A stretch of 64,000 nucleotides of DNA from Neobacillus piezotolerans (GTDB taxonomy: Bacteria; Bacillota; Bacilli; Bacillales; Cytobacillaceae): contig NZ_QNQT01000009.1 of assembly GCF_003362805.1 (NCBI RefSeq), positions 62,001 through 126,000 of the forward strand, written 5' to 3'. Positions within the stretch are counted from its first letter, which is position 1; each line of letters opens with the position of its first letter. Of this stretch, positions 1-64,000 are shown in pieces. The notes under the pieces were generated by a model. That model had not been told where the DNA came from. It made no database searches and saw only the letters and a program-made list of their open reading frames with translations. The position numbers were made by a program, and so were the translations under genes.

Positions 1-1
1 A

Positions 2-1399
2 ACCAAAACAGCAGAGCCAATTCCCAAACCTGCCGCGGAGCAATCCATTCCGGAAAAAGAAATGCAAAGGGCGGAAACACCTGAAATCCCAAAAGCAAAA
101 GAAACTCCCCGTGAGCAGCATATAGAGCCGATCCGCCAAAAACAAGTTGATAAGCAGCAGGAATTGAAAAGCATCCTTCATAAAAAAATCCTCCACGAAC
201 TGAAGGATGAAGAAGTGGAAGCAATCATTCCGAAGCTGGATTCAATGGCGATGGAAGTGATCAAAGAAGATGAATCATTCCGGGGGATTGTCGATAGGAA
301 AATCGTTGTTGCCGAACTGACCAATGATTTGACGGGATATGGCCCGATCAATCCGCTGCTCCTCGATGAAGAAGTTTCCGAGGTCATGGTCAACGGGCCG
401 AAGCAGGTTTATTGTGAGCGGAAAGGCAAGCTTGTCTTGACGGATATAACATTCCGCGACAACGAGCATGTGATGAACGTAATCGAGAAAATCGTCGCTC
501 CCATTGGGCGAAGGATTGATGAAAGCTCGCCGATGGTCGACGCCAGGCTGCCTGACGGGTCCAGGGTTAATGCAATTATCCCTCCACTCGCTCTGAACGG
601 CCCGACGATAACGATAAGGAAATTTTCCAAGGATCCTTTTCAAATAGAGGATTTAATCAACTTTGGTACGGTTACGAAAGAAATGGCGGTTTTCCTTGAT
701 GCGTGCGTCAAGGCGCGGCTGAACATATTTGTCAGCGGCGGAACGGGTTCGGGAAAAACAACGACCCTGAACGTGCTTTCGAATTTCATCCCGAATGACG
801 AACGGATTGTCACGATCGAGGATGCGGCGGAGCTTCAGCTTGGCCAGGATCATGTTGTTTCACTTGAGTCAAGGCCGCCGAATATTGAAGGGAAAGGCGC
901 GATTACGATCCGCGACCTTGTCAGGAACTCGCTCAGGATGAGGCCGGACCGGGTCGTTATCGGCGAAGTGCGCGGAGCGGAGGCGCTGGATATGCTCCAG
1001 GCTATGAACACTGGGCATGACGGGTCGCTTGCGACGGGACACTCCAACTCTCCGAGGGATATGATCTCTAGGCTTGAAACGATGGTACTGCTTGGCGGGG
1101 TCGAGCTTCCGGTCAAAGCTATCCGCGAGCAGATTTCCGGTGCGCTTGATGTAATTATCCAGCAATCAAGGCTGAAGGATGGTTCGAGGAAAATTACGAA
1201 TATTACCGAGGTCCAGGGCATGGAAGGCGATGTGATTGTCCTTCAGGATATATTTGTATATGAGCAGACAGGCGTGGATGCTTCCGGAAAATATATCGGA
1301 AAACTCGTCCCGACAGGCGTGCGCCCGAAGTTTTATGAACGGCTCGAGAATTCGGGTATCCATATTCCGCCAAGCGTGTTCATCGAAAGGGAGGGTTAA
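2..1399 (+). CDS. tadA: Tad/CpaF-type secretion ATPase (5' end outside window)
   Basis: Hexameric ATPase of the CpaF/TadA branch of type II/IV secretion ATPases, which powers assembly of Flp-type pili or a related secretion apparatus on the inner face of the membrane. The frame is open to the left edge, so the start may lie outside; an internal ATG at 62 is preceded by Pro/Glu/Lys-rich low-complexity sequence. The Walker A loop GGTGSGKT is at 737-760 and the Walker B/arginine region ([12 protein letters not shown]) near 942-980. The N-terminal CpaF signature ([16 protein letters not shown]) is near 340-400. It is followed after 2 bp by tadB and then tadC, a standard tad order. Family assignment is firm; the exported substrate is unknown. 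Confidence 0.95.
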
Positions 1400-1401
1400 C
1401 G

Positions 1402-2364
1402 GTGAAAGCGGTTCTTCTCCTGCTTTTTCTCTTCTCTTCCTTTCTTTTATTCTATGGGTTACTCCAGCTCTTCTTTTTTCGGAACCAAAGGATTGAAAAA
1501 AGGATGGAGAGGTATTTGTCCTCCTCAGCGGAGGTTGAAATCGGAGGCAATGACATTGACCTATTCGCAAGGTACACCGCGGCAAGGAAAAACCTGACCA
1601 AAAAGCTTCTTACAAAAAAGAAGAATAATAAACTTGAAACGATGCTCGCCAGGTCCGGGGTGCCTCTAAAGCCGGACGAGTTCATTACATTCCAATGGAT
1701 CGCGGCGGGTTTATCCGGATTGCTTCTTGTCCTGTTTTTCAGCCACTGGCTATTATTTTTTCCAGGGTTTTTGATTGGGTATTTGATTCCTGGCTTTATC
1801 TTAAAAAAGAAAGAAAAAGAGCGGATTGATAAATTCAATGAAGGGCTCGCAGATATGATTACAACCATCATTGGCTCCTTGAGGGCGGGCTTCAGTTTTC
1901 CGCAGGCATTAAAATCGGTTGCCGATGAATCGGACTCTCCAATTAAAGAGGAAGTCGAATCCGTAATCAAGTCTATGCAATACGGAAGCAGCATTGAAGA
2001 TGCGCTGAATGAGCTGAAGGAACGGATGCCGAGTGAAGACCTTGACTTAATGATTCAGGCCATCCTGATTCAGAGGCAGGTGGGAGGGAACCTGGCGACA
2101 GTCCTCGAGAAAATCGTTGAAACTATTCGGGACCGGACAAGGATTCAGAGGCAAATCAAAACACTCACCGCCCAGGGGAGGATGTCGGGGGTCGTCATTG
2201 CCCTTCTTCCGTTATTCCTTGGAGTGGCGCTTTATTTTATCCAGCCCGATTTTATGAAACCGATGTTTACCCATCCAATCGGAATTGGGATGATTGTGGT
2301 GGGGGCGGTATCCTGTATGATTGGTTTTCTGTTCATTAAAAAAATCACGAATATTGAGGTGTAG
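1402..2364 (+). CDS. tadB: Tad locus inner-membrane protein TadB (GspF-like)
   Basis: Polytopic membrane platform protein of the Tad system, 320 residues, with the T2SSF/GspF fold. Hydrophobic segments lie at the N-terminus (about residues 1-20), at about 93-135 and at the C-terminus (about 265-315). The central cytoplasmic part contains the family-typical run GLADMITTIIGSLRAG followed by a helical stretch ending in QRQVGGNLATVLEKI. GTG start chosen because GGGAGGG lies just upstream, overlapping the end of the ATPase gene. TadB and TadC form the membrane base on which the ATPase acts (family knowledge). Confidence 0.93.
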   Translation: MKAVLLLLFLFSSFLLFYGLLQLFFFRNQRIEKRMERYLSSSAEVEIGGNDIDLFARYTAARKNLTKKLLTKKKNNKLETMLARSGVPLKPDEFITFQWIAAGLSGLLLVLFFSHWLLFFPGFLIGYLIPGFILKKKEKERIDKFNEGLADMITTIIGSLRAGFSFPQALKSVADESDSPIKEEVESVIKSMQYGSSIEDALNELKERMPSEDLDLMIQAILIQRQVGGNLATVLEKIVETIRDRTRIQRQIKTLTAQGRMSGVVIALLPLFLGVALYFIQPDFMKPMFTHPIGIGMIVVGAVSCMIGFLFIKKITNIEV

Positions 2365-2367
2365 CAG

Positions 2368-3285
2368 TTGGTCTACCTCACTTTTTTCCTGGCTGCCACT
2401 TTACTGGTGTATGGGATTTTAAACGTTGGAACAAAGAAAAAGGAACATGTGGACAAGCGGGTTTCCGTTTACATCACAGGCGGGCATGATAAAAAAGATC
2501 AAATTGAGGAGAAAGGCGAACAGCTTTCCTTTTACGAGCGATTCTTTAAACCCGGCCTGAATGATTTCAAAAAAAGTTTTAAAAAGAGAATGCCTGGCGA
2601 AAAGGAAGCGAAGATTGAAAGAAAGCTGGAACGTGCCGGTTTTCCTTTCGGGATGACGCCGGTTGATTTCAGGCTTTTACAGGCGGCGACAAGCATCGTA
2701 TTCCCAATCATTTTTGCCGGATACAGCATGCTGCTTGGCCTTGGTTCATCCACTGTCTTCTTTGGGGTGCTGGCAGGTATCGCCTTGGGTAATATGTTTC
2801 CTCATTTTTATTTAAAACAAAAGACGAAATACCGGGAGAAGATGGCGCTTAGGGAACTCCCTGACACGCTCGACCTTTTAACGGTAAGCCTTGAAGCGGG
2901 GCTTGGTTTCGATGCCGCGGTAAGCAAGCTTGTCTCAAAAAAGGAAGGAATCCTCGCGGAAGAGTTCCAGCGTTCGCTTGAAGAAATGAGGCTCGGCAAG
3001 CTTCGCCGGGAAGCGCTTGGCGGCGTGAGGGATCGGCTTGAAGGAGTCGATCCTGTTAAAAACTTCATAAGCAGCATCCTTCAGGCGGAAAAACTAGGAA
3101 TCGGGATGGTGCAGGTCCTGCGGGCCCAATCGATTGAAGTACGTGAACAAAGAAGGCAGCGCGCGGAGGAAGCCGCCATGAAGGCGCCTATCAAAATGCT
3201 GTTCCCGCTCGTCCTGTTCATCTTCCCAAGCCTGTTCATCGTCCTCCTCGGCCCCGTTGTCATGCAATTTATTAAAGGTTTTTAA
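2368..3285 (+). CDS. tadC: Tad locus inner-membrane protein TadC (GspF-like)
   Basis: Second GspF-domain platform protein, 305 residues, paralogous to TadB. It has an N-terminal membrane segment, a paired hydrophobic region at about residues 110-150, a cytoplasmic helical domain with the signature LPDTLDLLTVSLEAGLGFD, and a C-terminal hairpin (residues 270-305). The start is TTG at 2368, 3 bp after the tadB stop, with GAGGTG upstream; GTG at 2371 is an alternative. The tad operon ends here at a terminator. No pilin, TadE/F or prepilin peptidase gene follows, so those parts must lie upstream of the window or elsewhere. Confidence 0.92.
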   Translation: MVYLTFFLAATLLVYGILNVGTKKKEHVDKRVSVYITGGHDKKDQIEEKGEQLSFYERFFKPGLNDFKKSFKKRMPGEKEAKIERKLERAGFPFGMTPVDFRLLQAATSIVFPIIFAGYSMLLGLGSSTVFFGVLAGIALGNMFPHFYLKQKTKYREKMALRELPDTLDLLTVSLEAGLGFDAAVSKLVSKKEGILAEEFQRSLEEMRLGKLRREALGGVRDRLEGVDPVKNFISSILQAEKLGIGMVQVLRAQSIEVREQRRQRAEEAAMKAPIKMLFPLVLFIFPSLFIVLLGPVVMQFIKGF

Positions 3286-3365
3286 AATAGAGAATCACAT
3301 CCCAAACGGTATGCCCAAGACGGAAACCAGCCCCAACGGCATTTTGAAAAAATAAAAGATTTGAA

Positions 3366-3395
3366 AACCTTCCTCTTAAAACGGAAGGTTTTTTT
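3366..3395 (+). terminator. Rho-independent terminator after tadC
   Basis: Eight-base perfect stem AACCTTCC/GGAAGGTT with a 9-nt loop followed by seven T residues. It ends the tad operon before yisK. Confidence 0.85.
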
Positions 3396-3437
3396 CGATA
3401 TACTAAAGAAAATGCCATTTTAAGGAGCGCTAACTGT

Positions 3438-4349
3438 ATGAAACTAGCAACTGTCCTGCATGATGAAGAAACGATTCCAGTTCTCGTAAACAAGGACGGA
3501 CAAACCTTTCTGCCACTGAAAGCCGCGTCTGAAAAACGTTCGGGTGAAGGAGATAGAATCCCGGAAACGGTCCTAGGAATTATCCAGGGAGGTGAGTCGG
3601 TTAACGGATACATACAGGAACTTTTGAGTTGGGCTACTGAAGACGGCGATGGCCAAACCATGTGGCTACCTCTGAAGGAAGCGAAACTTTTGGCCCCGAT
3701 TCCGCGGCCATTAAAGAATGTTTTTTGTGTGGGGAAAAACTATGCCGACCACGCGATTGAAATGGGCGGCCCCGAGGATATCCCTGAGCACATCATGGTC
3801 TTCACGAAGCCTCCAACGGCGGTGATTGCTGATAGGGAGGAAATTCCTGTGCATCGTGGCATTACAGAACAACTTGATTATGAAGGCGAACTGGCGATCA
3901 TCATCGGAAAAACGGGAAAGGCGATTCCCAAAACGGAAGCTCTTGATTATGTGTACGGCTATACAATTGTAAATGATGTCACTGCAAGGGATCTTCAAAA
4001 GCGCCACAAACAGTTCTTTATCGGCAAAAGCCTTGATGGCACCTGCCCAATGGGTCCATGGATTGTGACGGCGGATGAGGTCGGTGATGCCGGGAACCTG
4101 AATATACGGACCACTGTGAACGGGGAAGTAAGGCAGGATTCCAATACGAAGCATTTTATTTTTTCGATAGAACAAATTATCGAGGATCTATCAAAAGGAA
4201 TGACCCTCGAGCCGGGGGATATCATTGCGACAGGTACGCCTGCCGGGGTCGGAAAAGGGTTTAATCCTCCTAAATTTCTAAAACCCGGGGACACCATTGA
4301 AATCGAAGTTGAGAAAATCGGCGCGCTCCGGAATACTATCTCGGAATAG
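3438..4349 (+). CDS. yisK: Fumarylacetoacetate hydrolase-family protein YisK
   Basis: FAH-superfamily enzyme, 303 residues, like B. subtilis YisK, reported to act as an oxaloacetate decarboxylase and to interact with the cell-shape protein Mbl. The metal-binding signature is visible: CVGKNYADHAIEMG, then DYEGELAIIIGK (acidic metal ligands) and YTIVNDVTARDLQ. The C-terminal half carries GDIIATGTPAGVGKG, diagnostic of the family. ATG start with AAGGAG about 10 bp upstream. It is followed by yisL, and yisN lies just beyond, as in B. subtilis but without wprA between. The substrate cannot be read from sequence. Confidence 0.93.
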   Translation: MKLATVLHDEETIPVLVNKDGQTFLPLKAASEKRSGEGDRIPETVLGIIQGGESVNGYIQELLSWATEDGDGQTMWLPLKEAKLLAPIPRPLKNVFCVGKNYADHAIEMGGPEDIPEHIMVFTKPPTAVIADREEIPVHRGITEQLDYEGELAIIIGKTGKAIPKTEALDYVYGYTIVNDVTARDLQKRHKQFFIGKSLDGTCPMGPWIVTADEVGDAGNLNIRTTVNGEVRQDSNTKHFIFSIEQIIEDLSKGMTLEPGDIIATGTPAGVGKGFNPPKFLKPGDTIEIEVEKIGALRNTISE

Positions 4350-4440
4350 CCATGGGTTTCCACTTTTGCCATCATATATTTAGGATTTTCATAGCGGCTA
4401 TGGTATGATAATAGCGAAAATCTTAAAGGAGGCAAAGTTG

Positions 4441-4797
4441 ATGCCACACGCCCATATTACAACCTGGGTATTAGGCGCGATTTTATTTTTCGTCGCCCTA
4501 TCCATGTACAAAGGCGGGAACCAAAAAGGCGCGAAAATTACCCATATGATTTTAAGGGTTTTTTACCTGTTAATATTGGCAACCGGCTTTATAATGCTAT
4601 TCTCACTTAGTAAAATTAGTTTGCTTTATGTTTTAAAAGCGGCGGTAGGCCTTTGGATCATCGCCATTATGGAATTTCTTCTGATGAAGACCGGCAAAAG
4701 GGAACCGAGGAAAGTCCTCTGGATTCAACTCATTATTGCTTTCATTCTTGTCCTGCTCCTTGGCTTTAGCCTTCCATTGGGGTTTGACTGGTTTTAA
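4441..4797 (+). CDS. yisL: Membrane protein YisL (DUF1516)
   Basis: Small integral membrane protein of 118 residues, the usual length of the YisL family, with four predicted transmembrane segments (about residues 6-22, 34-58, 63-84 and 94-115). The family opening (HAHITTWVLGAILFFVA) and the motif KGAKITHMILR are present. ATG at 4441 is chosen because AAAGGAGG sits 8 bp upstream and the length then matches the family; the frame is open for 36 bp further upstream. Function unknown. A terminator follows directly. Confidence 0.93.
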   Translation: MPHAHITTWVLGAILFFVALSMYKGGNQKGAKITHMILRVFYLLILATGFIMLFSLSKISLLYVLKAAVGLWIIAIMEFLLMKTGKREPRKVLWIQLIIAFILVLLLGFSLPLGFDWF

Positions 4798-4823
4798 AAA
4801 GCTGCCATTTGGCAGCTTTTTTA
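4796..4823. terminator. Bidirectional terminator between yisL and yisN
   Basis: Perfect 10-base stem AAAGCTGCCA/TGGCAGCTTT with a 2-nt spacer. It has A residues on the left and T residues on the right, so it can serve yisL (plus) and the convergent yisN (minus). Confidence 0.85.
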
Positions 4824-4916
4824 AATAAAGCGGAATGAAGCAGGAGGGGGCCAATGCTTCAGGAACAGGACCACGGCCGCCTTGGTCTTGGCATCTATTC
4901 GAAAAACGATTTTCCG

Positions 4917-5483
4917 CTAAGAGGAGGCAAGTTTCTCGATGATGAGCCTTTTCCCGGTATTCAAAGTAAATTCAAACCGGTCGCTTTCTTTTTCGTAATA
5001 GCAAAAATGGTGCTGCACACCGCAAATTTCTTCCTGATTGTCGAAAATCATAAAGTTAACACCGCTTTTCGGGGACTGTTCACCCAGGAAATTAAGGTGG
5101 TTGTAGCAATAAAGGCAATCGTATATTGAAAATCCAAGTGAATTCAGCGTTGTGACAAATTGGAAAAAGGCGTCATGATGGATTCGCTCCAAAAGCCTCT
5201 CAAGAGAATAAACGAGATGCTTCCTTACCCTTACCCGGTCATTGTCTTTGAGGAACAGGCAATCATCCCCGAAGGAAATCTTCCCCGCTTCGACGAGAAT
5301 TCCCTTCCTCCAGCGATTCAGCCGGAATAGTTCAATCTCCTGAAGAAGATGCTCCTCAAGCAACGAAGCCTCATCCGTTTCTTTGTCAAAAAATACCCAT
5401 TGTTCATTAATAAGTTCGATCGATCCTTCCGTATAGGCCCTTGCCTGGGCTTCATACATTTTGTCGCGTTGCTGTCGATTCAT
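4917..5483 (-). CDS. yisN: DUF2777 family protein (YisN-like)
   Basis: Protein of 188 residues resembling the DUF2777 family (B. subtilis YisN). It is soluble and acidic, with no signal peptide or membrane segment; a YDCLYCYNHL segment with a CxxC-like pair lies in the second half. ATG at 5483 is chosen over a GTG one codon upstream because GGAGGT is spaced correctly for it. It converges on yisL. No function is known for the family and none is inferred. Confidence 0.8.
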   Translation of the reverse strand: MNRQQRDKMYEAQARAYTEGSIELINEQWVFFDKETDEASLLEEHLLQEIELFRLNRWRKGILVEAGKISFGDDCLFLKDNDRVRVRKHLVYSLERLLERIHHDAFFQFVTTLNSLGFSIYDCLYCYNHLNFLGEQSPKSGVNFMIFDNQEEICGVQHHFCYYEKESDRFEFTLNTGKRLIIEKLASS

Positions 5484-5724
5484 CACTTTACCTCCGTGAA
5501 CGGTGCTACTTCTTTTTTTGACATAAACCTATGGATTTATAACCGCCCGTAAAAAATCAGGAAATCGGGAATCCCTGGAAAAGGAAAAACAACATCCTGT
5601 CAATCATGGAGGGGTGGATTAGGGCAGTGCCATGTGCGATCATAGAAAAGCACTTCGTACTATTCTATTCATCCGCCGGACAATCAGATACAGGGCGAAA
5701 ACCGCAATTTTAACATTGCCGGAA

Positions 5725-5752
5725 AAATAAAAAACCAGCCTGTGCGGCTGGC
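5725..5752 (-). terminator. Terminator downstream of the cyclomaltodextrinase gene
   Basis: On the minus strand a CCAGCC/GGCTGG stem is followed by TTTTTTATTTTT just after the stop codon at 5760. The rest of the 276-bp gap 5484-5724 holds nothing recognisable. Confidence 0.75.
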
Positions 5753-5759
5753 CTCTTCC

Positions 5760-7547
<1,788 letters not shown>

Positions 7548-7709
7548 TTAGATTCTTGGTACGTAATGAGTAGTTACCCACATGCAGAAAAGTCAAACTA
7601 TTCCAAATGGCCTTCTGAAAAAGAGGACATATGGTACAATACTATGTGGACATAGAAAGGATAATAAAATGGCGGGAATGGTTGCCTGCCAATAGGGGGA
7701 TGGATCGGC

Positions 7710-9248
7710 ATGAAGGCCAGACTGGCGGCATGCTTCCTGGTTTCTCTCCTTCTTTTCGGCGTATTGCCTGTGCACGCGATTGAAAAGGATGGACGGAAAT
7801 GGCAGGACGAAACGATATACTTTTTAATGGTTGACCGCTTCAACAACGGCAGCCAGCTGAATGATAAAAATGTGAACGCGAAAGATTCATTGGCATACAA
7901 TGGCGGCGACTTCCTGGGAATCATCGACCGGCTGGACCACATTAAGGATATGGGCTTTTCGTCCATTATGCTGACACCGGTTTTCGATAATGTGGAAGGA
8001 GGCTACCACGGGTATTGGGTGAACGATTTTTATAAAACGGAAGAGCACTTCGGGACGCTGAAGGAGTTTAAAAAGCTTGTCAAGAAAGCCCATGAGTCGG
8101 GGCTGAAGGTGCTGATCGACTTCCCGGCCAATAGCGCAGGCCCTGACAGCAAGCTCATGAAAGAAAAAGGGCCGGAATGGTTCCATGAGGAAAGTGCTGT
8201 GGTGGGGCTGGACAAGGACGCACGGCTGAATGGCTGGGTTGATGGTCTTCCTGATTTCAACCATGAAAATCCGGAGGTTCGAGCCTACCTCATTGATGCG
8301 GCGAAATGGTGGGTCAAGGAAACCGATATTGACGGTTACCGCCTTGATTCTGCTGAACATGTGCCTGCAAGCTTCTGGAAGGAATTTTCCGGAGCAGTGA
8401 AAGCTGAAAAGGACGGTTTCTATTTGATTGGGGACCTTGGCCCGGAAAGCCGCAACCTTTACGGAGAATACAAGGATGCTGGGTTTGATACCTTTTACGA
8501 TTACCCGCTTTTGGATGAACTTCGCAAAGGACTTGTGAAGCCAGACAGAAGTTTTTCAGGGGTTTTGGAAAACTGGGGGGAAAATATGGGCATAGTGGAA
8601 AACCCGCATGAAATGGCTGTTTTTTTTGACGACCACAAAATGGCCCGGTTTACGAGGGAAATGGTCAATGTGAAGCAGTTCCCCGGCAGCCAGTGGAAGC
8701 AGGCGCTTGCGTATATGTACACAACGCCTGGAATCCCGGTTGTCTATTACGGAACGGAAATTGCGGTTGATGGCGGCGATGCTCCGGATAACAGCCGGCT
8801 GATGAATTTTAGGGCCGATAAAGAGCTGATCGACCATATCACCAAGCTAAGCGAGCTGAGGCAGAAGCTGCCATCCCTGACAAGGGGAACGATGGAGAAG
8901 CTTTACGAAAAGGATGGGATGGCCGTCTTCAAGCGCGTCTATAAGGGAGAAACAGCTATTATTGCCATCAACAATACGAGCGAGACCCAATATGTCAACT
9001 TGTCTCCCGAACAGGTAGACCCCGATGGGAACGAACTCAGAGGGCTTTTGATTGACGAAAAAGCTGAAGGGAAAAAGGATGGATTTACAATTGTCCTTGA
9101 CCGGGACGAAAGTGAAATATTTGTCCTCGCTGAAAAAATGGGGTTGAACTACCCTTTCATTGCGGCAATAGCGGCAATTTGGATATTCTTCATCTGGTTT
9201 TTCATTTTCCTTGCGAAGCGCGGGAAAAAGCAAAACCCTAAGGTATAA
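7710..9248 (+). CDS. Secreted, membrane-anchored GH13 alpha-amylase homologue with altered active site
   Basis: Protein of 512 residues with an N-terminal signal peptide (to about VHA, residue 23), a GH13 barrel and a C-terminal membrane anchor (about residues 478-500) followed by a basic tail, so the enzyme body should sit on the outer face of the membrane. Fold motifs are recognisable (MLTPVFDN, DGYRLDSAEHV with nucleophile Asp213, VVYYGTEIAVDGG). Several catalytic positions differ from the canonical set. Region I reads DFPANS, with Ser142 where His is usual. Region III has Asp242 in LIGDLG where the acid Glu is usual. Region IV reads DDHK, with Lys310 where the transition-state Asp is usual. 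It may be inactive or a glucan-binding protein. ATG start with AGGGGG upstream. Confidence 0.88.
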   Translation: MKARLAACFLVSLLLFGVLPVHAIEKDGRKWQDETIYFLMVDRFNNGSQLNDKNVNAKDSLAYNGGDFLGIIDRLDHIKDMGFSSIMLTPVFDNVEGGYHGYWVNDFYKTEEHFGTLKEFKKLVKKAHESGLKVLIDFPANSAGPDSKLMKEKGPEWFHEESAVVGLDKDARLNGWVDGLPDFNHENPEVRAYLIDAAKWWVKETDIDGYRLDSAEHVPASFWKEFSGAVKAEKDGFYLIGDLGPESRNLYGEYKDAGFDTFYDYPLLDELRKGLVKPDRSFSGVLENWGENMGIVENPHEMAVFFDDHKMARFTREMVNVKQFPGSQWKQALAYMYTTPGIPVVYYGTEIAVDGGDAPDNSRLMNFRADKELIDHITKLSELRQKLPSLTRGTMEKLYEKDGMAVFKRVYKGETAIIAINNTSETQYVNLSPEQVDPDGNELRGLLIDEKAEGKKDGFTIVLDRDESEIFVLAEKMGLNYPFIAAIAAIWIFFIWFFIFLAKRGKKQNPKV

Positions 9249-9261
9249 TGTAATTACAATC

Positions 9262-9303
9262 AAAAGCCGGACCCGGTTTGAAATTAGGGCCCGGCTTTTA
9301 TTT
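9262..9303 (+). terminator. Terminator after the membrane amylase gene
   Basis: Stem AAAAGCCGG...CCGGCTTTT with an additional CCC/GGG pairing inside the loop, ending in a T-rich run. Confidence 0.8.
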
Positions 9304-9404
9304 TCGGATGCCTGCAGTGCTACAGGCTGAATGAGGAGCAGGAATGAATTCCAGCCCCTGATTATTTTTTGGCCTGGCATTGGCCTCTGCCAGTTCTCCG
9401 TTAA

Positions 9405-10274
9405 TTATCCGTTTACGATTTTACCGCCATTCACATGGATCATTTGGCCGCTGACGAAGGAAGACTCATCGGAAGCAAGGAAGACGTAAGCCGGCGCGAG
9501 TTCGAATGGCTGGCCGGCGCGTCCCATCGGCGTATCGGTACCGAATTTTTCAACCTTTTCGGCTTCAAATGTCGATGGAATAAGCGGCGTCCAAATCGGG
9601 CCTGGCGCAACCCCATTTACCCGGATGCCATCCTTGGCGAGCGACATCGACAGCGAACGGGTGAAAGAGACGATTGCTCCCTTCGTAGCCGAATAATCGA
9701 TTAACGTTTCATTCCCGGCATAAGCTGTTATCGAAGCCGTGTTAATAATCGACGCGCCTTTTTTCAAATGGGGAAGTGCGGCTTTTGTTAAATGGAACAT
9801 CGAGAAGATATTCGTGCGGAACGTCTTCTCTAGCTGTTCGGTACTGATATCAAGTAAGCTTTTTTGCGGATGCTGCTCCCCGGCATTGTTGACGAGAACA
9901 TCGAGTTTCCCGAGCTTTTCAATCGTTTTTTCAATGGCGGATTTGCAAAACGCCTCGTCGCCGACATCGCCTGGGATCAGCAGGCATTTCCTGCCTTCAT
10001 CCTCGATTTGCCTCCTCGTATCGTCCGCATCGGAATCCTCATCAAGGTAGACGATTGCCACATCGGCCCCTTCCTTCGCGAAGTAAATGGCCGCGGCCTT
10101 GCCGATTCCGCTGTCTCCTCCAGTAATCAAAGCTACCTTATTGGAGAGCCTGCCGCTGCCTTTATAATTGGGGTCCACATGAATCGGTTCAGGATTCATT
10201 TTGTTTGTGAGCCCGGGCTTTTCCTCCTGATGCTGCGGCGGGAAACCACCCTTTGGCAATTTCTTTTCGTCCAT
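9405..10274 (-). CDS. Short-chain dehydrogenase, YhdF/YdaD (GS39) type
   Basis: NAD(P)-dependent short-chain oxidoreductase of 289 residues. The N-terminal extension rich in Pro/Gln (KGGFPPQHQEEKPG) followed by GSGRLSNKVALITGGDSGIGKA is typical of the stress-associated group with YhdF, YhxC and general stress protein 39. The cofactor loop TGGDSGIG, the structural NNAG motif and the catalytic YSATK are present. The start is ATG at 10274, 7 bp from AGGAGG; the frame stays open another 83 codons upstream but lacks a ribosome-binding site. The substrate is unknown; glucose/ribitol dehydrogenase labels in databases are by homology only. Confidence 0.92.
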   Translation of the reverse strand: MDEKKLPKGGFPPQHQEEKPGLTNKMNPEPIHVDPNYKGSGRLSNKVALITGGDSGIGKAAAIYFAKEGADVAIVYLDEDSDADDTRRQIEDEGRKCLLIPGDVGDEAFCKSAIEKTIEKLGKLDVLVNNAGEQHPQKSLLDISTEQLEKTFRTNIFSMFHLTKAALPHLKKGASIINTASITAYAGNETLIDYSATKGAIVSFTRSLSMSLAKDGIRVNGVAPGPIWTPLIPSTFEAEKVEKFGTDTPMGRAGQPFELAPAYVFLASDESSFVSGQMIHVNGGKIVNG

Positions 10275-10428
10275 GTTACCTGCCTCCTTTGTTTTAGTCC
10301 TACTCCACATAATTCCTTCTTTTGGACAGAAACTAACATGGGAAAATATAGTAGGGTGATTAAGGAGGCGTGGGGCTTGGTTATGGCGAGTTTTCGAGAA
10401 TGGCGGACAGTTGACGGATTTTGGGCGT

Positions 10429-10577
10429 GAAAACAGTTTTGGAGGATTTTTAGGAGTGAAAGTGTCTTCATCGGGGTTATGAAGACAGTTTTGAAGGATT
10501 ATCGTGGTTGGAAGTGTTTTCATCGAAGTTATGAAGACAGTTTAGGCCCGTTGTCCAAACCAAAACTGTCTTCATAC
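10429..10577. repeat. 52-bp tandem repeat with inverted terminal copy
   Basis: Two full 52-bp units begin at 10429 and 10481, a partial third at 10533; each opens with GAARACAGTTT and the full units end in GGTTAT or AGTTAT. An inverted copy of the opening (CAAAACTGTCTTCAT) lies at 10561-10575. ATGAAGACAGTTT at 10531-10543 and AAACTGTCTTCAT at 10563-10575 form a perfect 13-bp stem. This occupies most of the 331-bp gap between the SDR gene and yajQ; 10275-10428 holds nothing recognisable. It looks like a dispersed intergenic element rather than a coding sequence. Confidence 0.8.
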
Positions 10578-10605
10578 ATGTAATTTGATGCACTTTTAAA
10601 AAAGC

Positions 10606-11097
10606 TTAGCGGTAGTTCATGAATTGGACGTCGACAGTTAAGTCTGCTTCCTTTACCGCGGAAATGATGCGCTGCAGGTCATCGCGGCTTTTGGCGGTGA
10701 CGCGGATTTGGTCATCCTGAATCTGGCTTTTCACTTTCAAGCCGCTGTTTTTAATGATGGTGTTGATTTTCTTGGCATTTTCCTTGTCAATTCCCTGGAC
10801 GAGCTTCGCGCGCTGGCGGACGGTCCCGCCGGATGCGCCTTCCATTTTGCCATAGTCCAAATTCTTGACCGGGACGCCGCGCTTGATCAATTTTCCAAAA
10901 AGGACATCCTTCAGCTGTCCCAGCTTGTATTCGTCGTCTGACACAAGGACAAGCTCTTCCTTATCAAGGGTCACCTGGCTTTTCGATCCTTTAAAATCGT
11001 AGCGGGTCTGAATCTCTTTCATTGTTGCCGTAACGGCGTTTGTGACTTCTGAAAAATCGACTTTGGATACAATATCGAATGAGCTATCTTTTGACAT
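10606..11097 (-). CDS. yajQ: YajQ family nucleotide-binding protein
   Basis: Complete 163-residue YajQ protein (YitK in B. subtilis) with two ferredoxin-like domains. The opening [17 protein letters not shown] and the motif TRYDFKGS are diagnostic. Some family members bind cyclic di-GMP; in Bacillus the role is unclear. ATG start preceded by GGGAGG. It is divergent from cvfB, with 159 bp between. Confidence 0.95.
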
Positions 11098-11256
11098 AGG
11101 GAACCTCCCGAACAGTTTTTCATTATTGCTTCCATTATAGTAGAATATAGAAAGCGAAACAACAGATGGCAGCGGTGAGCCATTCTGGAAAAATGCAGCT
11201 TATTAAGGAGGGCGTTTTTAGCGCCCAATTCATGATATGGACGGAGGAAGAAAAAA

Positions 11257-12120
11257 GTGGCATTACTTGAACTAGCAGGGCAGAAGGTTACATTGGAAGT
11301 TGCCCGGAAGGCTGCGTATGGCTATTTTTTAACAGATGGCGAGGAAGATGTGCTCCTTCACAGCAATGAAGCTGCAGCAGAGTACGAGGAAGGGGAAAAG
11401 GTCGAGGTATTCCTTTATCCAGACGCGCATGGCCGCGTTGCAGCGACATCAAAAATGCCGACGATTACCGCTGGTGAATACGCCTGGCTGAAAGTCGTTG
11501 ATACAAAGGCCGGGGTGGGAGTGTTCCTGGATATCGGCATCCAGAAGGACATCCTGCTTGGCGAGGAGGATTTGCCGGTACATAAGGAGATATGGCCGAC
11601 AGTCGGCGATATGGTGTACGCGACGATCCGGGTGAACCGGCAGTACCGCCTTTACGCAAAACTTGCGACTGATCCGGTAATCCAGTCGATCTCGACAAAA
11701 GCAACGAGGAAGGACTTTAACAAAAATGTCCAGGGGCCTATTTACCGGACAGCTAAGGTGGGGAGCTGGATTTACACGCTGGAGGGATTCCGCGGCTTCA
11801 TCCATGAATCACAGCGGGCGGAAGAGCCTCGCCTTGGACAAAAGGTCGAGGGGCGGATCATCGATGTGAAAGAGGATGGAACGGTAAATGTTTCGCTTCT
11901 TGCGAGGAAACAGGATGCAGTCGAGGAGGATGCCGCTTCCATCTACGACTACCTGCTTTCCCGGAACGGTGCGATGCCATATAGCGACAAGAGCATGCCC
12001 GAGGATATCCAGGAGCGGTTCGGCCTCAGCAAGGGAGCATTCAAACGGGCCATCGGCAAGCTGATGAAGGATGGGAAAGTGTACCAGGAAGGCACTTGGA
12101 CGTATAAAAAGGAAGAGTAG
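11257..12120 (+). CDS. cvfB: S1-domain RNA-binding virulence factor B family protein CvfB (YitL)
   Basis: RNA-binding protein of 287 residues with S1-type beta-barrel domains (CvfB/YitL family): a first S1-like region at about residues 5-65, a second at 70-130, a third around 145-210 (GWIYTLEGFRGFIHES), and a C-terminal winged-helix domain ending in DGKVYQEGTWTYKKEE. GTG start at 11257 with GGAGGA upstream. In Staphylococcus the homologue affects virulence gene expression; in Bacillus the target is not known. Linkage to yajQ and yitS/yitT matches B. subtilis. Confidence 0.94.
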   Translation: MALLELAGQKVTLEVARKAAYGYFLTDGEEDVLLHSNEAAAEYEEGEKVEVFLYPDAHGRVAATSKMPTITAGEYAWLKVVDTKAGVGVFLDIGIQKDILLGEEDLPVHKEIWPTVGDMVYATIRVNRQYRLYAKLATDPVIQSISTKATRKDFNKNVQGPIYRTAKVGSWIYTLEGFRGFIHESQRAEEPRLGQKVEGRIIDVKEDGTVNVSLLARKQDAVEEDAASIYDYLLSRNGAMPYSDKSMPEDIQERFGLSKGAFKRAIGKLMKDGKVYQEGTWTYKKEE

Positions 12121-12157
12121 TCACTCGTGGCTGGAGCGCGATGAAACCCCAGCGTTG

Positions 12158-12182
12158 TAAAAAAAGGCCCTGATTCGGGCCC
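12158..12182 (-). terminator. Terminator shared by cvfB and the DUF3941 gene
   Basis: Stem GGCCC/GGGCC followed on the minus strand by eight T residues, directly after the small minus-strand gene. On the plus strand the T-run is weak. Confidence 0.7.
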
Positions 12183-12314
12183 TTATAAATGGTCGGTCTT
12201 TTTTGAATAGGAATTCTTTCCGGCTTTCCTATTCTTTTCACGCATCATATTTTTTTCATGGCGGAGGGCGTTGTTGTCCTTCGCCTTTTTGTCGTTATCC
12301 GAAGTATACGGCAT
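12183..12314 (-). CDS. DUF3941 small protein
   Basis: Small, highly charged protein of 43 residues (opening MPYTSDNDKKAKDNNALRHE, ending NSYSKKTDHL) that matches the DUF3941 family of Bacillus small proteins. The short form is chosen because AAGGAG lies about 6 bp before this ATG; the frame is open further upstream without a site. No function is known. Confidence 0.85.
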   Translation of the reverse strand: MPYTSDNDKKAKDNNALRHEKNMMREKNRKAGKNSYSKKTDHL

Positions 12315-12460
12315 ATGGAAAACTCCTTTCCCGAAGATACAGGTATAGCTTCTGTAGTCCGGGAAAGGAGTATTCGGTGAGGCATATTGTAATTTTTGCA
12401 AGGACGTGTGAATTCGTTCAATAGAAACTTCTTGCGATATCAAGTTTGGAAGCATCCGAA

Positions 12461-13321
12461 CTACTTCGGTGGTTCGTTCAAAAAGAATATCGCAATTGTG
12501 CCCGGGCCGGTATGCGCGCCGATGACTGCGCCAATTTCAGTAATATAGACGTCTCGCGGCGAAAATTCACTGACAATCAGCCGCTTCATTTCCTCGGCGG
12601 TTTCCCTGTCATCGGCATGGCTGATGCCAATTTCCTGGGAGGCCAGGCCGTTGCCGCGTTCCTTCATCACTTCGACAATCCTGCGCAAAAGCTTTTTCTT
12701 GCCGCGGATTTTTTCTAGTGGAACGAGTTTTCCATCTTCAACATTTAACAGTGGCTTAATATTCAGAAGTCCGCCAAGGAAAGCGGATGCCTTTGAAACA
12801 CGGCCACCCTTTGCCAAATAATCCAGGTCTTCAACTGTAAACAAAGATTCCATATGCCTGCTTCTGAATGCGACATCCTCGAGGATTTCTTCCTTGGATG
12901 CCCCGGCAGCCGCCAGTTTCGCCGCTTCCTTCACTACAAGCCCATAACCTAGCGAGGCACATTTTGTATCAACGATGGTCAGGTTGAAATCAGGATACGA
13001 TTCCTTTACTTGCTCAAGGATCATTGCCGCTGTTTGATACGTTCCAGAAAGCTCGGATGAAAACGCTATGTAGATGCCATCTTCTTTATTCTTTGCCATT
13101 TCGGTGAACGTACTTTCGAAACCGAGTGGAGACGCCTGGGATGTTTTCGGTACCTTCCCGCTGCGTATTGCACTATAAATCGTTTCAGGCGAAATGTCCC
13201 GCAAATCCTCGTATTCCTTATCATCCACGTGAACTTTCAATGGGAAAAGGCCAACGTGATTCTCCTCGTAAAATGCAAGCGGCAAATCACATGCGCTGTC
13301 GGCAAACAATCTAAATGCCAA
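12461..13321 (-). CDS. yitS: DegV family fatty-acid-binding protein (YitS-like)
   Basis: DegV/FakB-type protein of about 286 residues. These proteins bind a fatty acid and present it to the kinase FakA for phosphorylation. The family opening ADSACDLP, the loop SSELSGTYQTA, the segment TVEDLDYLAKGGRVSKASAFLGG and the closing region IGAVIGAHTGPG are all present. A TTG start at 13321 is favoured because GGGTGA precedes it by 5 bp and the length fits the family; the frame continues another 47 codons upstream without a good site. It is divergent from yitT across a tandem repeat. Confidence 0.92.
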   Translation of the reverse strand: MAFRLFADSACDLPLAFYEENHVGLFPLKVHVDDKEYEDLRDISPETIYSAIRSGKVPKTSQASPLGFESTFTEMAKNKEDGIYIAFSSELSGTYQTAAMILEQVKESYPDFNLTIVDTKCASLGYGLVVKEAAKLAAAGASKEEILEDVAFRSRHMESLFTVEDLDYLAKGGRVSKASAFLGGLLNIKPLLNVEDGKLVPLEKIRGKKKLLRRIVEVMKERGNGLASQEIGISHADDRETAEEMKRLIVSEFSPRDVYITEIGAVIGAHTGPGTIAIFFLNEPPK

Positions 13322-13440
13322 TACACTCACCCTGCCTTCACAATCTTCTCTTTTTCCCCAGTTTATCGGACTCACCCCAAAAATACAATCATGTAAGGAC
13401 ATAAATGAGAAAAAAGGGGAATTATACAAGTAGACAGTAA

Positions 13441-13518
13441 AAATGCGAACAGTGCCTGTCACTACCCGAAATTTGTCGAAATGCGAACTGTGCCTGTCAC
13501 TACCCGAATTTTGTCGAA
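13441..13518. repeat. 38-bp tandem duplication with GTGCCTGTCAC core
   Basis: Two copies of a 38-bp unit (starts at 13441 and 13479) differ at only two positions. Each carries GCGAACWGTGCCTGTCACT and ends in TTTGTCGAA, which equals the consensus 0A box. It lies between divergent yitS and yitT. The GTGCC..GGCAC/GTCAC core resembles small palindromes scattered in Bacillus intergenic DNA; a related form is in the mobB terminator. Confidence 0.8.
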
Positions 13519-13548
13519 TTGGCAGAGTGGAAGGAAGGGGAGGAATGG

Positions 13549-14391
13549 ATGGTTTGGCTGCATGTGAAGAAGATTGTGGTTGTTTTGATTGGGGCGCTGC
13601 TGAATGCGATTGGGTTTAATTTGTTCCTCATCCCGGCGGATGTGTATGCCGGCGGTTTCGCAGGCGTAGCCCAACTTCTCTCCAGGGTCCTGACTGAAGT
13701 TACGCCGCTTACCGTATCGACTGGTTTCTTGCTGTTCCTGCTGAACATCCCGGTTACGATTTTGGGCTGGCTGAAGGTAGGAAAGGCGTTCACCGTATAC
13801 AGTTTCATAAGTGTGGCGTTGATGTCCCTTTTCCTTGAACTCATCCCGGTGATTCACATTTCGAACGATATTCTTTTGAACGCTGTGTTTGGCGGGGTCA
13901 TTTCGGCGATAGGAGTAGGCATAACATTGAAATGGGGCGCGTCGACCGGCGGACTCGATATCATCGCGATGATTTTGTCCAGGATGAAAGACAAGCCGGT
14001 CGGGACGTATTTTTTCGCGCTGAATTCGATCATCACGCTTACGGCTGGGTATTTATTCGGCTGGGAAAAAGCACTCTATACAATGGTAAACCTGTATGCT
14101 TCAACGAGGGTTATCGACGCCATCCATACAGGCGCCCAAAAGCTGACCGCTTTGATCGTTTCAAAAAATGCGCCTGAGCTGAAAAAAGCGATTCAAACGA
14201 AGCTTTTCCGTGGCATCACATCAATCCAGGCAAAGGGGGCATTCACAAACGAGGACAAAGAATTCTTGATGATCGTCATAACCCGTTATGAACTTTTTGA
14301 CTTGGAGCGGATCATCAAGCAGACCGATCCCCAGGCGTTTACGAATATTGTGCCGACAACGGCAGTAATTGGTTTCTTTCGGAAGGATTGA
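13549..14391 (+). CDS. yitT: YitT family membrane protein
   Basis: Integral membrane protein of 280 residues, the same length as B. subtilis YitT. Five hydrophobic segments occupy residues about 5-170 (including ALLNAIGFNLFLIPADVYAGG and WGASTGGLDIIAMIL). A C-terminal cytoplasmic DUF2179 domain follows (about residues 195-280: ALIVSKNAPELKKAI, RGITSIQAKGAFTNEDKEFLMIVI). ATG at 13549 is chosen because GGGGAGG lies about 5 bp upstream; a TTG ten codons earlier is possible. Function unknown. Confidence 0.93.
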   Translation: MVWLHVKKIVVVLIGALLNAIGFNLFLIPADVYAGGFAGVAQLLSRVLTEVTPLTVSTGFLLFLLNIPVTILGWLKVGKAFTVYSFISVALMSLFLELIPVIHISNDILLNAVFGGVISAIGVGITLKWGASTGGLDIIAMILSRMKDKPVGTYFFALNSIITLTAGYLFGWEKALYTMVNLYASTRVIDAIHTGAQKLTALIVSKNAPELKKAIQTKLFRGITSIQAKGAFTNEDKEFLMIVITRYELFDLERIIKQTDPQAFTNIVPTTAVIGFFRKD

Positions 14392-14485
14392 CGAATGATA
14401 AATGAGATGGCAAGGAATTACTTGAACGGTTAGGTCAATGAAGTAAGGGCTGGAGTTGCCAGAAACTTAATTAGGAGGAATCGCA

Positions 14486-15292
14486 GTGTATCTTACGATT
14501 GCAACATGGCTTCTTTTATCGTTTTGGCTGCCCCTCGCGCAAAATGGCCAGGGAAGCACGGATGGGCTGAAACTGAACGTACAGGCGGAGGCAGGCGAGG
14601 AGCAGGCGATAATTCAAATACACCTCGTGAACAGTGGCACACAAACGGCGAGGCTGCAGTTTCCGACATCGCAATTTTATGAAATTACCGTGCTTGATGA
14701 AAACGGCAGCGAAGTGTTTTTGTTTTCAAAAGGGAGGGCATTCCTCCAGGCGCTGCAGACTGTGACGGTTCCTGCCGGCGGATCGAAGGAGTGGAAGGAA
14801 GAATGGGACTACTCGTCTGACGGGATCCGTGTGCCGGCGGGAACCTACAAGGTCATTGTAGAGCTACTGCCGACAAGTATTGACGGAAAGGCTCCCGGAC
14901 TGGCTGCCTTGAGAGCGGAAACGGCTGTCTCCATTCCAGCACCGAACCAGGATGGAACCCGGGCGGAAGAGCCGGATGAGCAAACCATTTTTATGGAAGT
15001 AAAGGCAGAGGGGACAAACGGCAGCTACAAAGTAACAGGCAAGGCCCGCCCCCATTCCGGAGAGTTCTTTTATACTGTCGAGGATGGGCATAGCCAGCTC
15101 ATTCCCGAGACGAAACTTTCAAGCGGGGCATCGTATCCCGACTGGGCGGAATTTGAAATCGTAATCAAAGTACCGTCTGGAAAACTTCCGAAAAATGGAG
15201 CACTGATCCTAAATCTCTATGAAAAGAAAGAAGGCTCCATATTGGGCCAGCCGCTCGCAGTCATTCTTGAACAGTTCCGGGGAGCAGAGTAA
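14486..15292 (+). CDS. Secreted BsuPI-domain protein with C-terminal Gmad2-like domain
   Basis: Protein of 268 residues in the position held by ipi in B. subtilis. Residues 1-24 look like a signal peptide (hydrophobic run TIATWLLLSFWLPLA). Residues about 28-125 resemble the BsuPI proteinase-inhibitor domain (LQFPTSQFYEITVLDENGSEV, then FLQALQTVTVPAGG). Residues about 170-262 resemble an immunoglobulin-like Gmad2 domain (YKVTGKARPHSGEFFYTVEDG, YPDWAEFEIVI). B. subtilis Ipi is a cytoplasmic single-domain protein of about 119 residues, so this is a longer, exported variant. GTG start with AGGAGG 7 bp upstream. The domain calls are from pattern memory and inhibitory activity is not shown. Confidence 0.75.
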   Translation: MYLTIATWLLLSFWLPLAQNGQGSTDGLKLNVQAEAGEEQAIIQIHLVNSGTQTARLQFPTSQFYEITVLDENGSEVFLFSKGRAFLQALQTVTVPAGGSKEWKEEWDYSSDGIRVPAGTYKVIVELLPTSIDGKAPGLAALRAETAVSIPAPNQDGTRAEEPDEQTIFMEVKAEGTNGSYKVTGKARPHSGEFFYTVEDGHSQLIPETKLSSGASYPDWAEFEIVIKVPSGKLPKNGALILNLYEKKEGSILGQPLAVILEQFRGAE

Positions 15293-15449
15293 GCAGGCCG
15301 CTTTCCATAGATAGCTGACACGTAATTCTTACTGTATGGCAACCAAAGATAAATAGACGGACTCAAATCCGTATGAGTGACATTGTTTGGGCGAAAACCG
15401 AAAAGGAAGTCACTCAAATCCCGGGCAAGATGGCAGTTTTAAAAAATGA

Positions 15450-15480
15450 AAAGGCCGGACCCTTGAAGGTGCCGGCCTTT
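15450..15480. terminator. Bidirectional terminator between the BsuPI gene and the DUF3813 gene
   Basis: Nine-base perfect stem AAAGGCCGG/CCGGCCTTT. On the minus strand it is followed by TTTTCATTTTTT. The rest of 15293-15570 has no recognisable gene. Confidence 0.8.
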
Positions 15481-15570
15481 CCGCTGCTCATAAAGTCCAT
15501 TTTGATAAAAGCGGGAGGCCCGGAATGGAAAACCGGGTTGTCCGTTAGTTAGGAGTTGCTGATTGCGGCT

Positions 15571-15759
15571 TTAGCCGCCAAGCCCATCGAGCTGCTCCTG
15601 CATTTCCGCCAGCTGCTTTTGCTCGGCAAAGGTGGAATTGGCATAGGCGGAGCTGAGCGCGTTTTTCGCTTTTGCGACCGCTTCCTGCCGTTCTCCGGGA
15701 GATGATTCCAATGCCTGGGCGGTGTACTTCCTGGCCTGTTGAAAAAGCTGGTTTGCCAT
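15571..15759 (-). CDS. yizC: DUF3813 small protein (YizC-like)
   Basis: Helical, Ala/Gln-rich protein of 62 residues (MANQLFQQARKYTAQALES...) matching DUF3813, in the same place as yizC of B. subtilis, next to yitU. It begins 2 bp after the stop of a 50-residue gene, and its ribosome-binding site GGAGGT lies inside that gene's last codons, so the two are translationally linked. Function unknown. Confidence 0.85.
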   Translation of the reverse strand: MANQLFQQARKYTAQALESSPGERQEAVAKAKNALSSAYANSTFAEQKQLAEMQEQLDGLGG

Positions 15760-15761
15760 CG

Positions 15762-15914
15762 CTAAATACCTCCGTAAGAGGATTCCCCGGCGTTATCCAG
15801 CTTGCGGGCCTCTGCTTCCGCATAGGTGGTATGGTACGGGATGCGCTGACTGTGCCTTGCAACTGCGTCTGCGCCTTGCTTAACAAAGCGTTTCGATTTG
15901 GTGCGTCTGCCCAT
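15762..15914 (-). CDS. Uncharacterised 50-residue basic protein, co-transcribed with yizC
   Basis: Small open frame of 50 codons starting ATG at 15914 with GGAGGG 7 bp upstream and ending 2 bp before yizC. The product opens MGRRTKSKRFVKQG, is strongly basic at the N-terminus, and ends GESSYGGI with an Ala/Glu helix between. The tight coupling to yizC and the strong ribosome-binding site argue for a real gene. I do not recognise the family. A nucleic-acid-binding or spore-associated role would only be a guess from its charge. Confidence 0.7.
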   Translation of the reverse strand: MGRRTKSKRFVKQGADAVARHSQRIPYHTTYAEAEARKLDNAGESSYGGI

Positions 15915-16002
15915 TCGAAATCCCTCCATTTTATGAGCGTTTATTCGAAACAGACTGGCTGCTTCATTGTTTAGTATGCTCGTATCGTAAGGAGGATAAA
16001 AT

Positions 16003-16045
16003 GGAAAACCCTTCCGGGCGCGGGGGCCCCGAAGGGAGTTTTTCC
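16003..16045. terminator. Terminator downstream of yitU
   Basis: Stem CCCTTCCGGG/CCCCGAAGGG with one mismatch, flanked by AAAA and TTTTT, placed 20 bp beyond the yitU stop on the minus strand. Confidence 0.7.
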
Positions 16046-16064
16046 AAAAAAGCCGTTAAAAATC

Positions 16065-16889
16065 CTAGTAAATGCGCTTTTTCAAATTCAGGGTTTCTTC
16101 GAGGTAGACGGCGATTCCGTCTTGCTCGTTGGTGAGTGTGATGTCGTTGGCGATGGTTTTGAGCTGGCTGATGGCGTTGCCCATTGCGACGCCGCGGCCA
16201 GCGTATTCAATCATTTCCAGGTCGTTGTCTTCGTCGCCGAATGCAATGACGCGCTCGGCGGGGATTCCGAAGTAGTCTGCAACGCGTTTTAGCCCGACGG
16301 CTTTGTTCATGCCGCTTTTGACGATTTCGATGACGTGCCAGGGGTCGGCCCAGCGCCTATGGTCGATGACTTCGGCGTGGACGTCGCTTAAGTGCTTGCG
16401 GATTGTTTGGACATGTTCCTCGTCGGTATGGATGAGCATGGCCGTCGGCGAGTCCTCGAGGTATTCGGCAAGGTCACCGGAGGTTATCCGCGGGTTGCCG
16501 AAGCTGAAGATGTCGAGGAGCTTTTCGTCGTGGTAATGGAAGTATACATCGTCGATGACTTCCGCAATGATATTGTGGAAGGTGAACGAACGGCACGCCT
16601 CGACTATATCTTTCGCGACCCTGATATCGAGTGGTGTATGATAGGTGCCCCACGACTTGTCTGTTGGATGATGGACGAAGGCGCCGTTAAAGTTGACGAT
16701 AGGGGTGTCAAGCTGAAGTTCATGGTAGTATGGTTCGCTTGAGCGATAGGGCCTTCCGGTCGAAATCATGACGATGTGGCCCTGTTCCTTGGCCGCCATT
16801 ATAGTTTGCTTTGTTTTTTCGGAAATGACTTTATCGTCTGTAAGAAGTGTTCCGTCCAAATCCAGTGCGATTAAGTGTCTATTTGCCAT
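16065..16889 (-). CDS. yitU: Cof-type HAD phosphatase YitU
   Basis: Haloacid-dehalogenase-superfamily phosphatase of 274 residues, Cof subfamily with a C2B cap. Motif I ALDLDGTLL, motif II MISTGRP, and motif III/IV AFGDEDNDLEMIEYAG are intact. Bacillus YitU is a candidate phosphatase for the riboflavin precursor 5-amino-6-ribitylamino-uracil phosphate, but Cof proteins are broad in specificity. ATG at 16889 is chosen because AAGGAG precedes it; the frame runs 30 codons further upstream without a site. Confidence 0.92.
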   Translation of the reverse strand: MANRHLIALDLDGTLLTDDKVISEKTKQTIMAAKEQGHIVMISTGRPYRSSEPYYHELQLDTPIVNFNGAFVHHPTDKSWGTYHTPLDIRVAKDIVEACRSFTFHNIIAEVIDDVYFHYHDEKLLDIFSFGNPRITSGDLAEYLEDSPTAMLIHTDEEHVQTIRKHLSDVHAEVIDHRRWADPWHVIEIVKSGMNKAVGLKRVADYFGIPAERVIAFGDEDNDLEMIEYAGRGVAMGNAISQLKTIANDITLTNEQDGIAVYLEETLNLKKRIY

Positions 16890-17095
16890 AGTATCTCCTT
16901 TTTGGTCGTTATTTCCCTGTCGCCAAGGTATACCTTTATGAAAGCCGCAGCAAAAATGATAAACTAATACTGTACTCATTTTTTGGGCTTACCACAGTTA
17001 CTATGTTACCAATTATACAGCCTGCCTGTAAAAAAAATCACATTGCCGTTTGTTTAGATTCGGTAAACTTATTATGAAGTTTGGAGGTCTCATCT

Positions 17096-17908
17096 TTGGT
17101 CGTTATCCGCAAAGAGTTTGTAAACAGTATTCCCGTTCTCGAAGTTGTCCAGGAAAAGAAGCTGGCGGAAAAGCTGCCATTGGCGATTTTTGCCCATGGT
17201 TTTACGAGCGCCAAGGAAAATAACCTCCATATTGCTTATCTTTTGGCAGAGCGGGGTTTCCGCGCCGTCCTTCCGGATGCCCCCTATCATGGCGAGCGTG
17301 ATGAGGGTTTTGGTGAGGTTGAGTTGTCGGTAAGGTTTTGGGATATTGTAATAAAAACCATCCATGAAGTAAATACCGTGAAGGACTTTTATGTGGCTGG
17401 CGGACTTGCGGCTTCAGGGGAAATCGGCCTGGCTGGCACGTCGATGGGTGGAATTGTCACGCTCGGAGCTTTGACCCAGTACGATTGGATTGGCGCGGCC
17501 GTGAGCTTGATGGGTTCGCCTAGCTACCGGGAAATGGCCGGATGGCAGGTGGATGAATTGCGGAAAAGGGGGCATCAGCTTCCGATTTCCGACGAAGATC
17601 TGGCGGGCCGGATTGAGGCTCTTGGAGTGTACGATTTAAGCCTCCAGCCTGAAAAAGTCGGGGGGAGGCCATTGCTATTCTGGCATGGGGAAGCGGATAC
17701 GGTGGTTCCTCACCATTATGCGTGGGAATTTTACGAAAAGCAGCTGAAAGATCAGCAGCGGAACGGCGATATCGCCTTCATTTCCGAAAGGCATGCCGGG
17801 CATAAGGTTACCCGAAAAGGGACATACGCCCTTGTGGACTGGTTCGTTAGCCATTTAGGCAGCGGGCGGGAATCAGCGGCCGAAAGGAAAGCAGCGGTTG
17901 AGCTTTAA
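17096..17908 (+). CDS. yitV: Alpha/beta hydrolase YitV
   Basis: Serine hydrolase of 270 residues with the alpha/beta fold. The nucleophile elbow GTSMGG, the acid loop WHGEADTVVP and a C-terminal histidine in RHAGHKV are present; the oxyanion region FAHGFTSAKEN is near residue 30. A TTG start at 17096 is chosen, 8 bp after GGAGGT. It lies in conserved order between yitU (divergent) and yitW. The substrate is unknown; an esterase activity is likely. Confidence 0.9.
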   Translation: MVVIRKEFVNSIPVLEVVQEKKLAEKLPLAIFAHGFTSAKENNLHIAYLLAERGFRAVLPDAPYHGERDEGFGEVELSVRFWDIVIKTIHEVNTVKDFYVAGGLAASGEIGLAGTSMGGIVTLGALTQYDWIGAAVSLMGSPSYREMAGWQVDELRKRGHQLPISDEDLAGRIEALGVYDLSLQPEKVGGRPLLFWHGEADTVVPHHYAWEFYEKQLKDQQRNGDIAFISERHAGHKVTRKGTYALVDWFVSHLGSGRESAAERKAAVEL

Positions 17909-17970
17909 GTAGTGGAGTTTGCGGGAAAGTAGGACTTTTCCGTTTAAAATAAGTAAAGGAGAGATGGAAG

Positions 17971-18279
17971 ATGGATCAGGAATTAAAAGATAATATTATG
18001 GGTGCCCTCGAGCTCGTCATTGACCCGGAAATCGGGATTGACATCGTTAATCTTGGGCTCGTTTATGACGTTGAAATGGATGAGGAAGGAAAGGCAACCG
18101 TCACGATGACGCTCACTTCTATGGGCTGTCCGCTTGCGGGAACAATTGTGGACCAGGTGAAGCGCGCGCTTGCGGATATTCCAGAAATCAATGATGTCGA
18201 TGTCAACATCGTGTTTAACCCTCCTTGGTCAAAGGACATGATGTCTCGCTATGCGAAAATCGCGCTTGGCATTAGATAG
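17971..18279 (+). CDS. yitW: MIP18/DUF59 iron-sulfur assembly factor YitW
   Basis: Metal-sulfur cluster assembly protein of 102 residues, the usual DUF59 length. The motifs DPEIGIDIVNLGLVYDV and TSMGCPLAG (reactive Cys) are clear. Family members (SufT/PaaD/MIP18) help load Fe-S clusters. AAAGGAGAG precedes the ATG. It closes the conserved yit block; downstream genes belong to the anaerobic island. Confidence 0.93.
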   Translation: MDQELKDNIMGALELVIDPEIGIDIVNLGLVYDVEMDEEGKATVTMTLTSMGCPLAGTIVDQVKRALADIPEINDVDVNIVFNPPWSKDMMSRYAKIALGIR

Positions 18280-18343
18280 GAAGCAAAAGACTGGAAGCTC
18301 CCGGCATTAAAGGGTCCAGGGGCAGTTCAAGGAGGGAAAACAG

Positions 18344-18682
18344 TTGAAGAATAAAGTTATTTTGGCAACCTCTACCCAGCTGGGCAGGGGGGACGAGCAG
18401 CTTGGCGAGAGCGTGCTTGAAACATTCTTTACACTTCTTAAGCAGAGGGAAGACTTGCCGCGGGCGGTATTTTGCATGAACTCGGGCGTGTATCTGATGA
18501 CGGACGATTCTTTTGTTTCCGTGCACTTGAAGGAACTTGAGCAGAAAGGTGTGGAAATCCTCGCCTGTAAAACATGCGTGGATCACTATGGCCTTGAAGA
18601 AAAGATCACTGTCGGAAAAATCAGCACGATGGGCGATTTCATTAGCCTTGCTTCGGAACACGAGGTCCTCACCATATCCTAA
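18344..18682 (+). CDS. DsrE-like protein, resembling the C-terminal domain of YedF
   Basis: Protein of 112 residues with the DsrE/TusD-like fold. The tail (ILACKTCVDHYGLEEKITVGKI...) matches the C-terminal half of YedF-type sulfurtransferase-like selenium-metabolism proteins, with paired Cys in CKTC, but the N-terminal TusA-like domain of full YedF is missing. A TTG start is used with AAGGAGGG 9 bp upstream. It ends at a strong terminator, so it is separate from the radical SAM gene 228 bp downstream. It probably handles persulfide sulfur or selenium; no partner gene for either is seen here. Confidence 0.75.
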   Translation: MKNKVILATSTQLGRGDEQLGESVLETFFTLLKQREDLPRAVFCMNSGVYLMTDDSFVSVHLKELEQKGVEILACKTCVDHYGLEEKITVGKISTMGDFISLASEHEVLTIS

Positions 18683-18685
18683 ATC

Positions 18686-18715
18686 AAAAACAGCAGCCGT
18701 TGCGCTGCTGTTTTT
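18686..18715 (+). terminator. Terminator after the DsrE-like gene
   Basis: Stem AAAAACAGCAGC with GCTGCTGTTTTT around a short loop, 3 bp after the stop codon. Confidence 0.88.
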
Positions 18716-18819
18716 AATTTGATTTGCAGTAGCCAATGGTATTGAAAGAAGAATGAACAAAAGGATTCATCCCCTAACGTCAGCCCCTTTCACAAAGATG
18801 CCATATTATCCGGTTTTGG

Positions 18820-18862
18820 TGTGACGGATGTCACTTTATGGTCGGGTGGGTGATTTTATAAT
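18820..18862 (+). promoter_or_regulatory. FNR-type site and promoter of the radical SAM gene
   Basis: TGTGACGGATGTCACT at 18820-18835 matches TGTGA-N6-TCACA with one change. A perfect TATAAT lies at 18857-18862. With a start about 7 bp after the -10, the palindrome centre is at about -41.5, the standard class II activation position for Fnr. Confidence 0.75.
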
Positions 18863-18909
18863 ACTAGTAATAAGGCTAGTGGGAACCAGCCGTTCAGGAG
18901 GCGTATGAA

Positions 18910-20067
18910 ATGGCTTTTAACCCGGAAATGATGATGAAGAAGAACCAATATGCGAGGGATTTCAACGAGAATCCATTCATTGTGATTTGGGAGTTGACGC
19001 GCGCGTGCCAGCTGAAGTGCCTGCACTGCAGGGCCGAGGCACAGTATATGCGTGATCCGCGAGAACTTTCATTTGAAGAGGGGAAACACCTCATTGATCA
19101 AATATATGAAATGCAAAATCCAATGCTTGTGTTTACAGGCGGGGATCCGCTTATGCGCAAGGATGTATTTGACATAGCCAAGTATGCGGTCGAGAAGGGC
19201 GTACGGGTATCGATGACCCCGAGCGCGACACCGAATGTTACAAAGGAAGCGATTGAGAAGGCGAAAGAGGTTGGCTTGTCTCGCTGGGCGTTCAGCCTTG
19301 ACGGGCCAAACGCGGAAATACACGACCATTTCAGAGGGACCGCTGGCTCTTTTGATCTGACGCGCGAACGAATCAAGTATCTGCATGAACTTGAAATACC
19401 TATACAAATCAATACAGTTATTTCCCGATATAATATTGATTACCTTGAAGAAATGGCGAACCTGATGGAAGAGCTTGAATGTGTCCTGTGGAGCGTGTTC
19501 TTCCTTGTTCCGACAGGCCGCGGGCAGGAGAGCGATATGATTTCCCCTGTCCAGCATGAGCATGTGTTCCGGTGGCTGTATGACTTGAGCAAACGTGTGA
19601 AATTCGATATTAAAACGACTGCAGGGCAGCATTACCGCCGCGTCGTCATTCAGCAAAAAAAGCGCGAAGCAAAAGAGCAGCAGGGCAAAATCGAATATTT
19701 GAATGCATTGACCGCCCACGGGCTGACCGGCTCAATCGATGGCCTTGGCCGGGCGCCAATGGGAGTAAATGACGGCAACGGTTTTGTATTCATCTCCCAT
19801 ATCGGCGATGTATACCCAAGCGGGCTGCTACCGATTAAGGCGGGGAATGTCAGGGAAACTCCGCTCGCGGAAATTTACCGTGAATCGCCGATTTTCAAAT
19901 CGCTCCGCAATCCCGATGAATACAAGGGAAAGTGCGGCGTTTGCGAATTCCGCCATGTGTGCGGAGGTTCCCGTTCACGGGCGTACGCGATGACAGGCGA
20001 TTACCTGGAAAGCGAGCCATTCTGTGTCTATATCCCAAAAGCGATGCGGGAAAAGCAGGTGCAGTAG
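18910..20067 (+). CDS. Radical SAM/SPASM enzyme, NirJ/AhbD-like (TIGR04053 type)
   Basis: Radical S-adenosylmethionine enzyme of 385 residues. The cluster motif is CQLKCLHC in WELTRACQLKCLHCRAEA, with the GGDPLMR SAM-binding segment about 30 residues on and SLDGPNAEIHDHFRG later. A C-terminal SPASM-like cysteine set (CGVCEFRHVCGG, then a distant Cys in SEPFC) should bind an extra Fe-S cluster. Overall it resembles the NirJ/AhbC/AhbD group acting on haem precursors or peptides, and I place it with the uncharacterised TIGR04053 set. AGGAGG precedes the ATG. It is monocistronic, Fnr-type controlled, and sits among molybdenum-cofactor and nitrate-respiration genes. No peptide substrate gene or d1-haem genes are adjacent, so the product is unknown. 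Confidence 0.85.
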   Translation: MAFNPEMMMKKNQYARDFNENPFIVIWELTRACQLKCLHCRAEAQYMRDPRELSFEEGKHLIDQIYEMQNPMLVFTGGDPLMRKDVFDIAKYAVEKGVRVSMTPSATPNVTKEAIEKAKEVGLSRWAFSLDGPNAEIHDHFRGTAGSFDLTRERIKYLHELEIPIQINTVISRYNIDYLEEMANLMEELECVLWSVFFLVPTGRGQESDMISPVQHEHVFRWLYDLSKRVKFDIKTTAGQHYRRVVIQQKKREAKEQQGKIEYLNALTAHGLTGSIDGLGRAPMGVNDGNGFVFISHIGDVYPSGLLPIKAGNVRETPLAEIYRESPIFKSLRNPDEYKGKCGVCEFRHVCGGSRSRAYAMTGDYLESEPFCVYIPKAMREKQVQ

Positions 20068-20160
20068 ACTTTTCGAAAATCCTGTCATTGGCAGCTGAGC
20101 CGCATTTTAAGTTTTTTAAAAAAACAGTGGTGCCCAGCGCAACGGGCCATCTGTTCATAT

Positions 20161-20203
20161 AAAAACGGCGGCCGGAACGAGATTCTCTCCGGCCGTTTTT
20201 TCT
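20161..20203 (+). terminator. Terminator after the radical SAM gene
   Basis: Perfect 8-base stem CGGCCGGA/TCCGGCCG followed by TTTTTTCTT. The 200 bp beyond, to 20410, contain no recognisable gene. Confidence 0.85.
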
Positions 20204-20410
20204 TGGAGAGAGGATGGCAGCGCAAGACTAGGTACCCGGAAGGGTTGAAATGAGTCAGGGATGAAGTGCGAAGCTGGTCGTGGCAGCCCCGATTGAAATG
20301 AAATCAGGGATGAGGGAGCTTGACGGGGTTACAGCTGCCGGAGGCCAACTGTGTGGGTGCAGGGGGTGTGGAAGCCTGTGGGCCTGGGCCCATTTTTACA
20401 AAAGGCAAAA

Positions 20411-20437
20411 GAAAAAAGGATGGGGGTTCCATCCTTG
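20411..20437 (-). terminator. Terminator of the first fnr gene
   Basis: AAGGATGG/CCATCCTT stem immediately after the stop codon on the minus strand, followed by a run of T residues. Confidence 0.82.
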
Positions 20438-21142
20438 TTATTCGATGCTGCAGTATACGGCTGGGCAGTTTTCGCAGCCTATTTCGAGCTTTAGGTATTC
20501 AAGGTCGTGGATCGTTATTTTGCCTTTTTTGATTGAGATGAGGCCGTCGCGTTTTAGTTCGCTGAGGATCCTGTTTGTGCTTTCGCGGGAGGTGCCGCAG
20601 AAGTTGGCGAGGTCCTGGTTGGTGAGCGGCAGGTCGATCAGGATGCCGTCCGGCTTGTGGATGCCGTAGCTGTTGGTCATCCGGATGAGTGTCGAGAACA
20701 GGGCGCCGCGTTTTCCGTTTAATACGAGGTCACGGAATTTGGTCTGGGTTTTCCGGAAATGGTCGCTCATCCATTTCATGAATTCGAATGCGAGCGTGCT
20801 GTTTTGGAATATCTCGGTTTCAATGACTTCTTTGCGGATCGCGGCGATTTCGCCTTCCTCAAGGACTTTGGCGCTTAGGAGGTATTTGGGGTTGGAGGTG
20901 AACAGCGTCAGTTCGCCGCATATGTCATTTTCACCGCAAATCCTCAGGGACAGTTCCCGTCCATCGGAGGTAATTTTGCTGATTTGGACTTTGCCGGAGA
21001 GGACGATGTACAGTTCTTCGGCTTCCATTCCTTCCTGGAATAGGTACGTCGAACGTTCGGACCTGAATTTCCTATCGGCGAATCGCAATAGCTCTTTTAT
21101 TTCAATCGAGTGGGTTGGTTTCATAGCTTTTAAAGCTCCCAT
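20438..21142 (-). CDS. fnr: Crp/Fnr family regulator with C-terminal Fe-S cysteines (Fnr, copy 1)
   Basis: Oxygen-responsive transcription factor of 234 residues. A cyclic-nucleotide-type sensor barrel (residues about 15-125), a long dimer helix (FMKWMSDHFRKTQTKFRDLVL) and a helix-turn-helix (LTNQDLANFCGTSRESTNRILSELKRDG) are present. The C-terminal cluster C223-x2-C226-x4-C231 (CENCPAVYC) is the hallmark of the Bacillus-type Fnr, which holds a 4Fe-4S cluster with three C-terminal Cys and one Asp (the candidate here is Asp138 in TKFRD). RBS AGAGGTGG precedes the ATG. A second, similar regulator lies 6 kb away. A weak FNR-like site (TGTGATTTTTGTTACT, 21183-21198) lies upstream, so autoregulation is possible. 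Confidence 0.92.
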   Translation of the reverse strand: MGALKAMKPTHSIEIKELLRFADRKFRSERSTYLFQEGMEAEELYIVLSGKVQISKITSDGRELSLRICGENDICGELTLFTSNPKYLLSAKVLEEGEIAAIRKEVIETEIFQNSTLAFEFMKWMSDHFRKTQTKFRDLVLNGKRGALFSTLIRMTNSYGIHKPDGILIDLPLTNQDLANFCGTSRESTNRILSELKRDGLISIKKGKITIHDLEYLKLEIGCENCPAVYCSIE

Positions 21143-21404
21143 TTTGCCACCTCTTTACTGTTTTATTTGGTCAAGGATTGTCTGTGATTTTTGTTACTTT
21201 CATTGTATATCAGTTTCATTCATTGGAAAGTTGATAACAATGACAATATAGTGAAAACTGGAAGGAAATATTTTTTGGACAAATAATGAATTTTATTTGA
21301 ATTCTGCATCCAAGCTTGTCCTCTTCTACCAAAAGAGGGTAAAGGTATGCTAGAATGAATAGATAATAAAGTTAACAATATGTATATGTGGATTATCGGT
21401 ATGT

Positions 21405-21511
21405 AGTAGCCTAATAGGCGTCCGCCCAAGTCCGTTGGGTCAGTGTTAGCGGGGCGGTTTCGGAGTGCTGATGGTTTCCTTGAAGACAGGGAAGCGGTGT
21501 TGGCTATATCC
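21405..21511 (+). ncRNA. Structured 5' leader of moaA, candidate molybdenum cofactor riboswitch
   Basis: The 107 bp before moaA fold as an RNA domain by eye. A closing stem TAGCC/GGCTA joins the two ends. A CCGCCC/GGGCGG pairing lies in the first half and TTTCCT/AGGGAA forms a hairpin in the second. The size, closed P1 helix and position before moaA fit a Moco-type riboswitch (Rfam RF01055), but the sequence was not aligned to the family. It could also be an unrelated leader. No T-run follows, so any control would probably act on translation. Confidence 0.5.
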
Positions 21512-21531
21512 TGAATATTGGAGTTGATAAA

Positions 21532-22548
21532 ATGGAAAAGTCCATTATTAAAGATAAGTTGAACAGGCCGCTGCGGGATTTGAGGATATCGGTTATCGAC
21601 CGCTGCAATTTCCGCTGCCAGTACTGCATGCCGGCGGATAAGTTCGGTCCGGACTTTGTTTTCCTGCCAAAAAGCGCATTGCTGACATATGAAGAGCTTG
21701 AACGAATCGCAAAGATATTTGTCGGGCTCGGGGTGGAGAAAATCCGCCTGACTGGCGGTGAGCCGCTCTTGCGCAAGGATTTGCCGATTCTCGTAAAAAA
21801 ACTTTCGCAAATTGAAGGGCTGAAGGATATCGGCCTGACGACGAACGGGGTGCTGCTGCCGAAGTTTGCGGAGCAGTTGAAGGCGGCCGGGCTAATTCGT
21901 GTGAATGTTTCGCTCGACAGCCTGAACGATAAGCTGTTCGGTGAGATTAACGGGCGGAATGTCGGCACACAGCCTGTCCTGGATGGAATCGCCGCTGCGC
22001 GGAAAGCGGGCCTTGGCGTCAAGGTGAATATGGTTGTGAAAAAAGGACTGAATGACCAGGAAATTCTTCCGATGGCGGAGTATTGCAAGGAGAATGGCTT
22101 GCAGCTCCGCTACATTGAATACATGGACGTGGGCAGCACGAACGGCTGGAAGATGGATGATGTTGTTACGAAAAAGCAGATTTACGAGGTTCTTAAAGGG
22201 AAGTTCGAGCTTGAGGCGCTTGAGCCGGCTTACTTTGGCGAGGTGGCTAAGCTTTACCGCTATAAAGGGACCGATAGTGATGTAGGTTTCATTACGTCTG
22301 TTTCGGAATCGTTCTGCAGCAGCTGCACTCGATCGCGCCTGTCTGCAAACGGGCAAATTTTCACGTGTTTGTTCAACGGGAACGGGCATGACATCCGCAA
22401 TTTCCTTAGGAATGGGGCGACTGATGAGGAACTTGCCGAACGGATCACTTCGATTTGGCAGGGGCGCGGAGACCGTTACTCGGATGAACGGACAGAGGAG
22501 ACGGCAGCGACTAGGAAGAAGATTGAAATGTCCTATATTGGAGGATAA
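21532..22548 (+). CDS. moaA: GTP 3',8-cyclase MoaA
   Basis: Radical SAM enzyme of 338 residues that converts GTP to the cyclic intermediate in the first step of molybdopterin synthesis. The N-terminal cluster motif CNFRCQYC, the LTGGEPLLR segment, the C-terminal cluster cysteines ([14 protein letters not shown]...FTCLF) and the double-glycine tail (SYIGG) needed for catalysis are all present. GGAG lies 11 bp before the ATG. It is monocistronic with a terminator; moeA and mobB are nearby, while moaB/C/D/E are not in the window. Confidence 0.96.
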
Positions 22549-22553
22549 ATATG

Positions 22554-22597
22554 AAGAGGCTTGACCCGGCTGCGCGCCGGGCGGCCTCTTTTTTTAA
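22554..22597 (+). terminator. Terminator after moaA
   Basis: Nested stem GAGG...CCCGGC/GCCGGG...CCTC ending in seven T residues. Confidence 0.85.
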
Positions 22598-22771
22598 ATT
22601 TTTTAACGGGGTGCCGTTGAACCGTTATTTATGCCGGATAACCAAGATAATGCCAAACCACGAGTTAATTCTGTCTTAAGGAAAAATTCTTGGAAAATGC
22701 ATAACAACTTCGAATAATCATCCGCGATTCGGATTGAAGCACCAACCCCGGTTAATAATGATCGTCCAAAC

Positions 22772-22812
22772 AAAAAAGCCTGCCGGCTAATTGGATAGTC
22801 GGGCAGGCTTTT
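22772..22812 (-). terminator. Terminator after ric
   Basis: Nine-base stem AAGCCTGCC/GGCAGGCTT with an AAAAAA run on the left that becomes the U-run of the minus-strand transcript. Confidence 0.82.
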
Positions 22813-22826
22813 ATTTTCCCAAAAAC

Positions 22827-23522
22827 TTAAAAATACCTTGGGAACAAGATGTTGTTTTCGAGATGGACGTGTATGAAGGTTTGCCCTTCGAGCATTTCAA
22901 GCCGCTTGTAGACGAGGCGGTACGTGCCGCACGCATCGGCCGGAGGTGTGAAATCGGATGTGATTTCGCGAAGCTCTTTTAATATCGCTCCGGCATGGTC
23001 GTGTTCTTTTTCAAGCTCTTTGATATAATTGAGCGCCTGTTCACGGTCTTCAACCGTATCGGCGTCGAGCTGCCTGATTAAAGGGAAGACGGTTTCTTCT
23101 TCTTTGGCAACGTGCTCGAGCATTTCTTTTTTCAGCTCGTAATAAAGCTCATACACTTTCATCAGTTCCGGGCGGTGGCCGCCATGGACACGGGAAACTT
23201 TTGTGACATATGGACTTAGGTTCAAAAATTCCTCACGGAGCGGGTTATGGTATTCGGAAATGACGTGGTCGATGATTGTGTCCGAGGCAGAGTCGGTCCA
23301 AACCTTCAGGTCGGTCTCCCCGCCGCTGCTTTTCTCAATCACTTCGGCCAGGTTTGCCATCAGGTTTCCGATATCGACGCCGCCGGCAGCGGCCGCCTCC
23401 GCAATCGGCGTTGCACCGCCGCAGCAGAAATCAATCCTTACACTTTTAAATACATCGGCTGTTTTTGGAAATTCATTGACGAGGTCCCTGACAAGAGTTT
23501 GTTCTGAGTATGTTTGCAACAT
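22827..23522 (-). CDS. ric: Iron-sulfur cluster repair di-iron protein Ric (ScdA/YtfE)
   Basis: Di-iron protein of 231 residues that restores Fe-S clusters damaged by nitric oxide or peroxide. The N-terminal DUF542 domain (VNEFPKTADVFKSVRIDFCCGG) with its CC pair is followed by a hemerythrin-like four-helix domain with metal-ligand histidines (HGGHRPEL, HVAKEEETVFPLI, KEHDHAGAIL, HVHLENNILFPRYF). AAGGAGG precedes the ATG. It has an FNR-type site at the class II position, consistent with protection during nitrate/nitrite respiration when NO is formed. Confidence 0.95.
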   Translation of the reverse strand: MLQTYSEQTLVRDLVNEFPKTADVFKSVRIDFCCGGATPIAEAAAAGGVDIGNLMANLAEVIEKSSGGETDLKVWTDSASDTIIDHVISEYHNPLREEFLNLSPYVTKVSRVHGGHRPELMKVYELYYELKKEMLEHVAKEEETVFPLIRQLDADTVEDREQALNYIKELEKEHDHAGAILKELREITSDFTPPADACGTYRLVYKRLEMLEGQTFIHVHLENNILFPRYF

Positions 23523-23569
23523 ATTTTTATATCCTCCTTGTAAAAGGTAATAAATATTTTCTTAACTTT

Positions 23570-23612
23570 AGAATACGACACTCTTCCAGGTAACATGGTG
23601 ACGCGCATCACA
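23570..23612 (-). promoter_or_regulatory. FNR-type site and promoter of ric
   Basis: GGTGACGCGCATCACA at 23597-23612 matches TGTGA-N6-TCACA except for one base. On the minus strand TATTCT at 23575-23570 can serve as the -10, which puts the palindrome centre at about -41.5 from the inferred start. Confidence 0.65.
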
Positions 23613-23664
23613 CCTGAGAACTTTTTTCAATGTGAGCTTGATTTTGCCAAAAAACGTCCACATT

Positions 23665-23705
23665 CCTGATTTGCCATCAATCAGGGTTTCGGCTACCCTT
23701 ATAAT
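23665..23705 (+). promoter_or_regulatory. moeA promoter with a 7-bp inverted repeat
   Basis: A perfect TATAAT is at 23700-23705. No good -35 hexamer is at 17 bp, but CCTGATT-N7-AATCAGG (23665-23685) covers that position. The palindrome may be an activator or repressor site; it does not match the FNR consensus. Confidence 0.45.
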
Positions 23706-23746
23706 GGAGAAGGAATATGTAGAGAGACGGTGCAGGAGATGATGAG

Positions 23747-25012
23747 ATGGTTGAAATGAGGAGGCCGATTACGATCGGCGAAGCAGTAAAGCGCATTATG
23801 GATTGCAAGCCAACGGGTAAAACCGAATTTATATCGATTAATGAAAGCTTTGGGCGCTTCCTATCCGTAGATTTGGCCGCTACAAGCGATGTCCCGCACT
23901 TTACAAGGGCACCGTATGATGGTTTTGCGGTCCGGTCTGTGGATACACAGGAAGCTGGGCTTGATCATCCGGTCGAATTCGAGGTGATCGACCATATCGG
24001 CGCGGGCCAAACGACCTCGAAAGTGCTCGGTGAGAAGCAGGCGGTCAGGATTATGACAGGGGCGATGATGCCGGAAGGGTCCGATGCGGTCATGATGCTT
24101 GAGCTCGCCAAAACTGCCGAGCGCGATGGCAAAAATTATATGACGATCAAACGGAAAATCAAAAAGGGTGAAAATGTTTCCTTTCAAGGGGAGGATGCGA
24201 AGGAAGGGGAAGTCCTTGTAAAAAAGGGTACCCTTATTAATCCCGGTATCCAGGCGATGCTTGCAACGTTCGGATATGCAAGCGTGCCTGTCGCGAAAAA
24301 GCCTGTGGTCGGCCTTTATGCAACCGGGACGGAACTGCTTGGCGTGGATGAACCACTCGTCCCAGGCAAAATCCGTAACAGCAATTCGTATATGATTGCC
24401 GCCCAGATTGAACGTGCCGGTGGGGAAGTGGAATATTTCGGGAGCCTACCGGATGATTTCGATACATGTTTTGAAGCGGTGAAAAACTCGCTTGATAAAG
24501 TCGATATGCTTGTAACGACAGGCGGCGTTTCGGTCGGGGATTACGACTACCTGCCGGCCATTTATGAAAAGCTCGGGGCGGAAGTTCTGTTCAATAAGGT
24601 AGCGATGCGCCCAGGGAGCGTCACGACCGTTGCTGTCCATAATGGCAAGCTTTTGTTCGGGCTGTCGGGAAACCCGTCCGCATGCTATGTAGGATTCGAA
24701 CTGTTTACAAGGCCGGTCATTCGGACAATGCTTTGTTCCGAAAACCCGCATTTACGCAAGGAATTGGCGGTGCTGGATACGAATTTCCCAAAGGCAAACC
24801 CGTTTACACGATTTGTCCGCAGCACGGTTTTTTTCAGGGAAGGGCGCCTGATTGCAACCCCAAGCGGGCTTGATAAATCGAATATTGTGATGAGCCTGGC
24901 GGGGGCGAATTCCCTGATGATTTTACCCGGTGGGACGAGAGGGTTTGAAGCGGGCATGGAGGTCGATGTACTCCTGCTTGAAGACCAGGAAGGAAGCGAA
25001 TGGCCATGGTAA
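23747..25012 (+). CDS. moeA: Molybdopterin molybdotransferase MoeA
   Basis: Enzyme of 421 residues that inserts molybdate into molybdopterin. Family motifs: VPHFTRAPYDGFAVRS near the N-terminus, IMTGAMMPEGSDAVM, the GTP/MPT-binding segment TTGGVSVGDYDYL, and LFGLSGNPSACYVGFE. The C-terminal domain IV is complete. ATG start with GCAGGAG 8 bp upstream. mobB starts inside the 3' end with a 13-bp overlap, so the two form an operon. Confidence 0.96.
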   Translation: MVEMRRPITIGEAVKRIMDCKPTGKTEFISINESFGRFLSVDLAATSDVPHFTRAPYDGFAVRSVDTQEAGLDHPVEFEVIDHIGAGQTTSKVLGEKQAVRIMTGAMMPEGSDAVMMLELAKTAERDGKNYMTIKRKIKKGENVSFQGEDAKEGEVLVKKGTLINPGIQAMLATFGYASVPVAKKPVVGLYATGTELLGVDEPLVPGKIRNSNSYMIAAQIERAGGEVEYFGSLPDDFDTCFEAVKNSLDKVDMLVTTGGVSVGDYDYLPAIYEKLGAEVLFNKVAMRPGSVTTVAVHNGKLLFGLSGNPSACYVGFELFTRPVIRTMLCSENPHLRKELAVLDTNFPKANPFTRFVRSTVFFREGRLIATPSGLDKSNIVMSLAGANSLMILPGGTRGFEAGMEVDVLLLEDQEGSEWPW

Positions 25013-25536
25013 GGCCATTCGTTTTTCAGGTGGCGGGCTATCAAAACAGCGGGAAAACGACTCTTGCGGAGGAATTGATCCGGCGGCTTAAGGAAGCTGG
25101 CGTTGACGTGGCGTCAATCAAGCACCATGGCCACGGAGGCAAGCCCGACATTCCATCGGAGAAGGATTCCAGCAGGCATATCGACGCCGGAGCCTCAGCT
25201 GCACTAGTTGAAGGAAATGGCCGGCTTATCCTTCATTCCGAAAAGAACGCGTGGCCGCTTGAGGACCAGATTAGGATCCTTTCCACCTTCGATCCTGAAG
25301 CGATTTTGATAGAAGGACATAAATATGCCTCCTATCCGAAAATCGTCCTGATCAGAAACCGTGAAGATGAAAAAGGCTTGCTCGGACTTGAAAACATCAT
25401 CGCGGCTGCTTACTGGGATACAGAGCCGCAGACCGATGCGGGATTCCCTTTTTTTTCGATAAAAGACAACAGGACCCCTGAAAACCTTACAAAATTAATC
25501 CTAGAGCAAATGGAGTGCCAAGCACCGCAGAACTAA
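25000..25536 (+). CDS. mobB: Molybdopterin-guanine dinucleotide biosynthesis protein MobB
   Basis: P-loop GTPase-like adaptor of 178 residues that supports MobA in forming the guanine dinucleotide cofactor used by nitrate reductase and other DMSO-reductase family enzymes. The Walker A is GYQNSGKTTLAEEL, and the metal/nucleotide segments KHHGHGG and DSSRHIDAGA are present. It overlaps moeA by 13 bp. The terminator stem overlaps its stop codon. Confidence 0.94.
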   Translation: MAMVRPFVFQVAGYQNSGKTTLAEELIRRLKEAGVDVASIKHHGHGGKPDIPSEKDSSRHIDAGASAALVEGNGRLILHSEKNAWPLEDQIRILSTFDPEAILIEGHKYASYPKIVLIRNREDEKGLLGLENIIAAAYWDTEPQTDAGFPFFSIKDNRTPENLTKLILEQMECQAPQN

Positions 25537-25555
25537 AGGTGCCTGGCACTTTTTA
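25514..25555 (+). terminator. Terminator of the moeA-mobB operon
   Basis: AGTGCCAAGCACC/GGTGCCTGGCACT stem (one mismatch) overlapping the mobB stop codon, followed by TTTTT. The arms are versions of the GTGCC-GGCAC palindrome also found near yitT. Confidence 0.82.
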
Positions 25556-25637
25556 CTATAAAAATAAGAAGTAAAATGGCAGCTTGGCTAAACTGGCGCT
25601 TGCGCTTTTCGTTGTCAAGGGAATTTTTTTTGACATG

Positions 25638-25680
25638 AGTTACTTTTGTCACTGATTTGTCACGTTTCGTTCGTTAGAAT
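25638..25680 (+). promoter_or_regulatory. Degenerate FNR-type site and promoter of the NarI-like gene
   Basis: AGTTACTTTTGTCACT (25638-25653) matches TGTGA-N6-TCACA with three changes. TAGAAT at 25675-25680 is a plausible -10, giving a centre at about -41.5. A further half-site TTTGTCAC follows at 25657-25664. Confidence 0.45.
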
Positions 25681-25716
25681 GGGAGATGGTTGTGATCTCA
25701 GGGGGAGTGACGACGG

Positions 25717-26166
25717 ATGGAGTTGTTGCACTGGTTAGTATGGCTGGTTTATCCATATACGGTGGCCGCGGTATTGGGAATGGGGATTGTATGGAAATAT
25801 GATACCCCGGAATATTTCGGGGAAATGCAGCGAAAGTCCGGCCTGATCCTGAACAAAACGGTTAAAGTACTGTGGTTGCTGACAACGGTGACCGGCATCG
25901 GCTTGATTGCGTTTTATCGGGCAACAGATGAATTTGCGACTATGTTCGGATGGCTGATCGGCTTTTTGCACTTTAGCCCGGATATGGAACTTTTGAAGCA
26001 TGCCTCTCTATTGCTGCGAATCCATCTAATTTTGCTGTTTACTTTTTTGTTGTTTTTTTCATTTACGAAATACGTTTCAATCGTGTTTAAGCCAATCCAT
26101 CTTTTGCAAGCGCTTTCCTCCGGGAAAGGAAGGCGAGGAAATCCTGCCCGATTCCCAAGGGTTTAA
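25717..26166 (+). CDS. NarI-like membrane protein lacking the usual haem ligands
   Basis: Membrane protein of 149 residues with about four hydrophobic segments (residues 7-25, 48-66, 76-88, 98-124). The start (WLVYPYTVAAVLGMGIVWKYDTPEYF) and the end (LLRIHLILLFTFLLFFSFTKYVSIVFKPIHLL) resemble the gamma subunit of respiratory nitrate reductase. It is about 75 residues shorter than NarI. No His occurs between residues 6 and 84, where the first two haem ligands of NarI lie, and the last ligand position reads Ser121 (FTKYVSIV) instead of His; His103 remains. It is probably a non-haem relative of NarI. The C-terminal tail is basic. Strong RBS (GGGGGAG). Function not known. Confidence 0.65.
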   Translation: MELLHWLVWLVYPYTVAAVLGMGIVWKYDTPEYFGEMQRKSGLILNKTVKVLWLLTTVTGIGLIAFYRATDEFATMFGWLIGFLHFSPDMELLKHASLLLRIHLILLFTFLLFFSFTKYVSIVFKPIHLLQALSSGKGRRGNPARFPRV

Positions 26167-26203
26167 TTCTTGTTGCCATTTTCGACACTTTTGCACTTCA
26201 ATA

Positions 26204-26246
26204 TGTGATGCATTTCACTTTCCAGCTATTATCGTTGCCTTATAGT
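26204..26246 (+). promoter_or_regulatory. FNR-type site and promoter of ywiC
   Basis: TGTGATGCATTTCACT (26204-26219) has one change from TGTGA-N6-TCACA. TATAGT at 26241-26246 is the -10 candidate, so the palindrome is centred at about -41.5. Confidence 0.72.
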
Positions 26247-26278
26247 GAAGGTAAGATGCTAAGCAAGAGGTGTTGAAA

Positions 26279-26995
26279 ATGAAACTATTTATGCCAAAGC
26301 AGCATGGCGCCTGGGCGATGGTTATCATTCCATTCTGGCTCGGGGCGATTTCGGGAGGTTTTCTGTGGGAGCACATTCCATTCTTTTTTGGGTGGCTGCT
26401 GCTTTACTTAGCGACGTACCCGATGCTTCTCCTATTTAAAAAGAAGAAACTTCAATTCCATGCAAAATGGTCGCTTATTTATCTCATTCCAGCTATATTG
26501 CTGCTAATGTTCCCGTTAGTTGAACGGCCGTCGGTCACATTGTTTGGTGTGATGATGCTGCCTTTTTTCACAATTAACGCCTTCTTTTCGTCAAAAAACA
26601 AAGATAGGGCCCTAATGAACGACTTCAGTGCCGTTTTTGCTTTTTCGCTAGCTGGAATTGCGAGTGCGTATCTGCATTCAGGAAAAGTAACTGAAGAAGC
26701 CATTCTCGTTTTTATTGCCTCATCACTGTTCTTTATAGGCAGCACGTTTTTTGTGAAAACGATGATCAGGGAGAAGCGGAGCATCCAGTACAAATGGATA
26801 TCCTGGTGCTATCATGCCCTAGTCGTGGCGGGATGGCTAGTTTTTGGCCAATGGATAGTCGCGCTCGCATTCATTCCAAGTTTGGCAAGGGCCATCGGCT
26901 TTTATGGAAAGAACCTTACTCCGAAACAAATCGGCATTTTTGAAATTATCAACTCGGCGATTTTTTTCATCCTAATCGCAAGTTCGCTCATTTAA
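26279..26995 (+). CDS. ywiC: YwiC-like membrane protein
   Basis: Polytopic membrane protein of 238 residues with about seven transmembrane segments, almost the same length as B. subtilis YwiC. The N-terminal motif MPKQHGAWAMVIIPFWLG is the family signature. In B. subtilis ywiC lies beside narK and fnr; here it lies next to the second fnr gene and has its own FNR-type site. ATG at 26279 is chosen with AGAGGTG 6 bp upstream; GTG and TTG codons just upstream are less likely. Function unknown. Confidence 0.88.
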   Translation: MKLFMPKQHGAWAMVIIPFWLGAISGGFLWEHIPFFFGWLLLYLATYPMLLLFKKKKLQFHAKWSLIYLIPAILLLMFPLVERPSVTLFGVMMLPFFTINAFFSSKNKDRALMNDFSAVFAFSLAGIASAYLHSGKVTEEAILVFIASSLFFIGSTFFVKTMIREKRSIQYKWISWCYHALVVAGWLVFGQWIVALAFIPSLARAIGFYGKNLTPKQIGIFEIINSAIFFILIASSLI

Positions 26996-27065
26996 AAGTA
27001 AGGCATATTAAAGGACAGAGTTGATTTTTAACTGAGGCAAAAATATTTCAACGAACCATACAGCA

Positions 27066-27103
27066 AGAAAAAGCCAGCCGGGCTCACCCGGCTGGCTTTT
27101 TAG
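27066..27103. terminator. Convergent terminator between ywiC and the second fnr gene
   Basis: Fourteen-base perfect stem AAAAGCCAGCCGGG/CCCGGCTGGCTTTT with a 4-nt loop, functional in both directions. Confidence 0.9.
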
Positions 27104-27792
27104 TCTATATTGCATATTTCCTTTGGACAGTTTTCACAATCGATTTCCTTTTTTAAATACGGGAGCTGATGGATCGTGATGATTCCTTTATTTATTGAAA
27201 TGACTCCCTTTTTCCTGAGCTCACTAAGGAGGCGGTTCACAACTTCCCGGGAGGTTCCGCAAAAATTGGCGACTTCCTGGTTTGTAAGGAGAAGGTCAAT
27301 CATAATTCCGTTATTCGTTTTAACTCCATAACTGTTCGCCATACGAATCAATGTAGAATAAAGCGCTCCCTTTTTTCCATGAAGGACGAGGTCGCGGAAT
27401 TTTGTTTGCGTCTTCCTGTAATGCTGGCTCATCCATTTCATGAACTCCAATGCCAGAACCTGGTCGCTGGCAAGCTTTGCTTCAAGGGCATCCTTCATGA
27501 TGACGGCGACTTCCCCGCTTTCGGTAACCTTGGCGCTTAATAAATTTTTTGGGGTCGAGCAAAATATATTCAATTCGCCAATCAAATCACCCTCTGAGCA
27601 AATCCGTAAAGTTAGCTCCCTGCCATCAGGGATTATCTTGCTAATTTGGATCAAGCCGCTTAAAAGGATGTAAATCTCTTTCGAAGGGGATCCTTCCTGA
27701 AAAAGAAAATGCCCTTTTTCTATCTTTTGGATATGATGGGTTAGCTTAAGCAATTCGGTCAATTTCGCGGGCGCTCCTGCATAGGATTGCAT
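27100..27792 (-). CDS. fnr: Crp/Fnr family regulator with C-terminal Fe-S cysteines (Fnr, copy 2)
   Basis: Second Bacillus-type Fnr, 230 residues from ATG at 27792 (a GTG three codons upstream is possible). The sensor barrel, dimer helix (FMKWMSQHYRKTQTKFRDLVLHGK) and DNA-reading helix (FCGTSREVVNRLLSELRKKG) are very close to copy 1. The C-terminal cluster C219-x2-C222-x4-C227 (CENCPKEIC) and Asp134 in TKFRD are conserved, so both copies should bind a 4Fe-4S cluster. Its position beside ywiC matches B. subtilis fnr, making this the likelier orthologue. The 230 bp upstream to yjzC show no FNR-type site. Confidence 0.92.
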   Translation of the reverse strand: MQSYAGAPAKLTELLKLTHHIQKIEKGHFLFQEGSPSKEIYILLSGLIQISKIIPDGRELTLRICSEGDLIGELNIFCSTPKNLLSAKVTESGEVAVIMKDALEAKLASDQVLALEFMKWMSQHYRKTQTKFRDLVLHGKKGALYSTLIRMANSYGVKTNNGIMIDLLLTNQEVANFCGTSREVVNRLLSELRKKGVISINKGIITIHQLPYLKKEIDCENCPKEICNID

Positions 27793-28022
27793 GTTGGCCA
27801 CCTACCTTCAGCACAAATCGTGCAATTGTTATTTATTACTATAATTATATTGCTAACGAAGGAAAAAAACTATAAACCCGGAGAAAGGTTCATACAAACG
27901 TCAAATTCGACAATTATTTCTCGGGAAATAATGACAAAAATTCCCCTTAATCAAGAAAAAACGCAGAGAAATAATAAAGAATAGGGGCAAATGTCCCCTT
28001 TAAGCTGAAAGGAGGAAATGAA

Positions 28023-28202
28023 ATGGGGCAGAACCATCAATTTAAACCCGGCCAAAAAGCACCCAACAACGGAACGTATATTGAAATTGGCGATTCGGGA
28101 AGCCCAGTGACGAATCCAAGGAAAATCCATCTTAAAAAAGGGCAGCCATTCCCTGAAGCTTCCAACCATGAACGGATCTGGTCTTATACGAGGAAACCGT
28201 AG
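28023..28202 (+). CDS. yjzC: YjzC family small protein
   Basis: Soluble 59-residue protein opening MGQNHQFKPGQKAPNNGTYI, the YjzC signature, and ending near NHERIWSYTRKP. AAAGGAGG lies 6 bp upstream of the ATG. It starts the conserved yjzC-yjzD-yjaU-yjaV block. Function unknown. Confidence 0.9.
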   Translation: MGQNHQFKPGQKAPNNGTYIEIGDSGSPVTNPRKIHLKKGQPFPEASNHERIWSYTRKP

Positions 28203-28212
28203 CCCAGAACAG

Positions 28213-28241
28213 AAAAAAGCCATCCAATTCGGGTGGCTTTA
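28213..28241 (+). terminator. Terminator after yjzC
   Basis: Stem AAAGCCATCC/GGGTGGCTTT (one G-T pair) around a short loop. Confidence 0.8.
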
Positions 28242-28378
28242 TGTCTTTATCAGTATATTTTTCCTATACGGGGTTGAACGCTACTCATCCCGGGTATGGA
28301 AAGGTAATGGACAACAGCCTGACGAACAACAAAAAATAAAACATTTGATTACAGACCTGAACCCGCCCCGAATACAAA

Positions 28379-28412
28379 GTAAAAAGGCCATCCTGTTCGG
28401 GATGGCCTTCAC
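28379..28412 (-). terminator. Terminator after yjzD
   Basis: Stem AAGGCCATCC/GGATGGCCTT, with AAAAA on the left giving the U-run of the minus-strand transcript. Confidence 0.8.
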
Positions 28413-28417
28413 CGTTT

Positions 28418-28600
28418 TTAATGATTGTCCACAGGTTCATTAGGAATGATTGCTGGTACAACTAAGATTAAAATGGTCGTAAGCACACCAAGCAGCGCGG
28501 CGTTTTTAAAATCGAACGCAACCCCAATCATAGACGTTACCACATAGGAAAGCATTTCTACTAAAAGCAAAACCCAAAACAGCGTCCAGAAGTATCTCAT
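28418..28600 (-). CDS. yjzD: DUF2929 membrane protein YjzD
   Basis: Small membrane protein of 60 residues with two hydrophobic segments (about 4-25 and 33-52) matching DUF2929/YjzD. It begins MRYFWTLFWVLLLVEM. The gene converges with yjzC, as expected for this block. Function unknown. Confidence 0.85.
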   Translation of the reverse strand: MRYFWTLFWVLLLVEMLSYVVTSMIGVAFDFKNAALLGVLTTILILVVPAIIPNEPVDNH

Positions 28601-28775
28601 ACCGTCACCTCATACCGTATTATCTTTCTCATCTTATCATATAAGGAAAAAAGAAGAAACGCAAAAAGGACAAAACAAAAGAAAATGGCAGGATGGAATT
28701 GAGGAAAGTCCCCATTTCATTCCTTAAGAGTTTACATACACTAATACTGGAAAATGGCAGAAGGAGTTTTTTCGT

Positions 28776-29507
28776 ATGGATTACAGAAGCTTTCAACTGG
28801 GGAATCAATGGAGCACCATCTACTATCCTATAAAGCCGTCCGGCTTTGGTGTATTAATTCTTGGAGACGATAGGCACTTTGTAAATGAGGAGACAAGCTT
28901 CTGGAATCAAAATACCGGAAAAAGGGAAATCCTTTCGACCCTCCGTGAAGCGGGTTATACACTTTTCACATCGAATCTTTACGGAAAGCATTGGGGCTCG
29001 GAAAGGGCTGTCCTGCTTGCTGCCATGCTTTATGAAATTGTGATGAAAAATGAAATCCTGAATACAAAAATCCACATTCTTGCGGAAGGAATGGGCGCTC
29101 TGGCCGCCTTGAAGCTCTCCAAGGAATTGAAAGGAAAAATCAGGTCTATAGTCCTAATCAATCCAATCCTGTCTCTCGATTATCACATTGAACTGGAAAA
29201 AGAGCAGAAGTTTTTTTACAAAAAGGTTCTTGGAGAAATCGGCGAAGCTTATGGTGTGGATAGGTTAACGGCCGAACGTATGATAAGGGAGGAAGGGCCT
29301 CCGGACATTGATCGTGGCGTCCCAATCCGTATTTTCCATATCCTTACTGGCGGGAGAACCTATAAAAATGCCAGGGCATGCAAAAATTTCCTTTCAGGCC
29401 TTCAGCCGAAACCGCCTATAACTGAAAGCTATATGCTTCCGGAAAAAGCCGGCCAGCTTGGGATGGAGATTTCGAGATTCATGTCGAGGTATGAAAAGGT
29501 TCTTTAA
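28776..29507 (+). CDS. yjaU: Alpha/beta-hydrolase-like protein YjaU
   Basis: Protein of 243 residues with a hydrolase-like fold. The elbow region reads AEGMGALAAL, where Gly replaces the usual nucleophile Ser (GxSxG), so classic serine-esterase activity is doubtful. It corresponds by position to B. subtilis YjaU. AGAAGGAG precedes the ATG. yjaV follows in the same direction. Confidence 0.8.
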   Translation: MDYRSFQLGNQWSTIYYPIKPSGFGVLILGDDRHFVNEETSFWNQNTGKREILSTLREAGYTLFTSNLYGKHWGSERAVLLAAMLYEIVMKNEILNTKIHILAEGMGALAALKLSKELKGKIRSIVLINPILSLDYHIELEKEQKFFYKKVLGEIGEAYGVDRLTAERMIREEGPPDIDRGVPIRIFHILTGGRTYKNARACKNFLSGLQPKPPITESYMLPEKAGQLGMEISRFMSRYEKVL

Positions 29508-29585
29508 CTTGTGAAGAAGGTGGAATTTTTCTCTCGGGCCGCATACGATACAATAAGGCCCGGCTTGCTGGAAGGGAGGAGAGCA

Positions 29586-30221
29586 ATGGAAGGAGCTTTG
29601 ATCATTGGTGTATTCGAACGGCTTGGTTTCCATCTATGCAAAAAATTGCTGGAGATGGGCTATGAGGTCAGGGGGATATCCTTAAATCCCTCCCCTGATG
29701 GAAGCGAGGAAGACATGGAACTTGAAATCGGGAGAAACAGCAATTTTGAAAAACTGCCGATTGAAAGCGCACGGGCACTTTGCGGGAGGGACCAAGCCCT
29801 GATTTTCTCACTTTATGACCTTTACACGGAGCGGAAAATTACCCGTCCACATAGTGAACGCCTTGCGGGCGACTTGGAAGAGCTTATCCGGCTGAATGAT
29901 AAGTGGGATTCAGTCGTGCTGCTGATTCCCGATAGTCTTGGCAGGCAACATCCGGAAGAGTGTGAAATCAATCCCATCGAGAAGGCGGTCGAATTAGCGG
30001 AGGGTTCGGCTGAAAGAGTATTACGTGTAATTTTGCCGTCAAATGGCAATACCCGTCCGGTTGAGGAACAATCCGCGAAAAAGAACATCTGTCAAAATGC
30101 AGGCCAGACGCCAAGCGAGAGTTGTGAAGGTTCTGATTGGCGGGAAGCCGCGGAACGGATTGCGCTGCTGATTGACCAGGGGGAAACGGGGACAAGGATA
30201 TTGGAAGGAATTTATAAATAA
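29586..30221 (+). CDS. yjaV: YjaV-like protein with Rossmann-type N-terminus
   Basis: Protein of 211 residues whose start ALIIGVFERLGFHLCKKLLEMGYEV looks like a divergent nucleotide-binding Rossmann strand-loop-helix, with Glu/Arg in the glycine loop. ATG at 29586 is chosen because GGGAGGAG lies 5 bp upstream; a GTG at 29511 would add 25 residues but has no good site. It is in the yjaV position downstream of yjaU. med and comZ, which follow in B. subtilis, are missing. Function unknown. Confidence 0.72.
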   Translation: MEGALIIGVFERLGFHLCKKLLEMGYEVRGISLNPSPDGSEEDMELEIGRNSNFEKLPIESARALCGRDQALIFSLYDLYTERKITRPHSERLAGDLEELIRLNDKWDSVVLLIPDSLGRQHPEECEINPIEKAVELAEGSAERVLRVILPSNGNTRPVEEQSAKKNICQNAGQTPSESCEGSDWREAAERIALLIDQGETGTRILEGIYK

Positions 30222-30251
30222 TGTTTGAGCCTTTGGTTCATCTTAATTAAA

Positions 30252-30285
30252 AGAAACAGCTGCCAAATGAGGCAGCTACTTCTTT
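30252..30285. terminator. Convergent terminator between yjaV and the yjzB-like gene
   Basis: AGCTGCC/GGCAGCT stem with a 6-nt loop. It is T-rich on both outer sides and overlaps the stop of the minus-strand gene. Confidence 0.7.
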
Positions 30286-30539
30286 TTCCAAAACTGCTGG
30301 ATAAACGGATAAACTTCCGAAAAAACAGGCTTAAGCTGGTCCGCTAATCCGACCATGCCGTCAATAATCTCCATCAGCTGGATATAATTGATTGGGACTC
30401 CACCAGGCTGAGGCTCCTTGGTAGGTATCGGACCTCCCGTGCCTTTTTTTAATTCGCCGCCACCCCATTCACCGCCAAACATCATCCGGCTGAAAGGATC
30501 GGATTGGCGCACCCCCTGGTTCTGTTGATTGCCGTCCAT
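30276..30539 (-). CDS. Small protein in the yjzB position
   Basis: Protein of 87 residues. The first half is Gly/Gln-rich and polar (MDGNQQNQGVRQSDPFSRMM, then GGEWGGGELKKGTGG). The second half is amphipathic (YIQLMEIIDGMVGLADQLKPVFSEVYPFIQQFWKKK). ATG at 30539 is chosen with AAGGAGGGG 4 bp upstream; earlier in-frame starts lack a site. By location between yjaV and fabH it corresponds to yjzB. The family was not recognised securely. Confidence 0.65.
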   Translation of the reverse strand: MDGNQQNQGVRQSDPFSRMMFGGEWGGGELKKGTGGPIPTKEPQPGGVPINYIQLMEIIDGMVGLADQLKPVFSEVYPFIQQFWKKK

Positions 30540-30631
30540 TTTACCCCTCCTTAAATCCATCCTTACTCCCACTATATGTTTTCATATGGGAAATGGACGG
30601 CCCAATGAATAGGCAATCCGGTAAATAACTA

Positions 30632-30677
30632 TTGCAAAATGAGTTTTTTATTTGCTAAAATTAGTACCAAGTCATAA
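30632..30677 (+). promoter_or_regulatory. fabH-fabF promoter with FapR operator
   Basis: TTGCAA (30632-30637), 18-bp spacer, TAAAAT (30656-30661). TTAGTACCAAGTCATAA at 30661-30677 matches the FapR operator consensus (TTAGTACCTRRTMYTAA) and overlaps the end of the -10, so FapR would block initiation until malonyl-CoA releases it. Confidence 0.82.
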
Positions 30678-30729
30678 TATTTGATAATAAGTAAAGTTGG
30701 ATACATTACACTATAAGGAGATGGCCGCG

Positions 30730-31662
30730 ATGCGAGCTGGCATAGTTGGTTTAGGAAAATATGTCCCCCAAAGCGTTGTAACGAATTTTGACCTCGAAAA
30801 GAGGATGGATACGTCCGATGAATGGATTCGGACCAGAACAGGAATTGAAGAAAGAAGGATAGCCGGGAATGGTGAGGATACGTCGGATATGGCATATAAT
30901 GCCGCCCGCATGGCGATTGAGAATGCGGGAATCTCTCCCGCGGACATTGATATGATCCTCGTTGCGACGGTAACTCCCGATAGGCCGTTCCCGTCGGTTT
31001 CTTGCATGCTCCAGGAGAAGCTTGGGGCCGTAAACGCAGCCGCGATGGATGTGAGCGCCGCGTGCGCTGGATTCATGTACGGCATTGTTACCGGGAAACA
31101 ATTCATTGAAACAGGTGTTTATAAACATGTACTGGTCGTCGGGGTTGAGAAACTTTCGAAAATCGTCAATTGGGAAGACCGTAACACGGCTGTCCTTTTC
31201 GGCGATGGCGCTGGCGCCGTTATACTCGGCCCTGTATCGGGTGACCGGGGCGTGCTCTCATTCGAACTCGGCGCTGATGGGACAGGCGGAAAACATCTTT
31301 ACCAGGATGAGGCTATCATAATGAATGGACGCGAAGTGTTCAAGTTCGCGGTCCGCCAAATGGGAGAAAGCAGCGTCAACGTCCTTCATAAAGCGGGTCT
31401 GGAAAAAGATGATGTTGATTTTTTGGTCCCTCATCAGGCGAATATCCGGATTATCGAGGCTGCCCGGCAGAGGCTGGAATTGCCCGTGGAAAAAGTATCC
31501 TATACAATTAGTAAGTACGGGAACACCTCGGCGGCATCAATCCCAATCTCGTTGGTCGATGAGGTCGAGGCAGGAAAAATCAAAGACGGCGATGTAATCG
31601 TCATGGTTGGATTCGGCGGAGGGCTCACATGGGGAGCCATCGCCATCCGCTGGGGTAAATAG
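30730..31662 (+). CDS. fabH: 3-oxoacyl-ACP synthase III (FabH)
   Basis: Condensing enzyme of 310 residues that starts fatty-acid synthesis by joining acetyl or branched acyl-CoA to malonyl-ACP. The active-site Cys is in SAACAGF, the His in VPHQANIRI and the Asn in YGNTSAAS, the three catalytic residues of the family. ATG at 30730 is preferred because AAGGAG is 10 bp upstream and the opening ([13 protein letters not shown]) matches FabH. fabF follows after 45 bp as an operon under FapR control. Confidence 0.96.
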
Positions 31663-31707
31663 TAGTTGCAACGAACATAAATGGTACGGAAAAGGAGTTG
31701 GCTTTTC

Positions 31708-32946
31708 GTGACAAAACGTAGGGTAGTGATTACAGGGATTGGGGCTGTAACCCCACTTGGGCTTGATGCCGAAACAACCTGGAAGAATATCGTCGCAGGC
31801 AAATCTGGAATTGGTCCGCTGACCCGTATCAACGCGGACGATTTCCCGGCTAAAGTAGCCGCGCAAATCAATGATTTCAACCCTGAAGAATTTATGGAGA
31901 AAAAAGAAGCCAGGAAAATGGACAGGTTCACTCAATACGCTGTTGCCGCTTCCATTATGGCCGTGAAGGATTCCGGGCTTGCAATCGTGGATGAGAATGC
32001 CCATCGGGTAGGCGTCTGGATTGGTTCTGGAATCGGCGGGATGGAAACGTTTGAGCAGCAATTCGAAGTTTTCCAGAACAGGGGCTACAGAAGGGTCAGC
32101 CCCTTCTTTGTCCCAATGATGATTCCCGATATGGCGGCAGGCCAGGTTTCGATTATGCTGGGAGCGAAGGGATTCAATTCCTGTACCGTGACAGCATGCG
32201 CGACAGGGACGAATTCGATTGGGGATGCCTTCAAGGTCATCCAGCGCGGCGATGCGGATGCGATGGTAACCGGAGGAACAGAGGCGCCGATTACAAAGAT
32301 GGCTGTAGCTGGTTTCTGTGCGAATACGGCACTTTCAACCAATCCGGATCCTGCGACAGCGAGCAGGCCGTTTGATAAAAACAGGGATGGCTTTGTCATG
32401 GGCGAAGGCGCCGGCATTGTGGTCCTTGAAGAATTGGAACACGCGAAAGCACGCGGGGCGAAGATTTACGCTGAAGTAGTAGGGTACGCAGCTACAGGCG
32501 ACGCCTATCATATCACTGCGCCTGCTCCAGGGGGAGAAGGCGGTGTACGCGCAATGAGGATGGCAATCGAGGATGGCGGCCTGAATCCTGAGGACATTGA
32601 TTATATCAATGCCCATGGTACGAGCACCGACTATAATGACAAGTTTGAAACAAATGCGATAAAAGAAGTCTTCGGGGAACATGCATACAAGCTCGCCGTC
32701 AGCTCGACCAAGTCGATGACCGGGCATTTGCTTGGGGCCGCTGGAGGAGTCGAAGCCATTTTCACAGCACTGGCAATCAGGGATTCGGTCCTTCCTCCAA
32801 CAATTAATTATGAAACCCCAGATCCTGAATGTGATCTTGATTATGTTGTGAATCAATCCAGGCAAGGGGAAATCAAGGCTGCAATCAGCAATTCGCTTGG
32901 TTTTGGGGGACATAACGCGACTCTTGCCTTCAAAAAATATGAATAG
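31708..32946 (+). CDS. fabF: 3-oxoacyl-ACP synthase II (FabF)
   Basis: Elongation condensing enzyme of 412 residues. It opens [18 protein letters not shown]. The active-site Cys is in [12 protein letters not shown], and the two His are in [11 protein letters not shown] and [17 protein letters not shown] at 31708 is chosen with AAAGGAG about 9 bp upstream, which gives the family length; the frame is open nine codons further upstream. It is downstream of fabH, with a terminator after it. Confidence 0.96.
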
Positions 32947-32983
32947 GCCATGATCTGGCCACCCGAAAATTAAAGTTATATCA

Positions 32984-33022
32984 AAACCAGTCTGTACATT
33001 CGGTTACAGGCTGTTTTTTTTT
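32984..33022 (+). terminator. Terminator of the fabH-fabF operon
   Basis: CAGTCTGTA/TACAGGCTG stem (one G-T pair) followed by nine T residues. Confidence 0.85.
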
Positions 33023-33096
33023 GTCCATAATGGCTAATTTCCGGATGGGACCCCATAGGATAATAGGAAGCGCGTAATGAGGAGGGATATACCCAG

Positions 33097-33867
33097 ATGG
33101 CAATCATTCGGACTGACGAATGGCTTGAAAAGGATTGGCGCCGTCCAGAAGTGTTGTGCGAGCGGCTTGAAGCTTACTTTCCAGGAGGGAAACCAAGGGG
33201 GATTTACAGGGAATTGTTGACTTTTGGCATATATAGGCCATCAGCGAACATCGGGAACGAGGTGCGGCGGCTTATTGAAAAGGGCGTATGGGAAAAGGCT
33301 GAAGAGCTTTTTAGAAAGTACCGGGCCAAATGGAAGGGCCCCGATATTCCAATCTTCATTTTCCCATCCGCGAAAAAAACGGGATTCCTCCGCAAGTCCG
33401 CTCCGCAAAAATCCGGAGTCTCTTATCCTGATAAACTATTTCTCTTCCTCCCGGATTTTGAAGACAATAAAGAATTGGAGGCCCTATTTGTCCATGAATA
33501 CCATCATACGTGCAGAATCAACGCTATAGGCAAAGATGTCCGGGAAAACACCCTGCTTGAATCCATGGTCATGGAGGGCCTTGCGGAATATGCCGTTAAG
33601 CATGAATGCGGTGAACAATACCAGGCCGACTGGTGTTCATTATATAGTGAAAAAGAACTCAACCAATTCTATAAAATATTATTGCAGAATAATCTTAATA
33701 TAAAAAAGTCAGACAAGGAGCATGATCGGCTCCTCTTTGGAGGGAATGGCATACCAAGACTTTTGGGCTATTGTTATGGTTACTTTTTAGTGAAGAATTA
33801 TTACAAAAGTCACGGGTTTAGTGTAGAGAATTCTTTCCAAATTAAAGAAACTTCTTTCTTTTTGTAA
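33097..33867 (+). CDS. yjaZ: DUF2268 putative zinc protease YjaZ
   Basis: Protein of 256 residues matching DUF2268 (YjaZ). The zinc-protease motif HEYHH is in VHEYHHTCRIN, and a second glutamate-rich segment (MEGLAEYAV) 40 residues on can supply the third metal ligand. There is no signal peptide or membrane segment. RBS GGAGGG precedes the ATG. It is in the usual place between fabF and the app operon. The substrate is unknown. Confidence 0.88.
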   Translation: MAIIRTDEWLEKDWRRPEVLCERLEAYFPGGKPRGIYRELLTFGIYRPSANIGNEVRRLIEKGVWEKAEELFRKYRAKWKGPDIPIFIFPSAKKTGFLRKSAPQKSGVSYPDKLFLFLPDFEDNKELEALFVHEYHHTCRINAIGKDVRENTLLESMVMEGLAEYAVKHECGEQYQADWCSLYSEKELNQFYKILLQNNLNIKKSDKEHDRLLFGGNGIPRLLGYCYGYFLVKNYYKSHGFSVENSFQIKETSFFL

Positions 33868-33880
33868 AAGATTTACCTTT

Positions 33881-33923
33881 TTTAAAGGAGGAAAATCCTG
33901 TAGGAACGGCTTTTCCTCCTTTT
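33881..33923 (+). terminator. Terminator after yjaZ
   Basis: Twelve-base perfect stem AAAGGAGGAAAA/TTTTCCTCCTTT around a 15-nt loop. Confidence 0.85.
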
Positions 33924-34036
33924 CCAGCATCTAGATAAAAAATAACAAAAAACTCTTGCAATTGTAACAAATTTGTAATAGTATTTTATTTAAATATAGT
34001 GAATTGACAGAAAATTTCGGAGTAAGAAGGTGTCGT

Positions 34037-35065
34037 ATGAGCACAAAAAACATCCAGCAAAGCGGAACACCATTACTGGAAGTCAAAAACCTGGAAACAG
34101 CATTCGATATCGACGGAACGTTTTATAATGCCGTCGACAATGTATCGTTTTCGGTCAAGCCACGCCAGATTGTCGGGGTTGTAGGGGAATCCGGATGCGG
34201 GAAGTCAGTCATGAGCCTGTCAATCATGCAGCTTCTTCCCAAAGGAATCGGTAAGATCAAGTCCGGGGAAATCGTCTTCGATGGCATTCACATAGAAAAA
34301 ATGGACGAGAATCAGGTTAATAAAATACGCGGCAAGGATATCTCGATGATCTTCCAGGAACCAATGACATCATTGAATCCTGTATTCACAATCGGGTCGC
34401 AAATACAGGAAGTTCTTTTGAACCACCAGAAAATTTCCAAGAATGATGCCCGTCAAAAAGCAATCGCGCTTTTGAAGAGCGTTGGCATTTCCAGGCCGGA
34501 GAAAATCGTTGATGAGTATCCTCACCAGCTGTCGGGCGGGATGAGGCAGCGGGTCATGATTGCGATTGCGATTGCCTGCCAGCCAAAACTCCTGATCGCG
34601 GATGAGCCGACAACGGCATTGGATGTAACCGTACAAGCCCAGATCTTGGAGCTTCTCAAAGAAATCCAGGAAGTTAACGACATGTCCATCATCCTCATTA
34701 CCCATGATCTTGGCGTTGTGGCGGAGATGTGCGATGAGGTCATCGTCATGTATGCCGGCAGGATCGTTGAACAAACCGACGTTGAAACGCTTTTCTACAA
34801 TCCAAAGCATCCATATACAACACTGCTGCTTGGCGCGATTCCAAAAATGGAAGATGAAGCCGACCGGCTCAGCTCCATCCAGGGGATCGTCCCATCGATT
34901 ACAAACATGAAAAAGACAGGCTGCAGGTTTGCCAACCGCTGCCCGATGGCTATGCCGGAGTGCCAGACCGTAACGCCGATCCTCGCCGATAACGGCGACG
35001 GGCACAAGGTTGCGTGCCTGCTCTTTGAAACCAGCAGGCCAAAGGAAGGAGCGATCAGCCAGTGA
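34037..35065 (+). CDS. appD: Oligopeptide ABC transporter ATPase AppD
   Basis: ABC ATPase of 342 residues. Walker A GESGCGKS, signature LSGGMRQR, and Walker B LLIADEPTTALDV are present, with the oligopeptide-type C-terminal extension (TGCRFANRCPMAMPEC) that in some OppD-type proteins binds an Fe-S cluster. ATG at 34037 is chosen with GAAGGTG upstream; the frame is open eleven codons more. It overlaps appF by 4 bp and is the first gene of appD-F-A-B-C, the B. subtilis order. Promoter candidates TTGTAA/TATAGT lie at 33973-34000. Confidence 0.95.
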   Translation: MSTKNIQQSGTPLLEVKNLETAFDIDGTFYNAVDNVSFSVKPRQIVGVVGESGCGKSVMSLSIMQLLPKGIGKIKSGEIVFDGIHIEKMDENQVNKIRGKDISMIFQEPMTSLNPVFTIGSQIQEVLLNHQKISKNDARQKAIALLKSVGISRPEKIVDEYPHQLSGGMRQRVMIAIAIACQPKLLIADEPTTALDVTVQAQILELLKEIQEVNDMSIILITHDLGVVAEMCDEVIVMYAGRIVEQTDVETLFYNPKHPYTTLLLGAIPKMEDEADRLSSIQGIVPSITNMKKTGCRFANRCPMAMPECQTVTPILADNGDGHKVACLLFETSRPKEGAISQ

Positions 35066-36072
35066 GCGGTACAGCAACGGAAGCTAGTAAAATGAATACC
35101 GGTGCCGGCAAGGAGAATTTGCTCGAAATCCGGAATCTTAAAACCTATTATCCTGTCAAAGGCGGCTTTTTCAAGAGAACAGTCGGAAACGTCAAGGCGG
35201 TCGATGATGTTTCATTTGAAATCAAAAAGGGCGAAACGCTTGGCCTTGTAGGGGAATCCGGCTGTGGGAAGTCTACAGCGGGACGCACGATTCTCAGGCT
35301 CCTGAAGCCTACCGACGGAAAAATCATTTTCGACGGGAAGGATATCACCAATGTCAGTGGAAAGACCCTCAGGGAAATCCGCAAGGACCTCCAGATGGTA
35401 TTCCAGGACCCATACGCATCGCTTAATCCGATGCAGATGGTAGGCGATATTATCGCGGAGCCAATCTATAACTATACGAATAAACCAAAGGAAGAGCTTA
35501 AAAAAGAAGTAATGGATCTTCTTGAAAAGGTCGGCCTTCCTGAGGACGCATATTATAAATACGCCCACGAATTCTCCGGTGGGCAAAGGCAAAGGGTCGG
35601 CATCGCAAGGGCGCTCGCCTTAAGGCCGAAGCTCATTATCGCTGACGAGCCTGTATCCGCGCTTGACGTTTCTGTCCAGTCGCAGGTATTGAACTTGCTG
35701 AAGGACTTGCAGGAAGAATTCGACCTGACATTTTTATTCATCGCCCACGATTTGAGCGTCGTAAAGCATATGAGCGACCGGATCGGGGTTATGTACCTGG
35801 GGAATATGGTGGAAATTGCCGATAAGGACAGCCTTTATGCGGAACCGCTCCATCCTTACACCCAGGCGCTGATATCCGCCATTCCTTCTCCGGATCCGAG
35901 GAATAAGAAGGAGCGGATCATACTGACAGGGGATGTACCAAGCCCATTGAACCCGCCATCCGGCTGCCCGTTCCATCCACGTTGTCCAATGGCAATGGAG
36001 CAATGTTCCGTAACAAAGCCTGAATTAAAGGAGGTGAAGCCCTCTCACAGAGTCGCTTGCCACCTTTATTAA
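35062..36072 (+). CDS. appF: Oligopeptide ABC transporter ATPase AppF
   Basis: Second ABC ATPase of 336 residues. Walker [10 protein letters not shown], signature [15 protein letters not shown], Walker B LIIADEPVSALDV, and the C-terminal cysteine-bearing extension (SGCPFHPRCPMAMEQC) are present. GTG start in a GTGA overlap with the appD stop, so translation is coupled. It pairs with AppD on the cytoplasmic face of the AppB-AppC pore. Confidence 0.95.
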   Translation: MSGTATEASKMNTGAGKENLLEIRNLKTYYPVKGGFFKRTVGNVKAVDDVSFEIKKGETLGLVGESGCGKSTAGRTILRLLKPTDGKIIFDGKDITNVSGKTLREIRKDLQMVFQDPYASLNPMQMVGDIIAEPIYNYTNKPKEELKKEVMDLLEKVGLPEDAYYKYAHEFSGGQRQRVGIARALALRPKLIIADEPVSALDVSVQSQVLNLLKDLQEEFDLTFLFIAHDLSVVKHMSDRIGVMYLGNMVEIADKDSLYAEPLHPYTQALISAIPSPDPRNKKERIILTGDVPSPLNPPSGCPFHPRCPMAMEQCSVTKPELKEVKPSHRVACHLY

Positions 36073-36171
36073 AAACACGGCGAATGCCATTGCGTGAGGC
36101 GTGTTTAATAAAAGTGTCCAAAATTCCGTTCTGGGCGCTTGCAATACCAATACTTATATGGGGGGACCACA

Positions 36172-37875
36172 ATGAAGAAAAGTTGGTTATGGCTGTCTGC
36201 GCTAGTACTAGTTTTATCCATGTTCCTGGCGGCATGCAGTGGAGGAGAAAAGACTGATAGCAAAAAGCAAGGAGACAACGGCGAGAAAACTTCCGAGCCA
36301 AAAGACGGCGGAACGCTTGTTTACTCGCTTGACTCAGCACCAGAAGGAAAGTACAACCCGAACTTCTATGGAACTGCAACTGATGCAGAAGTAATTGATT
36401 TCTTTGACGAAAACCTCATCGACTATGATGAGAACCTGAAAGCCCAGCCTTATATCGCTTCTTGGGAAACAGACGATAACAAGGTTTATAAGTTTAAAAT
36501 TAAAGAAGGCGTAAAATGGCATAACGGTGAAGAACTTAAAATTCAGGACTGGGAATTCTCGATCAAAGTCCTTGCTGACAAAGATTATGATGGTCCCCGT
36601 TACGTAAACGTCCAGGACGTAGTTGGCGTACCTGAGTACAAGGATGGCAAAGCAGATTCCATTTCCGGAATCAAGATCATCAACGATTATGAAATGGAAG
36701 TTACGTTTGACAAAGCACGCGTGAACAACCTGGAAAACTTCTGGACATATGCAATGTCCCGCAAAGAATTTGAAGGAATCGCTGTTAAGGACATGATGGC
36801 TTCCGAGAAGGTCCGCACAAAGCCAGTCGGCCTTGGACCATTTAAGGTATCCAAAATCGTCCCAGGAGAATCCATCGAGTTTGAGCGTTTCGATGATTAC
36901 TTCGGCGGCAAGCCTCATATTGAAAAAGTAGTTATGAAAGTAATCGATCCATCCCTTACAGTGGGTGAATTGCAGAACAATACGCTAGACATGACTGGGT
37001 TCCACCCAAGCATCATCGAGCAAGTTGAAGCCCTTGACAACATCAATGTTGTGAAATACCCTGGCCTTTCCTATTACTATGTAGGTTTCAAGCTTGGCAA
37101 CTGGGATGGCAAGAAAAACGTTATGAACGAGCCTAAGTATCAGGATAAGGCACTACGCCAGGCTATGTACTATGCAATTAACCGTGATGAGTGGGTTAAA
37201 GCGTTCTTCTTCGGAGTAGGTAAGCCGGTTAACCGCCCTGTTCCTACAAACCACTGGATCGCGGCTGACAATAAAGAGCTTGAGCAGTTCGAATACGACC
37301 CAGAAAAAGCGAAGAAAATCCTTGACGATGCAGGCTGGAAGGATGTTGACGGTGATAAATTCCGCGAAGATCCAAATGGCAAGCCGTTCGTAGTTAACTT
37401 CGCACATTATGCAACACAAAACCCAACATTCGAAGCACGCGCGAAGGCTTTGACACAGTACTGGGAAGAAATTGGCCTAAAAACAAAGCTGACGATGACA
37501 GACGCTGGCCTTTACTACGATATGCTTGAAAAGTCCGACAAGAAAATGGAAGTATTCTTCGGCGGCTGGTCAACTGGCACAGATCCAGATCCATCCGGCC
37601 TTTGGAAGTCCGATGCGCTTTGGAACTACCCTCGCTGGGTAAGCGAAAAGAGCGACCAGCTTCTTGACGACGCTCTTGATATGGAAGTAGTGGGAACAGA
37701 TTCCGATAAGCGTAAGGAACTTTATATTGAGTGGCAGAAGCACTTCATGGATGAACTTCCTGCGCTTCCAATCGCGGAGCTTGAAGAAATCGTTGCCCTT
37801 AACAAGCGCGTTAAAGGCGTGAAGTACGATGTTTCCGGTTCAAACCGCCCGAACGAATGGTGGCTTGAGCAGTAA
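36172..37875 (+). CDS. appA: Oligopeptide-binding lipoprotein AppA
   Basis: Solute-binding lipoprotein of 567 residues (SBP family 5). The signal peptide ends in the lipobox LAAC (Cys near residue 22), followed by a flexible charged linker. The family motif is KFKIKEGVKWHNGEELKIQDW, and the body is full length, ending NRPNEWWLEQ. ATG at 36172 is chosen because the signal peptide starts there; an upstream ATG at 36139 would add residues before it. A hairpin between appA and appB could raise appA mRNA relative to the permease genes. Confidence 0.95.
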   Translation: MKKSWLWLSALVLVLSMFLAACSGGEKTDSKKQGDNGEKTSEPKDGGTLVYSLDSAPEGKYNPNFYGTATDAEVIDFFDENLIDYDENLKAQPYIASWETDDNKVYKFKIKEGVKWHNGEELKIQDWEFSIKVLADKDYDGPRYVNVQDVVGVPEYKDGKADSISGIKIINDYEMEVTFDKARVNNLENFWTYAMSRKEFEGIAVKDMMASEKVRTKPVGLGPFKVSKIVPGESIEFERFDDYFGGKPHIEKVVMKVIDPSLTVGELQNNTLDMTGFHPSIIEQVEALDNINVVKYPGLSYYYVGFKLGNWDGKKNVMNEPKYQDKALRQAMYYAINRDEWVKAFFFGVGKPVNRPVPTNHWIAADNKELEQFEYDPEKAKKILDDAGWKDVDGDKFREDPNGKPFVVNFAHYATQNPTFEARAKALTQYWEEIGLKTKLTMTDAGLYYDMLEKSDKKMEVFFGGWSTGTDPDPSGLWKSDALWNYPRWVSEKSDQLLDDALDMEVVGTDSDKRKELYIEWQKHFMDELPALPIAELEEIVALNKRVKGVKYDVSGSNRPNEWWLEQ

Positions 37876-37967
37876 GATGGAAGTCCTCCAGTGGGGTAAC
37901 CCGCTGACGGGAATGCCCGTTTTACTAACGCTTTACTAGAATGATTGATTAAAAACTTTTTGGTTTG

Positions 37968-38004
37968 AAACTAACCGCGGTTCACCGCCGCGGTTAGTTT
38001 TAAT
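37968..38004 (+). terminator. Intercistronic hairpin between appA and appB
   Basis: Perfect 13-base stem AAACTAACCGCGG/CCGCGGTTAGTTT with a 7-nt loop and short T-run. It lies within the operon, so it is probably a partial terminator or 3'-end stabiliser for the binding-protein message. Confidence 0.75.
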
Positions 38005-38137
38005 TGTAAATGCCTGTAAGGCATGGGGCAGCAGGCCCTACCCGAAACTTTAGATTGCTGTACCACTGTTTTGAGGTGGGGCATTGCTGTTGAAATTGAA
38101 CGGCAGCCAAGACGCAGCAAAGGTAAGGAGAATGCAT

Positions 38138-39103
38138 ATGTTGAAGTATTCGCTCCGAAGATTATTGGGAATGATCCCAATGTTGCTCCTTATCTCCATT
38201 GTGGTTTTCACTTTGGCGAAATTAATGCCAGGGGACTCCTTCAGTGGAGAAATAGATCCGAATAACACAGACCCACAATATATTGAAGAAATGCGGCAAA
38301 AAATGGGGTATTACGATCCTCTCCCAGTTCAGTACTTTAACTGGATTTCAGACTTTGTCCAAGGGGATTTCGGTAAATCAACACGGTTCAAGATAGATGT
38401 TGCGGATGTAATAAGTGAAAAGGTACCTAACACCCTTTTGCTTGGAGGTACGGCAATCCTGATTACGTACATCCTGGCATTCCTGATGGGAACATATGCA
38501 GGCCGCAAGCCTTATACACTGGCAGACAACTTGATTGGCGGGTTTAACTATCTTGGACTTTCAATCCCATCATTTGTTGCCGGGGTATTCGCCATATATA
38601 TCTTCGCCTTTACGCTGAACTGGTTCCCGTCGAATGGATCAGTCGATATTACAATAGCTAACGGCACGTTTGAATGGTACCTGAGTAAGTTTCACCACGT
38701 ATTGCTTCCTGCCCTTGTGCTTGGAATGCTAAGTACTGCCAGTTATACGCAGTTTCTTCGGAATGATATCATTGAAAACAGCCGCAAGGATTTTGTAAGG
38801 ACTGCTAGGGCAAAAGGAACACCGGAAAAGCGCATTTACAATGTCCATATTTTGCGGAATTCCGTTATCCCGCTCATTACCTTCCTTGGCTTTGATATTG
38901 TCGCTATTATTAGCGGCGCCATCATTACAGAAACGATCTTTACCTATCCCGGAATCGGCCAGCTGTTTCTTCAGTCAGTAAGTACCAGGGATTATCCGGT
39001 CATGATGGCTTTGACCATGTTGTTTTCCTTTTTGACATTGGTCGGCAACCTTGTTGCGGATATTCTATACGGCGTAGTCGATCCGCGTATCAGGCTGGAT
39101 TAA
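38138..39103 (+). CDS. appB: Oligopeptide ABC transporter permease AppB
   Basis: Permease of 321 residues with about six transmembrane segments. The first lies just after the start (LLGMIPMLLLISIVVFTLAKL). The EAA-loop motif, which contacts the ATPases, is RNDIIENSRKDFVRTARAKGTPEKRIYNVH. ATG at 38138 is chosen with AAGGAG 7 bp upstream. It pairs with AppC. Confidence 0.94.
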   Translation: MLKYSLRRLLGMIPMLLLISIVVFTLAKLMPGDSFSGEIDPNNTDPQYIEEMRQKMGYYDPLPVQYFNWISDFVQGDFGKSTRFKIDVADVISEKVPNTLLLGGTAILITYILAFLMGTYAGRKPYTLADNLIGGFNYLGLSIPSFVAGVFAIYIFAFTLNWFPSNGSVDITIANGTFEWYLSKFHHVLLPALVLGMLSTASYTQFLRNDIIENSRKDFVRTARAKGTPEKRIYNVHILRNSVIPLITFLGFDIVAIISGAIITETIFTYPGIGQLFLQSVSTRDYPVMMALTMLFSFLTLVGNLVADILYGVVDPRIRLD

Positions 39104-39116
39104 GGAGGGAAAGATA

Positions 39117-40028
39117 ATGGAAATTGCAACTCGAAAAGAAGCGGAATTGAATGTAGGGCCGCCGAAAAGAAGTTTATCTCCGCTGGCTCTTGCCCGTAAA
39201 AAATTCCTTAAAAATAAATTAGCTATGGTAAGCCTTATTTTCTTAATAATCGTAAGTATTCTTTCATTCCTAGCACCATTTATCACAACCGCGGATGTTA
39301 CCCGTATCAATATCGGAGAAATGTCGCTTAAACCATCAGCCGACCATTGGCTCGGTACCGACAAGAGCGGAAGGGATGTTTTCACCAGGCTGCTGTATGG
39401 CGGACGTATTTCTTTGATGGTTGGCCTTTCTTGTACATTTTTTGTCATATTCCTCGGTACACTTGTAGGGTCTATTGCTGGCTATTTTGGAGGAACTGTT
39501 GACAGCTTGCTAATGAGGTTTACTGATTTTGTCTTGAACTTCCCGTTCCTCGTTTTTGTTATCGTCCTTAACGCGATCCTGTTTGGGATGGTCTCGGGGG
39601 TATGGGTGTTGGTTGGAACCATTAGTATTCTAAACTGGGGTGGGGTTGCGCGGATTGTACGAAGCAAGATTCTTGCGGAAAAGGAGAATGAGTACATCAC
39701 AGCGGCAGTTTCGATTGGTTGCTCGCCTTTTAAAGTTATCACCAAGCATCTATTGCCAAACGTCATGTCAACGATTATTGTTCAGGCGACAATTTTGTTT
39801 GCCGGCATGATTGTAGCCGAATCGGCGCTGAGCTACCTTGGCTTTGGGGTGCCGCAGGAAGTCCCAAGCTGGGGGAATATGCTTTCTTCAGCAAATGAGC
39901 CGGATGTGCTTAAAGGGAAACCATGGATTTGGGTTCCGCCGGCATTGATTATCACAACGACAATCTTGTCGATTAACTTCATCGGAGAGGGCCTGAAAGA
40001 TGCTTTCAACCCTAAATCACGGAGATAA
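39117..40028 (+). CDS. appC: Oligopeptide ABC transporter permease AppC
   Basis: Permease of 303 residues. An N-terminal cytoplasmic stretch precedes the first membrane segment (about residues 35-58). The TADVTRINIGEMSLKPSADHWLGTDKSGRDVF extracellular motif and the EAA loop (ENEYITAAVSIGCSPFKVI) are typical. AAGGAGGG precedes the ATG. It is the last gene of the app operon. Confidence 0.94.
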   Translation: MEIATRKEAELNVGPPKRSLSPLALARKKFLKNKLAMVSLIFLIIVSILSFLAPFITTADVTRINIGEMSLKPSADHWLGTDKSGRDVFTRLLYGGRISLMVGLSCTFFVIFLGTLVGSIAGYFGGTVDSLLMRFTDFVLNFPFLVFVIVLNAILFGMVSGVWVLVGTISILNWGGVARIVRSKILAEKENEYITAAVSIGCSPFKVITKHLLPNVMSTIIVQATILFAGMIVAESALSYLGFGVPQEVPSWGNMLSSANEPDVLKGKPWIWVPPALIITTTILSINFIGEGLKDAFNPKSRR

Positions 40029-40058
40029 AATCTACCATCCAAAATGGTAGATTTTTTT
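40029..40058 (+). terminator. Terminator of the app operon
   Basis: Ten-base perfect stem AATCTACCAT/ATGGTAGATT directly after appC, followed by a T-run. Confidence 0.87.
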
Positions 40059-40178
40059 GTTTTGGCAAAAGGCTCCTGCGCCATGGATGGACATAACCCA
40101 TGCCAATCAATCATACATATGTGTTAAAAAGAATTCGGACATGCAGGAGGGGCCGCATGGACAGGAGAAATGGGGATT

Positions 40179-40394
40179 ATGGCGATTAGAGTGTTTTTTT
40201 TGCTGACGGGTTTTGGTTTTTCGGTCTCCGGGGGAATCAGCCTGGTCGCTTATTTGAACGTATTCGCAGCCGGGATGGGGTATTTGGATTACTTCCAATT
40301 CATTTCAAGCAGGCCAGAATGCTACCTTCTTCCGGCCGGGATGGCCATTGTCGCGTTAAGCATATTTCTGCCCGGAAGAATTGAAGACGATTGA
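40179..40394 (+). CDS. Small two-segment membrane protein upstream of yjbA
   Basis: Protein of 71 residues (MAIRVFFLLTGFGFSVSGGI...) with two predicted membrane segments (about 4-27 and 48-64) and an acidic C-terminus. ATG at 40179 is about 11 bp from AGGAG; an alternative ATG at 40170 is only 2 bp from it. A similar protein is common before yjbA in Bacillaceae genomes, but I do not know a family name or function. Confidence 0.7.
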   Translation: MAIRVFFLLTGFGFSVSGGISLVAYLNVFAAGMGYLDYFQFISSRPECYLLPAGMAIVALSIFLPGRIEDD

Positions 40395-40482
40395 GTGGAT
40401 TCATCGTGCAAATAAGGAATAATTTAACTTGACGCTGCCTATACTGATTGACAAATGGATTCTTGAAGTGAGGGGTCGGTCA

Positions 40483-41229
40483 ATGTTATATCTTCATGAT
40501 GTCTGGGTGAACTGGTTTGAGGGAGAAGAAAATGGCTATAATGTATGCCATTTTCACGAGTGGAGAAAAGATGACGGCGTTGAATTGCTTGACCAGGTAC
40601 CGCTCTTAAAAGTGGAGCCGATCCTGTTTCGTTACATTGAAAACGACCTTGCGCCATTGCCTCAGCAGCTTCTCGATGATATTTATCAAAAGGCTTATTT
40701 GCGGAAAAATCATGAGCGGGTCCAGCTTGAGTATTGTTTTATCATTAGTGACGGAGTTGACATACTGGCCATTGATACAATTGGCTACAACATTCCGGTG
40801 AGGAAAAGCAGGCTCATTCCAAGGCAGGAACAGCTTGTTTATGAAATGCTCGAAAATCAGGAGCCAGCCGTTTACAAATTTAAGCCCGAAATGGATTCAA
40901 AAGAATTCCATATACTTTCTCCTGAACCTGAATTAATGACCGGTTTGACACGGAAGGAAAGGCAGCTCAAACAGCTGTTGTTCATGGCGCTCGATCAGCT
41001 CCTATCATCCGCGAATGAGGCGGAAATCCGCTATTGGTACACAGAATGGTCTCCTGAAAATTATGAAGCAATCCAAAAAATGAACTTTGACGAAGCATGG
41101 AAGCAGCTTTTTACAAATTTGAAACCAGGTTGGAGCAGGAAACATGAACATTTCTGTGAAAACCTTATTAAAGGACAGCCTTTTTTTGAAAAACTTTGGG
41201 AAATGGAGCATGGCCCAAAGGTAAATTAA
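40483..41229 (+). CDS. yjbA: UPF0736 (DUF3603) protein YjbA
   Basis: Protein of 248 residues matching YjbA. It opens [29 protein letters not shown] and contains [16 protein letters not shown], both family signatures. It is soluble, with no recognised catalytic motif. ATG at 40483 is chosen because the family starts there and GTGAGGGG is upstream. Function unknown. It lies between the app operon and trpS, as in B. subtilis. Confidence 0.92.
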
Positions 41230-41463
41230 TCGATTATACCAGGAAGGCCTTTAGAGGGGAACAATCATTAAAATGGACAGTATTAGTCTCTGAAAATGGG
41301 GAAAAGGCGAGTTTCTTCTATATTAACTGTAGTTGGGGTAAAATGGATAAGGGTAGGAAAATATTCTGAAGTAATAATTTTTATTTTTAAAACAAAGCGG
41401 CGAATTTTGAAAGAGAGGCTCCCTTTAGGAGATGCCCCTCTTTTTGTTATTTTGTAAGGCTTA

Positions 41464-42468
<1,005 letters not shown>

Positions 42469-42491
42469 TTATATACTTTTTTCAAGATAAT

Positions 42492-42760
42492 AAAAAAAGA
42501 CCATTCCTCCCCATCATGATAGGGACGAATGGTCCGCGGTGCCACCCTAATTGCTAAAAAGCCACTTTTTACCCCTTGCAGGGGAAGCCTTGTTAACGCC
42601 TGGCGCGCGCCGGAATATACTCGAATTCCATTCCGGGGCTCAAAAGCCCATTCCCGGCAGCCGGTTGTTTGTTCACACCATCCACAAACTCTCTGTAAAC
42701 CAATAGCTGGCAGTACTATTCTTTCTCAAAGCCGGTAATTTTATTGTAGTACTAAAATAC
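42492..42760 (-). promoter_or_regulatory. T-box riboswitch of trpS
   Basis: The T-box sequence AGGGTGGCACCGCGG runs from 42548 to 42534 on the minus strand. The terminator stem GACCATTC/GAATGGTC with a T-run is at 42534-42492. Stem I features include AGAGAG and GGTGTGAAC (about 42695-42670). A TGG codon at 42630-42628, followed by A, is the likely specifier and agrees with tryptophan. A promoter candidate (TTGATT, 17 bp, TATTTT) lies at 42782-42754. Confidence 0.92.
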
Positions 42761-42900
42761 ATCAAAAAGCTCGGGAAATCAAGTAAACAAGAGAGGAAAA
42801 ACAAGGAGAAAGCGGGAAGTCTTTAGGAAATTCCTTACAAGTCTTCCAACGTAATGCTGCATCATTATTCTGAAATAGCATCCTGTGTCCCATTTTCTGC

Positions 42901-42929
42901 TTGCATTAAATATTTAAACTATTTATAAT
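42901..42929 (+). promoter_or_regulatory. Candidate sigma-A promoter of the opp operon
   Basis: TTGCAT (42901-42906), 17-bp spacer, TATAAT (42924-42929) is a strong sigma-A match about 280 bp upstream of oppA. The long AT-rich leader 42936-43206 holds no gene. A 15-bp stretch at 43101-43115 (AATTATCAGACTATT) matches the CodY motif with three changes and is only a candidate site. Confidence 0.65.
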
Positions 42930-43206
42930 AAACGTAACAAACGAGCACGTTACGATTTTGTCTCATTTATTACATTTGTATGTTCTAACGCCGGAAAATG
43001 CGAAAAGCCAGTTTATAACTTCTGGAGATGAATGAATCTGCAAAGCTATAAAGTCGCTTTTTTTATTGATTTTAATGGCTGATTTTTTTTCTTTCTAAAA
43101 AATTATCAGACTATTTAATTATTACTTCCGGGGAAAACAAATGTAGTTGGATGGAAGGACAGGTCTCAATGCCGTTTGCGGACATTAAAACCAGGGGGGT
43201 AAGACC

Positions 43207-44838
43207 GTGAAGAAAAGATTTTCAATCTTTTTCAGTATGCTGCTCGCAATGAGCATGTTCCTTGCTGCCTGTAACGGCGGCGACAGCGCCAGCGGAGACA
43301 AGGACAAAAAGAAAGAAGACGTTCCACAGGAAATGAAAGTAAACATCAACTCAGAGCCGTTCTCCCTTCACCCGGGACTTGCTAACGACGCAACTTCAGG
43401 CGGCGTATTGCTTCAGACTTTTGAAGGCTTGACCCGTATCGACAAGGACGGAAAGCCGCAGCCCGCGATGGCTGAAGATATCCAGGTTTCTGACGACCTG
43501 ACACAGTACACGTTCAAGCTTCGTGATGCAAAATGGACAAACGGCGACCCTGTAACTGCCAACGACTTCGTTTATGCATGGAGATGGGCTGTGGATCCTG
43601 CCAACCAGTCACAGTATGCTTACCAGCTATACTATGTGAAGGGCGGCCAGGCTATCAATGAAGGCAAAGCCAAGCCGGAAACTCTTGGCGTAGAAGCTAA
43701 GGATGAGAAAACTCTTGTGGTAACACTTGAAAACCCGACTCCTTACTTCCTTGAGCTGACTGCGTTCTACACTTATTTCCCTGTAAACGAAAAGGTAGCA
43801 ACAGCGAATGACAAATGGTACACAGACGCTGGCGATTCCTATGTATCCAACGGTCCTTTCAAAATGACTGAATGGGCGCACCAGGACAAAATCGTCATTG
43901 AAAAGAACGAAGACTATTGGGATGCTGATGCTGTCAGCCTCACAAAAGTTGAAATGTATATGATCAACGATCCGAGCACTGAGCTATCCATGTTCGACAA
44001 CGGCGAACTTGACTGGGCTGGTTCTCCATTCGGAACCCTTCCAACAGATGCTCTTAAGCAGCTGAAGGACGACGGCAAATTGAACATCAAGCCGATCGCT
44101 GGTACCTACTGGTATAAGTTCCAGACAGAAAAACCGCCTTTGAACAACAAGAATATCCGTAAAGCACTTGCCTATTCGATCAACCGCCAGGCAGTAGTAG
44201 AAAATATCACTCAGGGCGGACAGGTGCCTGCGATGGCAATCGTTCCTCCTTCCATGATCAAGGAAAATGACAAGGGATATTTCAAAGATCAAGATATTGA
44301 TAAAGCGAAGGAATTCCTTGCTGAAGGCTTGAAAGAACTTGGATTGAAGGATGTTTCCGAGCTTCCTCCAATCACACTTTCCTACAACACTTCAGAAGCA
44401 CACCAAAAGATTGCACAGGCAATCCAGGATATGTGGAAGAAGAATCTTGGCGTTGAAGTAACTCTTGACAATGCCGAGTGGGCTGTTTACATCGACAAGA
44501 TGCATAAGGGAGATTACATGGTTGGCCGTATGGGCTGGCTTGGCGACTTCAACGACCCAATCAACTTCCTTGAACTTTATCGCGACAAAAATGGCGGCAA
44601 TAACGATACTTTCTGGGAAAATGCTGAGTTTAAACAGCTTCTGATCGATTCCCAAAAAGAAGGCGACGCCAACAAACGCCTTGAAATGCTAAAGCAAGCC
44701 GAAGCAATCTTCATGGACGAAATGCCGGTTGCTCCAATCTACTTCTATACAAACGTTTGGGTTAAGAAAGACAACCTGAAGGGTGTAGTCGTATCCGGCC
44801 TTGGAGATGTCCAGCTGAAGTGGGCTAAATTCGAATAA
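43207..44838 (+). CDS. oppA: Oligopeptide-binding lipoprotein OppA
   Basis: Solute-binding lipoprotein of 543 residues. The signal peptide ends in LAAC (Cys near residue 22), followed by a charged linker and the SBP5 motif YTFKLRDAKWTNGDPVTANDFVYAWRWAVDP. It is full length. GTG start with GGGGGG about 7 bp upstream. In Bacillus the Opp system imports oligopeptides, including competence and sporulation signalling peptides. It heads the oppA-B-C-D-F operon. Confidence 0.96.
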   Translation: MKKRFSIFFSMLLAMSMFLAACNGGDSASGDKDKKKEDVPQEMKVNINSEPFSLHPGLANDATSGGVLLQTFEGLTRIDKDGKPQPAMAEDIQVSDDLTQYTFKLRDAKWTNGDPVTANDFVYAWRWAVDPANQSQYAYQLYYVKGGQAINEGKAKPETLGVEAKDEKTLVVTLENPTPYFLELTAFYTYFPVNEKVATANDKWYTDAGDSYVSNGPFKMTEWAHQDKIVIEKNEDYWDADAVSLTKVEMYMINDPSTELSMFDNGELDWAGSPFGTLPTDALKQLKDDGKLNIKPIAGTYWYKFQTEKPPLNNKNIRKALAYSINRQAVVENITQGGQVPAMAIVPPSMIKENDKGYFKDQDIDKAKEFLAEGLKELGLKDVSELPPITLSYNTSEAHQKIAQAIQDMWKKNLGVEVTLDNAEWAVYIDKMHKGDYMVGRMGWLGDFNDPINFLELYRDKNGGNNDTFWENAEFKQLLIDSQKEGDANKRLEMLKQAEAIFMDEMPVAPIYFYTNVWVKKDNLKGVVVSGLGDVQLKWAKFE

Positions 44839-44868
44839 GCATATCTAAATATGGTTTACAACTTAGGC

Positions 44869-44993
44869 AAGGTATATGGGTGTATGATACCCATATACCT
44901 TCCTTTCTGATTTAGGGTTTATTTGATGAATATTCTGAAGTATAGAAAAAATAGGCATTGAGCGGGACTTGGCGTTTGAATGCCAAGTTTTTC
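44869..44993 (+). terminator. Two hairpins between oppA and oppB
   Basis: First stem AAGGTATATGGGT/ACCCATATACCTT (44869-44901), 13 bp perfect. Second stem ACTTGGC/GCCAAGT (44967-44988) followed by TTTTT. Placed inside the operon, they should reduce read-through into the permease genes and protect the oppA message. Confidence 0.75.
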
Positions 44994-45116
44994 TAAGCTT
45001 TCAGAGTGTTTTGAAATAAATCCCGATTCTGGCAGACTTTTTATCTATTCCTAAAACTTGGCATTATCCTTGTTTTTTAAGGAAAGCTAAAAAGTAAACA
45101 ATGGAGGTGGGCACTT

Positions 45117-46052
45117 TTGGTTAGATACATCTTTAGAAGATTGGTTTTTATGCTGCTTTCCCTTTACCTGATCATTACAGCCACGTTTTTTCTAATGAGG
45201 CTGGCACCGGGCAACCCGTTTACATCCGAGAAACAATTGCCTCCTGAAATTGAAAAGGCCTTGAATGAACATTACGGTTTGGACCAGCCATGGTATGTCC
45301 AATACGGTGAATATTTGGGGAGAATTGCACAGTGGGATTTTGGGCCATCATTTAAGTACAAGGCAAGGACTGTTAACGACCTGATTGATACAGGGTTCCC
45401 TGTATCGCTTGCCCTGGGGCTTGAAGCGATTTTAATTGCCGTATCACTTGGAGTCCTCCTCGGTATAATTGCTGCGTTAAGGCATAATAAATGGCAGGAC
45501 TACGGCGCGATGATTTTTGCGGTAATGGGAATTTCTGTTCCTTCATTTATCATGGCATCCATCCTGCAATACATTTTCGCTATCAAACTGCAAATCCTGC
45601 CGGTGGCCCGCTGGGATTCATTTGTCCATACAATACTGCCTGCCGTTGCGCTCGCATCCACGCCAATGGCGTTCATTGCCCGCCTGACCCGCTCAAGCAT
45701 GCTGGAGGTTATGTCAAATGACTACATCCGGACTGCAAAAGCAAAGGGCCTTAGCGAAAGGGCGATAACAGTAAAGCATGCTATCAGGAATGCGCTGCTT
45801 CCAGTCGTTACGTACCTTGGTCCGCTTTCAGCGGGAGTCATAACAGGAAGCTTTGTCATTGAAAGGATTTTTGGCATACCTGGACTTGGATCACACTTCG
45901 TAACATCAATCACCAACCGCGATTATACAGTTATCATGGGTGTTACCGTATTCTACAGTATCATTTTGCTGACGGCCATTCTCCTCGTCGACATCGCGTA
46001 TGGCTTGATTGATCCGCGGATTAAACTGGCCGGCGGAAGGAAAGGAGAATAA
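45117..46052 (+). CDS. oppB: Oligopeptide ABC transporter permease OppB
   Basis: Permease of 311 residues with about six membrane segments and the EAA loop ([29 protein letters not shown]). A TTG start is used, with GGAGGTGGG 6-8 bp upstream. It pairs with OppC, the next gene. Confidence 0.94.
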
Positions 46053-46054
46053 CC

Positions 46055-46969
46055 ATGCAGATTTCAAAAGATAAATTCCAGATTGTTGGTTCAAAGGCAC
46101 ATGAAGCGGAAAAGATTTCGAAACCGAGCCTTTCTTTCTGGAAGGATGTTTCCATCCGTTTCCGTAAAAACAAGCTTGCCATGTTTGGCATTGTTCTCCT
46201 GATCCTGTTGATTTTCATGGCAATCTTTGGACCACATATGACAGACCATGATTATCGGACAAACGATTTGATGAATACGAATAAGGCACCAAGCAGCGAG
46301 CATTGGTTTGGCACCGATGACCTTGGCCGTGACGTGTTTGCACGTACATGGGAAGGTGCAAGGATTTCATTGTTCATCGGCGTCGCGGCGGCACTCGTCG
46401 ACTTTTTCATTGGAGTATTCTATGGCGGACTCGCTGGCTATAAGGGCGGGCGAACCGACGATTTAATGATGCGGTTTGCGGATATCCTTTGGGGTGTTCC
46501 GTATTTGCTTTTGGTAATCCTGCTCATGGTCGTTCTTGGACAAGGAGTCGGAACAATGATCCTCGCTATGACGATAACGGGCTGGATCAATATGTCGCGG
46601 ATTGTCCGAGGGCAAGTGTTATCCCTTAAAAACCAGGAGTTTGTACTTGCTTCAAGGACATTAGGAGCGGATTTGCCGAGGATTATGAGTAAGCACCTCA
46701 TTCCGAATACGATGGGTCCAATCCTCGTAACAATGACGTTATCAGTTCCATCCGCTATCTTTACGGAATCATTCCTGAGTTATTTGGGGCTTGGATTGAC
46801 GCCGCCGCTTGCGAGCTGGGGAACAATGGCGTCCGATGGATTGCCTGCCCTTAAATATTATCCTTGGCGCTTGTTCTTCCCGGCTACGTTCATCTGTTTA
46901 ACCATCTTTGCCTTCAACGTAATCGGCGACGGATTGCGCGACGCATTAGATCCAAGACTACGGAAATAA
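46055..46969 (+). CDS. oppC: Oligopeptide ABC transporter permease OppC
   Basis: Permease of 304 residues starting 2 bp after oppB. A cytoplasmic N-terminus precedes the first segment (about residues 44-66). The conserved EHWFGTDDLGRDVFARTWEGARISL extracellular part and the EAA loop (LASRTLGADLPRIMSKH) are present. AAAGGAG precedes the ATG. Confidence 0.94.
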   Translation: MQISKDKFQIVGSKAHEAEKISKPSLSFWKDVSIRFRKNKLAMFGIVLLILLIFMAIFGPHMTDHDYRTNDLMNTNKAPSSEHWFGTDDLGRDVFARTWEGARISLFIGVAAALVDFFIGVFYGGLAGYKGGRTDDLMMRFADILWGVPYLLLVILLMVVLGQGVGTMILAMTITGWINMSRIVRGQVLSLKNQEFVLASRTLGADLPRIMSKHLIPNTMGPILVTMTLSVPSAIFTESFLSYLGLGLTPPLASWGTMASDGLPALKYYPWRLFFPATFICLTIFAFNVIGDGLRDALDPRLRK

Positions 46970-46982
46970 GGGGGAATGAGAA

Positions 46983-48050
46983 ATGACGAAATTGCTTGAA
47001 GTGAAAAACCTGGAAGTCTCATTCCAGACTTATGGCGGAGAAGTAAGAGCTGTCCGCGGCGTCAGCTTTGACATTAATAAAGGTGAGACTCTTGCGATTG
47101 TAGGGGAATCAGGTTCCGGTAAAAGTGTTACAGCACAAACAATCATGAAACTGATCCCAATGCCTCCAGGCAAAATAAAAGGCGGCCAAATCCTTTTTAA
47201 CGGGGAAGATATTGTTCCTAAGAAGGAAAAGCATATGGAAAAAATCCGCGGAAAAGAAATGAGCATGATTTTCCAGGATCCAATGACTTCTTTGAATCCT
47301 ACGATGAAAATTGGGCGCCAAATCATGGAGGGGCTTATTAAGCACCAAAACATGAGTGCTGCGGCGGCAAAGGAACGGGCGGTGGAAATGCTACGCCTTG
47401 TAGGGATTCCAATGCCTGAACGGCGCGTCAACCAATACCCGCACGAATTTTCCGGCGGTATGAGGCAGCGGGCGATGATCGCGATCGCGCTTGCGGCTAA
47501 TCCACAGCTCCTGATTGCCGATGAGCCGACTACAGCATTGGATGTTACGATCCAGGCGCAAATCCTCGACCTTATGAAAGACCTGCAAAGCAAAATGGAT
47601 ACTTCCATTATTTTTATCACGCACGACCTCGGTGTTGTCGCGAACGTGGCAGACAGGGTTGTCGTTATGTATGCAGGACAGATCGTTGAAATGGGGACGG
47701 TGGATGAGATTTTCTACGATCCGCGCCATCCATATACATGGGGACTGCTCGCGTCCATGCCAAGCCTCGACAGTGACGATAAATCGGAGCTCGCCGCAAT
47801 ACCGGGTACGCCTCCGGATTTGACAAATCCTCCAAAAGGGGATGCGTTCGCGGCCAGGAACCCTTATGCAATGGCCATTGATTTCGAACAGGAACCGCCA
47901 ATGTTCCAGATTTCGGAAACCCACTTTGCGAAAACATGGCTCCTGCATCCCGATGCTCCACAGGTAGAGCCGCCTGAAGCAGTCAAAAAACGGATGAGGA
48001 AACTGGCCTCTGCGTTCGATGAGCCAAGGCTTGTCAAGGAGGGGAAATAG
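46983..48050 (+). CDS. oppD: Oligopeptide ABC transporter ATPase OppD
   Basis: ABC ATPase of 355 residues: Walker A GESGSGKS, signature FSGGMRQRAMIAIAL, Walker B LLIADEPTTALDV. The C-terminal extension ends with an Arg/Lys-rich tail; the cysteine pattern seen in AppD is absent here. Its stop codon is immediately followed by the oppF ATG. Confidence 0.95.
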   Translation: MTKLLEVKNLEVSFQTYGGEVRAVRGVSFDINKGETLAIVGESGSGKSVTAQTIMKLIPMPPGKIKGGQILFNGEDIVPKKEKHMEKIRGKEMSMIFQDPMTSLNPTMKIGRQIMEGLIKHQNMSAAAAKERAVEMLRLVGIPMPERRVNQYPHEFSGGMRQRAMIAIALAANPQLLIADEPTTALDVTIQAQILDLMKDLQSKMDTSIIFITHDLGVVANVADRVVVMYAGQIVEMGTVDEIFYDPRHPYTWGLLASMPSLDSDDKSELAAIPGTPPDLTNPPKGDAFAARNPYAMAIDFEQEPPMFQISETHFAKTWLLHPDAPQVEPPEAVKKRMRKLASAFDEPRLVKEGK

Positions 48051-48986
48051 ATGGCTGAAAAATTGGTTGAAATAAAAAACCTGAAACAGCACTTCAATGT
48101 TGGACGGCCAAATATGGTTAAGGCTGTTGATGGTATATCATTCGATATTTACAAAGGTGAAACCCTTGGTTTGGTAGGGGAGTCCGGATGCGGGAAGTCA
48201 ACAACCGGTAGGACGATCATCCGCCTTTATGATGCGACCGATGGACAGGTTCTTTTTAACGGCGAAAATGTCCACGGCCATAAATCAACAAAGAAATTAA
48301 AAGAGTTCAACCGGAAAATGCAAATGATTTTCCAGGACCCGTACGCTTCGCTGAATCCCCGCATGACGGTGGCTGATATCATCGCGGAAGGGATTGACAT
48401 CCATGGGCTTGCCAAGGGCAGGAAGGCCAGGATGGAACGGGTATACGAATTGCTTGAGACGGTCGGCTTGAACAAGGAACACGCGAACCGTTACCCGCAT
48501 GAATTTTCCGGAGGACAAAGGCAGCGTATCGGGATTGCCCGGGCACTTGCGGTTGAGCCAGACTTTATCATCGCCGATGAACCAATTTCTGCGCTTGACG
48601 TGTCAATTCAGGCACAGGTTGTCAACCTGTTGAAAAAGTTGCAAAAGGAAAAGGGCTTAACGTATCTGTTCATCGCCCACGATCTCTCGATGGTCAAGTA
48701 CATCAGCGACAGGATCGGCGTTATGTATTTCGGAAAGCTGGTTGAATTGGCACCTGCCGAGGAATTGTATAAAAACCCGCTGCATCCGTATACAAGATCG
48801 CTACTTTCAGCGATACCACTTCCGGATCCGGACAGTGAACGGACGAGGAAACGGATTCCTTACAACCCAAGCGTCCACAATTATGAGGAGAATGAAGAAC
48901 TCGAAATGAGGGAAATCGCTCCGGGCCACTTCGTTTATTGCTCCAAGAAGGAATTTGAGCAATACAAGGCGCAGTATAAAATGTAA
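48051..48986 (+). CDS. oppF: Oligopeptide ABC transporter ATPase OppF
   Basis: ABC ATPase of 311 residues: Walker [10 protein letters not shown], signature [15 protein letters not shown], Walker [14 protein letters not shown]. It ends with the oligopeptide-type tail containing [18 protein letters not shown] lies in the end of oppD. It is the last opp gene and a terminator follows. Confidence 0.95.
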
Positions 48987-49053
48987 TTGTGCGGCTTCTT
49001 CCCCTCCGACAAGGACATGGGAAACCCGTTCGGAATCTCTCAATAAAACCAAG

Positions 49054-49080
49054 AAAACGGCCCAAATGAGGGTCGTTTTT
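49054..49080 (+). terminator. Terminator of the opp operon
   Basis: Stem AAAACGGCCC/GGGTCGTTTT (one G-T pair) ending in a T-run, about 70 bp after oppF. Confidence 0.8.
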
Positions 49081-49142
49081 CTTTCCATTTTGATGGCCAT
49101 TAAAAAACCGCGGAACCAAACCGATTCCGCAGCCCTCATAAA

Positions 49143-49325
49143 CTATTTTCTTCCGCCGACTTCCTTCCAGCCGTTTACAAACTTTGAAGCCTGGTCAGTG
49201 AATTCAGTGCGCTTGTTTCTTCCAAAGATATTCTCCCCAATGCCGTTGGTGATGACGCCCATTAACGCCGTAATCCCAACAATCAAAACAGTGACAATAG
49301 CAAAATCCATCAAATATGCTGCCAT
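49143..49325 (-). CDS. Small single-pass membrane protein, unknown
   Basis: Open frame of 60 codons with one N-terminal membrane segment (about residues 5-28: MDFAIVTVLIVGITALMGVI) followed by a charged tail (RNKRTEFTDQASKFVNGWKEVG). AGGGGAAGC lies before the ATG. I do not recognise it. It converges with oppF and lies where yjbB/yjbC are found in B. subtilis, neither of which is present. Confidence 0.6.
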   Translation of the reverse strand: MAAYLMDFAIVTVLIVGITALMGVITNGIGENIFGRNKRTEFTDQASKFVNGWKEVGGRK

Positions 49326-49505
49326 GTATGCTTCCCCTGCCCCTCTCTTGTAGAAACACTTATAATTTTGCCTTATACACCCATTTTAAAAGAAAGTGGC
49401 GGAGATTAAAAGGAAAAGAATCGACATTCTAGCAAACAATCAAAAACAGATGCAGATTTTTCATTTAAAAAATTAATTGAGAATCAAAAAAAAATGAAAA
49501 AACAG

Positions 49506-49531
49506 GTTTAACCCGTTTTCGGGGCGGGTAT
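49506..49531 (+). promoter_or_regulatory. Candidate sigma-B promoter upstream of spx
   Basis: GTTTAA (49506-49511), 14-bp spacer, GGGTAT (49526-49531) matches the sigma-B consensus fully. It lies 349 bp before spx. A separate TATAAT at 49761-49766 (no clear -35) may be a sigma-A start nearer the gene. The rest of 49326-49879 is AT-rich with no gene. Confidence 0.65.
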
Positions 49532-49879
49532 ATGATTGTATGTTTTAATTTTTTCCATATAACGTACATAAAAGGACACTGCCTTTCGAAATTTATAGTA
49601 GCTTTAGGAGGATGAGTAATCATAAAAATAAATTATTTTATAAAATTCATGAAACTTTTTCCTTCTTGATTCGTCTTATATTACGTAACAAGGAAAAGAG
49701 GGTTTGTTCCTGCCAAAATAATATTTTTAAAAAGTAATACCCCTTTTTGTCCCACTGTTGTATAATTAATAATATATATTCCTTAATTGTAGTTATTTTA
49801 ATTTATTATCATTACAATAGTAAATTACAGTTTTAATCCATAATAGATGGCTTTATTTTTAGAAGGAGTGTGAAAACCT

Positions 49880-50275
49880 ATGGTAACGCTATACACTTCA
49901 CCAAGCTGTACATCGTGCAGGAAAGCTAAAGCATGGTTGGAAGAACATGAGATTCCATACACAGAACGGAATATTTTTTCCGAACCATTATCGATTGATG
50001 AAATCAAAGAAATCTTGAGGATGACCGAGGACGGAACGGATGAAATCATTTCGACCCGCTCCAAGACGTTCCAGAAGCTTGATGTAAATCTGGAAAGCAT
50101 GCCGTTGCAAAACCTTTTTGAACTGATCAAGGATAATCCTGGCCTATTGCGCCGCCCAATCATTCTCGATGAGAAGAGGCTGCAGGTTGGCTATAACGAA
50201 GATGAAATCCGCCGCTTCCTACCAAGGAAAGTGCGCACATTCCAGCTTCGCGAAGCTCAGCGCCTTGTCAACTAA
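49880..50275 (+). CDS. spx: Transcriptional regulator Spx
   Basis: ArsC-like RNA polymerase-binding regulator of 131 residues that controls the thiol and disulfide stress response. The redox switch C10-x2-C13 is in [10 protein letters not shown], and Gly52, the residue contacting the alpha C-terminal domain, is conserved in EDGTDEI. AGAAGGAG precedes the ATG. Spx is degraded by ClpXP with the help of YjbH, which is also encoded in this window, and mecA follows as in B. subtilis. Confidence 0.97.
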
Positions 50276-50285
50276 AAGCACCCCC

Positions 50286-50313
50286 AGGGCCTCCAACACT
50301 TGGAGGCCCTTTC
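50286..50313 (+). terminator. Terminator after spx
   Basis: Ten-base perfect stem AGGGCCTCCA/TGGAGGCCCT with a 5-nt loop, followed by TTTC. Confidence 0.87.
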
Positions 50314-50673
50314 AATTTTCCCTCAATTTCCTTTCTAGAGTTCCCTTCTTACCGGTAATTTCCCAGTGAAAAATAATTGTTAATTGTCCGAGCCTTTGAT
50401 AAACTAAAAGGAAACCTTTATTCAGAATTGATTATCCAGCCATGGCAAATTGACCTTAGTGGCCCTCCGCCAATGTGAAAATCAGCCTGAGCGATTTGCT
50501 CATTTTTTAAAAAATGGCGTGTTTTGTTTCCCTAAATGCCTGATTTATCATAAAATAAAGGTACAAGACGCCAGCCGGAATAAACAGCCCGAATAAGGGT
50601 AATAGATAGATAATATCATCTGCATGGGGGTAATCAGTCCCTTCACTCTTGCTGCCGGAAGGGAGAGTTAAAG
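50314..50673. other. Intergenic region upstream of mecA
   Basis: No gene seen in these 360 bp. A short hairpin TGAGC/GCTCA followed by TTTTTT lies at 50488-50508 and could be an attenuator-like element of the mecA leader, but the stem is only 5 bp. No clear promoter was recognised. Confidence 0.5.
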
Positions 50674-51333
50674 ATGGAGATAGAACGGATTAATGAGAAT
50701 ACCGTTAAGTTTTACATCTCGTATATTGATATAGAGGAAAGAGGCTTTGACCGGGAAGAGATATGGTATAACCGTGAACGAAGCGAAGAACTTTTCTGGG
50801 AAATGATGGACGAAATCCATCAGGAAGAGGAGTTCACCGTGGAAGGGCCGCTCTGGATTCAGGTGCAGGCGCTCGATAAAGGCTTGGAAGTCCTTGTAAC
50901 GAAGGCGCAGCTGTCCAAGGACGGCCAGAAGTTCGAACTGCCTGTCCCGAATGACAAGCTGAAAGACCTTCCTGTTGATGAGCAAATCGAAGACATGCTT
51001 GACCAGCATTTTGGGCATGGAATCGAGGAAAACACCGAGGATGATGAATTGCTTGATTTCCTTCTATCCTTCAATGATTTCGAGGACCTGATCCAGCTTT
51101 CCAAGCGTGGCGGACTTGATGGGATAGCGACAAGGCTGTTCCATTTTGAAAATAAATATTATCTTTATACCGAGTTTCCTGAAGAAGAATTCAATGAAGA
51201 TCAAGTCGATGATTTGCTTAGCATCCTTCTTGAATATGGAAATGAAAGCCAGGTTACCATCCATCGCCTGGAGGAATACGGAAAGGAAATCCTTTCACAT
51301 GATGTCTTTTCCGAGCTCAGGAAACATTTTTAA
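50674..51333 (+). CDS. mecA: Adaptor protein MecA
   Basis: ClpC adaptor of 219 residues that targets ComK and other proteins to the ClpCP protease. It opens MEIERINENTVKFYISYIDIEERGF, the family signature. A substrate-binding N-terminal domain, an acidic linker (about residues 105-130) and a C-terminal ClpC-binding domain are visible. GGGAGAG lies before the ATG. A terminator follows. Confidence 0.96.
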   Translation: MEIERINENTVKFYISYIDIEERGFDREEIWYNRERSEELFWEMMDEIHQEEEFTVEGPLWIQVQALDKGLEVLVTKAQLSKDGQKFELPVPNDKLKDLPVDEQIEDMLDQHFGHGIEENTEDDELLDFLLSFNDFEDLIQLSKRGGLDGIATRLFHFENKYYLYTEFPEEEFNEDQVDDLLSILLEYGNESQVTIHRLEEYGKEILSHDVFSELRKHF

Positions 51334-51335
51334 TA

Positions 51336-51379
51336 AAGAAGCCGATTTCAATCATTCACGATTTTGAAATCGGCTTTTT
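51336..51379 (+). terminator. Terminator after mecA
   Basis: Twelve-base perfect stem AAGCCGATTTCA/TGAAATCGGCTT followed by TTTG. Confidence 0.9.
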
Positions 51380-51539
51380 GTTTCTTAAAGAACAATGGCA
51401 AAAGGCTTATTTTCTGTAAAAATGGCTTTTTATATGTCATGATGGAGGGGAAACTTTATCATTCTGGCACGGAAGCCTGGAAACGGGAAAAATGGCTGTC
51501 CGCACTTTTGGCGTATTGGGATAATGGCAGGTGAACTTG

Positions 51540-53036
51540 TTGAAGAACACAGTGAGGGTTTTATTTTTTTTATTGATTTTGGGAGGAGTCATTTTCCTCT
51601 TCCGGGAAAACCTAGAGTCGGATTTATTCCGAATTTTCAGCTTGCTGATTACGTTTTCCGTATTTTTTATCGGGCTCGTCATCTTCCTTGAAAACCGGCA
51701 TCCAACCCAGACGATTACCTGGCTTGTTGTGCTTGGAAGTTTTCCGCTGCTTGGATTTATTTTTTATATTTTATTCGGCCGCAATTATAAAAAAGAGCGG
51801 ATTTTCCGGAAAAAGTATTTCCTTGATAAGCAGACGTTTTTGAACATCGAGGGTGACGGAAGCGAGCTGCCGCGAAACTTTGAAGGGAAACATAAACTTG
51901 TCACGCTGGCCCAAAGGCTTGGAAATAGCCCGGTTTCGTTTTCGACTGAAACAAAAACACTGACGAATGGGTCGGAAACGTTCGAATATATTCTCCGCGA
52001 ATTAAAGAAAGCAAAACATCATATCCACCTCGAATACTACATTGTCAGAGATGACGGGATCGGAAGGGAAATAAAAACAATCCTGGCGAACAAAGCGCGC
52101 GAAGGGGTAAAGGTCCGGTTTCTGTATGATGCGGTCGGATCGTGGCAGCTATCCAAAAAGTACATTACGGACTTAAGGAAAGCGGGAGTGGAGGCGGTGC
52201 CATTCGGGCCAGTGAAACTTCCTTTCCTGAATAATAAATTTAACTTCCGAACCCATAGGAAAATTATCGTGATTGATGGAACTACAGGATTTGTCGGTGG
52301 CTTGAATATCGGGGATGAATATCTGGGAAGGGTCAAGAAAATCGGTTTTTGGCGCGATACCCACCTGATGCTGAAGGGTGAAGCTGTCCGTTCGCTTCAG
52401 CTTATTTTCCTGCAGGATTGGTATTATGCTGCCAATGACAGCCTTTTGACCGAGGAGTACTTGCCGCAGCCGCAGCCCGGGAGGTATCAGGGCGGTGTGC
52501 ACCTGGTCGCGGGGGGCCCGGATAATGAATGGACGGCAATTAAAAACATCTTTTTCGCGATGATTACCTCGGCTGAACAGTCAGTCTGGATTGCGTCTCC
52601 GTACTTCATTCCAGATGAGGACATTTTCTCCGCGATCAAGGTGGCGGCGTTAAGTGGCATCGATGTGAGGCTGCTGGTTCCAAACAAGCCGGACAAACGG
52701 ATTGTTTTCCATGCGTCACGGTCGTACTTTCCCGACCTGCTTGAGGCCGGAGTAAAAATATATGAGTACCAGCAAGGGTTCATGCACAGTAAAATCGTCA
52801 TTGTTGATGGGCAGCTCGCCTCTATTGGAACGTCCAATATGGATATGCGAAGTTTCCACCTTAACTTCGAGGTGAATGCGTTCCTTTACCGCACCGAAAG
52901 CACCAGGAAACTCGTGAATGAATATGTAAATGACTTAAAACATTCCCAAAAGCTTGAGCTGGAAAGCTTTCAGAAACGCCATATTGGCTATCGTCTGCTT
53001 GAATCCACCTCGCGTCTCATGTCCCCGCTCCTTTAA
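51540..53036 (+). CDS. cls: Cardiolipin synthase
   Basis: Phospholipase D-type membrane enzyme of about 498 residues that joins two phosphatidylglycerol molecules. Two N-terminal membrane segments (about residues 4-22 and 32-60, ENRHPTQTITWLVVL between) precede two HKD motifs: HRKIIVIDGTTGFVGGLNIGDEYLG and HSKIVIVDGQLASIGTSNMDMRS. A TTG start at 51540 is favoured, 5 bp after AGGTGA; GTG 51531 or TTG 51537 are possible. The length resembles B. subtilis ClsC (YwiE). Confidence 0.94.
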   Translation: MKNTVRVLFFLLILGGVIFLFRENLESDLFRIFSLLITFSVFFIGLVIFLENRHPTQTITWLVVLGSFPLLGFIFYILFGRNYKKERIFRKKYFLDKQTFLNIEGDGSELPRNFEGKHKLVTLAQRLGNSPVSFSTETKTLTNGSETFEYILRELKKAKHHIHLEYYIVRDDGIGREIKTILANKAREGVKVRFLYDAVGSWQLSKKYITDLRKAGVEAVPFGPVKLPFLNNKFNFRTHRKIIVIDGTTGFVGGLNIGDEYLGRVKKIGFWRDTHLMLKGEAVRSLQLIFLQDWYYAANDSLLTEEYLPQPQPGRYQGGVHLVAGGPDNEWTAIKNIFFAMITSAEQSVWIASPYFIPDEDIFSAIKVAALSGIDVRLLVPNKPDKRIVFHASRSYFPDLLEAGVKIYEYQQGFMHSKIVIVDGQLASIGTSNMDMRSFHLNFEVNAFLYRTESTRKLVNEYVNDLKHSQKLELESFQKRHIGYRLLESTSRLMSPLL

Positions 53037-53040
53037 ATCG

Positions 53041-53071
53041 AACCGGCCTTGACTCCCAGGCCGGTTTTTTT
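53041..53071 (+). terminator. Terminator after cls
   Basis: Nine-base perfect stem AACCGGCCT/AGGCCGGTT with an 8-nt loop and a T-run. Confidence 0.87.
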
Positions 53072-53235
53072 GCGAGAAAAGTACAACCGAAAATAATATT
53101 GTAAGCAAGTTGAATTTCGATGATAAAAATTTGGAATAAGTGAAGGAGTTCCACTCCCTTTGCGAGAATGTATCTCTATGAAAAGGGTGAGTTTTTTAAA
53201 AGCTCCTCAATCATAAGAAATGGAGGAAATTGCAT

Positions 53236-54423
53236 GTGTTGACCGCCAAAACGAAAAATGGCGCCAAAGTTTGCCTTGCGGACGGTTATAGCCGGCAAAC
53301 GCTGCAAACCTGGAGGAGCAGCGAAGAATTCTTTTGCCCGGTTTGCGGGGGAAAGATGATGCTTAAACTTGGCGAGAGGAAAATTTTTCACTTCGCCCAC
53401 CTGAAGGACGCCTGTGAAGAAAGCAGTTTCGAGCGGGAATCCGAATCCCACTTGTCCGGAAAGCTGGCTCTGTTTGATTGGCTGAAGACCCAGGGAATCC
53501 AGCCCGCGATGGAATACTACGACCCCGTTATCCGACAGCGCCCCGACATAGCCTTCCACTTTAATGGCTTCCGTTACGCCATTGAATTTCAGTGCAGCGC
53601 CATTCCCGAAGATTTATTCATGAAAAGGACAAATACGTACCTCTCAGCCGGTTACATTCCGCTATGGATTCCCGAGGGAAGCCATCTTTCCCGGAAACAG
53701 GAAAACACAGTCGCGTTATCCGGATTTGAATACCTTTTTCTGCGAACTTCGCCGGGAAACCCCGGATACATCCCTTATTTTTGCTCCAGCCAAGGTTTAT
53801 TCCACATCGTCCAATCCATTTTCCCTTATTCACCTTCAAAAGCATTCGCCCGGATCGAAACGAAGAAATTGAATGGCCTAACTATAGACAGGCTTATTGA
53901 CCCAGGGCCGCCGGCTTTGGCCGTTCTCCCTTTTTGGCATGACAAGCTCGCCCGCAGCAAGCTTTCCATCGGAGCAAATCCTAAAACCCCGTACATGCGC
54001 TTTTTAAAGGAACTTTACAGGGCCGGCATGAATATTTTTCTTCTTCCACCCGAAATCGGCCTTCCGGGTACTAAAGCGGCGGCTATCTCGACGTATCCAG
54101 TCATATGGCAGTCATATGTTGTTCTTGATGTTCTTTTAGGAAAGGGAGAGGGAAGTGTTGTGACAGAAAGTGAGGCAGCCGCGTGCCTTTCCTTGCGGGC
54201 AGGGAAGGGGGACATCCGGACAAGGCCCGTTCCACTGGCGGCTGGATTCTCACTGCAAGAGGCGGCGGCAGAATACTTGTCCTTGCTTTCATTGGCAGGA
54301 GTGCTTGTCCAAAAGGGGGACGGTGTATACGAAATCAGGAGGAAACTGGACTTTCCCAAAACAGCATCCGAACAGATTGAAAACGAGTCTGCTTTCCGTA
54401 AAGCTTTTCCGGCATCGCGATGA
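53236..54423 (+). CDS. coiA: Competence protein CoiA
   Basis: Protein of 395 residues needed for processing incoming DNA during transformation in Bacillus and Streptococcus (YjbF in B. subtilis). A zinc-ribbon-like pair CPVCGG is near residue 35, and the nuclease-like core RPDIAFHFNGFRYAIEFQCS (PD-(D/E)xK type) is near residue 120. GTG at 53236 is favoured because GGAGG lies 9 bp upstream; a TTG at 53230 is too close. No clear ComK box was recognised upstream. Confidence 0.92.
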   Translation: MLTAKTKNGAKVCLADGYSRQTLQTWRSSEEFFCPVCGGKMMLKLGERKIFHFAHLKDACEESSFERESESHLSGKLALFDWLKTQGIQPAMEYYDPVIRQRPDIAFHFNGFRYAIEFQCSAIPEDLFMKRTNTYLSAGYIPLWIPEGSHLSRKQENTVALSGFEYLFLRTSPGNPGYIPYFCSSQGLFHIVQSIFPYSPSKAFARIETKKLNGLTIDRLIDPGPPALAVLPFWHDKLARSKLSIGANPKTPYMRFLKELYRAGMNIFLLPPEIGLPGTKAAAISTYPVIWQSYVVLDVLLGKGEGSVVTESEAAACLSLRAGKGDIRTRPVPLAAGFSLQEAAAEYLSLLSLAGVLVQKGDGVYEIRRKLDFPKTASEQIENESAFRKAFPASR

Positions 54424-54577
54424 TTAAATTAATTTTCCTTGTTAAATGACATTTTCACGTGGAAAAGGGAACGATAAATTGAAAAGGTTTTTGTGAAAAT
54501 GGCAGGAATTTTCAAACAGAAGGAGAATAGTATTAAAGTATTGCTTCGTAAAACGAAATGTCGAATGGAGGATGAAC

Positions 54578-56395
54578 ATGGCGAACGAAACTGCAGTAAA
54601 AAAATTGCCTGCGAGAAGCGAGGTGCCTGTAGAAGATACATGGCGCCTGGAAGATATTTTTGCAACAGATGATGAGTGGGAGAAGGAATTCCAGGAAGTA
54701 AAGGAACTGATCCCGGGGATTGGCAGCCACCGCGGGAAGCTGGGCGAAAGCGCCGACAGCCTGTACATCTGCCTTCAGGAACAAGACCGGCTGCTTGAGC
54801 GGATTGGAAAGTTGTATACATATTCCCACATGAAATATGACCAGGATACAGGGAATTCCTTTTATCAGGGGCTTGACGGCAGGATGAAGGCACTTTATTC
54901 CCAGGCCGCCAGCCAGCTCGCCTTTATCGTGCCGGAAATCCTTTCGATTGATGAGCAGAAGATTAAAGGATTTTTGGAGGAAAAGCCGGAGCTTAAACTT
55001 TATGAGCACGCCCTTGATGAAATCAACCTGCAACGGCCGCACGTTTTGTCAGCCGAGCAGGAGGCCCTGCTCGCCGAAGCTGGCGAAGTTATGGCCGCTT
55101 CCTCAACCACATTTGGGATGCTGAATAACGCCGACCTTGAGTTCCCTTCCATCAAGGATGAAAACGGAGAGGAAGTCGAGGTTACCCACGGCCGTTATTC
55201 CAGGTTCCTGGAGAGCTCGGATCCAAGGGTTCGCCACGATGCGTTCAAGGCAGTCTATGACAAGTATGGCAAGTTCAAAAATACATTTGCCAGCACACTG
55301 GGCGGCCAGGTGAAAAAAGACAACTTCAACGCCCGCGTCCGGAACTACAAATCAGCCCGCGCGGCTGCGCTCGCGGGAAACAACATTCCGGAGAGCGTTT
55401 ATGACAACCTTGTCAATACGATCAACGATAACCTTGGTTTGCTGCACCGTTACGTAAAGCTGCGCAAGAAGGTGCTTGGCGTTAATGAGCTTCATATGTA
55501 CGACCTGTATGCACCGCTAATTAAGGATGTCAAAATGGAAGTAACGTATGACGAAGCGCGTGAGCTTGTCCTGAAAGGCCTTGCGCCGCTTGGAGAAGAA
55601 TATCAGGGCATCCTGAAGGAAGGCTTTGAAAACCGCTGGGTGGATGTGCATGAAAACAAAGGGAAAAGGAGCGGGGCGTACTCTTCCGGCGCGTACGGCA
55701 CGAATCCGTACATCCTGATGAACTGGCAAAACAATGTGAACAATCTGTTCACGCTTGCCCATGAGTTCGGCCATTCTGTCCATAGCTATTACACACGGAA
55801 AACGCAGCCATATCCATACGGCAGCTATAGCATTTTCGTCGCGGAAGTCGCATCGACGTGCAATGAAGCATTGCTGAATGACTATTTGCTCAAAACAATT
55901 GACGATGAGCAGAAGCGCCTGTACTTGCTCAACCATTTCCTTGAAGGTTTCAGGGCGACTGTATTCCGCCAGACGATGTTCGCGGAGTTCGAGCACCAAA
56001 TCCATGTAAAGGGGCAGAATAACGAGCCACTTACGGCGGATTCGCTCACTAAGGATTATTATGAGCTGAACAAGAAGTACTTTGGGGGCAAGGACATCAC
56101 CATCGATGAGGAAATCGGGTTGGAATGGTCAAGGATCCCTCATTTCTACTACAACTATTATGTATACCAATATGCAACAGGCTACAGCGCCGCTACCGCG
56201 CTAAGCAGGCAAATCCTTGAGGAAGGGCAGCCGGCGGTCAGCCGCTACATCGACTTCCTGAAGTCCGGAAGCTCCGATTACCCAATCGAGGTGCTCAAAA
56301 AAGCAGGCGTCGACATGACCAGCCCGGAACCAGTCGAGAACGCATGCAAAGCCTTCGAACAGGCGCTAAACGAAATCGAACAAATCCTAAGTTAA
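54578..56395 (+). CDS. pepF: Oligoendopeptidase F
   Basis: Zinc metallopeptidase of the M3B family, 605 residues, cytoplasmic. The zinc motif HEFGHS is in FTLAHEFGHSVHSYY, and the downstream metal-ligand Glu is in VAEVASTCNEALL. ATG at 54578 is preferred because GGAGG is 6-8 bp upstream; another ATG two codons earlier is too near. It degrades oligopeptides of roughly 7-17 residues (family knowledge). It follows coiA in the usual order. Confidence 0.96.
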   Translation: MANETAVKKLPARSEVPVEDTWRLEDIFATDDEWEKEFQEVKELIPGIGSHRGKLGESADSLYICLQEQDRLLERIGKLYTYSHMKYDQDTGNSFYQGLDGRMKALYSQAASQLAFIVPEILSIDEQKIKGFLEEKPELKLYEHALDEINLQRPHVLSAEQEALLAEAGEVMAASSTTFGMLNNADLEFPSIKDENGEEVEVTHGRYSRFLESSDPRVRHDAFKAVYDKYGKFKNTFASTLGGQVKKDNFNARVRNYKSARAAALAGNNIPESVYDNLVNTINDNLGLLHRYVKLRKKVLGVNELHMYDLYAPLIKDVKMEVTYDEARELVLKGLAPLGEEYQGILKEGFENRWVDVHENKGKRSGAYSSGAYGTNPYILMNWQNNVNNLFTLAHEFGHSVHSYYTRKTQPYPYGSYSIFVAEVASTCNEALLNDYLLKTIDDEQKRLYLLNHFLEGFRATVFRQTMFAEFEHQIHVKGQNNEPLTADSLTKDYYELNKKYFGGKDITIDEEIGLEWSRIPHFYYNYYVYQYATGYSAATALSRQILEEGQPAVSRYIDFLKSGSSDYPIEVLKKAGVDMTSPEPVENACKAFEQALNEIEQILS

Positions 56396-56400
56396 TATTT

Positions 56401-56445
56401 GGGCCAGGCACACTTTCCTTTCGGAAGGCGCCTGGCCCTTTTTTT
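56401..56445 (+). terminator. Terminator after pepF
   Basis: Nine-base perfect stem GGGCCAGGC/GCCTGGCCC with internal CTTTCC/GGAAGG pairing, followed by seven T residues. Confidence 0.88.
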
Positions 56446-56455
56446 CTATTTAGGA

Positions 56456-56629
56456 TCAGAACCCTTTGAAGCGATTTCGCTGGTTGAGTGAAGTGCAAAT
56501 AAGAAAAATCGATAGGAATAACAACGGGGAACTGAAAAGGAGAGGAAATAGTTTCATTAAACCAAGTAGGTTCAAAAAGAAAGAAAAAATCAGCAGCAGG
56601 GCCAGGATGGGAAAGTGGATACTTTTCAT
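56456..56629 (-). CDS. Small hydrophobic protein in the yizD position
   Basis: Protein of 57 residues with two membrane-type stretches (FPILALLLIFSFFLNLLGLM, LFPLLFSSPLLFLSIFLI) and a basic tail. ATG at 56629 is chosen with a strong GGAGG 6 bp upstream; the frame also opens six codons earlier. B. subtilis has yizD at this place between pepF and the RoxS gene. Sequence identity to YizD could not be judged, so no symbol is given. Confidence 0.68.
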   Translation of the reverse strand: MKSIHFPILALLLIFSFFLNLLGLMKLFPLLFSSPLLFLSIFLICTSLNQRNRFKGF

Positions 56630-56778
56630 TTCACGCCTCCGGTACAATCAGTCTTTGCAACCAGTATATTTTTTGGGAATTGTTTTCATGAATTCAGATT
56701 CATCTTCCCTGTGAATTAGCTTACAACGCCCCCACTTACTATGATCTATGTAGGAATCGAAAAAATATATGACAATAA

Positions 56779-56830
56779 TGTGAAAAAACGCACAAACTAG
56801 TTGAAAAGTCATCTTGAATCGTGGTATATT
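56779..56830 (+). promoter_or_regulatory. roxS promoter with Rex/FNR-like palindrome
   Basis: TTGAAA (56801-56806), 18-bp spacer, TATATT (56825-56830) forms a sigma-A promoter. TGTGAAAAAACGCACA at 56779-56794 is a TGTG-N8-CACA site just upstream; it has one change from TGTGA-N6-TCACA and fits the Rex core loosely. In B. subtilis RoxS is controlled by ResD and Rex (literature), so this site is a candidate for either or for Fnr. Confidence 0.55.
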
Positions 56831-56836
56831 CTATAC

Positions 56837-56950
56837 GTGAAGTTGTTCACAACAAACATATACCCCTTTGTTTGATATCGTGAAAAATTTCTCCCATCCC
56901 CTTTGTTCGTAATTATAGAAAAATGCCCCGCCGGAACGGGGCATTTTTCA
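56837..56950 (+). ncRNA. roxS: Small regulatory RNA RoxS/RsaE
   Basis: Trans-acting small RNA of about 114 nt. The conserved core is present: AACAAACATA..CCCCTTTGTTTGA, then GTGAAAAATTTCTCCCATCC and CCTTTGTT, giving the C-rich seed regions CCCC (56863-56866), CTCCC (56891-56895) and CCCC (56898-56901) that pair with ribosome-binding sites of target mRNAs. It ends in a terminator ATGCCCCG/CGGGGCAT plus T-run (56923-56949). It lies between the yizD-like gene and yjbH, the same locus as B. subtilis roxS. It tunes central metabolism and redox genes. Confidence 0.95.
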
Positions 56951-57096
56951 TTTTTACGGAATAATCTTAAACCGCTTTTACAACTCGGCTAAAATACCTC
57001 CAAAACCAAACAGAAACATTACCTATCACTACAACTCTTCTATTTCCAAATAATTTTAATATAAGAATTTGTCGATTTTTTTAGCTTGAACAAAAT

Positions 57097-57132
57097 GCAA
57101 AAGCCGCCCCGGATATTTCCGGAGCGGCTTAA
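57097..57132 (-). terminator. Terminator after yjbH
   Basis: AAGCCGC/GCGGCTT stem with inner CCGG pairing. On the minus strand it ends in TTTTGCATTTTG. 56951-57096 holds no gene. Confidence 0.8.
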
Positions 57133-57135
57133 TGA

Positions 57136-58002
57136 TTAATTGATGTATCTCCAAAAGGTCCCGTATTTGCATGGGATCTGTTCGACCTTTTGCTTAAGCA
57201 GGAGTTTTTTCATCTCCCGGTTCACCTGGGGGATGGAGAGGTCATAAACGACCGCGATTTCCTTGGATGCCACGAGCTGGAAAAATTTCAGGAAAGCCTC
57301 AAGCGAAGGAGGCGCTGATTGCTTCGGTTCCGTCGGAAGCATTTCCTGGAGAACCTGGACATACACTTCATACGGATAGTAGCCGGCAATTTTGATTCCC
57401 TCTTCTTCCGCATTCTCGTTGAAAAAAACGAGTGTCGGGATTTCATCCACTTCCATCTCGGCAGTTATTTTCAAATCCTGCTGAAACGCCCTCGCGGCGG
57501 TTTCTGAATGGATATCGGTGATGAATTCCTCGACATCGAGTCCGACCGCCCTCGCGCAATTCTTGAGCACTTCAAAGTTCGAGATGTTCTGTTTTTCCAA
57601 AAAGAGCATTTCCTGCAGGCGCCTTAGGAAGCGGGTGCCGCGTTTCCTTCCCTGCAATTCCGCCGCTTTTACGGCAATTGAGGCGATGTAAGGGGAGATG
57701 ACAGGGTTCTCTTCCCAAAGAGTCGCATCGCATGACATGCCCGATCGGCTGGCTGTCTTTTCCCACATTTCCGCGATATTTTCAAACCGCTTCTTTTTTC
57801 CCATATTCAGCATGGTAAGCTTGCCGCTTAATACCGGCTTCATTGAAAAATAGCGCCCATATTCAATCTGGAGCTTTTTCATGATCGGCTCGAGCGCCCA
57901 GCATTCCGGACAAAGCGGGTCAATGAAAATGTAAATTTCGATCGGTTTTTTCTCCGGGCCGTGGCAATGATGCGCAAACAGCCTTTTTTCCTGCTCCATC
58001 AT
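57136..58002 (-). CDS. yjbH: ClpXP adaptor protein YjbH/SpxH
   Basis: DsbA/thioredoxin-fold adaptor of 288 residues that delivers Spx to ClpXP. The N-terminal metal-binding stretch (HHCHGPEK) is followed by the active-site-like FIDPLCPECWALEP; a long C-terminal winged-helix-like end (VASKEIAVVYDLSIPQVNREMKKLLLKQKV) is present. The ATG overlaps the stop of yjbI by 4 bp, so yjbI-yjbH is one operon. spx lies about 7 kb upstream in the window. Confidence 0.94.
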   Translation of the reverse strand: MMEQEKRLFAHHCHGPEKKPIEIYIFIDPLCPECWALEPIMKKLQIEYGRYFSMKPVLSGKLTMLNMGKKKRFENIAEMWEKTASRSGMSCDATLWEENPVISPYIASIAVKAAELQGRKRGTRFLRRLQEMLFLEKQNISNFEVLKNCARAVGLDVEEFITDIHSETAARAFQQDLKITAEMEVDEIPTLVFFNENAEEEGIKIAGYYPYEVYVQVLQEMLPTEPKQSAPPSLEAFLKFFQLVASKEIAVVYDLSIPQVNREMKKLLLKQKVEQIPCKYGTFWRYIN

Positions 58003-58406
58003 TCCTCTTCACCCGTTATTTCGCCGTCTTCCGGCGTATTGATCATGTGCTGGGCGGTCAGGTGCAGCCTTGCGAAAAATTCGTCCCGGAGCGGCCCCTC
58101 AAGACCGACAATATCCATCGCCTGGCTCATGCAGGAAAGCCATGCCCTCGCCCTGGAAGGCGTGATTGGAAAAGGAAGATGCCTCGCTCGCATCATCGGG
58201 TGGCCATGCTCCTCTGTATAGAGGGGAGGGCCGCCAAGATATTGGGTAAGAAATTGCTTTTGTTTTCTGGCAATTTCGGAAAGATCATCTGGAAAAAGAG
58301 GAGAAAGTTCAGGATGCTGTCCAACCAGTCCATAAAACGCATCGACAATGCGATGCAATGTGTCTTTCCCGAGGGCCTCATAAGGCGTAGGCAAATTCCC
58401 GGTCAT
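57999..58406 (-). CDS. yjbI: Truncated haemoglobin YjbI
   Basis: Group II truncated haemoglobin of 135 residues. A distal Phe-Tyr pair (AFYGLV), the conserved FL..YLGGP segment and the haem-proximal His in MRARHLPFPITPSRARAWL are visible. RBS AAGGAG precedes the ATG. It is co-transcribed with yjbH. In Bacillus it has been linked to protection of Spx/YjbH from oxidative damage, which is from memory of the literature. Confidence 0.92.
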   Translation of the reverse strand: MTGNLPTPYEALGKDTLHRIVDAFYGLVGQHPELSPLFPDDLSEIARKQKQFLTQYLGGPPLYTEEHGHPMMRARHLPFPITPSRARAWLSCMSQAMDIVGLEGPLRDEFFARLHLTAQHMINTPEDGEITGEEE

Positions 58407-58552
58407 GTTGACAACTCCTTTGAGTGTGTTTGTTTTATTTTAGCAATGCACTATTTATATCTCAAATAAATCGCCTTGTAAAAGGAAACGCCTCCAGCCG
58501 GGAATAACCAACCGCCATCGTGGATATTTTACTCAAAAAATCGCCTGCCATA

Positions 58553-59161
58553 CTATTCGGCATCCCCTTGGGGGGAAGTCCGTCCCAACTGGAGCTTCCG
58601 CCCGTAAAAACGATGGATCTTGCTAAGGGTTTTCCTTTCCGGAATGCCCAGCTTTTCCAGCAATGATCGGAATGCCTCAAGCCCTTCATGGAAATCCAAA
58701 ACCTCATATTCCAGTTCGAAATCCTCTGTATCAAGATAGCTGCTTTGGTCGAGCACAATAAGGCCATTGTTAAAATTGGTCTCTGCCCTCTGGGTGGCAA
58801 GCGTTCCAAAATAGACAAGTTCCTCGAATTCGATTCCCATTTTCTCGACCTCACCCGCGACTACGCCAATGGGCAGCGGGCCATTGCCGATCGCGGTTTC
58901 AGCGTCTTTTGCTGTTAGCTTCTGGTCCGTCTCAAGCAGGCCGACATACTGGGGCTGCTTCAAGGTAAGGATATACGAACCGCCCTTTTCCCGGATGCGG
59001 AGGGCCGCTCCTTGTTCCTTCAGGGAAAACGACGGGGTATCAAAATAGTGGTTCACCTGGCGCCGGAACTTCTCCGGCCCGAGGCTGAACTCCTTTGCGA
59101 CACGATCAAATTCTTCTTTTTTTAAAAGGTTCTTAAATTCAATTTCAAGGTTCTGCTCCAA
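58553..59161 (-). CDS. yjbK: CYTH domain protein YjbK
   Basis: Protein of 202 residues with the CYTH (triphosphate tunnel) fold. The ExExK signature is LEIEFKNLL at the N-terminus, with RIREKGG and TLKQPQ strands next. The start is TTG at 59161; no ATG is in frame near it, and the opening EQNLEIEFKN matches the family. Family members act on triphosphates such as thiamine triphosphate or inorganic tripolyphosphate. yjbJ, which usually separates it from yjbI in B. subtilis, is not present. Confidence 0.9.
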   Translation of the reverse strand: MEQNLEIEFKNLLKKEEFDRVAKEFSLGPEKFRRQVNHYFDTPSFSLKEQGAALRIREKGGSYILTLKQPQYVGLLETDQKLTAKDAETAIGNGPLPIGVVAGEVEKMGIEFEELVYFGTLATQRAETNFNNGLIVLDQSSYLDTEDFELEYEVLDFHEGLEAFRSLLEKLGIPERKTLSKIHRFYGRKLQLGRTSPQGDAE

Positions 59162-59287
59162 TGATGCACCAACTTCCGGTTTTTTCTGATGGATCCATTA
59201 TCCCATTGATTCGTTTCACGTTGCAATTTTTGGGGGAAGTGGCTCCTATATGCTAAAATAGGTAAGTGAATGCTGGAGGTTGATTTG

Positions 59288-59647
59288 ATGAAAAAGAAAC
59301 TAATTGTAATAGGGTCGAACATAGAGGATGGCAGGCTTGTTTTAAAAACACGGGAACCGGTTGCCGGGTTGGCGCCAAAGGGCCAAATGCTTGTAGACTC
59401 TGACAATCTTTCATTTGTGTACTTGATGGAGAAGGATGATGAATATACTTATGTGCTAATGCCCGTAGCAGTGTGGGAAGACTTGAAAAAGGGGCTTGAT
59501 AAAAGCCTGCCGGTGTATTTGGAAGATGGCGGATCCACAGTGGAGCTTTACGGCATCTATGAAGAACTCAGCTACCTCGCCGAAAACATCAAAGGCAACG
59601 GCAACTATGGTGAAGCCATGGTTTCGAAAGTTGAAAGCATTTTCTGA
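59288..59647 (+). CDS. yjbL: UPF0738 protein YjbL
   Basis: Protein of 119 residues matching the UPF0738/YjbL family: VIGSNIEDGRLVLKTREPVAGLAPKGQ at the start and YGIYEELSYLAENIKGN late. ATG at 59288 is chosen, 9 bp after GGAGG. An extended -10 (TGCTAAAAT, about 59251-59259) is the likely promoter. No function is known. It is divergent from yjbK. Confidence 0.88.
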   Translation: MKKKLIVIGSNIEDGRLVLKTREPVAGLAPKGQMLVDSDNLSFVYLMEKDDEYTYVLMPVAVWEDLKKGLDKSLPVYLEDGGSTVELYGIYEELSYLAENIKGNGNYGEAMVSKVESIF

Positions 59648-59809
59648 AAAATACATAATAAAGTTAGATTTGTTTAGCTGTGGCGCCCAGTACCTAAAGC
59701 AAAGTTGGCCTGAAGAAGGGAATCATCATCTTTCCCGATTTAAAAAGGCAATCCTGGGGCTGGAAAAAACGCCTATGCTTCTCCAATTGGCCGGGGGTGT
59801 ACAAATACA

Positions 59810-60457
59810 ATGAAGAATTGGGATCAATTTCTCGCGCCTTATAAACAGGCGGTTGAAGAATTGAAAGTAAAACTAAAAGGGATGAGGGGCCAGTTTGAAC
59901 TGGATTCCAGTCCATCCCCGATTGAATTTGTAACAGGAAGGGTTAAGCCGATTCCTAGTATTTTGGACAAAGCCCAGCAAAAAGGAATCCCGCTTGACAG
60001 GCTTGAGGAAGAAATGCAGGATATCGCCGGGCTAAGGCTCATGTGCCAGTTTGTCGATGATATCAGGAAAGTCGTCAAGCTGCTGAGGATCCGGAATGAT
60101 TTCGAAATCGTGGAAGAGCGCGATTACATTTCGCATAAAAAAACAAGCGGATACCGATCGTACCATGTTGTAATCCGTTACCCAGTCCAAACGATCCACG
60201 GAGAGAAGAAGATTCTCGCCGAAATCCAAATCAGGACGCTGGCAATGAATTTCTGGGCAACGATCGAGCATTCGCTTAACTACAAATATAAGGGCCAGTT
60301 CCCGGAAACAATCAACACACGCCTGCAGCGCGCCGCCGAAGCCGCTTTCCGCCTGGATGAGGAGATGTCGACAATCAGGCATGAAATCCAGGAAGCACAG
60401 GCCTTTTTTACAAGAAAGAAGGAAACGAAACAGAACCGTGACAACGACGCGCATTGA
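59810..60457 (+). CDS. relQ: GTP pyrophosphokinase RelQ (small alarmone synthetase)
   Basis: Single-domain (p)ppGpp synthetase of 215 residues (YjbM/SAS1 in B. subtilis). It transfers pyrophosphate from ATP to GTP or GDP. The synthetase motifs are present: [74 protein letters not shown] precedes the ATG. nadK starts 35 bp after its end, and the two are co-oriented as in B. subtilis. Confidence 0.95.
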
Positions 60458-60491
60458 GCGGCACGTGAGAACAAGCGAAGGAGCGTGGCCA

Positions 60492-61292
60492 ATGAAATTT
60501 TCGATTACAACAAAAGGTGACCAGAAATCGAATACGCTGATGCACAAGATGAGGACGTACCTCCTGGATTTTGATCTTGTTTATGACGAGGACCGCCCGG
60601 ATATCGTCATTTCGATTGGCGGGGACGGGACGCTGCTGTATGCGTTCCACAGGTACAGCAGCCGGCTTGATAAGACGGCGTTTGTAGGCGTCCATACAGG
60701 CCACCTCGGCTTTTATGCTGATTGGGTACCGGAAGAAATCGAAAAGCTGGTGATCGCGATTGCGAAAACGCCTTACCAGGTTATTGAATACCCGCTTCTT
60801 GAAGTCATTATCCGTTACCAGCATGCGGGGAAGGAATCACGTTACCTTGCACTTAACGAGTCAACCGTTAAGGGGCTCGAGGGAACCCTTGTCATGGACG
60901 TCGATATCCGTGGCCAGCATTTCGAACGATTCCGCGGCGATGGGCTGTGCGTCTCGACTCCATCTGGAAGCACCGCGTACAACAAGGCGCTGGGCGGGGC
61001 GATCATTCATCCATCGATCGAGGCGATTCAACTCGCGGAAATGGCGTCAATCAACAACCGTGTATTCAGGACGGTAGGCTCGCCGCTAATCCTTCCAGCG
61101 CATCACACCTGTATGCTGAAGCCGGTCAACCGGAACGACTTCCAGGTGACCATCGACCATTTGACTATGCTGCATAAGGACGTGAAATCCATTCAGTTCA
61201 GGGTGCCGGAGGAAAAAGTCCGATTTGCCCGGTTCAGGCCATTCCCTTTCTGGAAAAGGGTCCATGATTCCTTCATTTCAGATTCTGATTGA
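60492..61292 (+). CDS. nadK: NAD kinase
   Basis: ATP-dependent NAD kinase of 266 residues, the same length as B. subtilis PpnKA. It makes NADP from NAD. The GGDGTLL motif is in [17 protein letters not shown], the NE-short loop in [10 protein letters not shown], and the [14 protein letters not shown] motif is intact. ATG at 60492 is chosen because [10 protein letters not shown] matches the family; the frame is open much further upstream, overlapping relQ. Confidence 0.95.
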
Positions 61293-61357
61293 CTTTTGGC
61301 GGACTTTTTCAGTATTAAATTTTCTAGGAACGGACGAAAGAAAAAGAGGGTATCAAC

Positions 61358-62266
61358 ATGGCATCAAGTCGTTTTAAATTGAAATGGGAAGCCGGCAAGA
61401 GCGATACCGGAAAAATACTCCGGGAATTCCTTAAGGAGAAGGAAATCAGCTCAACCGCGCTGACCGATATAAAATTCAAAGGCGGGAGCATCGGGGTCAA
61501 TGGCCGGGAAGTAACCGTCCGCTATGTCCTCTCGGAAGGAGACCTCGTCTCGGTGGCTTTTCCGCAAGAGAAACCCGCGGATGCAGTGAGAGCGGAGGAT
61601 ATTCCGCTCAATATTGTTTACGAGGATGACTATTTGATTGTAGTAAACAAACCGGCCGCGATGAACACCATCCCGTCTCGCGAGCATCCATCGGGAAGCC
61701 TCGCCAATGGGCTTATCGGTTATTATGAAAAAATCGGCCTTCAGGCAACCTCCCACGTCGTCACCCGCCTGGATCGGGACACATCAGGCCTGGTGCTGGT
61801 CGCCAAACACCGCCATGTCCACCATTTGTTAAGCAAACAGCAAAAAAGCGGCGGGGTAAAGCGGGAATACGAGGCGTTTGCCGAAGGGGAGTTCACGGAG
61901 CGATTGGGCAGGGTCGAACAGCCAATCGGCCGAAAATCGGACAGCATCATCGAGCGGGAGGTTCGGGCTGATGGACAGTATGCGTGCACCAACTACCATG
62001 TGATTGGTACATATGGAAATTTGTTTTCCCATGTCAGGCTCCGCCTGGAAACGGGAAGGACCCATCAAATTCGGGTCCATATGGCCTGGATTGGCCATCC
62101 TTTGATTGGGGATGATTTGTATGGAGGGGATGTTACCCTCATTCCCCGCCAGGCGCTGCATTGCCGGAAAGTCAGCTTCTGCCATCCTTTCCTTGGGAAG
62201 GAAATGTCTTTCGAGGCGCCACTCCCGGCGGATATGGCCGCTCTATTGGATTTGAATTTGCTATAA
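61358..62266 (+). CDS. yjbO: RluA family pseudouridine synthase YjbO
   Basis: RNA pseudouridine synthase of 302 residues with an N-terminal S4-like domain (about residues 15-75) and the RluA catalytic core. The catalytic Asp is in VVTRLDRDTSGLVLVAK; RTHQIRVHMAWIGHPLIGDDLYG is the conserved RNA-binding end. It likely modifies 23S rRNA or tRNA, but the target base is not known. AAGAGGG precedes the ATG. Confidence 0.94.
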   Translation: MASSRFKLKWEAGKSDTGKILREFLKEKEISSTALTDIKFKGGSIGVNGREVTVRYVLSEGDLVSVAFPQEKPADAVRAEDIPLNIVYEDDYLIVVNKPAAMNTIPSREHPSGSLANGLIGYYEKIGLQATSHVVTRLDRDTSGLVLVAKHRHVHHLLSKQQKSGGVKREYEAFAEGEFTERLGRVEQPIGRKSDSIIEREVRADGQYACTNYHVIGTYGNLFSHVRLRLETGRTHQIRVHMAWIGHPLIGDDLYGGDVTLIPRQALHCRKVSFCHPFLGKEMSFEAPLPADMAALLDLNLL

Positions 62267-62300
62267 CCACGTCACTTACGGAAACGTTCGGAATTTTTCT

Positions 62301-63014
62301 TCAACATACGGCATCGAGGACGGGACGGATACGAGTTCCATTTCGGGGTATCGAAGAGCGGTGCCTACCGCCAAAGACGGCGCCTGTATCAATATTGTAG
62401 GTATTATTCACGATCCTTGGCTCCGTGACAGGAGTGTGCCCATAGACGATGATTGGAGACCCGGGGTGTTTCAGTGACCAATCCCTTCTGACTGGTGTAC
62501 CGTCCGGATTCATCTTGCCTGTGATATCCCCGTAGAGGACGAAGGTTTTTACCTTGGAAGAATTCCTTCCGATATAATCCCTCCTGATCCCCGCATGGGC
62601 AATGACAAGGTTGCCGCGATCATGCACCTGATAGAGGGGAGCCCGCTCATATAGATCGACAAATTGTTTTTTTACAAACCGTTTTCCGGCCTCGCCGAGG
62701 GCTTCGTACTCCGCCACTGTCGTTTCAAGGCCATGCGAAATTTGCACTTTATTGCCGAGGAAATATCTGTATAGCTTATTGCAATGGTTCCCCGGAGAAT
62801 AAAAGGCCAGCTCCCTTTTTACGACCAGTTCCCAAACGATATTGATTGTCCTCAAGGATTCAGGCCCGCGGTCGGTCAAATCTCCCAGAAAGGCAAGTTT
62901 CCTGCCATTCGTGTGCATTGGCACGCCCTGTTCCCATCCATAGCCGAGCTCGATTGTGAGGTTCTCAAATTCACTATAGCAACCATGAATATCACCAATG
63001 ATATCAAGTTTCAT
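62301..63014 (-). CDS. prpE: Bis(5'-nucleosyl)-tetraphosphatase PrpE
   Basis: Metallophosphatase of 237 residues. The motifs [24 protein letters not shown] and a late YGHTPV are intact, as in calcineurin-type phosphoesterases. Bacillus PrpE splits Ap4A asymmetrically and affects spore germination (literature). GGAGG precedes the ATG. It converges with yjbO. Confidence 0.93.
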
Positions 63015-63206
63015 TTTGGGCCTCCAAGAATGTTAATTTTCAAAAGCGACCAAGAAAAAGACGTGGGAAGGCTTGGGACAGTCTTTAAACCACACTCTTT
63101 TTTTACCCTGCTCCCATTTATTTTAGCTTAATTTGGTTCATCAAATCCTTAAATGGGCAAAATAAGCATGCCTTGTTTTACACTATAGCTGTGGTATATA
63201 TGACAC

Positions 63207-63267
63207 TTGTCATGTACAACGCTTTTCATTTAAAATGAAATAGTGTACAATTAGTACCAACTACTAA
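63207..63267 (+). promoter_or_regulatory. fabI promoter region with FapR operator
   Basis: TTAGTACCAACTACTAA at 63251-63267 matches the FapR operator closely. Two promoter readings are possible: TTGTCA (63207-63212)/18 bp/TAAAAT (63231-63236), or TTTTCA (63223-63228)/17 bp/TACAAT (63246-63251), the latter with the operator overlapping the -10 as at fabH. A 17-bp perfect palindrome TTTCATTT-A-AAATGAAA sits at 63224-63240 between two TGTACA motifs. Confidence 0.8.
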
Positions 63268-63298
63268 TAACTTGTATCAAACAGGGGGGATCTCGATA

Positions 63299-64000
63299 AT
63301 GGGTTTTTCTTTAAAAGGTAAAACATATGTTGTCATGGGAGTTGCAAATAAACGGAGCATTGCCTGGGGGATTGCAAGGTCGCTCCATACAGCAGGCGCG
63401 CGCCTTATTTTTACATACGCGGGCGAACGTTTGGGCGATTCAGTCCGTGAATTGGCCGGCTCGCTTGAAGCGGAAGGCACAATCGTGCTTCCTTGTGACA
63501 TCTCTTCCGATGAAGAAATCAAAGAGTGCTTCTCCAAAATTAAAGAAGCAGTCGGCACCATCCATGGAGTAGCGCACTGCATCGCATTTGCCAATAAGGA
63601 AGAGCTGAGCGGCGAATACCTGAACACAACACGTGACGGCTTCCTGCTTGCACACAACATCTCTTCGTATTCACTGACCGCGGTCGTTAAAGAAGCACGC
63701 GGCTTGATGACGGAAGGCGGCAGCATTGTCACCATGACGTATCTTGGCGGCGAGCGCGCAATCCAGAACTACAATGTTATGGGAGTTGCAAAAGCTTCAC
63801 TTGACGCAAGCGTCCGTTACCTTGCGGCAGACCTTGGCAAGGATAACATCCGTGTCAATTCCATCTCTGCCGGTCCAATCCGCACGCTTTCCGCGAAAGG
63901 TGTCAGCGATTTCAACGACATTCTTAAGGTTATTGAGGAAAAAGCTCCGCTCCGCCGCGCCACAACGACCGAAGAAGTCGGCGATACAGCGGTATTCCTG
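63299..64000 (+). CDS. fabI: Enoyl-ACP reductase FabI (3' end outside window)
   Basis: NADH/NADPH-dependent enoyl-ACP reductase of the SDR type; the first 234 codons are inside the window and no stop is reached. It opens MGFSLKGKTYVVMGVANKRS; the cofactor loop is GVANKRSIAWG, with the SISAGPIRTLSAKG segment late. The catalytic Tyr-x6-Lys is in YNVMGVAKASLDASVRYLA. GGGGGGAT lies upstream of ATG at 63299. A FapR operator precedes it, as for fabH-fabF. It should continue to about residue 258. Confidence 0.95.
   Translation, partial: MGFSLKGKTYVVMGVANKRSIAWGIARSLHTAGARLIFTYAGERLGDSVRELAGSLEAEGTIVLPCDISSDEEIKECFSKIKEAVGTIHGVAHCIAFANKEELSGEYLNTTRDGFLLAHNISSYSLTAVVKEARGLMTEGGSIVTMTYLGGERAIQNYNVMGVAKASLDASVRYLAADLGKDNIRVNSISAGPIRTLSAKGVSDFNDILKVIEEKAPLRRATTTEEVGDTAVFL

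Follow-up and report, generated by a model that had tools for sequence, protein, structure and literature searches.

Why should two genes for Fnr-type regulators, several genes for the molybdenum cofactor (Moco) and a radical SAM gene of TIGR04053, a family that carries no functional name, stand together in one compact island of the Neobacillus piezotolerans genome? The preliminary description of the window (the whole stretch of 64,000 nucleotides analysed, to which all positions refer) had answered with a single Fnr regulon for nitrate/nitrite respiration. We consider another answer likely: that the island is an anaerobic-response unit, in which Fnr class II activation is combined with a TIGR04053 product working like AhbD. 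The TIGR04053 gene is probably that of the oxygen-independent coproheme decarboxylase of Bacillaceae, by which heme would be made without oxygen. The island is conserved in soil bacilli, and to judge from its sequence it looks set for switching on once oxygen is gone.

The island and its promoters

The leftmost component is a three-gene operon on the forward strand (17081-18682), with genes for an alpha/beta-hydrolase-fold protein (17081-17908), a FeS_assembly_P (DUF59-type) protein (17971-18279) and a YedF/DsrE-like protein (18344-18682), and a terminator-like hairpin behind it (18686-18715). There follow the TIGR04053 radical SAM/SPASM gene (18910-20067, forward), a candidate for an AhbD-like anaerobic coproheme decarboxylase; fnrA of the Crp/Fnr family (20438-21142, reverse); moaA (21532-22548, forward; TIGR02666, 391 bits); ric, of the ScdA/YtfE family of Fe-S cluster repair (22827-23522, reverse; TIGR03652, 244 bits); the forward block 23747-25536 of moeA (23747-25012) and mobB (25000-25536); a narI-like gene (25717-26166, forward) matching PF02665 positions 123-207; and ywiC (26270-26995, forward; PF14256, 132 bits). 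A terminator-like hairpin (27068-27101, forward) separates ywiC from the convergent second Crp/Fnr gene, fnrB (27100-27801, reverse), whose product is 58% identical to FnrA. This gene order is preserved in the three relatives compared; the majority of 17 further loci show it too, apart from some losses and insertions; no Rfam family reached its gathering score in the island or in loci L069 and L062. Two Fnr genes with a C-terminal cysteine cluster had been described alongside moaA, moeA and mobB, and all are present: both FnrA and FnrB end in a C-x2-C-x4-C tail. In eight aligned Fnr rows C223, C226 and C231, which we take to be the Fe-S ligands, are invariant, as are R186, E187 and R191 of an R-E-x3-R helix, presumably the one that recognises TGTGA-type sites.

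Four promoters had been credited with a TGTGA-N6-TCACA-type palindrome at -41.5, and all four have it, one in weak form. Before the radical SAM gene (forward) the palindrome TGTGACGGATGTCACT at 18820-18835 is followed by the -10 TATAAT at 18857-18862; before ric (reverse) TGTGATGCGCGTCACC at 23612-23597 by TATTCT at 23575-23570; before the narI-like gene (forward) AGTTACTTTTGTCACT at 25638-25653, with 3 mismatches, by TAGAAT at 25675-25680; and before ywiC (forward) TGTGATGCATTTCACT at 26204-26219 by TATAGT at 26241-26246. Read directly from the sequence, the spacer from palindrome to -10 is 21 bp in each, which places the palindrome centre at -41.5 of the start deduced from the -10. A fifth site, TGTAAAAAAAATCACA at 17027-17042 with TAAACT at 17064-17069 (forward), precedes the operon 17081-18682.

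This fifth site, which lies outside the span first described, had been missed, as had a palindrome in the fnrA promoter (21183-21198, reverse). The latter is not at -41.5: the hexamer TACAAT (21207-21202) is upstream of it. It is conserved in the three relatives compared and may serve in autorepression.

Is the repeated spacing unlikely by chance, as had been argued? For the motif by itself the answer is no: allowing up to 2 mismatches, the window has 26 matches where 19.7 would be expected by chance, a number that 9 of 100 shuffled sequences also reach. It is the spacing and its conservation that carry the case. Upstream regions of the loci, drawn from as many as 21 genomes, were scored for a site followed by TAnnnT at a gap of exactly 21 bp. 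When the site was allowed 2 mismatches or fewer, this was found in 14/14 regions for the radical SAM gene, 15/15 for ric, 15/16 for ywiC and 6/11 for the hydrolase operon (17081-18682); when regions were pooled, a gap of 21 occurred in 50 and every other gap in 9 or fewer. For the narI-like gene the count is 15/16 at up to 3 mismatches (7 for the next gap) and just 1/16 at up to 2. For fnrA and for fnrB the count of regions with a -10 at this distance is 0/21; the two counts overlap because both queries match the same gene in 9 of the 21 loci. Fnr-type class II control of the island promoters is, as a prediction from promoter architecture, well supported. Without oxygen, Fe-S-loaded Fnr from fnrA and/or fnrB would bind the -41.5 palindromes and, as a class II activator, turn on the radical SAM gene, ric, ywiC, the operon from 17081 and probably the narI-like gene.

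The TIGR04053 protein and its relatives

What might the radical SAM protein do? Against the TIGR04053 model it scores 533.5 bits, over the curated cut-off of 395. AhbD is its nearest model of known function (TIGR04545), at 379.8 bits, and as that is under the cut-off of 500 the protein is filed as a TIGR04053 member working like AhbD and not as TIGR04545. It carries CX3CX2C and CX2CX5CX20C; PMC10452713 compared 39 AhbD sequences and found CX3CX2C and CX2CX5CX20-38C in every one. The AuxI cysteines of the methanogen/sulfate-reducer-type AhbD are absent from the window protein; that paper describes them as missing from many AhbDs and not general. Across 22 rows three of the AuxI positions hold Ser (22/22), Ser (17/22) and either Glu (12/22) or Ala (8/22), the window protein having Ala where the AuxI-less AhbDs of PMC10452713 keep Glu. 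The nearest solved structures are distant (the best is PqqE, E 2e-14). In a first tree TIGR04053 joins the AhbD-like L160 and L170 (99/92); in a second, consisting of the first plus six rows and minus four long or odd ones, L160/L170, NirJ1 with NirJ2, and TIGR04053 are not resolved at the base. The genome encodes TIGR04053 a second time, and no site is present within 900 bp of that copy.

Among 398 Bacillota genomes TIGR04053 is above cut-off in 19, and ChdC is present in 16 of these 19 as against 34 of the 398 overall, though the co-occurrence may be partly due to shared ancestry; the other 3, all of one genus, are without both ChdC and ferrochelatase. No hem genes were found within the island loci examined. 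The setting differs in Paenibacillaceae, where the analysis took in 20 of 27 matching loci, with operon starts hand-set from alignments: in 17 of the 20, CgoX/HemY adjoins TIGR04053 and is encoded on the same strand. A site with no more than 2 mismatches is present in 12 of the 20 upstream regions of these loci, and in every one of the 12 a TAnnnT follows such a site at 21 bp, the sites being near-identical in several loci (L180, L182, L254 and L271; L260-L262, L265 and L266). Four haloarchaeal homologues are also TIGR04053 members (489-504 bits), and in the second tree they form a clade with the window protein (98/99); close to them are genes for a cbb3-type subunit I (4/4), an annotated nirK (2/4) and halocyanin (2/4).

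Could TIGR04053 be, rather than a heme b synthase, an enzyme of NirJ type, one that helps to make heme d1 or to mature nitrite reductase? The Thermus thermophilus homologue lies directly behind the nitrite reductase gene nirS, it is named nirJ in PMC5748679 with a likely role in NirS maturation, and TIGR04053 has the motif CX2CX5CX20-21C quoted for NirJ. However, the NirJ model gives the window protein 164 bits, far below the 380 of the AhbD model, the neighbour in Paenibacillaceae is CgoX, and the nirK annotated near TIGR04053 in two haloarchaea is a copper enzyme that needs no heme d1. Furthermore, heme b cures the ahbD defect of Haloferax volcanii: as reported in PMC5746218, the deletion strongly slows anaerobic growth alone, and added heme rescues it fully in DMSO respiration and partially in denitrification. 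The gene concerned (HVO_2144), which is near nirK, norB and blue-copper genes (PMC5746218), would be a TIGR04053 member to judge from the Haloferax larsenii locus. A NirJ-type role is on this evidence rather unlikely, and an AhbD-like one remains our preferred reading.

Nitrate respiration and sites elsewhere in the genome

What, then, of nitrate/nitrite respiration, to which the Moco genes, ric and the NarI-related gene had pointed? Elsewhere in the genome a class II-type site does precede a NarK-type transporter gene, so that nitrate or nitrite transport may be part of the regulon. NarG was not found in the genome at E 1e-100; it is absent also from all 8 genus members searched and from 18 of the 22 genomes tested. 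PF02665 matches in the genome are confined to the narI-like protein, of 149 aa and half-length, and one weak second. NarI has two pairs of heme-ligand histidines, whereas the small protein has one conserved His (20/21 rows); given its length, that single His and the missing NarG, it was rejected as a nitrate reductase subunit. In the window moaA, moeA, fnrA and fnrB have no -41.5 arrangement; for moaA such a site is found in 0/7 loci of this genus and 6/18 overall, and for moeA in 2/18. The Fnr-type class II-like promoter set, the compact island and the two Fnr genes thus stand, while dedication of the island to nitrate/nitrite respiration is quite improbable. In an anaerobic-response unit with an AhbD-like enzyme, the neighbouring Moco genes would provide cofactor for the formate, DMSO-type and other molybdoenzymes of the genome, not for NarGHI.

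Class II-type sites occur elsewhere in the genome before pflB-pflA and before fdhD with a selenocysteine-type formate dehydrogenase. Genome-wide, TGTGA-N6-TCAC is found 25+20 times against 6+5 for the reversed pattern, and the palindrome with a -10 at 21 bp 55+45 times against 23+24; among 45 oriented exact sites TAnnnT is at 21 bp in 7 and at 32 bp in 6, a signal weaker than the conservation across loci. Any genome-wide regulon list is partial because many exact palindromes resemble Rex sites. Regulation of the aerobic heme genes by Fnr was dropped as a reading, since the stretches immediately before hemEHY and chdC in this genome have no site even when 2 mismatches are allowed. That Rex, a redox repressor, or another Crp-family protein acts at the island palindromes is very improbable, and Rex was rejected: there is overlap between the pattern and its consensus TTGTGAAW4TTCACAA (PMC2883068), which many genome-wide matches resemble, but AAW4TT is not matched by the island cores CGGATG, TGCGCG and TGCATT, the constant -41.5 is the position of a class II activator, and the island itself encodes two Fnr proteins whose recognition helix is CRP-like. 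Against Rex, the case for Fnr is weakest at the narI-like site.

Finishing heme without oxygen, and comparison with known systems

ChdC needs H2O2, and PMC10965808 accordingly treats as an open question how those Bacillaceae that are facultative anaerobes complete heme in the absence of oxygen; in 2024 it termed their oxygen-independent coproheme decarboxylase "yet unknown". Staphylococcus aureus is reported to produce heme anaerobically (PMC6620371). Reviews have AhbD perform the coproheme-to-heme step in some organisms (PMC7242693, PMC12670364), and ahbD can stand with hemY/hemH/hemQ (PMC10548856, citing others). By SAM radical chemistry the TIGR04053 product would convert the propionates on rings A and B of coproheme to vinyls, giving heme b, a route that would serve when ChdC cannot work; Ric, from its family, would repair Fe-S clusters damaged by NO. 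If this is true, the TIGR04053 gene supplies the step called open in PMC10965808. The role of AhbD elsewhere is known already; the Bacillaceae gene assignment and its Fnr control are new as far as the open-licence literature goes, in which we found neither of them, nor a paper on TIGR04053 by name. Somewhat more tentatively, though we still favour it, TIGR04053 may be the general oxygen-independent last heme enzyme of ChdC users in Bacillaceae, Paenibacillaceae, Thermus and haloarchaea, with each lineage having brought it under an anaerobic regulator of its own. In Bacillaceae that would be Fnr at class II sites, and likewise in Paenibacillaceae, where the gene setting is different and includes an extra, dedicated CgoX; Thermus and haloarchaea would use other regulators.

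How does the island compare with known systems? Bacillus subtilis Fnr has C-terminal cysteines, like the island Fnr proteins, and in that species too ywiC is, we presume, near fnr. The B. subtilis regulon has the same consensus, TGTGANNNNNNTCACA (PMC8151001, Table 1); different here are the two Fnr genes, the inclusion of TIGR04053, ric and the narI-like gene, and a genome without NarG. With AhbD of the siroheme-dependent pathway the TIGR04053 protein shares, besides its nearest known-function model, the radical SAM and CX2CX5CX20C motifs and Ser at two AuxI positions, a feature described for the non-methanogen type; it differs in family, in scoring under the AhbD cut-off and in occurring, in Bacillota, mostly alongside ChdC and ferrochelatase of the coproporphyrin pathway. 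H. volcanii ahbD likewise has an anaerobic regulator palindrome, respiratory neighbours and a ChdC-type enzyme elsewhere in the genome (PMC5746218), while its host is archaeal, its regulator another and its TIGR04053 identity deduced via H. larsenii. The nic cluster of T. thermophilus also has TIGR04053 together with YwiC-like and DUF542 genes but, as described in PMC5748679, has nitrite and NO reductases and the regulators DnrS, DnrT and NsrR.

Promoters of the island and the -41.5 spacing

The preliminary description had placed Fnr-type palindromes at -41.5 of four promoters, those of the TIGR04053 radical SAM gene (start 18910), ric (22827-23522, minus strand), the gene for a NarI-like protein of 149 aa (start 25717) and ywiC (start 26270). 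This is borne out, as is the observation as a whole, a -10 hexamer being read exactly 21 bp behind the palindrome at all four. In three named relatives (Bacillus sp. FJAT-27245, Neobacillus notoginsengisoli and Bacillus sp. FJAT-27445) palindromes and hexamers are conserved while spacer sequences vary. A further palindrome, previously missed, is at 17027-17042 with TAAACT 21 bp on, and precedes the window's left operon, which ends with a YedF/DsrE-like gene (start 18344); the arrangement is present in 6 of 11 regions. Counting the window, the named relatives and 17 further loci, TAnnnT is exactly 21 bp away in 14/14 radical SAM regions examined, 15/15 for ric and 15/16 for ywiC; for the narI-like gene the arrangement occurs in 15 of 16 regions at up to three mismatches, but in one of 16 at up to two. 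When the hydrolase operon (17081-18682), radical SAM, ric and ywiC regions are pooled, a gap of 21 is found in 50 and every other gap in nine at most. The palindrome motif alone is not enriched within the window, and among exact palindromes across the genome (4.53 Mb, 36 contigs) the 21-bp gap stands out weakly, with seven versus six at 32 bp. Beside the weak palindrome of the narI-like promoter there are two TTTGTCAC repeats 11 bp apart (25645-25663), perhaps the site of a second regulator.

FnrA (gene 20438-21142, minus) and FnrB (27100-27801, minus) are 58% identical, have in common an R-E-x3-R helix, and both end in C-x2-C-x4-C, the cysteine cluster described earlier. One or both of them would bind the island sites and activate its promoters. 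Neither gene has the -41.5 arrangement itself (0/21 each, counts that overlap as both match the same gene in 9 loci). Another palindrome missed before (21183-21198) is directly downstream of the TACAAT hexamer of fnrA, a position suggestive of possible autorepression. As earlier noted, moaA (start 21532) and moeA-mobB (23747-25536) are inside the island. The arrangement precedes moaA in 0/7 loci of the genus and 6/18 overall, and moeA in 2/18; in this genus the molybdenum cofactor genes count as neighbours, not as demonstrated members, of the regulon.

Is the regulon one for nitrate respiration?

The sites, spacing and conservation expected of one Fnr regulon stand, but its assignment to nitrate/nitrite respiration is not supported: NarG was found neither in the window's genome nor in any of the genus members searched (8/8), and was lacking in 18 of 22 genomes tested. 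PF02665 is represented in the genome by the narI-like gene, whose family conserves a single His (20/21 rows), and one weak match, and PF00384 by eight molybdopterin oxidoreductases. Elsewhere in the genome class II-type sites precede pflB-pflA, a NarK-type transporter gene, and fdhD together with the gene of a formate dehydrogenase of the selenocysteine type. The island is better read as an anaerobic unit, with a gene that probably encodes an oxygen-independent heme synthase as its most telling member.

The formate dehydrogenase-N gene behind fdhD (locus L069:7205-10183; contig C12, about 210 kb) has an in-frame TGA, read as selenocysteine, at residue 191, and a second molybdopterin oxidoreductase gene, at C32:194128, contains one TGA. 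Downstream of a class II-type site at C23:158501 (minus; -10 TATTAT at 21 bp) in the same genome come a gene of 99 aa and then oxidase genes of COX2 and COX1 type. An exact palindrome (C1:881189) stands between two divergent genes: qoxA, for an aa3 quinol oxidase, and one for 287 aa whose C-terminal part gives a YtvA-like match.

The radical SAM gene and its proposed role in heme synthesis

The radical SAM protein scores 533.5 bits against TIGR04053 (cut-off 395), 379.8 against the AhbD model (cut-off 500), and 229 and 164 against those of NirJ2 and NirJ. It has both CX3CX2C and CX2CX5CX20C, motifs which PMC10452713 describes as common to all 39 AhbD sequences compared; the same source gives the AuxI cysteines for some AhbD sequences only, non-methanogenic archaea having Glu and Ser at three of the AuxI positions. 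The equivalent positions in 22 TIGR04053 rows are Ser (22/22), Ser (17/22), and Glu (12/22) or Ala (8/22), the window protein having Ala at the last. Its reaction would be oxygen-independent coproheme decarboxylation.

TIGR04053 exceeds its cut-off in 19 of 398 Bacillota genomes, and ChdC occurs in 34, including 16 of the 19, a co-occurrence that may in part reflect the common descent of respiring lineages; the other three, of one genus, also lack ferrochelatase. No hem genes were found near the Bacillaceae island loci. Close homologues are present in 27 of 197 Paenibacillaceae genomes, and in 17 of the 20 loci examined a CgoX/HemY gene directly precedes or follows in the same orientation (a few kilobases off in two, not seen in one). 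That assignment is by profile for one gene (NF008845, 548 bits, cut-off 560; TIGR00562, 378 bits, cut-off 98) and by similarity for the others. In both genomes checked (G401, G366) this CgoX/HemY gene is an extra copy, with a hemE-hemH-hemY set elsewhere. Twelve of the 20 upstream regions have the palindrome at up to two mismatches, all 12 with TAnnnT 21 bp behind one, and so the gene has the same upstream layout in a second family too, in different surroundings.

Counted against a heme synthase are the second TIGR04053 copy of the window's genome, about 70% identical and with no palindrome within 900 bp, the Thermus homologue, which is behind a nitrite reductase gene and is named NirJ in PMC5748679, and the anaerobic, CgoX-requiring heme synthesis of S. 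aureus that PMC6620371 reports. Upstream of that second copy (L176; C1, about 929 kb) is an array of units of about 50 bp with TGACATTCTA ... TAGAATGTCA. At another locus (L177, G010:C43) TGTAACATTCATTACA, with TATAAT 21 bp on, is about 209 bp upstream of a second TIGR04053 copy, which may thus be controlled by a Crp/Fnr-type regulator as well. In NZ_CP029056.1, a 'Campylobacter jejuni plasmid' of 2,894 bp that is probably a contaminant contig, there is a TIGR04053 gene with 84% identity to the window protein.

Haloarchaeal counterparts

Four haloarchaeal homologues score 489-504 bits against TIGR04053 and group with the window protein in one clade (support 98/99). Nearby are a cbb3-type subunit I gene, which we read as norB (4/4), annotated nirK (2/4), halocyanin (2/4) and protoporphyrinogen oxidase (1/4). 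PMC5746218 reports that in H. volcanii ahbD (HVO_2144) has nirK, norB and blue-copper genes close by, that an ahbD deletion strongly slows growth in anaerobic conditions only, with added heme restoring DMSO respiration to about the parental level and denitrification in part, and that loss of the ChdC-type PitA impairs aerobic growth. HVO_2144 would itself be a TIGR04053 member, and the Haloferax larsenii order of radical SAM, halocyanin and cbb3-type genes matches that of H. volcanii.
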